In this document: one piece after another, positions 1-64,000 of the stretch
Layout of the letters: each line of letters begins with the position of its first letter
How positions within the stretch are numbered: the stretch's first letter is position 1
Assembly: GCA_020055645.1 (NCBI GenBank)
Contig: CM034548.1
Span: forward strand, 45,128,296 to 45,192,295
Source of the DNA: Tomocerus qinae
Lineage: Eukaryota; Arthropoda; Collembola; Entomobryomorpha; Tomoceridae
DNA: 64,000 nt
Direction of reading: 5' to 3'
Position numbers and translations under genes: made by a program
The notes under the pieces: generated by a model
The model's database searches: none
The model's input: the letters and a program-made list of their open reading frames with translations, nothing else
What the model was told of the DNA's origin: nothing

Positions 1-2494
1 AGTAATGTCGAGTCAACTGAGTGAGACAGTGTTAGTGTATTTCGTACGCTACATTGCATTGAAATGATTAAATTGCTACTTTTCAGTCAGTCGCTTCAAA
101 CGAAATATTATTATGCCCCATTACTGTCTTTGACATAAAATACCACGTATCTGAATGTGTAACATGTATGTAGGTTGATCAAAAACATCTATTTTACTAC
201 TGCGTGAAAGTACATACTATGGCAGAAAAGCACAATATACATACAAACTTTTTTAAGCCAACCTTTGGCCTTGCCATGTACTCAATACTAATGATTATAT
301 ACTTCTTACTGCATTTGTTGAAGCAATAATTGAATACGCTTTGCTCAGAATGTACCACGCAGGATTTGTTAAAAGTTTTTGTACTTTAATTAGCAGCGAC
401 TTAGTGATTTTCTGCTAAGTACGAGATCAAAGCTTCAAATGTTCGCATGAAATGGTATTATTCTATCTGGTAATTCCATTATAGCGTGTGCGATACCATT
501 CAAATGAAACTGACGATAACTTTTTTTACCATAACAAGTGCTTTATGTACATATTAGTTAAATAAAAGGGTTTAAAGATTTCTTTTGTACATGTGATTAT
601 GATTTCCACGTATCTAGTTTTATGAAGAAGTCCAATCAAAGGAAAATAGCTATAGGACATAGTTTGGGTTGTTTTTGTCAACTGGCAGATTTGGTTTTGA
701 AAAGTTCAAAAATTCTCTTTGCAATGATAGTATTCTTGTACTTGTCAAAGTACATACGAATGCGCACATACAGCATCAAGCATGTCTTTGTCGACCATAT
801 ATCTGTAGCCTAAGTTTAAATGAAGTCAGAGGTGTAATTACATAAATTAGCTAGTTATGTTGACTGTCGAATATTCACTACAAAAGGGTAGAAAAGTTTG
901 TGTTAATTTTTGTTGTTGAATGTCTATCTGTAGTAAATGTTGCTTAGTATTTTGTCGTTCTAATTTACAATGAGCAGTTAGGAAGATTGAGCAAGACACT
1001 GATTAGGAGTGCTACTGGTTGCTATATGCCCCACCTATGTACCGTAAAAAGCAGGGAATTTTGTGAAAAGGAAGGCAAAATGAATTGTTGCTAAGTATAT
1101 CTTTGGATTGGCCTATTCCGCAACGAGAGTCAAACTACAGCATTGATGATTTAATTTGTTTGCATTTTGGTACTGGTGTTGAAAACTGCAATCCACATTC
1201 CAAACTGAGGATTAGATATGCATAAATTTTACTGCTTGGTTATATGTATCTTTATTCGCTATAGAGTGCTGTGCATATGCTAACTGCTAAATATGGTTTC
1301 TTGATATTTCTTTCTCCATTTGCCTGACTGATTGTGCGTGAGTCGTTCTCTTGCATTGGCTTGCATCCTTTAGCATAGCATTCTACCACAGCTAACATGT
1401 AAACTTTAACTCTTGAAAGACTCATTTTGAGGAGGAAGTCATGCATAAAAGTGCAGTCTGTAGATCTACGCAAGTACCTATAAATTTTTCTCATTTTAAC
1501 GCAGTACATTTGCATGAAAGAAAAACATCTGCTGATGCTGATAGGAATGTCATTATCTGGTATTCTAAAATTCTAATGCACCAACTGTGTTTATTTTCAA
1601 AAGATATTTTCTAAATTAGTCAGAGTTTTTAATAATAGGCAATCAAGCAATATTATTAATATTGCTTTACCAACACCAATGGTATGTGTCTACCATACCT
1701 AGTACCCAGAAAACTTGGTTCTTTTGTATTTTGTTACGCTGTACTACTATTTGTGTTATTGGCGAGCACAATTTCGTCATTTATTCATTGCTCCTTCATT
1801 TTCTCTCGATTTTCTTCTCTTATTGGATGAAGGCTCACCGATGCAACCAAAGCTTTACCCTTTATGCCAATAATAACTTTGAAATGAAACTCGATCTAAG
1901 TTGTTAGTCATTATTAAATCATCTTCCTGTGCCATGTTATCATGTAATGATTCACGGGTTCCTCCATCTTTGCTTCAAGATGTCTATGGATTGAAGAACG
2001 AATGAAAATAACGCGTAGTGATAATCTGACAGTTAGCTCCAGATACTTGTAAAACTTGTAAAAACTCCTCCTGGTAGGATGATGCCTTTGCTCGGTCTGA
2101 AATTTAAGAGTTGTGCGGAATATAATAAAATGCAACTCGGCCCTTGATACAAGACCACTTGCCAAATGGGCGATGTCAAGAGTAGGGTCGTAAGGTTCCC
2201 TATTGTAGTGGTTCTATTGTATTCCACTTCATTTGGCGCAGGAATTTTGTCTGTCAAAGTCTTTTAGTATATTTATTATCACTCCAGAAGGGAGCCCAGT
2301 TTTGTAAATTTTATCGTCTATGCTAATGTCATTTATCAATTTAATGATATAGGATCGCATCAGGATAAAGGATAAAAAAGACAAATTAGAAGTAGGCCAA
2401 ATTGTCCCTATTGTAGTTAGTTTGTAATGCATTGTGCTTGTACTATATAATTGTGTTGTAGATAGTGTACTAATAACTGTTTTCTTATATTTAG
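1..2494. other. Upstream intron of the G-alpha-q gene; no exon recognised
   Basis: AT-rich sequence before the first recognisable Galphaq exon. The upstream Galphaq parts (P-loop region and helical domain) should precede the exon at 2495, but I found no stretch encoding them here. The short open frames show no family motif. Most likely this is the 3' end of a large intron whose acceptor is the AG at 2493-2494. Confidence 0.6.
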
Positions 2495-16680
<14,186 letters not shown>

Positions 16681-18265
16681 AGAGACCGGTTGCGGAGCTT
16701 CGGGTGGAGTTTCTTTTGTGCTTCTGAGAATATAAATCGTACTATTACACAATACCTTAGCTACATACTACTACTGAATATTCCCGGAGCCCGGTACTAC
16801 AGTAATGAGTAAATAACCTACCAGTAAGTGCAGAGTACAGGCCACAGGCATACGTCTACTATCTTAATAGAACATTCGAATTTCTGGCAGAATGAATACA
16901 CACTACTTCCTGTAATATACCTACATACATAACCTCCTCAGGGGAATGAGAAAATACCTTAATACATACTTACTAAATATATACTACTACATACATACGT
17001 TGCGTACTACATACTGGTACTATTTAACATAACATTAAATTCAACACATCAACAGAAATCACATCCAAATATTACATAAGTGACTGTACTGCTGTAAAGT
17101 AAATGTAAACGAGCGACTACTACATGATGATATATTACTCTAAAAGGCAATCCAGATTGCGATAATATAATTACTACCTACTACTACTATTAGTATCTAT
17201 CTTAGCAGTGTAGAAAGGAAGAAACAAGTGTAGGTACTGTACCACTCCTGAGAGTACCCTAACTAACAATCTATCAAACGACATACACTAAAGGCCACCA
17301 CCAACACACAAAAAACAAGAGTAATTATTATTAGGATGAAGAAGGGTCCAGCTGAAATTGTTTGGTCTGGACTGAATTTTTCATGTCCCTACTATATTAG
17401 TATGTCTCCTGAGATTAATTGCTGTTGACGTTTCGTCTGCAAAACACTACTTACTTACTTGTATGTGTACGTTCCTACTCGTACAGTATTTCGTATATGG
17501 TATTTCGCATCAATTCATTGAATTTCTCAGTTTATGAGTAGAAGAGTGTCTTGGTCAGTAAAATGGAAATTGCACCTACTTTCTCAACACATTTATTTCT
17601 ATTCCAATGAAAAACTTACAAGATGTAAATTCCAGTACATGCATATTTATTGTCTCTCCTGTACTGCATATACTACAATGGATGACATATACTCCTACCT
17701 AACACCTACTGACATGAAATGTATAATAATACAGATAATACGATAATTCATCAATTATGTAGCTTTAATATATTAATATAACCTTAAGTGTCAAACAGTT
17801 CTTCTAAGGCCTGAAAGAAACGAAAATTTTTTAAAGTTTACATATACTACATACATACTACAGTTACGTGGCTAGTGTAACTTTTACTATACATGCATTA
17901 TTAATACATTTATGGTAACTTACTTACCAACATACATCCTACATCTACATACTACTAAAATACACAACCATTACTACGATACAAACACCACACATTACTA
18001 TGTTGATGCCCGGTAAATTTTTGTATAGGCTGTGCGTTGTGCCTGTAACTCTCTATGGCCAACTGCATGAATATAGACATAATAAATATTATTGTAGATA
18101 CACACTAAAAACTGTACTGTACTGCCGTACATCCGTACGAATAATTCTTATTACTTACATAATTGTAGGATGCATCAAATGCAGTTGCAGTGGAACTATT
18201 ATTGTAATCTTACATGTTACATATACATACTGAACAGAAGCAGTATCACATCACATCTTATAAAT

Positions 18266-18400
18266 ACCAAGGAAAATAATAATAATCATAATAAATAATA
18301 GTAATAATCATAATAATTAATTTTAGTAATAATTATGGTAGTAATAATAATAACAATAATAATATAATACATAATAATAATATATAAATTTTAATATTTC
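18266..18400. repeat. AAT/ATA-rich microsatellite tract
   Basis: Imperfect AATAATAAT runs with CAT and GTA interruptions. Confidence 0.85.
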
Positions 18401-18736
18401 AACATGCGACACCCCACATACTAAGACCACAACAGTAGGTAGCAGATAGCATATTATTATGGTATAAAAACAATACTAAACTAACTAAAAATACTTATAC
18501 TTTCATTGGGCTTTGCGAGAAAATAAACTTTTATACGGTGCCATGAACATAAGTTAGGTCAAATAATACTATATTATAGGCGTGAAGAAACTAATAATAA
18601 TAGTACTAGGTACTATACATACCTACATCATACTATCTATAGTGCATTTACTACTATAATAATATATTATTATTATGATGTGCACATGCAGTGCATACAT
18701 AAATTAACTAAATGGGTAGTAAGTATTAAAACATAC

Positions 18737-18777
18737 CTATACCTACCTACCTACCTACCTACCTACCTACCTACCTA
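18737..18777. repeat. (ACCT)n tetranucleotide microsatellite
   Basis: About nine uninterrupted ACCT units preceded by an imperfect ACCTAT unit. Confidence 0.95.
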
Positions 18778-19739
18778 TATAATAATAAACAATAATAAAA
18801 CTCACCTTCGAACAAAACAATTAGTTTTCGAGTAACTCGACTGTCACACACTATACTACTACAATAGTGTAGTAGATACCTAGGAGCATATAATGATTGA
18901 CGTATACTCTACCTACATACCTAACTAACATTACTAAATGCTACTTCACCGTAGTAGGCAGTTAGTTAAGCAAGTAGTGACTAGGTACTCTACTATACTG
19001 TTTAAAAGAATAATCTCTGTACTAAATACGTCTACCAACCATGCGACACACGTTATGAATTATTGATTGTAAGTTACATGAATAAATATGCTACTGATGC
19101 TATATATTAGAAGAGACTAGAAGATACAACTTATAAAATAGGTACATACAAGAAACGATGATGAACCAACATACATACGTACATACAAACATTCTACTAT
19201 CCAATTCGTACTACTATACTACTACTACTACTATAATACTATTATTATTAATTAATTACGATTACCAACCAACCACCTTTCTCCCAGTGTTAATAGACAA
19301 ATTCAGTCAGGTCAGTGAGTTCTGTCTGTCGTCATCTCAGCATGATTTGCTTCCGTTTCTTCAATCCCCCCAATCAACTTGAGTGTATTCCTCCTACTAT
19401 GACTATCGAATCCATACAATTGTGTTGTTGATGATGTTGTTGTATCTGTAGTGCCTGTTTTGCGGATGATGTTAAATTATGTTACTCTATGTTAAATAGT
19501 CAGTCTCTATCTGAACTGCAAGCGTTGCATGTAAATACTTAGTAAAGAATTGTATGTTCGCTTTTATCATCGTAACATTGTTGCATGCATGTAATGCACT
19601 CTTATATTATGAAATATACATACACAGTTATTATTCAACTGCTATATATATCATTGTTACCTTTATTATTGTTTGATTACTGCATTCAACATTTCATACA
19701 CATGCGTTTATTATTAAAATTATTATTTATTACTGTAAT

Positions 19740-19990
19740 TATTACAATCATCTCTTTATACTTATTATTATTATTATGATTATGATTATTATTATTGTTG
19801 ATTATTATTGATTATTATTGTATTATTATTATGTTATTATTATTATATTATTATTATTATTCATATTATTATTATTTGTATTACAATTATCATTACTACA
19901 ATTATTATTAATATTATTGTCATTAATATTAATATCATTATTATTATGCGTTACTATTATTTATTATTAGAAATTAGTAGCCATTTTCAT
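19740..19990. repeat. (ATT)n microsatellite tract
   Basis: About 250 bp of ATT/TTA trinucleotides with scattered interruptions. It produces long Ile/Leu/Tyr-rich chance reading frames that are not genes. Confidence 0.9.
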
Positions 19991-21204
19991 AATTAGCCTT
20001 AGCACCATAAATAGTATGCTATGATTATATGTTAACATGATCCTTATCCTAATAAAATACGTTATGTTACGTTGCGTTACATTTCGTTACGTTTACATCA
20101 CAATTAGCTAGCTCTACTCTGTTGATTTTCATGATTATTATTGTTTGTTATAATTGTTATTATTATCGAGGTTATTATTAGAATGTAATAAATATTATTG
20201 ACCATTATGTTTATTATCATGATCATTACCTACCTATGTTTGTTGTTTTTTTTGACTTGCAGTTTACAAAATTTGCCTACACTGAATTAATATTTGTTAT
20301 TTTATTGTCGAGGTTACTCCAGTTAAATTGTAGGAACAATGGTTACTGGGCTAATTAAACTACATACATACACACACACACTATATCATTACTATGACTT
20401 TAAGAGTATGATTATTACTGCTTATAAATGTTACAACATACTGTTTATTATTGTTGTGTCGGTGTTTAGTTTAGCATCAATTTACTATACTGTTGACCAA
20501 AGTGACTCACGGGAATAATATTATTATCATTATTATTGTATACCTGAAAATTGATCATTCCTTCTTGCCTATGTCATACCGTATTACCAGATCATTCAAC
20601 CGTAAACTATTATTTGGTACACTTTTAAATTTCATTACCTTGTATAATAAAATATATAAATAATATATATTAAAAACAAAACACGTACATAATAAAACGC
20701 ACATAACGGAAGAATATTCTCAGGTAATAAGGTATGCCAAAAAGTTTGAGGGATACAAAATACAATCATTCATGATCATCGAATCAGTCACCGTCGTCTT
20801 GTCTCGTATATTCATGAGATTTGTGCACTAAGCAACGAGTGAATTGGAGACAGACACATTTTTGTGCCGTATGAACAAGCGATTTTTAAATACGCTACAA
20901 AAGCCATTACAATAAAAATAAATACCTTAAACAATACCATACCTATACCTACATCACTTTCATGGGCTACGAATGATAATGATAATAATAGCACTACTTT
21001 ATACTTTATCTGAACTGCATAATTACGATTCTTCTTGAATGCTGTGTTCACCTCGTTTCTACTAATCGTTATACTCATTTTATTTATTTTTTAGTATTTT
21101 AATTTATATATATATAATGTATTTGGTCGGTCGGTCACTTCAACTTGCTTTACGTACCTGATTAAAATGATTCAGGATAATTAACAATAAGTAAAGTATT
21201 GGTT

Positions 21205-21275
21205 GGAACTTTCTCTATGCAATTCCTGTAGAAGCGCCAGAGGGCTTTCGCCGTAGAGTGTTTCAACCATAATTA
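21205..21275. repeat. Copy 1 of a roughly 65-bp dispersed sequence with short terminal inverted repeats
   Basis: Starts near GGTTGGAAC and ends near GTTTCAACC, so the ends are almost complementary. It contains TCTCTATGCAATTCCT. A diverged copy lies at 27885-27950 in the same orientation. Confidence 0.5.
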
Positions 21276-22428
21276 TTATTGCTATTTCTTACAGTAGATA
21301 GATTGTAAAACATTCAAACTACAAATTCCCGTAGACTTAGCCTTCTAAATGACACTGCTAAAAATCCATGTAAATCTTGAATTTTCAATCGTTCAATTTT
21401 CTATTCAGTTTAACAATCTGTCTACTGATGCTGATTTTGAGTCAGTCGATCGTTTCAGTCTATCTAAGTAACCTTTATAATGCATAAATAATTTAATTTT
21501 CCTATATTAGTGATCGAAAATATTGTTCATTTTTATAAATTACAGATATTCAAACCAAATGGATTGTATCTATTATATTATTATTATTACTACTAGTACT
21601 ACTTAAATGCATCCCATTCCCAACTTTCTGTACTTTCACTACTTTCTCCGTACTTTCCTTAAGTGCAGCCTGATTTGTTTGGCTGTGTAAGGGTCACTGA
21701 CTGTGTGAAGTAAACTACTACGTTTTTCACAATTCTGTCTAGATTTACTTGTTTGTGTAATGCGCTTATAATTATCCCCTGTAAAGTGTTTGTATTGTGG
21801 TCCCTTATATCATTAAAAATAATTTGTCATGTATACATACCTACGCGAACTGTACCTTCAGTTAAATGTTCAGTAGCACAGCACATACTAAAATACATAC
21901 TATATAGAGCATACAAGTTAGGACAATCAACAACAAAACAACATTTCCCATTTCTGTGTCACTTTGTTGTATGTGCTTACTCATCGTATTTCTTACGTAC
22001 CGTACCTATTTGTCTAAGCACGTATCTTTCATCTATACTTAAATTCTTAGACGCAACTACTTACTGATCCAGGTGATGCAGACTTTATAGTTAGTGTTTC
22101 AGCAACTTTTCTGCTGAACATTATCTCAGATTAAGGGCTTGTTATTATTAGTAGTGTAATAACTAAATATATATATATATATTCGCATCAATTTGTGTGT
22201 GTCGCCAAATGCCAATTATTATAATACAAGTATTTACGTGATCTAGCAGAAATAAGTAGCCTATAATAAGTCTACTGCTGTCGGGTACAGAGTTGAGCTA
22301 GAAATCACAAAGTCCCTTGCATTGTAAATAAATAAACAATACAGTGAGGTACCTTACGAATATTTCTGCAAACCTCCCACACACCCGTAAGTATACAAAT
22401 GAAATGGAGGGCTATTCGTTTCATACGA

Positions 22429-22490
22429 TTAATAATAATAATAATAAATAATAATAATAATAATAAAATAATAATAATAATAATAATAAG
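22429..22490. repeat. (AAT)n microsatellite
   Basis: A nearly pure AAT trinucleotide run of about 60 bp. Confidence 0.92.
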
Positions 22491-25400
22491 TCAGGCCAAT
22501 TATAGCTTCCGTTGAACTCATTAATAAGACGCACAAGTTAGGGATTTCTTGATTCCATGAAATTCTGCAAAGGCAATATTTAAACTTAATTTTTTGCATG
22601 AGTAAGCAACTATTTACTTGAGTAAATAAATGTCATCGACTGAATTAAACTGATCTGCCATCGATAGTCTTAGCTATAACTGAGTGGAAAACGTACCTTT
22701 TTCGTCACAAAGTTCTGATCTTTCATTCAGATTCAGATGATTTTCAGAACGAGGGTGGAGAAAATTTACGGCTCTAGTAAACTACAAAGTTCTCCACTCT
22801 TGAAAATCTAATAATAAAGTAATAATAATAGGGTTTTTTAGATAATGACGATAAGATATTATAGAACTACTACAGTAATACGTAGCCACTCTTTTGTACT
22901 GCTACGAAATGAAAATCATACAATTACAGATTCTACTGACAGTAGGTAGGTAGATCTACTTAGTGTTGTCAATGTACATAATACGTGTGTGTATTGAGTG
23001 GTAATTATACTACAAAAAAACCGTGAAATCATTATACTTCAGTATTTCCTCTCCGACAGTATTTTCTCCATTATTCTCTCTCTTCGGAAATTGTTTCTTC
23101 TTGCAACACTACGCTGTAAATGTTTGCTACTGGCGCAGAAAAATAGTTACGTAGTATTTTGTGAAGGTAGTGTGCTCTTGTTTCTATCTATACAGCTATC
23201 TATTTACTTACTATATAATATTCATTTGACACAATAACTGCTAATGCAATCAACTAATTTTATTGCTATATGCTGCAGTAAGAAATAATTGTATTTAGTC
23301 AGTACGATAATAAAATTTCAACTATGACAGCCAACTGTGATGAGTGCCATCAGTGAGACCATAATACTTGCATGTACATAAAAACAACTAGCCTCTTTTG
23401 TACGCAAAATAACTGCAAAATTATGTACTGAATGCTTGTGTAAACTTATTTCCTATTTCGTAATAAGAAATAGTTTGTTAATTAATGAATTAATTGTTAC
23501 TGAAACAACAGCACACTACCCACTCTACCCTACGTAGCCATTCACATCTTGCGCAGTTAATAAGTATTTGCACTGTAGTGAAGAGAATGAATGTTGGAGA
23601 AAGTATTGTGGGAGGAGAGATACTGGGTCGTCATCAAAAATAATAGGAACAAAGTCTCTGCTTACCAACAGTGAGCACACATCGGATTTGCAATTTTCTT
23701 TCTCCGTCTGTTCTATTAACTACGACTTAAAATTTACGAATGCTTTAATTCAGATTTCTTTGAAGAAAATTCTTTGAATTCAATATGATTATAAAGAATA
23801 TTAAGTGGACGGTTTGTCACTGATAGGTATATGTTACAGCGAACGCCAACAAATATAAAAATAATTAATCCTTTTACCATTATCCGCTTACATCTACATA
23901 AAAGAAATATTTGAATAAGATCAGTTACTGTTTGTTCCACGTCGTTCGTATTTCACAGAAAACCATTTTGGTAGGTACACAGCACACATTGTACTGTTTA
24001 CTAAGGGACCATACACATACTACCTACGCCTACGATTATTTGCCGATTGTAATCATTTCAATCATCTCCACTAAAACATTTTTCAGGGAAATTATTTATA
24101 TAGCAACTTGTAGGGTTTAAAATCCAAATCGTATGCCTTGAATAGAAAGCAATATTAATATGTTAGGAAATTAAAATACATAATTATTCCCACTTAGTTG
24201 TGGTGATAGTATACAGTACTAGATGCAATGCAATAATGCTATTTAATTCAGGTCTACAAAATACAAAGAAAAGTCTTGTATGAGTTTCTATATGATTTCG
24301 TCAAGTACTCCTTCCAAACTCCTTCTCCCCTTTTGCACATAAAATGGCTTTCTCTTGGTCGGTGAGCCATGCCACGTACTATGTGTATCGTCCCTCATTT
24401 CCCATTAAACCCACATCCTCTACCTGATCTAATGTGGCACATCTCTATACTGACATCTAAAACATTTCAATTGTGTATTACTTTTTGTACATGATTCTAG
24501 TTCGTGACTATATTATAGCTAGTGGATAATTGTGGGATACAATGTAAAATGTTTTGTACAATACCTACTATATAACTGCTATTTAAGTGTACTTAAAATG
24601 ACAAACATTTACCCTGTATCCCACAATGACATGTAATTGCAAATAGTCAATTAAATACAGATGGTTTCTGTTTGAAGAATTGAAAAAATCTCTCAGACAT
24701 TCACTATCATTTACTTTCTTTTGAATCCGTCTGTAAAGCGATAGCGCCGTCAAAACTTTCTCATTCATTGACGGTAACTGTAATTTAATCTCACTGAGCA
24801 AAGATCACATTTCTTATCTTCTACTTTATAATTTCACGAGCCATTACAATGCTTGTAATGCAGTGGGAATAAGTACAGATATGAACGGCTGTGGGAGTTT
24901 AAAGTTGTCTACTCAAGAAAAAACATTCAAATGCCGATTCAATTCAAGTTTTTTCTTTACCTATAATTTTAGTACATTTATTTCAACCAGACATCCACAC
25001 AAAACATCAGGCTTTTACTTCTTACGATATCATTGTCAAATAAGCCCTCTCTCTCTTCAGAAGTTATGAATAGAAGGATGGAGACATTGATATTAAGATA
25101 ACCATCTTCCAGGAATATGATAAGTGATCTGTGAACGACAAACACAAATCATTATCGAATTAGCATTCAGATACAGTAAAAGGGAATAGAAATCTGGAGT
25201 GTAGAGTTTTATTTATGTTTTATTTATAAATGTCAATGATGTGCCAAATTAAATCATTTCAATGTCCCGATATTTTTACCCTAATTTATTTATGGCTAAG
25301 AATATAAAAAGGGAAAGTAAATAGGTAGTTTAGGATAAATAAATGTTTTTTGGGAAATTTGAATTGTACTGTTTGACAACTTAATTGCCGTTTACATTTC

Positions 25401-26845
25401 CAACGAAACCAAAAGTAAATGAAGACATTAATAGTACTGAAACGCCACTAGTGTTAAATGATAATTAATAATTAATTTAAGTAAGTTTATTAATAATGTA
25501 GCCTTGTTGCCTTGCATTAGCTTCAAAATACAATCCCTGGTCTTGAAGTTGAGAATTTTATGCAAGTTATCTGGACCACATTTAGCGTTGAAATTGTAAT
25601 AAAAGCTAAACATAGGGATCTGAACTTTAGATTGCTCTGCAAAACTAAAACGCGCACACGTGAAAACAGGTTCTGTAAAATGTTTGTGATATTTTGCATT
25701 AGTGTATAGATAATATTATAATAGTGCAGTCGAGTAATTATGTCGTTGTTACATTTTTGGCAAGTGAAAATTCGGAGAAAGTCAGTGACGTTACTTACGT
25801 ATACGTATTTCCAATATGATTTCACCCTGTTGTTGAAACCCAATCTGGTTTATTTCTCCTGCTTTATTCCAGAATGTTTGCGGTCTGAGAACTTCGTTGA
25901 AGCTTATGAAAGTCTAAATTTATAATTTTTAAAATAACACAAAAATTGCAAATAGCAATATACTATAAAGATATGATACAAAACACGCATAACCAATTAC
26001 TATTATCTAAGCGGTGTAGACACAATAAGCAATCAACAACAAACAAATAAACAAATAACCACGCAATCGAATACTTACGTAATCCATTGGATTGTCAACT
26101 TCAAACGCATAATTTTGCTGAAATCTTATAGAAAATAAATACTAGTGTTTAAGTGAGAAATGTACTAAATATGCCTGGGGTTAATCAATTTCTATGAAAC
26201 ACGTACAAACAAAGTAATAGAGCAGTATGCCCCAACTTCTTAGAACTTTGCCTAGAAGTTCCTTTATAGAAACAATACTAATTAACTGATCGATTGATTA
26301 ATCATTACGTACTAAAGTAAAGTATTTGTAAATAATTCAACATGATCGAAATAAACCAAAAAATAGGGCTTTCTCTCTTTTGATGCCTACCATATTTTAC
26401 AAAGAAATCACCCAGACTTTTCATCATAGACTAAATGTTTTTATCAAAATCAATTCAACGAATAAAAACTAACCAAGAATGTGCAGCAAAACTTACAATA
26501 AAGACAAGGTATAAAAATTTGTTAGTGCGTGATAGGGGTGGGAATTTTATTTAACTGTTACAAAATTAAGCCAGGATTTAATACAAATTACAAGTGTAGG
26601 AGTATTAAATATATTAGTTGCCCATTATTTGTCTATTTACTAATATCCAGATTTGGGTCTAGGGTGCAAGTAAGTATTGACTACGTAATTATAATTCGGA
26701 TAGTGACATCCTCTCTTAAACATAGACGCACAAGTTGAAGTTATGTTTAGTCCATTCGTTGGGTTTTGGAATTTACCATAATAACTTAGATCGATGTGTA
26801 CAAATGGTAATTAGGATTACGGTATGGGCAAAATTTCCTTTAGTA

Positions 26846-27110
26846 TAATAATAATAATAATAACGATAAAAATGATTAAAGTAATAATAATAATAACGAT
26901 AAAAATGATTGAAGTAATAATCATAGTAACGATGAAAATGATTTAAGTAATAATAATAATAACGATAAAATGATTAAAGTAATAATAATAACAAGGATAA
27001 AAATGATTAAAGTAATAATAATAATAATAATAATTAACAGTAATAATTAATAGTAATAATAATAACTAATAAAAAATAATAATATTAATAATAATGATAG
27101 TAATAATACT
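26846..27110. repeat. 33-bp minisatellite embedded in (AAT)n
   Basis: Units of the form GTAATAATAATAATAACG followed by ATAAAAATGATTAAA repeat about five times between 26878 and 27015 with small changes (GATTGAA, GATGAAAA, AAGGAT). They grade into plain AAT repeats on both sides. Confidence 0.85.
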
Positions 27111-27884
27111 ACAATGTAAAATTACCACCTATGTACCTTTACGGACGCTTCCAAAGTCAGTCTCTTACACTGTGACACTCTTACATACACAATTAGCAAA
27201 CGCACATGAAATAATTTCAAAGCATAATCATTACAATAAATTGTATAGCTATAGTTACTGCCAACAAAGTTCTGTATGAGGTTTAATGCTTCGTTTCGAC
27301 GGGTCTTACTATTGTTAAATAGTTACAAAAGAGCTGATTGTATTTGTGACAAAAGTTCTTACGTGAAGTAATAAATACTAGGTAGGAGTAATAATTACGC
27401 CAGAATGCCTCCACAATTCTAAAAATGAATAGTTTATGCAGCAAAAAATACAAATCAAATGCAATATTATGTAACTAATAAAATAGTAATAGTACTTAAG
27501 CACAAATAAAATTAGTTGAGGAAGGCGTCTTGGATTTAATTGAGTTCCATGATGAGTGAAATAATGTGTATTTGAGATACTGCAGTGGAAATTTCACACA
27601 ACAGACAGCAGGCTGAACGGAATAGGTGAAGTGATACAAAAACAAACTAAAATTGGGTAGCGGTGTCTACACTGATATAATACGAAATAGGTACCTACCA
27701 CAATTAATTTCGTTGAAACCTGTAGACGTTGAAATAGAAAATCTACAGTTTCACTATGATTAGAGGAAGCACGATCACAACTTGTATGCAATGAAGATTG
27801 GGGATGAGACCAGCTCTTTGTCGAAGGCGGATTTTCTGGAGTAGAACTCACTTTGAGTAAAAAAGCCTATTTTTAAACTGTGTT

Positions 27885-27950
27885 GAAGGGTGATCTCTCT
27901 ATGCAATCCTTTAGGAGCCTGTCCACGGGAATAGTGCATTTCAACTTTCC
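27885..27950. repeat. Copy 2 of the roughly 65-bp dispersed sequence
   Basis: Contains TCTCTATGCAATCCTTTAG and ends GTGCATTTCAACT. It shares the left block, overall spacing and TTCAAC end with the copy at 21205. Confidence 0.5.
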
Positions 27951-30737
27951 CAGAAACCGAGATTTAGAAATACTAATAAATATATGCAAATTATCAACGA
28001 ATTCGTCAATAAATAGTTAAATGTAGGTAGGAGATTAGATTTTTATTTCAGTAATTTCCCAAGACATGTCTTAGCAATTTGTTGCATTTCGGATATTTGT
28101 ACATAGAGATCACCTTCGCGTTGAGACCAAGTATTTTCTGACAAGGAGTGGTCCAAGTCCAAGATGTTCATTGCATTTAGAAGCAAGTACCATTAGCCCA
28201 CTTTAGTGATTACAAGGATAAATGAGAATCAAATTTAGTTTCTATGACGTTGTACAATTAAAGGATGCAAATGCCAGGTGACGTTGTCCCTATTGATATT
28301 AAATATTATGGTTACTAATATAGCTCAGTATTGGCTAGGAGCTTTCGTAACTACTCCCAAACACATTATTGTGTTTTCCACATTGACTTGGTCGAAATTA
28401 GAATTTACTTTATTTACTTATACACATTATATAATAGAATGTCTTGTGTATAAGTAAATCATCTTCTGGACTAATTACATAGTAGCGTGGGTGAATTTTG
28501 TTTTAACATTTCTACATAGTGGATTTAATTGAGATAGAGACAGTCACACTATTACTGAGTCAAGCAAATGAACGCAGTCTGTATTTATAGCACTGTGCTG
28601 CAGTTTTGATATACAACTAAAGTGTACAAGAAATGTAGGAGCAATTAGTGTTGTGCAATTAATAATGTTTCCTGGATGTGTGTGTTTATTATAATACTGA
28701 GTGATTACTGTTGCAATACCTAGTCTTACTAAATACATGCATTACATAATAATACCAATTTAGACCAGTAACTACATACATAAAATATCTACATTGTTGT
28801 TCACATTTAAAGTGAAAGTTGACTTTCACCAGTTATTTTAAGGGAATATTAGGCCTTTCACTATAAAAGCTGTAATGAACTAATTGATCAACAGTTAATT
28901 AGGATTGTAAGTAAAGGCAATTCAGTTCAAATTGTTCATGAATCAGAAATAAAGTAAATAATTGTAGGAACACATTTGTAGAATGTAATAGAAGCCTGAG
29001 AGGATTGAAGTTGCTAAAATATCGTCTTACATGCAAACTTTCTGAAGAAACATACATTACAGAAACTTGGAAAGTGTAAGTACAGATATAGGTCAATTGA
29101 CTTTCTGGTGCACAACGGCAGTGCAGATTATTATAATTTGGGCACTAAGAGTAATACGAACACATATACTACAACATACGTTAATTAAACAAAGCACCAA
29201 AATTATATAGAAACAGTTAAACTTATTGAAATAATGTATTATCATACATGTTTGGATAATTTGCTGATGAAAAAGGGTATGAATATAGGCAGATGACACA
29301 GATAAAATGATGTCTACACCTTGTCTAGTAGCGAAGTACCAACAACAATATAGAATTTCTCAACACGAGTATTTTACCGAAACGGTAAACTTATGGCATT
29401 TAATACAGCATTCTTACAGAACTACGAGCAGACAAGGAATGCATAAAAATGATAAAGAAAGGTGTCCTACACGAGAAAAGTGTTACTAAACCTGCACAAG
29501 ACTTCTATGCAAGCAAACTTTTAGCGAATTTGCTAACTGTTTCTGGTTTTCTTTGAATGTTAAGTATTATACACAATAATATGTAATTTATGTATACCTC
29601 TGCTCTTACAAATTAGTTCTGATAAAGAATCATTTCCAAACAACCAATAATTAAACGCCTCCAATGGTATCATTGACAAAGTATTCATACTAATTGGACA
29701 AAGAAAAGAGTTATGTTATTGGGATTTCTTTAAGATGACAAAGTCATCTGTGGAGGAAATTACGGACAGATAATGACAAGCTTCCTCAAAGGATTGACTT
29801 GCACAGGAATTGAATGTCAAAGAAATAAAGTTCTTATTATTATATGATACAGAAGTAGATCATTTTTTGTCAAAGATTCTCTATAGGAAAGGGGGAATTA
29901 GAGATCCTAGCACAGAAATCACAAATAATTCTAAGTACACTCTAAGTTACTATTCATTGACGCTGAATATTATTTCACGTTAACTGCATATATTTATTAT
30001 TAGTTACATTGTAACGATTTTACTACAAGAGTATGCATTTTATGTACTAACGATAACTTTCAAACTGCATAATATATTTATTACTAAAAAGCATACAATT
30101 AAATTAATTGAATTACACAATTAGCTAGTACTATTTCTTATCCCGCAACGAGCATTCAATAACCTTACATTTTTTGTATTGTTCATAATATACAGATATA
30201 ACTAAAATAATAATGTTGTACTATATTTCAATTGTTACTATTACATAATGATACAATGTTTCATTATCCAAACGGAAGTAAATTTAACTGACTCCAACAT
30301 CTTTAGAATGTGTTAATGGGCAGCAGTGCAGTATTTTAATTATACTGAACCACACCTACTATTACAATGCATAAAACAATGCAGATTAGGAAATGATACA
30401 ATGAAGTAAAATATAACTCGTAAATATGTGCTGCATATCCCACAGTGAGAAACTGTGTGTATCCTGTAATTACAATTTACTTATAAATTACAATTTACAT
30501 CTACAACAATATTTAGGAATGTGGACAGCAGCAAGCCTAAAACTATAACACTAAAAATGTAAAAAGCCTAGAATAAATTGTATAAATCGATGAATACTTG
30601 ATAATATCCACTAACTGTAAATAGTAAATAATAGCAACTACATAATAAAAAATAATTGTAATAACAAAAATTTAATATTAAATCAATATTATATACCCAC
30701 TAATAAACATATAGCTAATGACAAGTATACACACCTA

Positions 30738-30832
30738 ATAATGATACCTGTTAATAATAATAAGTAATAATAGTATTATAATATTGGTAATAATAAATAC
30801 CAAAATAATGATACCTGTTAATAATAATGATG
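30738..30832. repeat. Direct repeat of an AATGATACCTG block in an AAT-rich tract
   Basis: The block ATAATGATACCTGTTAATAA occurs twice, about 67 bp apart, separated by AAT-rich sequence. Confidence 0.7.
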
Positions 30833-33246
30833 ACCATGAAAATGGCAAGTTTTGTGGTTAATTTTAAGATACTGGGGAGTTTTTTATTTTTGACGAAAAC
30901 TCCATAAGACTCAAAATTTTTATTGCATATTTTCTTGTTCCCCAACCTTAGGAACATGTTGGAAACGAAATTTTAAGAAGGTGCCCATCCCATGAGTGAA
31001 AATGAAAGAGAGCTATGGGAAGTTAGACGAGTTTTAGCTGAATGTGCTACTTTTGTTTGGAACTCTTTTGAATTAGTATTAAACGGGCAATCCTTGCATT
31101 AAAATATGTCTGTCCTAATCCATTCTAAATGGCGATATGAATTTTGGAATTCCTCAGAACAAGTTAAAAATGTTTAAATTCAATTGGTATTTCCGCTGTT
31201 ACTACACCACATAGCATTATATTTTATTATTATCATTATCATTATACTACTATTTTTATTACAATATTATTATTATCAGTACATTTTATTGTACGTTGCT
31301 GTACCTAATTTTGAAATCAGGAATGATATTGTTGCATTTTTGTATATATTTTTCAGAGATTTAATTCTTTGTCATTATTATCATTGACATTTATCATCGG
31401 CTTCAAAAAATCATTATTAAACTCTTTGAAATGCAGACAATTTATAGTATTAAAATATGTAGATATCATAACTATTACAGAAACGACAAAGCTAATAACG
31501 TATTGTAAGGATACATTGTAAATTGTAAAACGAACACTAGTGCTATTGAAAAAAATCGCATTGTTCATGCTGATATAATAACAGATGTGTTGGTATGGAT
31601 GCTGTGTCGGATGAATTATTAACGATGAGAGAAAAAATGAGAAAATTGTTCAGTGTTTTGTAAGCATATTACTAAGAATGAGTGAATAATGACTGTAAAT
31701 GATTATGATGAAGTTTCACTTGGAAATTATTAACTTTATTTTTCACTTGAATCATCATTTAACAACATTACCATAATCCAGCAATATGTTTACATTTCGT
31801 AATTATCATTACAGTTCAGTTCTAATACCTAAAAGCATCAATTAAGTATAATCATTGATATAATATCTTTCACAGTGATTGGTGACGGCCTAGAAACTTT
31901 TTAAGTAGCCAAACACACTGAAGTAGTAATTAGATACCTGTTTCATACTAGTTACCTATTCTCTGGTTGAATAAAGGCACCACCAAAATAAATCATTATT
32001 AAACAATAACCTTGCCTTTTTTACGATTTCACATTGCCACAATTAATTAAATATCCACACATCATCAATTTCCGTGCTTTCTTAAACATCATCACGATTC
32101 CATACAATAATAGAAGTCATACCTATAATTAGGATTCTATTTACTAACTGTGCAAATAGTTAAAGCCAAATATAAAGGATTAGCCACAAGGACAATATCC
32201 TTGACAAAAATATTCGGACACCTATATTTATCAGCTACCATGTTTGCAATATTTATTCTGACATAGCATGCAGATACATTATAATGTACATTACAAGTTT
32301 AGATTGTCCATATAATTAATTTGGAAGCTACTTAAAGTCTAGTCAGGTGTGACTTTATTAGGTACAATTTTTAAACCTCCTATTCTATCGATTATAACAT
32401 GAATGTCACCACATGCAAGTCTTACTTTTACTAAATACAATGACAAGTACTAGTAATTATACGAAAATACAGAACAATAATACTGCGGTTAAAAACTAGC
32501 ATACTGCCAAAACTCAGTTTTATTTTATATAAATATTTTAAACGTTTACTGAAATAATACTTATTAATCTTTTGCCAACAGATATTACAATTTTTTACTA
32601 GGAAAACACCATCTCAGAAATAATTACTACTGTTTAAATACTCAACATTGGCAATCAGTAAACCATTGACAGTTAATATAATATCGGAAAGAATAATATA
32701 CGGCTACAATTTAGTGACTTATCTATAGATTAATGTTACAATATCATTACAAATTAATTTCTTTCCATAGATAATTCACCGGTAAACTGGACTTTCTATA
32801 GATAAGACAATCAGGTTTTATATAGGCTCAGGTTCGTTTTCCAATCATTGCTCGAGTAATTACGTCAAATACAGCATCCACCCACATTCTCAGCTACGCT
32901 CCTTGTCGATCATCTAAGTATAATTCAAAACAAAATTATCATAACATTTCATAATTCATATATCTATATTACCTGGGCACCTAATTATTAAGACAGACTA
33001 TAATATTCCAATAGGACCTTTTATTCAACTTAATACAATTTATATATACACAAACTAAACTACTGATTGAAATTTTAAAATTCAAATTCATGACTTTCTT
33101 ATTTTTTTTGAGCGATATGGGGGCTCAGTTAATTTATTTAAGTTTATGGCTAAGGTAAATATGATAGCACTGAATTCTATCCAAGGATGTCATACTGTGC
33201 AAGGTTTAACATCATAACTAATTCAATTAATGCTGGAATTATTTAT

Positions 33247-36200
33247 TTATGGTAAGTTTGAAAAATATTTTATGGAAACTTTCATTTTAGTAAAAAGAAA
33301 AACATTACTTGATTCCTGTGACAAATCTTCAGCCACCTTCTGCTGATCCATTCCCGCTGGTCCAAAATATTGGCACTGTAAAATTCAGTTTAGTTAGAGA
33401 TATTAACTATTACAAAGCAACCAAATTAGATAAAAAGTAATTTAATTTGCCAACTAGAGTTCGCATATATGAATTATGACATATTTTAATTGAAAATAGC
33501 ATACTTGGATTTCTTCGCCATCTTCATCTCCCATTGCTATATCCGTTATCACTGGAGTTAAGTCACATTTAAACATTCCATTTTGAACATTGAAATCTTG
33601 TTTGTTAGAGTGATTTCTATTACGACTCGATTCATTGCGGTTGCTGGAAAGCTGAAGGTCCAGTGATCTTTTAATGGTTTTGATTTGTTCTCCTTCAAAA
33701 GGGACTAGATCTGAGTATTGATTTGTTTGATTGGTAGCTGCAAATGTTCTTAGTCGGCGAAATACATTGTTTAATCTGTTCGCCAGTCTATTGGACCATC
33801 CAAAGCATGCTATTTTTATCCCGTTACAATCTTTATTAACTTGATGAAGCTTTTGATAGGCACAATAGGATCCAATTCCAACGAGAACAACAACTCCACT
33901 TGCAACAACTAAAATATATTATTTTTCAAGTTACATCCATTTTTTAAAATGAAAATGCATCTGCTTTACATTTAAGTGAGATTACCCCAAAGGTTTACCA
34001 ATAATATAACATAACAGTCCAAAGTCCTTAAATAAGCTGAATTGTGAAGAGAATTATTTCAATGTATAATAGTATAGCCATCAATAAAAATGTTTAATAT
34101 CTATATAATAATAGCTGCACAAATGTCCTTTAACATCAACTTACGACTTTCAAATTTTTACTGGGCGGGGACATCATAGTCAGAACCCCAAACTTCGAGT
34201 TTCAAAACGATATCTTTCATAGAAATCGTTTTATGATTTTTTGAATTTCCAATTTTAACATTGAAGGAGTGGGAGAAAACGCTCCGATCTGTCACGCTTT
34301 GTCCAGATACTCCTCCTACAGTTTTCACCCGATCTTTACCAAACTTCTTCCTGACCTACTCGACTTAATAAAGAAGACGGTAGCCACTCCAGTTTTTTAT
34401 TTTTTAGTAGAAAATATTTTGCCAGTGAATTTCAAAAAGTACGGTATCGGGGAAGGGCATTTGCTTCGGCTAATTTTTTGAGACAGAGTGCATAACATTA
34501 GACACTTGTAATTTTTACCACTCATAAAAGAATGTCATAGGAAAATTTGAAGATCATTACTGAATGTGGCTTATTTTTAGTTTCGGGACTACAGCTGTGT
34601 CAATCGGACGCATTTTCCCATTAAATTACATTGTAAATAAATCCCAAGTGGAAAAAAACAACGAGTGCATTAGCCCAAAGCATTGAGATTTTCACCTTAA
34701 ACAGTACAAATATCAAATATTGTGTACTGTGATTTTCAACTGTGGCTTTTTCTTATTTGTGAAACTAAAGCAAAAATCATGAAAAAAATTCCAAAATATG
34801 CTGTATAAACTTTAGAATTTACTATACCTATTCATTCATATTCATATTCGTATTTATTTGAGTGCCAGAAAGTTCAAATCTTACAAGAAGAAATGTTTTA
34901 ACAACAGTCAGCACTGAAGGCAAGCCAGTATCGTCACCTTACTCCCACAATCAAAGCCGATTCGTACCCAGATAAAGTTCGATAGTCAATTTATACAGAC
35001 AAACATAAGTTTAATGTGTTGGAACACATAAATATTCTAAAAATTAAAGTTAATAACAACTAGTAGATAGAAACGTACTTAAAATTATATTAGTGCTAGT
35101 ATACATAGTCATCCTTACGTAATAGAAGTAGATATTGGTTTAGCAGAATTCCAAATTTACAGACAGACAAATTTTTAGCTTTTAGCACATGACTAAGGGA
35201 GTTCCAAGAATTACTGGCATAAAATACAGGACTTTTTGCAAAAGTAGCTGTATGATGATAAATAACTGGTAGATCATTGGATTGCCTTGTGCGTCTTGTT
35301 GATACAAAATCTTTATCGTTACAGTAATAGTTTTTAATTGAAATAATTTTGGTACCAAATATTAATATCTTATACAAACTTATCATTGTAACATATAGTA
35401 GTCTTTCTTGTACAGTTAAAAGATTACCTTTTTCAAGTAACATATAGTAATTAACTTTTTGATGATCTAATTTACATTGCTTAACTTTAAGATTATTTTC
35501 AATAGTAGCATTAGACCAAAAGTATTTATTATAATATTTTCCTAATTTAGGATACTGATAGATACATAGAGCCCTGTTAATTTTATTTTGAAGAGTACCC
35601 AGTTGATTTAATTTAGTAGGGCCCCAAATAGATATGGCGTAGTCAGAAAAGGGAAGCACGTAGGTACTAAGAAGCATTGCATATATCTTAAAAGGTACTT
35701 GTCTTCTAACTCTATTTAGTGCACCTAGCGCTGAGGAGTATCTCTTTTCAACAAAGTTGAAATGGTCATTGTAGTTTAATTTAGAATCTAGATATATCCC
35801 TAAATATTTGAATACAAAGACACGTTCTATATCATGTCCATTACATTTTACAGAAAGATTGTCATCTACACATGTGTTAATTTTGGTAAAGACCATAAAT
35901 TTAGTTTTATTGTAATTTATTTGCAAACCAACTGATTTACACCATTCATCTAAATCTTTTAAGTAAGATTCCAGTGTTTTGGAAATTTCAGTGGCGCTCT
36001 CATTAGCATAAATTATTACCAAATCGTCTGCAAATAGGACATGAAATATACCTTTACTTTTTAATTTAACCGAAATAACATTGAAATATAGATTAAACAA
36101 TAGAGGCCCAAGTACTGACCCCTGAATGACCCCACGTCCGTATTCAAACTGCTGGGAAATGTACTTTCCATTTACTACTACAAATTTACGGTTTAAAAAA

Positions 36201-39200
36201 TAATTATTGAACAAATCACTATAGACTGTAGGAAATTTATAGTAATTTGTCAACATTTCAGTTAAATTGTTTTGAATCACGTGGTCAAAGGCCTGTTTTA
36301 GGTCAATATACAAGGCCCCCACTTTCATTTTTGGTTTGTCCAGTTCAGAGTATAATTTTTGAGTAAAAGTAGTAAGCGCAGTTACACAAGATCTTCCTGG
36401 TCTAAAACCATGTTGTTCGTCAGTCAGTAATTCATTGTCTTCTACATATGTGGATATATTTGTTTTAATTATCACCTCAAACCATTTACTTAGCAGTGGC
36501 AAGTTGCTAATAGGACGATAGGACGAGGGATCTGATTTGCTACCTTTATTTTTGTATAATGGTAAAATTTTGCTTTGTTTCCATAAATTAGGCAAAGTTC
36601 CAGAATATAGAACATTATTGAAAATGATAGTTAAAATGTCAATGATAGATGTCATACAACCCTTGATAACCTGAGCAGGTATCTCTACATTCTTATCAGC
36701 TACTTTAAACTTAACTTTATTTGCAGCTCGGTCTAAATCCTCCTTTGTAATTGTTAAAGGTAACTTAGTGGACAGATTGTCCGTATCAATTAAAGTATAT
36801 TTAGAAATATCGCCTAGTATTTTATAAAATTCATCTACCTGAGAATCACTTTTACTGTTTACCATAAAAGTATCAGCTAGAGTTTCACATATAGAAGCAT
36901 TGCTCTCAATTATACAATCATTAATTTTGAGAGATTCAATGCTATTTGATTGTTTACGATTATTACAAAAAAGTATATTCAATTTATGCCATATACTACA
37001 TGAATCTTTGTTATCAGTCAACTCTTTGATAAAATAATCTTTCTTTGCCTGTGCCAATTCTTTAGAAACTCGATATTTCAATCTTTTGAACTTAATTTGT
37101 AATTCTGAACTAAAGTGTTTATCAAGTTTGTTTTTTACCTTTTGTTTCTCATAAATCATGGCTCTTAAACCTGGAGCATGCGTTTCATTGACTAAGCAAG
37201 TCACTTGATGTGCAGTTGCTTAGTTGACCTTTAGGCATGAGAGTGATATTATGTACAGCATGACAATTGCTCTAATAAAAGCCAAACTAATTGCCATGGT
37301 TTATGAAAACAAGTTTGTTTATAATAATATCAACCATTGATCCATGGAAGTGGGACTATTTTTAATGTTAACACTCATGTGTAACCAAGGAGTATTAACT
37401 GGTCTGGTGTCCATGGTTTCTCTTCTACTTTATCAGGAGAGTTCAGCTAGGCATTTTGCGCGAATATCTATAGGAGATGTTTTCGTTTCTTATACGATTG
37501 TTGCCAAAGAAAACTGGCAATATTGTCCCTTTAGTGCCTAGATGGACCCTCCTGATAAAGCCGTTGACATTCCTTGGGTGCACTATGTTCCTAGTTCCCA
37601 AGTTATCAATTGTTTTTGCAAGTGACCCAATCTAAATAATTTAGTCATCCTCCCTAATTAGCAATATCAGAGGAGCTTTAACTAGTATGGTATCTCTTTG
37701 GTTTTATCAGGAGGGTTCAGCTAGGCACTTAGCGTGAATATCTATTACGGATATTTTTCCTCCCTTATTCGATTGTTGCCAATGACAACTGGTAGGATTT
37801 GTCCCTTACAGATATTCACGTAAAGTGCCTATCTGTACCCTCCTGAGAAAACCGAAGACATACCAAGGGATACCACACCACCAGTTAAAGCACCTTGGCA
37901 ATACCCATTTCATTTTTTTATCGCTGCAGTTTATTAGTAACTAGGGTACCCTTGCCCTGCACTCGACATGTAGTTTTAGGGACATAAGAGGGCCTTGGGT
38001 TTTTGATCAGTTTTCCATTGTCTGTGGCCGGGTCTAGATTTCTTATCCGATACCGTTCTTTCACAAAGTCCTACTCTTTAAGCAGGCAGGCCTCCGCCAT
38101 GTATAGTGATTAGTGTCCCTTTCACTTCGAACGGGACGACCGCAGCGGAGTCAAACTATTAATAGCAAGTAGAGAGTTGCACGGGCTGACTTTTCACGGC
38201 CCGTGTCCGCCCGTGCCTGTAGTATCTGAGCCCGTGACCGCCCGTCCCAGTAAAAAATTCAAAGATCCAACCCGTGCCCGCCCGTATCAGTAATGAGTTT
38301 GACAAATCCGCCCGTGGGGGCCCGCGGGTGCCCGCGGGCCCACACGGGCGCAACATTTTTAAAAAATACATGTAACGCAATGTAGATAGATAGTACAATA
38401 ACAAAATGTGACGTTAAATGCTAAGTATTGCTTAGATAAATAAAGGAAAAGGACATAATAATAATAGAATACATACAGAACAGAGAGCATAGATTGTATC
38501 CTGTACTCTGTACAGCAGAGCAGAGTGTATTGAGTATCACTTATTATAATCATAATATACTACGGGCTTTCACGGGCCCCCGCGGGCTTCTAAATAAAAA
38601 TTGGCCCGCCCGTGCCAGCCCGTAAAAATAATTTATCAGCCCGTACCCGCCCGTGGCAGTGAAAAATTTTAAAATCTCCCCCGACCCCGCCCAAACCCGT
38701 ACGGGCCGGGCCGCAGCCGGTGCGGGCTGAGCGAGCCCGTGCAACTCTCTAATAGCAAGGCAACGTTTAATTAGTCATTTGGTTGTGGATTGAATAGGTT
38801 GACTTGACTTGACATAGGATTGGTTAACTAATGTAACGGGGTAGGTAGAAAATAGATAGAAATAACGAGGGCAAATAAAATAGTAGCTAATTAAAATAAG
38901 AGAGCCACTTAAAATGAAGAGGTGAAAATGACGTAAATATTTAAGATGAAGGGAATATTTAAAATAAAGAGATTATTTAAAATGACAGGAACGTTTAAAA
39001 TAACGAGGTTATTTAAAATGACAAGATTTTTTAAAATGACGTTATAGATTTAAAACAACGGTGTTATTCAAAATGAAGGGTGATTCTAAACGACAAAATA
39101 ATTTAAAACGACGGGGTTATTTAAAATGACTTCTATTTAAAATGTGGAGTCACTTACAATGACGTCTATTTAAAATCACGGGGTCATTTACAATGACGTC

Positions 39201-41813
39201 TATTTAAAATCACGGGGCCATTTACAATGGCGTCTATTTAAAATAAATGGCGGGGTCATTTACAATGACGTCTATTTAAAATAAATGGCGGGGTCATTTA
39301 CAATGACGTCTATTTAAAATAAATGGCGGGGTCATTTACAATGACGTCTATTTAAAATAAATGGCGGGGTCATTTACAATGACGTCTATTTAAAATAAAT
39401 GGCGGGGTCATTTACAATGACGTCTATTTAAAATAAATGGCGGGGTCATTTACAATGACGTCTATTTAAAATAAATGGCGGGGTCATTTACAATGACGTC
39501 TATTTTAAATGACGGGGTTATTTACAATGACGTCTATTTAAAATGACGGGGTCATTTAAAATGACGTCTATATAAAATAAATGGCGGGGTTATTTACATT
39601 GACGTCTATTTAAAATGACGGGGTCATTTACAATGACGTCTATTTTAAATGACGGGGTTATTTAAAATGACGTCTATTTACAATGATGGGGTTATGTAAA
39701 ATGACGTCTATTTACAATGTGTGGTAATGTAAAATGACGTCTATTTACAATGTGTGGTAATGTAAAATGACGCGAGGTGATGTAAATTGACGGGGGGATT
39801 TAAAATTATATATTATGTCCATATAATATTAATGATATAATAAAAATCAGGCGCTGATGAAAGGACTTCAAACTTTAATTTCGCTGTTTAGTTAAATGAT
39901 GTTGAATTTGGTTCACTATTATTATGTTGATTCGATAAGTATTGTATTTGGTTCCCCGTCCGTAAGATGTTGTAGCAATGCATCAAGCAATGTTTTAAAC
40001 ATTTTAATCTGTTAATTTTCATACTTTTTTAATGCATGCTCATGATCTACCGTCCCCATTAAGGGGTTACCAATTTTTTCCGTTCGGAGAACGGGCCTAT
40101 TTCTAGTACTTCTAATATTTTCTTTTAAAATTCTACGGTTCGTATATTGCGTACTTCTTTTCCTAATGCAAGTATATCTGTAATTGGAAACATTGTCTCG
40201 TATTAGAGCACCTCGACTGAAATGCGAAACTAATTAGGCACAATTTCAAAAGATGTACATATTATATAGTTTTCAATATTCGACTCTTAATATCTGCACT
40301 AAGAGTTTGTAGCTTTCCGGTTTTCTAAATTTTCAATATTAACTGTTGGTCAAAGTTTCGTGATGTGGAGTAAGAAATTGCAGATGGCCTAACAAAAACC
40401 TCAAATTTTACAATGACCAAAAATGACGTACCAGGTTATGCAAATTAGGGGAGTAGTGGTTGCTGGACATATGCTTGTGGCCGAACGAATTTTATTATTT
40501 TGGGGAAATTACATGGAATTCTTAAAATACGGGAATTTATTATAATTTCAGTGATTAAAACGATTTCCACAACTTGACGCTAGAGTTTCTACCTATTGCA
40601 TATGGCTGACCTATATTATTATCCATTTTATCGAATTGGCATACATAATTTAGATGTTTGAGTTGAAATTTTTTAAATAATTTTGTTTTCACTACTTTGT
40701 GTCTGTTTCTAAAATTAGTAAAATTACCTGAATAATGCAACAAAGATAGAACAGTGAAACTGTTTTCAGCTCTTGGAATTATGATCCTTAAAGATGTCAA
40801 AGGTGAATGAAGTCCGGGTACTTCAAAGGTGAAATCGTTAGTCGTTTCACCAAAAAAACTAAGGATCTAAAAATACATAGAAATATTGTTTTATTCGTCT
40901 CCATATATATAAATAGCAATGATTCGATCAAGTACTGATTCCGGGAGTTATTTCGATTTTTCAATAATTAAATCTTTACTAACCTCGGGGTTAAAACTAA
41001 AGGAAAGCATTTCGGACGAACAAACTGATTCAGAGACATGTGTATGTAGTATAGCCATGCAGCAGATTTTCCCTTTACTGGCCTTTACGATTAATGACGG
41101 TAACAATTTATAGTAATTTTTTAGCTGCCAATTCCTTCAAATGTCAAAATTTGTTAAACAAATGCTAACAAATTTTGTTGTTTTCCGTTTCCGTCATCTT
41201 TTTTAAATCGGTCCAAACTAAAGGGGACAAATATCACATTATTAATTGTAGAACCAACTTAATTCCTAATCTGAAAAAATCGAACGATGATTATCTGACT
41301 TTTTCAGAATGAAACAAAAGAGTTTATTTAAAATGCATGCAACAAATAGTAGGAGACAAAAAAGCATACTTAAATGAATTTGAGTAGAAATTGTTTATTA
41401 ATTATTTCGTACTCGTACTTACCATATTATTGAATATGCATTGTATTACAATAGGATGAGAACAAACTGCACACACAGCTGAAAATATGTTAGTTAGTCA
41501 CCTATATAAATAAATAACTCACGCATTGGATGGAGAGCATAAATATTTTCTACGACGAAACTTTCTCCAGAGTTCAATAGTAGCGGTTGATGTAGTGTGT
41601 GATTTCCATTGCAAAAGTTGGTATTCAAGAGGATGTCAGAGCTATGGAAGAAAGCCGTGTAACGGAAAAGGGCAAGAAAGATGAGTTGGAATCATGGAAA
41701 TTTGGCAGCATCAAATCACCTACTTCGACAGTTCACGTTTAGTAGTTATCGTGAGAAGGCCGATAATATTCCGAATATTTAAAAAATAATTGGTGTACTC
41801 ATCGGTTATGAAA
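33247..41813 (-). CDS. Unrecognised single-pass membrane protein, spliced (7 exons read; 5' end open)
   Basis: Assembled from splice signals and phase. Exons in transcript order: about 41813-41724 (start unresolved), 41641-41523, 41478-41423, 41124-40984, 40866-40728, 33908-33505, 33375-33247 (stop TAA at 33247-33249). Every junction is GT/AG and every phase agrees (AA|C, C|CT, 0, 0, G|TT, 0). One intron is only 44 nt, with branch-like CTAACTAAC. About 357 codons are visible. The ectodomain has several Cys (VCAVCSHPIVIQC, KICCMA, SESVCSSEM), an NHT glycosylation sequon and blocks such as LLLNSGESFVVENIYALHPM and FEVPGLHSPLTSLRIIIPRA. A membrane segment VVASGVVVLVGIGSY opens the sixth exon. 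An Asn/Arg-rich cytoplasmic tail contains YSDLVPFEGEQIKTIKR. No family was recognised. No initiator Met or signal peptide was found, so a first exon is missing. The penultimate intron (6.8 kb) is full of transposons. Confidence 0.68.
34140..34500. repeat. Dispersed repeat, copy 1
   Basis: Shares CATAGTCAGAA, ATAGAAATCGTTTTATG(A/G)T, a TCCTA(C)ACAGTTTTCA-like block and their spacing with a second copy at about 54275-54600. It is diverged and lies in an intron of the membrane-protein gene. No coding capacity was recognised. Confidence 0.6.
34829..37260 (-). mobile_element. 5'-truncated non-LTR retrotransposon (LINE)
   Basis: Contains the reverse transcriptase frame listed separately. On the minus strand the 3' end runs ACTCAAATAAATACGAATAT then ATGAATATGAATGAATA (plus-strand 34829-34865), a short hexamer-type 3' tail as found on CR1/Jockey-like elements. 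The 5' side stops soon after the HAP linker that normally follows the apurinic endonuclease domain, so the endonuclease is missing. The 5' junction and target duplication were not identified. Confidence 0.8.
35096..37204 (-). CDS. LINE reverse transcriptase (ORF2 fragment, endonuclease missing)
   Basis: A stop-free frame of about 700 codons. In order: post-endonuclease linker NETHAPGLRA (near residue 6), RT block YRPISNLPLLSKWFE (229), DEQHGFRPGRSC (262), catalytic-Asp block YIDLKQAFDHV (299), QGSVLGPLLFNLYFN (361), FADDLVIIY (391) with both catalytic Asp, GLQINYNKTKFMVF and KYLGIYLDSKL. A thumb and C-terminal region follow. The frame begins after an in-frame TAA upstream of 37204 and the codon at 37204 is GTG, so no true start is present. 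The intact frame and catalytic residues suggest recent insertion. It would act on its own RNA by target-primed reverse transcription, but this copy cannot nick DNA itself. Confidence 0.93.
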   Translation of the reverse strand: MTCLVNETHAPGLRAMIYEKQKVKNKLDKHFSSELQIKFKRLKYRVSKELAQAKKDYFIKELTDNKDSCSIWHKLNILFCNNRKQSNSIESLKINDCIIESNASICETLADTFMVNSKSDSQVDEFYKILGDISKYTLIDTDNLSTKLPLTITKEDLDRAANKVKFKVADKNVEIPAQVIKGCMTSIIDILTIIFNNVLYSGTLPNLWKQSKILPLYKNKGSKSDPSSYRPISNLPLLSKWFEVIIKTNISTYVEDNELLTDEQHGFRPGRSCVTALTTFTQKLYSELDKPKMKVGALYIDLKQAFDHVIQNNLTEMLTNYYKFPTVYSDLFNNYFLNRKFVVVNGKYISQQFEYGRGVIQGSVLGPLLFNLYFNVISVKLKSKGIFHVLFADDLVIIYANESATEISKTLESYLKDLDEWCKSVGLQINYNKTKFMVFTKINTCVDDNLSVKCNGHDIERVFVFKYLGIYLDSKLNYNDHFNFVEKRYSSALGALNRVRRQVPFKIYAMLLSTYVLPFSDYAISIWGPTKLNQLGTLQNKINRALCIYQYPKLGKYYNKYFWSNATIENNLKVKQCKLDHQKVNYYMLLEKGNLLTVQERLLYVTMISLYKILIFGTKIISIKNYYCNDKDFVSTRRTRQSNDLPVIYHHTATFAKSPVFYASNSWNSLSHVLKAKNLSVCKFGILLNQYLLLLRKDDYVY
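37371..37600. mobile_element. Foldback (palindromic MITE-like) element, copy 1
   Basis: The left arm (CTTTATCAGGAGAGTTCAGC and TAGGCA, near 37428-37453) is the inverse of the right arm (AGTGCCTAGATGGACCCTCC and TGATAAAG, near 37533-37560). The centre contains GATTGTTGCCAA(A/T)GA. No coding capacity. It is a sister of the copy at 37660-37905. Confidence 0.75.
37660..37905. mobile_element. Foldback (palindromic MITE-like) element, copy 2
   Basis: The arms, roughly 37671-37745 and 37808-37890, match in inverse orientation: TCAGGAGGGTTCAGCTAGGC and ACTTAGCGTGAATATCT on the left versus the reverse complement of AGATATTCACGTAAAGTGCC and TATCTGTACCCTCCTGA on the right. The outer ends both read TTTAACT. 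The spacer is about 65 bp. The RNA or single strand would form a long hairpin. Confidence 0.8.
38162..38169. repeat. Target-site duplication, left copy
   Basis: ATAGCAAG, identical to 38752-38759 on the other side of the hAT-type element. Confidence 0.93.
38170..38751. mobile_element. hAT-type MITE with perfect 8-bp target-site duplication
   Basis: A 582-bp element. The terminal inverted repeats are TAGAGAGTTGCACGGGCT (18 bp) at 38170-38187 and its exact reverse complement at 38734-38751. It is flanked by ATAGCAAG at 38162-38169 and again at 38752-38759. An 8-bp duplication with TIRs beginning T/CA-N-N-G is the signature of the hAT superfamily. Both subterminal regions (38187-38346 and 38562-38735) are GC-rich with many CCCG and CGGG words, in strong contrast to the AT-rich middle. 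No transposase is encoded, so it is non-autonomous. Confidence 0.93.
38752..38759. repeat. Target-site duplication, right copy
   Basis: ATAGCAAG, identical to 38162-38169. Confidence 0.93.
38880..40106. mobile_element. Helentron/DINE-like non-autonomous element, copy 1 (minisatellite body, 3' hairpin, CTAG end)
   Basis: A body of degenerate TTTAAAATGACGGGGT-like units leads into a conserved tail starting GGCGCTGATGAAAGGACTTC at about 39850. The tail ends with a perfect hairpin (CCGTTC, loop GGA, GAACGG at 40080-40094) and then CCTATTT-CTAG with CTAG at 40103-40106. The copy at 54830-55234 has the same order with a compensated hairpin. Central tandem repeats plus a subterminal 3' hairpin and CTAG end recall Helitron-type DINE-1/HINE elements. 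The 5' end was not found, and no Rep/helicase is present. Confidence 0.6.
39234..39514. repeat. 38-bp minisatellite, seven near-identical units
   Basis: GGCGGGG recurs at 39249, 39287, 39325, 39363, 39401, 39439 and 39477, exactly 38 bp apart. The unit reads GGCGGGGTCATTTACAATGA then CGTCTATTTAAAATAAAT. It is flanked by more degenerate versions, so this block is a recent local expansion. Confidence 0.95.
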
Positions 41814-41949
41814 ATCTAGTCACCGGGCTTTGCATTCAGGTTACATCCAAATTTTCACACATTTTCAATAATTGAGTGTCGTCGTTGAATTATTTCTGCT
41901 CAAAACGAATTGTCAAAATGACAAGTTAGACTAAGTTATTGACTATTGA
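41814..41949. promoter_or_regulatory. Probable bidirectional promoter interval
   Basis: Short gap between the minus-strand membrane-protein gene and the plus-strand UMP-CMP kinase gene. The head-to-head arrangement suggests shared or overlapping promoters. No TATA box or other clear element was recognised, and the first exons of both genes are not fixed. Confidence 0.3.
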
Positions 41950-42913
<964 letters not shown>

Positions 42914-43128
42914 TCGACAAGACTATTTCCTAAGAAGTACGACCTCGCTGTTGAGGAAGACTTTTGTTAGAAATAATTTTTATCCTATACTGATGGTTAT
43001 TCTTATTCCTTGGAGGTTTGCATTATGGTTAAAATAGTATCACTAAGATTTTAATAATGGATGAAATAAGTAAATGATCATAGTCTTGTCTTGCGTCAGA
43101 CAGTCATTCTTTGACTAAAACTGCTTCC

Positions 43129-43138
43129 AATAAATAAA
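43129..43138 (+). terminator. Polyadenylation signals of UMP-CMP kinase
   Basis: Two overlapping AATAAA hexamers at 43129 and 43133, about 220 nt after the stop codon. Confidence 0.6.
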
Positions 43139-44487
43139 GTTATATTTACTTTTAGAATCATTTGTGTACGAGTTGGGACACCGTTTGTATACTGTAACTG
43201 TAACCATAGCAGTACCATACGTTAATTATTTCAGGATCATTTAGTACATTAAGCAGTTGTGATAGAACTATAAAATACAATTACCATGTTAAAATACACA
43301 TAAAAATCTGAATCACTATAATTCCTACCTTTATTATATGTACTATGTAGATACTGGAGTTTTAAACAGCTAGTAATAAATGCAGTTCTACTAAGTTCTG
43401 AATAATTGATTTTATGTCATAAAGTTCTTACTTATTGATAGGATGGTTTTTAAGAAGTGTCAGATTTCCTTTCACAGATTTAAGTATTCTATAAAACATT
43501 TAAATCTGATTTCAGCCTTAGCCGGCTTCAGTTAATTTCAGCCGGTTTCAGACGAATTCGTGGAATACTCATAACGAATAATATATTTTCATTGTTATGT
43601 ATGATTGCGAATTCTATGAAAAATGTATTCATCAGTGTGATTGAATGTCAAAATTTCATTTGTGCAGAAAAGGGGAAATAGAATGTAGGTGCTATCATGT
43701 AGCGGAAAATTGAAAGAACATCTTTAAGTATATTGCAATTATTTAACTGTGTTCTACCTGCCAATTAAGCAAGTCTGGAACTCTGGTTTTCCAGTACACG
43801 AAAATTCTATAGCTATATCGACATAATGTAAAAAAAAATCACATAGCAGCCATAACAGCCAGGAGATTTCAGTGCACACCAAAAAACTTTGAAAAGAAGA
43901 AATTGTGATTAAATAAGCGAAAATATACGTCAAAAAACTTCATCAGTGCCAGTCAGAGTCAGCAGAGTCAGTCCAATGGATGGCTCACTGACATTTTTTC
44001 GAACTGCGGACTTCAAATGCTGCGTAATCTACCTTATGCACTGACAAAATAATGAAACGGAAATATTGGATACTGGAATGGAAACTAGAATTTCTACCAA
44101 TCAAGTTGCAGTATCAATGCATTGTGCTAACAGACTTTTGTATATATATTCGAATACAACTAAAAACCTTCTAAGTGTAAGACCTTTTTACTGTTTTCTC
44201 CTAGGTATAAAGAGATTTCTTTCAATGAATGCGCATGAGACCCCATAGTGTGGAATAATTGGGCAAAATACAAATTACATCATAAAGTATTTTGAGAATG
44301 CTTTGGTTAAAATGCATTCAAATACATCATGAATTATTTTGAAAATGCTTTGGTCCAAGTCAAAATACTAATTTTCAAGCATTAGAATACAAATACAACA
44401 TTTTATACAAATAAATGCGTTTTCCCAACATTTTCTGGAAAATTACGAGCACAAACACGGCTCCATCCGAAAACAGCTATTATAGAG

Positions 44488-45829
44488 TTAAGGCTGCCTT
44501 GGCACGCATTTCCAAGTTTTGAGTTCATGAACGAGGTAATTTACACGTCTCACATTGTACAGCTCAGTTTTTAAAATATTTTAAAATGTATGTTTTAATG
44601 TTAAAATAATAAAAACATATTAAGGATCCCTCGATGTACGGTTGGTTAGTAACGAGCAGTTATGAGTAATTTTACTACGGGGTACTTAGCTATTAAATTG
44701 GCGCCCTTGCCCCCGTAGTAAAAATTGAAACATTTTAGTGTAACCACAAGGCAAGGTATACGAAAATCGCAGAACATTGATAACCTCTATTTGGGGAGTG
44801 TGTGTGTGTTAGGGGGAGAGCACGGTTACTACTATTGGTTAGTAATCCAGACTAACTACCTTATAGACCTGAGGCGCTCCAGAGATTCGAACTCCAGACC
44901 TCAGCCTGAGAAGCGGCTGTTTAGACGACTTTATAGACAGACTTGTACGCCTTCTATTTGGGGAACCAGATTTCAAAGTTAGAACCTGGAAACATAGAGC
45001 AAAAAATGCTGCTGGGCATATAACGAAGCCATATGCTATTTTTACTTTTTCATACAATAGAGAACGAGACTAGTTTGTCAAATTCCCATGGATTTCTCCG
45101 ACTCCAAACGCTTTTTAATTTTGAAAAGTACAGGGACTTTTGAGGAAAAGGGGCCGCTATAAGCACTCAGAAAATATGTGGTCCATGTTTTAAAAAGTAT
45201 GACATTTTATTCCTCACGGAGGATGTGTAATCAATGTCGACGAGAAAGTCTTAAGGTTTGTTTAGCTGTCATTTTTCCAACATACCACGTGTTGTCCGCT
45301 GTGAATAATACAACTTGTTTGGCTATCACGTAGGCGAATAAATATGTCCATTTTCAGTATTATTTTCTAGCGCTGCAGATTTTATAATGGCGTCAAAAAT
45401 ATTATACTATTGATTACGCTCATCGCTCATCCCGTGGGAATAGGACAATTTCTAAAACACACTTTTAAAATTAGGGGATTAGCGTAGAAAGTCAAAGTTG
45501 ATCTCATAGAAAAGAGGAAAAATTTGAAGGAGCATGTACGGCCAACATTTCGAAAACTTTTATCTACATATTTATCAACTATCTTTTAAATCTGAGCTGT
45601 AGCTGTATTATGTGAGACGCTTAAATTTCTATTCCAGATCAAATCCCTAAACTTTGAAAACTTTCCTTGTTTTAAATGTTAAAATTTTCAATAGACGGAA
45701 CCCGGTTGAACCCGGAATTTACATGCCCTCGGTACTTAAGTTGGTCAGATACCAAGGCTTAAAATCAAAAGATATCTTTTAAAATAAGTCAAAAATTGGA
45801 AACGCGTGTTACGTAAGTAAGCCTTAAAA
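44488..45829. mobile_element. Inverted-repeat element with TTAA ends (non-autonomous DNA transposon candidate)
   Basis: The left end TTAAGGCTGCC...GCACGCATTTCCAAGTTTT and the reverse complement of the right end TTAAGGCTTACT...ACACGCGTTTCCAATTTTT align. Further in, both arms carry CGTCTCACAT(T/A)(G/A)TACAGCT in inverse orientation (near 44541 and 45600). TTAA lies at both outer ends, compatible with a TTAA-targeting family. A left-end relative occurs at 53852 and another copy of the CGTCTCACAT block at 56338. No transposase was seen. Confidence 0.5.
44872..44951 (-). pseudogene. tRNA-like sequence (tRNA pseudogene or tRNA-derived SINE head)
   Basis: On the minus strand: a 7-bp acceptor candidate GGCGTAC/GAGCGCC (one mismatch), a degenerate A box (TATAAAGTCGTCTAAA), a perfect 5-bp anticodon-arm stem CAGCC/GGCTG around GCTTCTCA, and a T arm TGGAG-TTCGAAT-CTCTG matching the B box. 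The D region is about 6 nt too long and the anticodon loop has 8 nt, so a functional tRNA is unlikely. No tail or target duplication was identified. Confidence 0.35.
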
Positions 45830-46655
45830 TATTATCGTTTCTAATACGCAGACTTTAGTTTAAGCATGTGAGATTAACCATGGTATACCTAAAAAACTGC
45901 GGTTTCTCAAAAACGTAGATGAGCAGAAAGGAAAGTTGTGCTGTTGTGCACAGGTTGTGCAGAACAATCACACACAAGTATAAAAGCAGTTGATAAAGGC
46001 AAAGCACAAGATAGAGATGTAAGTAAGTAGTTCAGGTTCAGATTAACAGTTGGTATTTTGCTCATTAGGATTTTGGCATTCATTATAAAACTTCTAAAAG
46101 CTGAAATTATTCTTATATATGCAACTTAACAAGTGATCACACTGATCACTGTCAAGTCGTAATATTTTTTGTGGATAGACAATAGTAAACAGTCTAACAT
46201 CTAAACAATGCATCCAATCTCTATACAGTCGTAATACATTACTAATGTCTGTAGATTACTGAGACTATCCTGTGCCCTGACAAATCCACAAATTACAAAA
46301 AGCAACAGATCATTTCACTATTTTGACTGAACTAAAATAATATAATTTACAAAAAAGCAGTAACCGGTCGAGCCGGTGTGTTAGAAGTGTCATTTTACAT
46401 CCACAATATTTTTGTGATTTTTCAACTCGAGCGATTATTCTCAGTGAAGCATAATTACCAGTCGCCAGTGTTGAATGCCTCAACGAAAATGAGTGCTAAT
46501 CACTAATTGTATTGTTTTGTTTGTTATTGTAAAACTGGGTTGTTTTTGTTGGATGATTAGGTACCTAACTATTGTGCCGATTAGTTTACTACAACTATAG
46601 AAATAGATAATTAATCGTCCCATTGTTTTGAGGTAACAATTGCCTCATTATAAAA

Positions 46656-49600
46656 ATGACAATTCAAACGCTTCACGACGTAATTTTTGTCATCGAAGGA
46701 ACAGCTCTGTGTGGAGCTTATTTAAATGAACTGAAACAAAATTACATATTTCCAACTTTAGAGTAAGTATTTAACAAAACTAGCATTCGAATTCAATACT
46801 ATTTGCAATTTTCAAACAACAAATATGTTTTATGTATTTAACATTTTGTTTGATTTAGATTTTTTAATGGAGGTCATATTGAAGACAAAGACTGTGGCTC
46901 TGATGTAAGAAACATTTATAATATCATTTAATTCATGCCTATTTAAATAACATTACGCACCGTGGAAGTTTGCCGTCAAGATTCAAATTTTGATGTTTCC
47001 CCGAATTTTCTTTAATGTCTGTTTTCGTCATTTTCCTAATCCAAATACATTTTCCTAATGCAAAATATCCTTATTTACCAAGTTAAAGTTTTTATACTCT
47101 TCCCAACTTTTCGCTTCACGTTGTGAGCTGTTGGTAAGAGTTAAAGGACTATGGCCCAAAATTTTGGCTCCGGGAGACAAAATCTACCTCCAACTTGTTC
47201 TCGACTTCCCGTTATAGTGGCGTTGCGACGAAAATAGTAAAGAAATCCCCTTATCGCTAACCAGATCTAGCGTTTATTTTCGAAAACAAAGTCACCTTGT
47301 TTAGCGGGATTTTAAATACCGCTAGGTCAGTCTCCTAACTATTATTTACCGAATTTAATGAAATACTGACTATAGATATAAATATATAAGTCTGGTAAAA
47401 TTTCCTATGAACATCATTAATCACATTAGGGAGGAATGGAATATTTTTAATCTAAATAAATTAAATCGGGAACTGGACAAAATTTGATTTAATGGATATT
47501 ATAATTAGCATAAATTGGTGTAGGATCAAAAGTATTGACATAAAATTTGTTTTGATTCTTTTTAGTGTAATTTTACACTGTTTGGACTAGTGCTGTTTCA
47601 TTCCGCTGACATTTTACCCGGATATTTAAGCGAAGCTCATGGTCCAATCACAACACCCAGCAAACTTATAAATATGATAGATAAATTACAGTAAGCATTA
47701 TTAACATTCCAACTCTAATTATATTTACTTTTAATATTGAAGCATTAGTTAAAGTTCTAATTGTCAATTTACTGAACAATTAAAATATTGAAATTGTTTG
47801 TATTCATTAATGTTCGACACGAAAGAATTTATTTAAAATTGAGAAAATATGTACATAGATTTTCTGGCGGTCATGGTGAGGCTGCTTCACATGTGGGAGA
47901 AGGACTTGCTACAGCCCTGCAATGTCTCCAAGATTTGATCAAGTACAGAAATACATCCGGAGATGCACCGACAGTCGGTGAGTTTTGAACTATTTCCACT
48001 TACAAAAAATCTTATAACTGCTCCAACTTTGTAATATTACGTTGTTTGTAGCCACGAAGAAACATATAATTCTGGTTTGCAATAGTAAGCCTTATGGCTT
48101 ACCAGTAACGGAGTCTGTGGGTGCGGATGGTTCTTATAGAGGATTAGTAGCTGAACAATTAGCTGCTCACATGAATGATATCAACGTACATTTGTCAATT
48201 CTGTCACCTAGAAAAATTCCTGGTAACTATTGTCAATTGCTTTATCTATTTTCATTCACACTTCAAACTGTGATTGATACTCATTTTGTACTTTTTCTCT
48301 TAGCTTTAATCACGTTGTTTGATCGGGCTGGCGGTGAGTCATCAAGTCAGAAAACTTATGCAAAGGATGTCAGGCATTTGGTTCTACTCAGTGGCTACCA
48401 CTTACAAGTAAGTTTACTTAGTTTTGTTAAGTATTCTATCACGTACAGCTAAAACTGCATAGTAACAGCACATCCTATGAGAGTAGAAAGGTTTGTCTTT
48501 GGCGGAGGCAGAAACAATGTCCCCTAAAACAGGATGATATTTTTGTTGCATTGTAACATAATTAATAAATGATAAGAGTTTCAGGCAGTTTTGAACTCTG
48601 AATATTATTCCGCTTGTTGCTAACTGACGAACTTGTTCTATTCATATGCATGTAATTTGCTTTAAAAACAAGTGTAATATTTTTATACTGCATCCTAAGA
48701 AGTTTAACCTGAACGTCACTTGTATCATAATTTTAATTGAATGTGGAGAAAGTACAGAGGGTCGTTCTACTTCCTTTTTCGTCCACTGGTTCACATATTT
48801 CCAGAACTGCTGGATAAATGCTAAAAGTACATATTTGTAGGGAATGCTAATAAAAATTGGTGTACCAATTTTAAGAGGTCTGAAAATTTAAAGAAGTTTC
48901 AAATTAATATGTCAAAAGCATTTTGAAATTTTACAAAAATATAAAGTAAAGCACCTACAAATTCGTTAATAATTGGAGAAGAAATGATTAATGCGATTCT
49001 GAGAAAGTCATTTTGAACTTATGGCGAAAGTTACAAATGGGATTTCTTCACCTTTTATTCCCAATTGTTTTCGACTCAATTTAACAAGTGTCTTCTTTAT
49101 CAGCTAATTTTCATTTTTTAATTGGATTTTCACAAGTAAGGAATTTTAAGATTTCTACAACATCCAGAAAGTATAGGAACCAAAGGACGAAAAAAATAAC
49201 TTAGTACATTACTCGGTGTAGGTATTACTAATTGCTGTGCTATTCATGATTGAGCATCAAAAATGGCAATTTATTTGGTATTATGCCAAAGTCAACGTAA
49301 GCATTCTAAGCACCCCTTACAGCCTTTGAAATGAATGGGCAATTTTCTGCAACTTATACGATTTGAGAGTTAGCTTTGATGTAAGCTTAAGCTTTTAATT
49401 TGTAAACCTTTATTGTATAAAAATATTATATAAAATGTGTTTGAAGGCCAAATAGCATTTATTCATATATAATACAAAATATTAGATGGGAAATATAAAC
49501 TATCAATAGGGTTACCCATTTCAGTTTTTGCTATTACTACTTACGACCCGTAAGTATTTGCGTAGTGTTAGCGGGGCAGAAATACTGTGTCAATATTTTT

Positions 49601-52600
49601 GGGATCATTTTGCAAATAAATTTCAGGTGAATATTAATGGGCTGAAATAATGGTGATAATAGTAATATTATTCACAATGTATGTATCTAATTACGCCAAT
49701 GTTTAGCTTTGCGTTTATATATTTAATGGCAACATATATTAATTTTCAGCATGGTGTTTATTTAAGAAATATTATTACATTTGCTGGATAAATTTTTTGA
49801 GAATTTAATGCATTCAAAAGTTGGAATCCTCTGTGATGTATTGTATCTGGAGACATATCAAATTATCACACATTGACTACTTCCGCTTGAATAGCGAGAC
49901 GAAGTTAGCAATTGAAAGACAAATATGATCAGTCAATTTGTGTTATTGTAAATTCAATAAGTTGATAACTGCATGGAGAGGAGCTGTTATAATTTTTGTT
50001 TCTGCTAATAATAACGTTGACTCAGGTATGTGCTTCATATCAGCATGGAATTTTTAATGTTATTTTCGCAAGTATTATTTTATGTTGTATCTAATTATCG
50101 CCTTTTTGTTTCGATAGGAAAGAGCTTTGACACCAACGAAAATTGGTGACACGGGAGGAAATGTTTTACAACCTACTCAAGTTGTGCCTCAATTGCCGAG
50201 TAATCCTGTTCCACCATCACAAGTCTCTCAATCTTCACAGCAGCCTTCGCAAACGACTCCTATTCAAGTACAAGTACAGGTTTCCCTTCCCCAGCCGTTG
50301 CCTGTACAAAATCCGAGTCAGACGTCAACTGCCTCTTCACAGCCGTCGCCTCTACAGCAGTCCTTACAAAATGTAAACATGGGGTCGGCAAACCAAAATC
50401 AAATGAACCAGCCAATGACTATGAACAATGCAGGCAACATGTCTATGAGTCAGCAACAACAGCAACAACAGCATCTGATGATGATTCAACAAAGACTTCG
50501 TCCTCCATTGATGCGACCGCTTAACCCTCAGATGATGAATCAGCAACAGCAAGTTTCTCCAATGACGCCTCCCCAACAATTATTGTCACAACAGCCAATG
50601 ATGACTCCTCAGCAACTAAATCCGCAACAGCAAATGAATTCGCAACAGCAACAAATGATGACCCCTCCACAGCAGCAGATGACTCCTCAACAGCAAATGA
50701 ACCCACAGCAGATGAACCCTCAGCAGCAAATCAATTCTCAACAACAAATGAACTCTCAACAGCAGCAAATGATGACACCACAAATGAACTCCCAACAACA
50801 GCAAATGATGACGCCCCCTCAACAGCAGATGACACCTCAGCAACAAATGATGTCTTCGAACCAACAGCAAATAAATGCACAACAGCAGATGAATGCTCAG
50901 CAACAGCAGCAGCCAATAATGAATCCCACGCAACAACAGCAGATAGCGTCTCAGCAACAACAACAGCAACAACAACAGCAACAACAACAACACGGCATGG
51001 CTACGTCACAGCAACAACAATCGGTATCCTCTCAGCAACAACAACAGCAGCAACAAAATCAACAGCCACCCCAAAGTATACCTTCTCAGGCTCAATCCCA
51101 GCATATTATTCCTCAGCAACAAATGAACCAACAGCAACCCCAACAAATGATGCCTCAGCAACAACCAATGAATCCTCAGCAGCAAATGAACCAACAACAA
51201 TTGCCAGGTCCACATGGAATGAACCCACAGATGATAAATGCTTCACAAAATGTACAGCAGCAGTTACTTCAGCAACAACAACAACAGCAAATGATGAATG
51301 CGCAACAAATGAACACACAACAGATAAATACGCAGTTAAGTGTCCAGCAGCAGATGACCCTTCAACAGCAACAACAACAACAGCATGTTTTGCAACAACA
51401 ACAGCAGCCCAGATGGCCTAATCCTACTTTACAAAAACAAATTCAAATGCAGCAGGCGCAGCAACAGCAACAACAGCAGCAGATAAACATTGTAATAATA
51501 GCACATATGATAGCACAGATGTTTTTGAAAAACCAACCTTTGTATTTATCAATTGCGATTTCTTATTTTTACCGAATCAGCAGAACCAAGCCCAACCGCA
51601 ACAAAATGCTCCTTCGCAAATGCAGCAGACTCCATTGCAACAGCAACTGGGACAACAACCCCAGATAATCAATTCACACTCACCATTGATAGAGCAATTA
51701 AAAATTCCTCCTATGGGACAAGGTCAACCTCCTCATGGACGACAGCCGCCACCAGGAGGACCTCCAGGGCCAATTCAGGCCCAACCGCCTTTGGGGGCTT
51801 TGCCACCTGTAAACAACCAAAGAGAACGTCATATTATTTGGAGCGGTCTATTAGAATGGCACGAGAAGCAAAAGGGTAAATAATAATGGAATCAATAATT
51901 TTGGGCATAGACTATCAAATATTAAACTTTTGGAAATTTTGATAAAGGACCGCCTGAAGGTCAAAAGATACCACGGCAAGTCCCCTGTCAAGTTTCTGCA
52001 AACGTTGTTAGCGCAGAACCAGAAGTTAAAGGGGATGGCTGGCCTCCAAAACTTATCATGCAGTTGATTCCTAAGGCAATCGTGGGAAGTTTAGGTGGAG
52101 GATATTTTAGAGATGTAAAGACTGTTCTGTTTATGTTACAAAACTGCGATGCCCTGTCGTCTCTGACTCGCGTCATGGATTCTGGATTTGTATGTTTCTT
52201 TGTCTCTTTTTATTGGAAGTTGTAATGCTTGAGATATTGTTCTATTTATATAGCATTGTTATTAATGGTTACAGGCTGGCTGTGTTCATTTCACGGGAAC
52301 TGGGATGCAACAATCTTCTTGTAGTATTAAAGTTCTCATACTACTTTATAGTAAAGAACGTCACGCCTACCTAGGATTTATTCCAAATGACCAAGCAGGA
52401 TTTGTTGATCGGATACGAAAAGTTATTCAACAGCAAAAGACACAACAAGCGGTAATGCGTCAAGGACAAGGATTTCCACCGGGCCAAGGGATGCCCCAAC
52501 AAGGCATGGGTCAACAACCTCAGATGACTCAAATGACGCAGGGCATTGCACAGCCAGGAATGCCTCAACAGGGAATGCCACAACCCATGCAGTCAATTGC

Positions 52601-53261
52601 CCAACAACTTGGACAAAATCAGCCGTTAGTTCCCTCTACTGCGGTCTTGGCACAGCAGCTGGGTCAGGCGCAACAACAACAACAACAATTGAATCAACAA
52701 CAACAACAAGCTCCGAATTTGCAAGGTGGATCTGGTCAGCAAGGAGCGAATTCAGGACAGTCGCAGGCTGAACTGATTCAATTAGAACTAGAGCGGCAGC
52801 AAAATCTTTTGAAGATTCAGCAATTACAACAAACACTAGAAGCGGCTCAACAGAAAGAATTGCAATTTCAACAACTGCATAATCATCCTCCTGGAGGTCC
52901 TGGTCATCAGAGTCCGGGACCCGGCCAATTGCAGCAGCAACAAGCTCAGCAACAGCTACAGCAACAACAACTTCAACAACTCCAACAACAACAGCAACAA
53001 CAACAGGTTCGGGGTCAAATGATGAATCAACAAAATATAAACCAAATGAGAATGCTGCGCCCTTCTTCAGTTGCACAGGCTAATCCTGGCTTAAAGCACT
53101 TACTCCAACAACAACAAGCGCCTGCGCAGTACCGCATGCAAATGGCTAATTTGCAACAACAAAGAATGCCTCAGGGGCCTGGACCTAACGGACCTATGAA
53201 TCAGCAACAACAATTGCCCCAATATGTTGAGGATGTTGCTATTCTCGACCTTCTAAAGTGA
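46656..53261 (+). CDS. MED25: Mediator of RNA polymerase II transcription subunit 25
   Basis: Mediator tail subunit that receives signals from transcription activators. Ten exons: 46656-46762, 46859-46904, 47566-47690, 47859-47977, 48052-48222, 48304-48407, 50118-51491, 51581-51875, 51948-52189, 52275-53261 (TGA). All are GT/AG with matching phases, giving 1189 aa. The VWA domain (residues 1-224) opens [16 protein letters not shown]; as in other MED25 it lacks a metal-binding DxSxS. It continues [35 protein letters not shown] and [18 protein letters not shown]. Residues 225-760 are Gln/Met/Pro-rich, mostly one 458-codon exon. The ACID (PTOV) domain is about 765-915: [64 protein letters not shown] Gln-rich tail ends [10 protein letters not shown], like the acidic C-terminus of human MED25. 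It is much longer than human MED25 (747 aa) because of the Gln tracts. Confidence 0.95.
46905..47565 (+). other. MED25 intron 2; no other feature seen
   Basis: A 661-nt AT-rich intron with donor GTAAGAAAC and acceptor TTCTTTTTAG. No repeat was recognised. Confidence 0.8.
48408..50117 (+). other. MED25 intron 6; no other feature seen
   Basis: A 1.7-kb intron between the VWA part and the Gln-rich exon, with donor GTAAGTTTAC and acceptor TTTCGATAG. No extra exon was recognised, but a small alternative exon cannot be excluded. Confidence 0.7.
50440..51485 (+). repeat. CAA/CAG-rich tract encoding poly-Gln and [13 protein letters not shown] repeats
   Basis: Lies inside MED25 exon 7. Runs of up to about 13 Gln codons alternate with Met-Asn/Thr-Pro spacers. 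CAA and CAG are mixed, which limits slippage. The complementary strand gives long Leu-rich and Val/Ala/Ser-rich chance frames that are not genes. Confidence 0.92.
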
Positions 53262-53568
53262 TTTCTTTTCTATTTTATTCCAAGTCATAAGTGCCGACGT
53301 TGTAAAGCAGAGTGGTAATAACAACGTCAGTTTCATTTAAGTTAAAATGTATACTCTGTAGCTACAGTATTAAATTTTGGTGGGGCAAATACTCAGAACA
53401 GAGTGTTTTATGAACTTCTGACTTGTATATTCTTTAGGTTCATCTAGAGATAGTATGTCAACTATTTATTACCTAATATAATATTTATTATGTAATATGG
53501 TGTTATATTGTTATTGTCAAGTGCAAATAAGCATTTGAGGAAATGAGCTGAAACATTATAGTAGTTAT

Positions 53569-53574
53569 AATAAA
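53569..53574 (+). terminator. Candidate polyadenylation signal of MED25
   Basis: AATAAA about 310 nt after the MED25 stop codon; the first clear hexamer downstream. Confidence 0.45.
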
Positions 53575-54274
53575 AATAATTGTGAAATTGAAATATTTAG
53601 TAACACTTTCCACTCGAAAATGAATTTAAAGCTATTTTAAAACAAAAAATATTGATGCGACATGCGGCAATATTAATGGGCAACTATAACACTATATTCA
53701 TTAATACATTTACAGACACTCTAAAGTGGTAACTGCTTGCCGAAACAAAAACATTTTTTGCAACTTCTTCAATCTTTAATTAAATAAAATTGTTGATCAT
53801 GTGGAGCTTATATACCCGGCTGACTTTCCTCTGGTTTGCTAATGCTTTGGTTTAAGGCTGCCTCGTCGTCTAGCATGCGTTTTCAATTGCTGGGCCAAAG
53901 ACCTAAGTACCGAGGCCGTGTAAGACTTGTTTTTTTTTGAAATTTCAATATTGAAACCAGAAAAATTGACCTAAGTTTGGAGTCTAAAGTGCAACGTACT
54001 TGAAGTAAACTGTTTGTCCATCTACTTTTTCAAAAATACTTACATCCAGTTATTATTTGTATGTACTATTAATAAATACAAAAAATGGTGCACAAAAAGC
54101 AGTAAACATTTGCTGTTATAGCCCCCGCCCCAAATTGTTAGTAAAGGAAGAAACTAGGTTAAGGAAAAATGGTATAAACGAGATGGTCACTATTATTAAT
54201 TACTTGATAATAATTAGTATCTAATCACTATAATATTAGCTGCACAAGTACGTCTAATTACCGTTAGAATTGTT

Positions 54275-54600
54275 TGAAATTTTTACTGCATGTGCATCCC
54301 ATAGTCAGAAACTCAAATGATCATTTTCATAAATGATATCGGTTTTATAGAAATCGTTTTATGGTCTTTTGAAATTCAGATTTATACATGTAAAGAGTAG
54401 GGGATTTTGGAAATTATGTTCACAATCTCCTATTACAGTTTTCAACCAATCATTATGAAACTTTTTAAGGAGCTGCTAATCACCCAAACTTAGAGCCTCT
54501 CGGGCTTGGATTTTCAATTTTTGTTTTGAAAAATTTAGAAAATAATTTGAAAATTTCACGTGTATAAGGAGGAGCCCAAGAGCAGAGTGTCTCATTGCTC
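54275..54600. repeat. Dispersed repeat, copy 2
   Basis: Diverged sister of 34140-34500. Shared words in the same order include CATAGTCAGAA, ATAGAAATCGTTTTATGGT, CTCCTATTACAGTTTTCA and a late AGCAGAGTG(T)C block. Confidence 0.6.
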
Positions 54601-54829
54601 GCATAGGTGGCGAGGACTGTTAGTGCTCCGTTGGTGTTGCGAAGAGCATAAAATGGGCAGTAGTTGTGTCAATAAACATGAAGTGAAACTAAAATAGATT
54701 TTTTTGGTAGCTTTCATGTCTGAGTGTCTGTCAAATCATTCATGACTTAAAATAATTCGGTCAATTAACAAATGGGGGGGGGGGTTATTTAAAGCATCAA
54801 GATTGATTAAAACCCAAGGGGACTAAACA

Positions 54830-55234
54830 GCGCGGTTAGTTAAAATGACGAGGTTATTTAAATTAGCGAGATTATTTAAAGTGATCGGGTTAATTTTAAC
54901 TAACGACGAGGTTACTAATGATTATTACTAACGATTGCTGATGGGTTGGATTGGACTAAACTGATGAGGTGATATAAAATGACGGGGTTATTAAAATGAC
55001 AAAGTTATTAAAATGACGGGGTAATTTATAATGACGAAATTATTTAAAATAACAGGGTCATTTAACCTTACGGGGTTGTTATGTACATGAAATCAATGAT
55101 ATTATGACAATCTGGCGCTGATGAAACGACTTCAAACATTTACTGTAGAAAAATCTTTATTTTTTGTTAAATGTTGTTGATTAAGTTGATTTGATAACTC
55201 TTATTCCCCGTCCGTAGGACGGGCTTATTTCTAG
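54830..55234. mobile_element. Helentron/DINE-like non-autonomous element, copy 2
   Basis: TTAAAATGACGAGGTTATTT-type units are followed by GGCGCTGATGAAACGACTTC at 55113, then a perfect 3' hairpin CCCGTCC-GTA-GGACGGG (55207-55223), CTTATTT and CTAG (55231-55234). Hairpin-to-CTAG spacing (7 nt) is the same as in the copy ending at 40106. The 11-G run at 54774-54784 lies just upstream. Confidence 0.6.
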
Positions 55235-55407
55235 GTATTAATAATGTGCAGAGTGGCCAGTGGGCAGGCTTCGTTAACAAAAGTACAAAAGAAAAACGTC
55301 AACTAAGACCAGAGAGTTGGCAACCTGCAGGTTGCGTAAAGTAGAGTCAAAACCGTAATGCCTTTCAATGGTACAAAAATCAATCCCTATTGTCTTCGAT
55401 TATGCAT

Positions 55408-55502
55408 CAGTAGGTATGGTAAAAATTTCGCGCCGTTTAACGGCGGAAGTTGTCGGATGTATTAGTAGGTATCGGTAAATTTTCGCGCCGTTTAACGGCG
55501 GA
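55408..55502. repeat. Tandemly duplicated palindromic word with E2F-like sites
   Basis: Two copies (55408-55447 and 55464-55502) of a roughly 40-bp block ending TTTCGCGCCGTTTAACGGCG, whose CGCCGTT/AACGGCG arms form a quasi-palindrome. Each contains TTTCGCGCC, which fits the E2F/DP consensus. No gene start is near, so a regulatory role is only a possibility. Confidence 0.55.
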
Positions 55503-56128
55503 GCTATTTATCAATGTTATAAAAAAAATATTCTCCACTTTTGCTCTATTTCCCTTGTATTATTAGAAGCTCTTTGACTAAGACATCATTACTTCAAGTA
55601 CAGGTAAACAGTATGGGGTTTCAAAGCACCAAAAATAAGTAACTTATTCCACTCAAACTACTCTTTTGCTAATTTCACTGATAGAAATATTTCTCTGCGC
55701 AGGCGCCGATACTCAAGTTCGAGTACTTATCTCTCTCACAAAAAAGGAACAAAAAACATCCTTATTTCACTCACTATTTGTACTCATTCTCATTCCGCCC
55801 CATTTCCCCATGTAATTTCCATTATTTGAAAATTTGCGCGCAACTGATTATCTCGATTTAGTGAGACTTTTGACAAAAAATTAAAAAATAAGTGGTACAT
55901 TCAACCAACGAGCAATAAAATTGACTTTTTACTTAATTGGTTTGAGTAGAAGAAGTACTTATTTTCCGTGCTTTGAAACCCACTAGTGTTCAGTTTTCCA
56001 TTTCATTATTGGAATCTCATAGTCTCATCATTCCCATGTCCGATCCACCTCCACCTCTCAAATTACTAAGTTTTATAGTTTCGATTTTCGTTCTGCCGTT
56101 TCTCCTATTTCCCATACCGGGAGCTGGT

Positions 56129-56320
56129 CTAACGGGGAGATTTTCTAATAGGAGGATTGCCTAACGGAGAGATTTTCTAATAAGGAGTTTGTGTAACGGG
56201 AAGATTTTCTAATAGAGAGATTGTCTAACGGGCAGATTTTCCAATAGGGAGATTGCCAAACGGGGAGATTTTCTAATAAGGAGTTTGTGTAACGGGAAGA
56301 TTTTCCAATAGGGAGATTAT
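56129..56320. repeat. 32-bp minisatellite, six units with an A-B-A order
   Basis: Unit form TAACGGGGAGATTTTCTAAT followed by a variable end. Type A ends AGGGAGATTG(T/C)C, type B ends AAGGAGTTTGTG. The order is A B A A B A, so a 96-bp trimer seems to have duplicated once. Confidence 0.85.
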
Positions 56321-59300
56321 GTGCTGATACCGAGTGGGACGTCTCACATTATACAGCTCAGTTTTTAAAATAGTTAACAATAAAAATTTCCACAAAGAAG
56401 TCTTCCGTCAAATTCTTCGCTCGTATATTTTTGAGACCAATTATAACTAGGTACTACCCACGATGAGTAGATTTTGGAAATTTTCCTATTCAAATACGTG
56501 AAATGAGAAGAGTCGATAAACGCCGTAATAAGATAGCCAAAAAATAATATTCACATGTTCCTAAACTACTCTACTACTCATCAGGTTTTACCACTTACAG
56601 CTATATTTCAGAAAATTGGCATTGGAAGCATAGCCTTAAACTTAAACCCCGTACTGAAGTAAATTCCCTGTGCTATTTGCCTTGACTTCTTTCGGCTTTC
56701 CTTATATAGCGTTGTCTATTATCTCTGCTCTGCTAGCTTTTCTTCGGCCTTCTATATGGTTCCATACCGTAATCGCCATGTGCTAATTGCCGCTAATCTC
56801 TTGATTTGCATAACCTAACCTAACAACGTTAACATCACTCGTCGGCTTATCAGTCAACTTCCTTTTGGATTTACTGATCCATACGAAGTAGATGAAAATG
56901 ATTTCGGTGATAAAAGAAATGCAGTCGATTCTATGACAATAAAAGTGATAGTAATACTGATTTCGTAGTGTAAAACAGAATGTAATATAATAGAGTCAAG
57001 GAATATCCATCCTATATATTACACTTCTACGCAGTGTTCCGCTTTGAAACATTAAATATTAAGGAAATGGCTCGTTGAAATAGGATAAAGGGGCTCGTAT
57101 TTGTAACCTCGTTGTAAGTTCTGAGGGCCACTCAAGACGTCCAAAATACATGGAAAAACGACATCATAAGAACATAATACAAAGTTTTGCTTTCCCTAAC
57201 GTTTCTTTACTCTAAAGCTGGTTGAGCTGAGTTAAGATTTAGAAAGAGGTGGTACAGACAGACACTAAAAATATAAAATCATCGCTTAAACTCATAAGTT
57301 TTAGATAATAATGAAAATGTAGATAGAACGAAAGGTCTGGTCTCAGAAAATGAAAGGTGGCTTACAAAATGTTCTAGAAGAACATTTCTTATCATATTTT
57401 AGAGCTTACTTTAAACACAAAAATTAAATCGATAACATAAGTAGGGAATGGATACATTCATCTACCTATTCCATTCAAAGGAAACTAGTAAGTTTGCAGT
57501 ACAAAAGTGAAGTTTTTAGCCCTACCGTGCATTAATCAAATACTCGGTATTCAAATACATAGGTAAGCATAATAAATAGGGAAATCATGTAAAACGAAGT
57601 TCTTAATTCATATCGCATGGAACATAAATTACTGTATGTATTCAGAAATAAACTTCACATCTTTTTAACCTATGCTAATCATGGAGGTATAATCATGACA
57701 TACAAAAATCGTTTGAACCCTTATAGCATTAACATCACTTTTGTTCATCCTATTTTTGAGATTCATAGTTCATTATACATACATGTTGTGTGAGTGAGTA
57801 AATGTTGTTCTACAATCATTAAAATTACAAGTGACTTGACCTCTTTATTGATAAAATGCTCAGGTCAGACAACTTTTGCCTACTTTTGAATTGTACATTG
57901 TATACTACAGAATACTCGTCGCATAAAACGTAGTATTTTTGAAAGTGTGAATGCCCATCGAAATTCATATTCGACAATTATTTACTTTACTGTGTAATAT
58001 GTATGTGTACAAAATGCCAATGAACTTCGAAGTATATATAATTTTATAGTCTCCGAGAATCTATTGGCAGAAGTTCAATGTATCCCTGAAAGCCTCAATT
58101 ATAGAACGCGAGCTACAGCCAAAGTTTCGATGAAAGTTTGTCGTGGACTATGAGTGCTGTAATCTAATATCCATTGATACAGCAACAAATGCTGAGAGTT
58201 ATGTTACATCCCGAACTAGAACATAGAGTTTACTGTCGCTATGTTATTTTTCTCCGAAACCATAAAACTACATTTCATTAAAGGTGACCACTTCATACCC
58301 AATGACACCGAAATACACCGAGGAATAAAATTACTCACTCTACTCATTCTTGACCATTTGATAATAAAACGATCTTAATTTTTAACTGCTGAATTGTAGA
58401 TAAAAAATTGTAAAAAGAATAAAAACGACTCTTGAAAACTATCGGTGAATACATCGCTATGACTTGTGTTTACCGGCGTTTCTTTTTTCTTTATTTAAGG
58501 TAGGTTTCTAAATTAACTTGACCAGATTCAATTCTATATATATTTAACTAAATTCTGTTTATCAAATCTTCTCAGATTCCCAACGTAACGATTACTTTTA
58601 AATAAAAGTAATCGTAACAAAAATTTGTTCCACCCGCCATTAAATTCTTAAATAATGTACTTCAAATAATTAAAAATTGCTGTGATGGAATTATGTAACA
58701 ACATTACCAATATTATGACAGCTATACTTGAGCTATTTATTTAGTAAATTTAAGAGAAATAGAGATAAAAACTAAGATTCTTGCTGTTTTTGCCAAGAGA
58801 CATCTGAATAATTTAGTACATTTGTACGTCATTCTTTCTAAATTTCTGTGCAAGAAGGGATATATGTCTGTATATATATTCTGCCTGAAACCAATTGGGT
58901 CATAAGCAAGTCTATGTCCCTTAATTATGGAAATTGTAACTTGTTGTTTATAAAATTAGGATTTACTAAGACGACGAGCTCTTCATTCCGTTGAGCTACT
59001 GAAATATCTTAATGAGAAATCTATCCTTACAGTACAACAGTAGTCCATAATCCATAAGTATATTCAAATTGAATTTCTAGAAAGTGGTCACCTTGAGTGA
59101 ACTCAGGTTGAAGGTTGATAAATAATTTCCGTATTAACCTTTTCCTGTGTCTTTTCGTTGACGTGTCAATCTATGCTATCAATTAGTATGAGTTGGAAAC
59201 GCAACAAGTTAAAACATAGCTAACGACCTGAAAGCCCAACAACATAACCAGGTACGTTAAGTCAAAGTCTTTTGCTTTGTGACAACATACTCAATGACTT

Positions 59301-59391
59301 TGATACTTTGTAAATGCTAAAAGATTTTAAAACATCGACTGATTACTTAATAGATTAGAACCCTCAGGATTACTTCCAAACAAATTTCAGC

Positions 59392-61371
59392 ATGATGAGT
59401 CTTGCGGTAGCAAACCATGAACGCCGTATCCTCTGGAGTGGGCTTTTAGAATGGCACGACAGGAAAAAAGGTTAAAGCTTTGATTAATAATGTAAAAAGT
59501 ATTTAAAGTGTGGAAATTCTATTTTCGATATTTGATGAAGGACCCCCTGATGGCCAAATAATACCCAGGCAAATGTCATGCCAAATTTCTGTCGACGTTG
59601 TCGACTCGGAACCGGAAGTTAAACAGATGGGCTGGCCGCCAGTGCTAATAATGCAACTGATCCCAAAGGCTATAGTGGCCAGTTTAGGTGGAGGGTATTT
59701 CATGACCGTCAAGACTGTCCTGTTCCTGTTACAGAAATGTGAAACTGTCGCTAACCTGACCGTTATGTTGGAATCTGGTTTTGTATGTCATTTCCTAATT
59801 TTATTCTTAACTATCTCATTTAACACATAATCACCATAATCATGGTTTAATGTTGTTTATCGCTGTTTCAGGCCGGATGTGTCCATTTCATTGGAATGCA
59901 AAATATCCCTTGCAATATAAAGGTTCTGATACTGCTTTACAGCAAAGAACATGGATATCTCGGTTTTATTCCAGGCGATCAACCTGGATTTGTGGATCGG
60001 ATAAGACAAGTTATCCAAGAGAGAAAGACTAATCAGTACCAAACAATCATGCAACGCGGACTAGGGTTCTCCGGTGCATCTGTTGTGACTCAGCAAACTA
60101 TCAGTGTCAGCCAACAACTTTTAGTGCCCGTTGATGCTATAGTAAACGCCAATGCAGAACGTCACATCATTTGGACTGGTCCGATGGAATGGTTTGAAAA
60201 GCGGAAAGGTAAATGCCGATTTTATTAAGTAACTTTAATTTTCAAGACACATTTGTCAATTTTGACAATTTTTACAAAGGAGAGCCCGAAAGTCAGACAA
60301 CGCCAAAGCGGATTCTAGCTCAGGTTTCGGCCAATGTGGTTAATGGTGACCTGGAAGTAAAAGGGAATGGTTGGCCTCAACAGCTCGTCATGCAGTTGAT
60401 ACCTAAATGCATCATTGCAAAGCTGGGCACGGAATTCTTTAGAAATGCAAGAACTGTTGTGTTTGTGTTTGAAAATTGCCCGGATCTTTCTTCTTTGACG
60501 CGGATCATGGAATCTGGTTATGTAAGTTACTTCAAAAATAATAACTTTGAAATAATTTTAAAATTGAATTACATGATCAGTGTCATTGACTTGGTTTAAG
60601 GCTGGATGCGTTCATTTTGTTGGACTGCAGCATGTAACTGCGGAAGTAAAAGTAGCAATGCTGCTATACAGCAAGGAGCGTCAAGCTTTTCTTGGATTTA
60701 TTGCCAACGACCAAGAAGGATTGGTTAATCGCATACGTGAAGTCGTCCAGCAGCAAAAGGCATTGTACCAACAAGCTGCAATGATGACTCAGGGACAAGC
60801 GATGGCCCTACAAGGCCCGATTCAACAGCCACATTCCTCCCAAATGGCACAAATTGCTTACCAGTCGGAAATGTATGCGCAGGTGGCGCCACAACCAATG
60901 ATGATGCAGTCATTATCCCAGCAGTTTGAACAAAGTATGTCTTTAACTCCGTCGGCTTCGGGTCTAGCACAACAGTTAGCGCAAGTTCAGATTCAACCAC
61001 AAGTTCAGATTCGGCCACAAGTTCATTTTCAACCACAAGTTCAATTTCAGCCACAAGTTCATTTTCAACCACCAGGTTATTTTGAGCCACAAATTCAGAT
61101 TCAGCCACAAATTCAGATTCAGCCACAAATTCAGATTCAGCCACAAATTCAGATTCAGCCACAAATTCAGATTCAGCCACAAATTCAGATTCAGCCACAA
61201 ATTCAGATTCAGCCACCAGGTCATTTTCAGCCACAAGTTCATTTTCAACCCCAAGTTCAAATTCAGCCGCAAGTTCCAAATGTCCAGGGAGGATTCCTTC
61301 TACAAGGAGCAACTTCAACGGTGTCTGAAATGGATCTTATTGAATTAGAGCTGTCTCTAATGGAACTATGA
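59392..61371 (+). CDS. MED25 paralogue with two tandem ACID domains (PTOV1-like)
   Basis: Five exons: 59392-59470, 59541-59782, 59872-60208, 60280-60521, 60601-61371 (TGA), all GT/AG with matching phases; 556 aa. ACID-1 (about 12-159): [63 protein letters not shown]. Linker of about 43 residues. ACID-2 (about 203-352): RHIIWTGPMEWFEKRKG, WPQQLVMQLIPKCIIAKLG, AGCVHFVG, LLYSKERQAFLGFI. The Gln-rich tail has a QPQIQI repeat and ends DLIELELSLMEL. There is no VWA domain. Both domains use a 242-nt exon of the same phase as MED25 exon 9. The tail block PNVQGGFLLQGA...LIELEL matches MED25 [12 protein letters not shown]...LIQLEL, so it derives from MED25. The start ATG-ATG lies one base after an AG acceptor (CAAATTTCAG|C), implying a non-coding first exon upstream. 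By analogy with PTOV1 it could compete with MED25 for activators (inference). Confidence 0.9.
61087..61212 (+). repeat. 18-bp coding minisatellite, seven identical units
   Basis: CCACAAATTCAGATTCAG repeated seven times without change, encoding QPQIQI hexapeptides in the tail of the MED25 paralogue. It is flanked by diverged relatives (CAACCACAAGTTCA-type). It is open on both strands and so produces long chance frames on the minus strand. Confidence 0.95.
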
Positions 61372-61450
61372 TTTGTAACTCGTTCGTTTATTGGGGATAC
61401 TGATGCTCGAGCCGACTAAATGATTTATTCATTCCAAATAAGCGGCAGCT

Positions 61451-61456
61451 AATAAA
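61451..61456 (+). terminator. Polyadenylation signal of the MED25 paralogue
   Basis: AATAAA 80 nt after the stop codon. Confidence 0.6.
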
Positions 61457-64000
61457 ATGAAATTTATTGATTTAGCTAAGCATATGTACTTAATTTTTTA
61501 CACAAATGATATGTATATTATCATGCCCATAACAAAGAAAGACGAAATCCATTGTTCTGAGTTCTCTGAAAACAATAGGAGGAAACCATAACTAAAAGTC
61601 CACATAATTATTGTACGAACATAGTAACACTGGTAGATTTTAGAGATATTATTATGAGATCAATGGCCTGTATACATTATCTTGCACAGTAGTCACTGCT
61701 TTTGATCCGACGCCGTCTTCTATTTTTAAAAAACAATTTGATCTATTATTGAGTAAGAATCATGTTAAAATCTTTAAATTAAATTATTGATGTCCAAAAT
61801 TTTCTTGGCAATTTGGGACCACATGCATTACTACCGCAGCGTACGAAACTATAAAATTAGCGACACTGAAACAAAGCTACCCAAAATGATATTAAAAATT
61901 CATAAGATTACGACTCACTTGAAGTTTCATTTTACGTTACACTGCACTGCAATGCTGTGACACAGTTACGTCATTGAAGGTGTGCCCTTAAGTACAGTTT
62001 TGACGAGTTTTTGGTATTCATTACAGTATAGTGCTAAAAATTTACGTTCACTGTTATTAGGGATTATGGTCCACAGCATTTTGTTGATTTTTAATATTTT
62101 GATAGATATGATAATTATGATGTGTATAACTTGCTGTTTCTACACCTCCTAAATTTAACACAAGCTAGCATATCTACTTAAATTCTACACTGTTCCCTAG
62201 TCTGTTTACAGTTTACTTCAATTTCCATTATCCATTCCATTATCCATATTTCTATTTTTTAGGGAATTCGTACCTATTTGTAGGGGCTGCTAATCAGTTG
62301 TATGGAAATCAACTTCGGTTGCTCTTCAGTTGTACGAAATTATAGTTACCTCAACTAGCTGGTCTCACCGATGGCTAATTTAACTTCACAGAAGTGTACC
62401 ATTCAGCAGTTATTTCGTTACAGTAACTTCCCATGTAAATATTGAAGAATATTTGTTATAATGATAATTAGAGTATTATGTCCATGACTTGGGGAGCTTT
62501 GAGAATCTCATCATTACTATGAGTGTTCAAAGACAGTTGGGCACTAAAAATGACAATATCTTAGGTGGACGTAGGTGGAGCCTAACAGTAGAGATAATGC
62601 TACAATTTAATTACGGTGCATATTATTATACATTGTAATTGCAACTCTGACTGACTGCTGTGCTAAAAAGCAGTGAAAATTAAAATGTCAATGGCGCAGT
62701 AGAAGTGTTCTTTATTACATCTATATTGAACTCAATCTTTTCATGATTTCTCAGAATATGTGATTAGGTAATGTGTGATGTGATATAGGGAATATGTGAT
62801 GAGCAGGTAAAGTTTTAGATAGATTTTTGCAAATCTTATCATCTATCTGTGTCAGGTTTGATGCTTTGATGATTGAAACTAATTTGAAAGGTACAGAATG
62901 ATTGGAAAATTATTAAACACAACATTTTACTGATATTTCGAAACATCATAACGTTTATTTGTGAAAAACAGAACTAATAATACATCCATATATTTCAATG
63001 CTGATAGTAGTTAATTGACTTTTACTTGGCAGACATCAGTGTAGTATATTGTATATCATATAATATATCTTAATATATAGTTAGTAGTTAGTTAGTATTC
63101 TATGCATTTCAGATATAACAACACGCGTACCACCAGACATTTTTAGTCAATCACACAGAAGATAACATTAAATTTATGCGCATGTTATCTTAACTGCTAA
63201 ACACTATCCACATTTGCTTCAATCTGCTTATTATAGTATATATAATATTATAGAAAGATAAAGAGAAGTCCCCTTTATTTATGTAATTGCTGTACATTTA
63301 TAACAAGTACGATAGGCATTGTACATAGTCTTACCCTAATGCGAATTAAGCCTATTTACTTACAACAATAATATTATTAGTTCTTTAGCTCCTAGCTATA
63401 CTTACACATTTTTAGTTAGGTAGTTTTTTACACATTACACAATACATTTTTATGTACAGGATTTTATATGTTTAGATATAAATCTAATATTAATTGATTT
63501 TGTATCGTAGTCTTAACAAAATTTATTGATGGACTAGTGATTATTCATACTCTGCAATCTGAATATCCGTTATCTGTAATCTTAATTACGTAGTTGGATA
63601 TTAATAATATATAGTAACAAATACGCTTACCGCACATCAAGTAGTTTCATTCTCGCATACCTACGAGCTCTACAACTAATTATGGGTAATTTAATATGTA
63701 TCAATTAACAGCACCAACATTTAGTTGGAGATGTCATAAATTAACACAATAGTGGTTCATTAAAACCAACAATTTCGTAACTAAATTATCTTCATATTTT
63801 GTAGCGGCTAGCCGTAAATGCAAAGCTGATCAGTTGCCAGTTCATATTCTACTCTACTTGCTAACTATTACAGAGCAAATGTCGGATTTAAAAATTAAAT
63901 TACTCTGTAGGCATTTTCCGCAAAACTCCATACTCTTACATTATAACAATGGGATACCTTATTAATAACAGAAAGTACATAAGTTAAGAAAAGATAAGAA
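61457..64000. other. Intergenic sequence, nothing recognised
   Basis: AT-rich sequence to the end of the window. No exon, RNA gene or clear repeat was identified. Confidence 0.6.

What the first reader, a model, noticed from the sequence alone, without database searches (positions are those of the whole stretch)
59392..61371. A double-ACID, PTOV1-like gene next to MED25 in an arthropod-like genome
The gene has two tandem ACID/PTOV domains and no VWA domain, which is the layout of vertebrate PTOV1, and it lies directly downstream of MED25, as PTOV1 neighbours MED25 in human. Domain 1 here is much closer to this MED25 than one would expect of an ancient orthologue (shared [18 protein letters not shown] and [10 protein letters not shown]), and the tail copies a MED25 tail block. 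This points to an independent local duplication that reinvented the PTOV1 architecture, or to a conserved pair kept similar by gene conversion. A VWA-less ACID protein cannot dock into Mediator through the VWA domain and could act as a natural decoy for activators.
Basis: partly seen in the sequence, partly recalled or inferred. Interest (0 to 1): 0.88.

Follow-up and report, generated by a model that had tools for sequence, protein, structure and literature searches.

The report
MED25-derived double-ACID gene beside MED25
Beside its MED25 gene this animal carries an intact shorter relative with two copies of MED25's activator-binding domain and no detectable Mediator anchor, laid out like human PTOV1 but apparently copied separately within its own lineage.

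Summary
Window 59392-61371 (+) is an intact five-exon gene model (556 aa) with two ACID/PTOV domains (PF11232, 2.3e-90, two stretches), 6.1 kb downstream, on the same strand, of a MED25 gene with VWA and ACID parts. Each ACID copy is cut by two introns at the same positions and phases as MED25's ACID. D1 is 72% and D2 61% identical to the local MED25 ACID, but 41-44% to human MED25. Silent sites are near saturation, introns have diverged, and dN/dS is about 0.1: an old duplicate under purifying selection, without recent gene conversion. A Drosophila double-PTOV gene is already in print, called the PTOV1 orthologue. So the kind is known; what may be new is evidence that the gene here and vertebrate PTOV1 arose separately. 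The likely function, inferred, is competition with MED25 for activation domains; D1 has lost the Arg466 equivalent.

The parts
59392..59470 (+). PTOV1-like gene exon 1: start codon and first part of ACID domain 1; ends phase 1
59541..59782 (+). exon 2: middle of ACID domain 1; ends phase 0 at SGF|AGC
59872..60208 (+). exon 3: end of ACID domain 1, linker of about 43 aa, first part of ACID domain 2; ends phase 1
60280..60521 (+). exon 4: middle of ACID domain 2; ends phase 0
60601..61371 (+). exon 5: end of ACID domain 2, glutamine-rich tail of about 200 aa, stop
60880..60990 (+). 37-residue tail block matching the MED25 tail
   Evidence: score 83; 0 of 2,000 shuffles reach it (maximum 69); block chosen after viewing; coordinates counted by hand
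60982..61276 (+). 18-base tandem array (16.4 copies) coding Q-[VI]-[QH]-[IF]-Q-P hexapeptides
46677..46763 (+). MED25 probable VWA piece 1 (not submitted to Pfam; named from recalled resemblance to human MED25)
   Evidence: position only
47860..47979 (+). MED25 VWA piece (PF11265, 1.7e-07)
48063..48224 (+). MED25 VWA piece (PF11265, 1.2e-15)
51824..51875 (+). MED25 ACID, first part; exon ends phase 1
51948..52189 (+). MED25 ACID, middle exon; ends phase 0
52275..53261 (+). MED25 last exon: end of ACID, Q-rich tail with an LxxLL motif (LKHLL), stop
52569..52673 (+). MED25 tail block matched by the PTOV1-like tail
   Evidence: coordinates counted by hand

Best explanation
The gene is an old local paralogue of MED25's C-terminal half, made inside this animal's own lineage rather than inherited from the gene that became vertebrate PTOV1. 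MED25's ACID segment, with its two introns and part of the tail behind it, was copied downstream and is now present twice in one protein without a detectable VWA domain. Shown: domains, gene model, intron positions, selection, grouping with the local MED25. Inferred: the protein binds acidic activation domains with both ACID domains but, lacking the VWA, does not anchor in Mediator, and so competes with MED25 for activators or coactivators, as human PTOV1 does for CBP. Also inferred: the domains have diverged in preference. D2 keeps the Arg466 equivalent used by p53TAD2/VP16-H2-type helices, whereas D1 has Met there and keeps the opposite, Gln451 face unchanged.
For: Two PF11232 domains. The same two intron positions and phases in all three ACID copies. 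Identity: MED25w-D1 72.0%, MED25w-D2 60.9%, D1-D2 48.7%; 36-44% to the three human rows. Tree: local triple against human triple 100/100; the clade A+B+D1+D2 is rejected (p 5.6e-15), as are A+D1 (1.2e-161) and B+D2 (5.7e-07). Of 157 columns, 16 separate the two lineages and 0 separate PTOV1-type from MED25. dN/dS 0.10 and 0.12 by NG86 for D1 and D2 against MED25; Biopython ML gives dN 0.178 / dS 1.57 and 0.260 / 1.75. Neutral drift of one ACID leaves 2 of 2,000 copies stop-free at d = 0.8 and 0 of 2,000 at 1.6. TAD-contact residues equal to local MED25: H1 face 7 of 7 (D1) and 6 of 7 (D2); H2 face 8 of 10 each; Q451 is kept in all six rows (sites from passages of PMC7564715, and PMC6222444). 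Human PTOV1 does not join Mediator and draws CBP from MED25 (review PMC5355357, passages).
Against: Old gene conversion in both lineages could mimic this tree. The published view calls the Drosophila gene the PTOV1 orthologue. The order of copying is unresolved: MED25w+D1 has support of only 78/66, and D1+D2 (p 0.193) and MED25w+D2 (p 0.196) are not rejected; the human side is unresolved too (48/39). Tajima tests do not show D1 or D2 faster than MED25 (4 vs 9; 12 vs 13), although the tree draws long branches for them. The linker behind D1 does not clearly match the MED25 tail (score 38; shuffle 95th percentile 36, maximum 46). Several H2-face sites already differ between local and human MED25 (8 of 10), so face assignments carried over from human are tentative. 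There are no transcripts. A splice-acceptor-like TTTCAG lies directly before the ATG, so an unseen 5' exon could add sequence. Binding and competition are untested.
Confidence: 0.62

Rival explanations
1. One ancient bilaterian PTOV1, true orthologue of human PTOV1, whose domains were overwritten by the neighbouring MED25 through gene conversion in each lineage.
For: Same layout and same order: human MED25 lies 14 kb upstream of PTOV1 (strand not stated there). The review treats the fly gene as an orthologue. In both lineages the first domain is closer to MED25 than the second is (recalled PTOV1 rows).
Against: No PTOV1-specific column of 157 survives. Silent sites are diverged in 14 of 14 segments and introns have diverged, so no conversion is recent. 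The window protein has a Q-rich tail of about 200 aa and almost no N-terminal extension, whereas human PTOV1 (416 aa, A 146, B 143, eAT-hook in the first 43 residues) has its extension at the N-terminus.
Confidence: 0.25
2. It is not a separate protein: exons from 59391 on are spliced to MED25 upstream exons, giving a MED25 isoform with an exchanged or added ACID pair, which would anchor in Mediator.
For: TTTCAG acceptor-like sequence directly before the ATG, though only 57% pyrimidine over 21 bases; same strand, 6.1 kb away.
Against: An ATG opens the exon in frame; the gene has its own full tail and stop; MED25 ends with its own intact last exon.
Confidence: 0.08
3. A decaying duplicate without function.
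For: No transcript evidence is at hand; the tail holds a simple hexapeptide array.
Against: 556 codons open, four intact introns, dN/dS about 0.1 at near-saturated dS; simulated drift of one ACID leaves 0 of 2,000 copies open at d = 1.6.
Confidence: 0.03

Closest known systems
Drosophila melanogaster double-PTOV gene ('orthologous PTOV1', acc. AC013074, as cited in review PMC5355357; gene-structure section read)
   Same: Two tandem PTOV/ACID domains; an insect gene, on the same chromosome arm as MED25.
   Different: Fly A/B are 33% identical, D1/D2 here 48.7%; fly MED25 is 3 Mb away, here 6.1 kb.
Vertebrate PTOV1
   Same: Two ACID domains, no VWA; downstream of MED25 (14 kb in human).
   Different: Its domains are 81% and 73% identical to human MED25 (published); here 72% and 61% to the local MED25 and 36-42% to recalled PTOV1. 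eAT-hook N-terminus there; Q-rich tail here. 12 exons there, 5 in this model.
MED25 of the same window
   Same: ACID domain family, intron positions, tail block.
   Different: Has VWA and an LxxLL motif; the neighbour has neither in the gene model.

Membership tests
PTOV1-type proteins (layout) | Two tandem PF11232 ACID/PTOV domains in one protein | tested here: met
PTOV1-type proteins (layout) | No VWA domain | tested here: met
   None in the gene model and no convincing second VWA copy in the window by tblastn with three pieces; an unseen 5' exon is not excluded
PTOV1 (orthologue of the vertebrate gene) | Domains group with vertebrate PTOV1 rather than with the local MED25 | tested here: not met
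   AU p 5.6e-15, six rows, PTOV1 rows recalled; old gene conversion could mimic this
PTOV1 (orthologue of the vertebrate gene) | N-terminal extended AT-hook | tested here: inconclusive
   The model begins nine residues before domain 1, leaving no room for one, but a 5' exon is not excluded
PTOV1 (function) | Binds activators or CBP and does not join Mediator | not testable with these tools
   Contact residues largely conserved; no binding data
MED25 (Mediator subunit) | VWA anchor plus ACID | tested here: not met
   the neighbour at 46677-53261 meets it

The most novel reading that the evidence does not exclude
Arthropods and vertebrates each built, separately, a VWA-less double-ACID protein from MED25 and kept it downstream of MED25, so that 'PTOV1' is a convergent competitor of Mediator and not one conserved gene. 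In the version seen here the two domains have begun to split MED25's two activator-binding faces between them: D1 lost Arg466, D2 kept it.
Probability: 0.45. Interest if true: 0.62.

Novelty: new member of a known kind. Interest (0 to 1): 0.42.

Why it matters
Human PTOV1 is studied as an oncogenic protein that counters MED25, and the review read here treats insects as carrying the orthologous gene. If the gene arose separately in the two lineages, results would not transfer between them by orthology. The repeated origin would itself argue that a Mediator-free ACID protein is a selected way to limit MED25-dependent activation.

Tried and rejected
Recent gene conversion was rejected: 14 of 14 sliding 20-column segments show silent divergence between MED25 and D1. 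Intron similarity z-scores of 2.35-4.89 fell to -0.13 to 1.95 for the six homologous pairs once 8 bases were trimmed from each end, so I take them as mostly splice signals; the highest, MED25 intron 1 against D2 intron 1, stays at 1.95. Faster evolution of D1 or D2 was suggested by branch lengths, but the Tajima test does not support it. 'D2 is older than D1' is not resolved. A copied extreme C-terminus (acidic-hydrophobic end in both genes) was seen by eye only and is not claimed.

Relatives: two IMG/VR scans, one GTDB scan and phage records gave no relative. A control with the window's conserved G-alpha exon also gave none in IMG/VR, so a miss there says little; no such control was run in the GTDB or phage collections. 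No genome is held for the window. Rfam and ARAGORN gave 0 matches, so nothing there places the species. Structure prediction was not used: its stated rule asks for proteins read letter for letter from the DNA, and this one is spliced.

Papers: nine searches (one search listed 10 of 8,669 and 10 of 19). By titles, abstract beginnings and, for seven papers, passages, I saw none that treats insect and vertebrate PTOV1 as independent. Two papers looked up were not held. Benedit 2001, the first report, was not looked up.

Full report
What is there. The window is 33.9% G+C and its genes have introns. On the + strand, MED25 runs from about 46677 (probable VWA piece at 46677-46763, VWA pieces at 47860-47979 and 48063-48224; the last two match Med25_VWA) to a stop at 53261, with its ACID spread over three exons (51824-51875, 51948-52189, 52275 onwards). 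From 59392 to 61371 a second gene has five exons and four GT..AG introns and codes 556 residues without a break. Pfam finds two Med25/PTOV ACID domains in it. A search of solved structures with its first 362 residues at E up to 1 gave 7 sequences, all 7 named MED25.

How the copies relate. Each of the three ACID copies is interrupted twice, after the first lysine/glycine block (phase 1) and at SGF|AGC or SGY|AGC (phase 0). MED25-D1 identity is 72.0%, MED25-D2 60.9%, D1-D2 48.7%; human MED25 ACID is 44.1, 41.3 and 43.8% identical to MED25, D1 and D2. Behind D2 a 37-residue block matches the MED25 tail (score 83; 0 of 2,000 shuffles reach it, maximum 69); I picked the block after seeing it, but the whole tail also exceeds its shuffles (172; maximum 161 of 500). 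The linker behind D1 does so only marginally (38; 95th percentile 36, maximum 46). The block runs into a 16-copy array of Q-P hexapeptides. No convincing second VWA was found with three pieces, the best off-target hit being E 0.15.

Age and selection. Silent sites between the copies are near saturation (NG86 dS 1.85 and 2.07 against MED25; not computable for D1-D2). dN is 0.178 and 0.250, giving dN/dS 0.10 and 0.12; Biopython's YN00 failed for all three pairs, and its ML gave similar values. None of 14 sliding segments shows silent identity between MED25 and D1. Trimmed introns give z from -0.13 to 1.95 for six homologous pairs. In 2,000 neutral simulations of one ACID, 0.001 of the copies stayed free of stops at d = 0.8 and none at d = 1.6. 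The gene is old, intact and constrained. This speaks against 'kept similar by recent conversion' and against a decaying copy.

Independent of vertebrate PTOV1? In a six-row tree, MED25, D1 and D2 of the window form one side and human MED25 with PTOV1 A and B the other, with support 100/100. Of six groupings examined, four-domain orthology, A+D1 and B+D2 are rejected; D1+D2 (p 0.193) and MED25w+D2 (p 0.196) are not; MED25w+D1 is in the best tree at 78/66. Of 157 columns, 16 mark the two lineages and none marks PTOV1 against MED25; one column each is shared by D1 and A and by D2 and B. The protein ends differ too: human PTOV1 has an AT-hook N-terminus, this gene a Q-rich C-terminus.

What is already known. 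The Oncotarget 2016 review (PMC5355357; passages, the gene-structure section) states that PTOV1 is conserved in vertebrates and insects, that Drosophila has a PTOV1 gene with two domains 33% identical to each other, and that fly MED25 lies on 3R, 3 Mb from PTOV1. It also says that human MED25 is 14 kb upstream of PTOV1. So a double-ACID gene in an arthropod is expected, and linkage to MED25 is shared loosely with flies. The review's word 'orthologous' is what the present data question, on the assumption, untested here, that the fly gene and this one are the same gene.

How it probably works (inference). ACID binds acidic activation domains on two opposite faces (passages). On the H1 face (K413, P414, I449, Q451, V534, I537, R538 of human MED25) D1 equals local MED25 at 7 of 7 sites and D2 at 6 of 7. 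On the H2 face (ten sites) each equals it at 8 of 10 (background 108 and 91 of 150), but local MED25 itself equals human MED25 at only 3 of these ten (F465, R466, L514; seven differ), so the face is a tentative carry-over. The striking change is Arg466 to Met in D1; PMC6222444 gives, in a docking model, a salt bridge of Arg466 to p53TAD2 and describes this arginine as highly conserved among MED25 homologues. Without a VWA the protein should not dock in Mediator. Human PTOV1, which does not join Mediator, withdraws CBP from MED25. I therefore favour a competitor of MED25 with two unlike binding domains. None of this binding has been tested for this protein. (Where the Against line counts H2-face sites differing from human, the count is 7 of 10.)

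Verdict. Observation confirmed; interpretation partly supported; a new member of a known kind with a testable claim of convergent origin.

Noticed in passing
window 35096-37219 (-): A 707-residue open frame with a reverse transcriptase domain (RVT_1, 3.1e-35): a LINE-like element.
   Followed up: partly
window 2910-3197 and 41950-42853 (+): Exons of a G-alpha protein (PF00503, 7.1e-21) and of an adenylate-kinase-family protein (PF00406, 2.9e-15 at 42482-42853; 0.00025, below the cut-off, at 41950-42207) upstream of MED25.
   Followed up: partly
window 59371-59391: A TTTCAG acceptor-like sequence directly before the ATG of the double-ACID gene, hinting at an unseen 5' exon.
   Followed up: partly
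window 56120-56318: A tandem array of a 32-base unit (6.2 copies) between the two genes; short arrays also at 54834-54914 and 54957-55077.
   Followed up: no
window 53220-53261 and 61320-61371: Both genes end in a short acidic-hydrophobic stretch (MED25 ...[12 protein letters not shown]; neighbour ...SEMDLIELELSLMEL), of the general kind that ACID domains bind; seen by eye, not tested.
   Followed up: no
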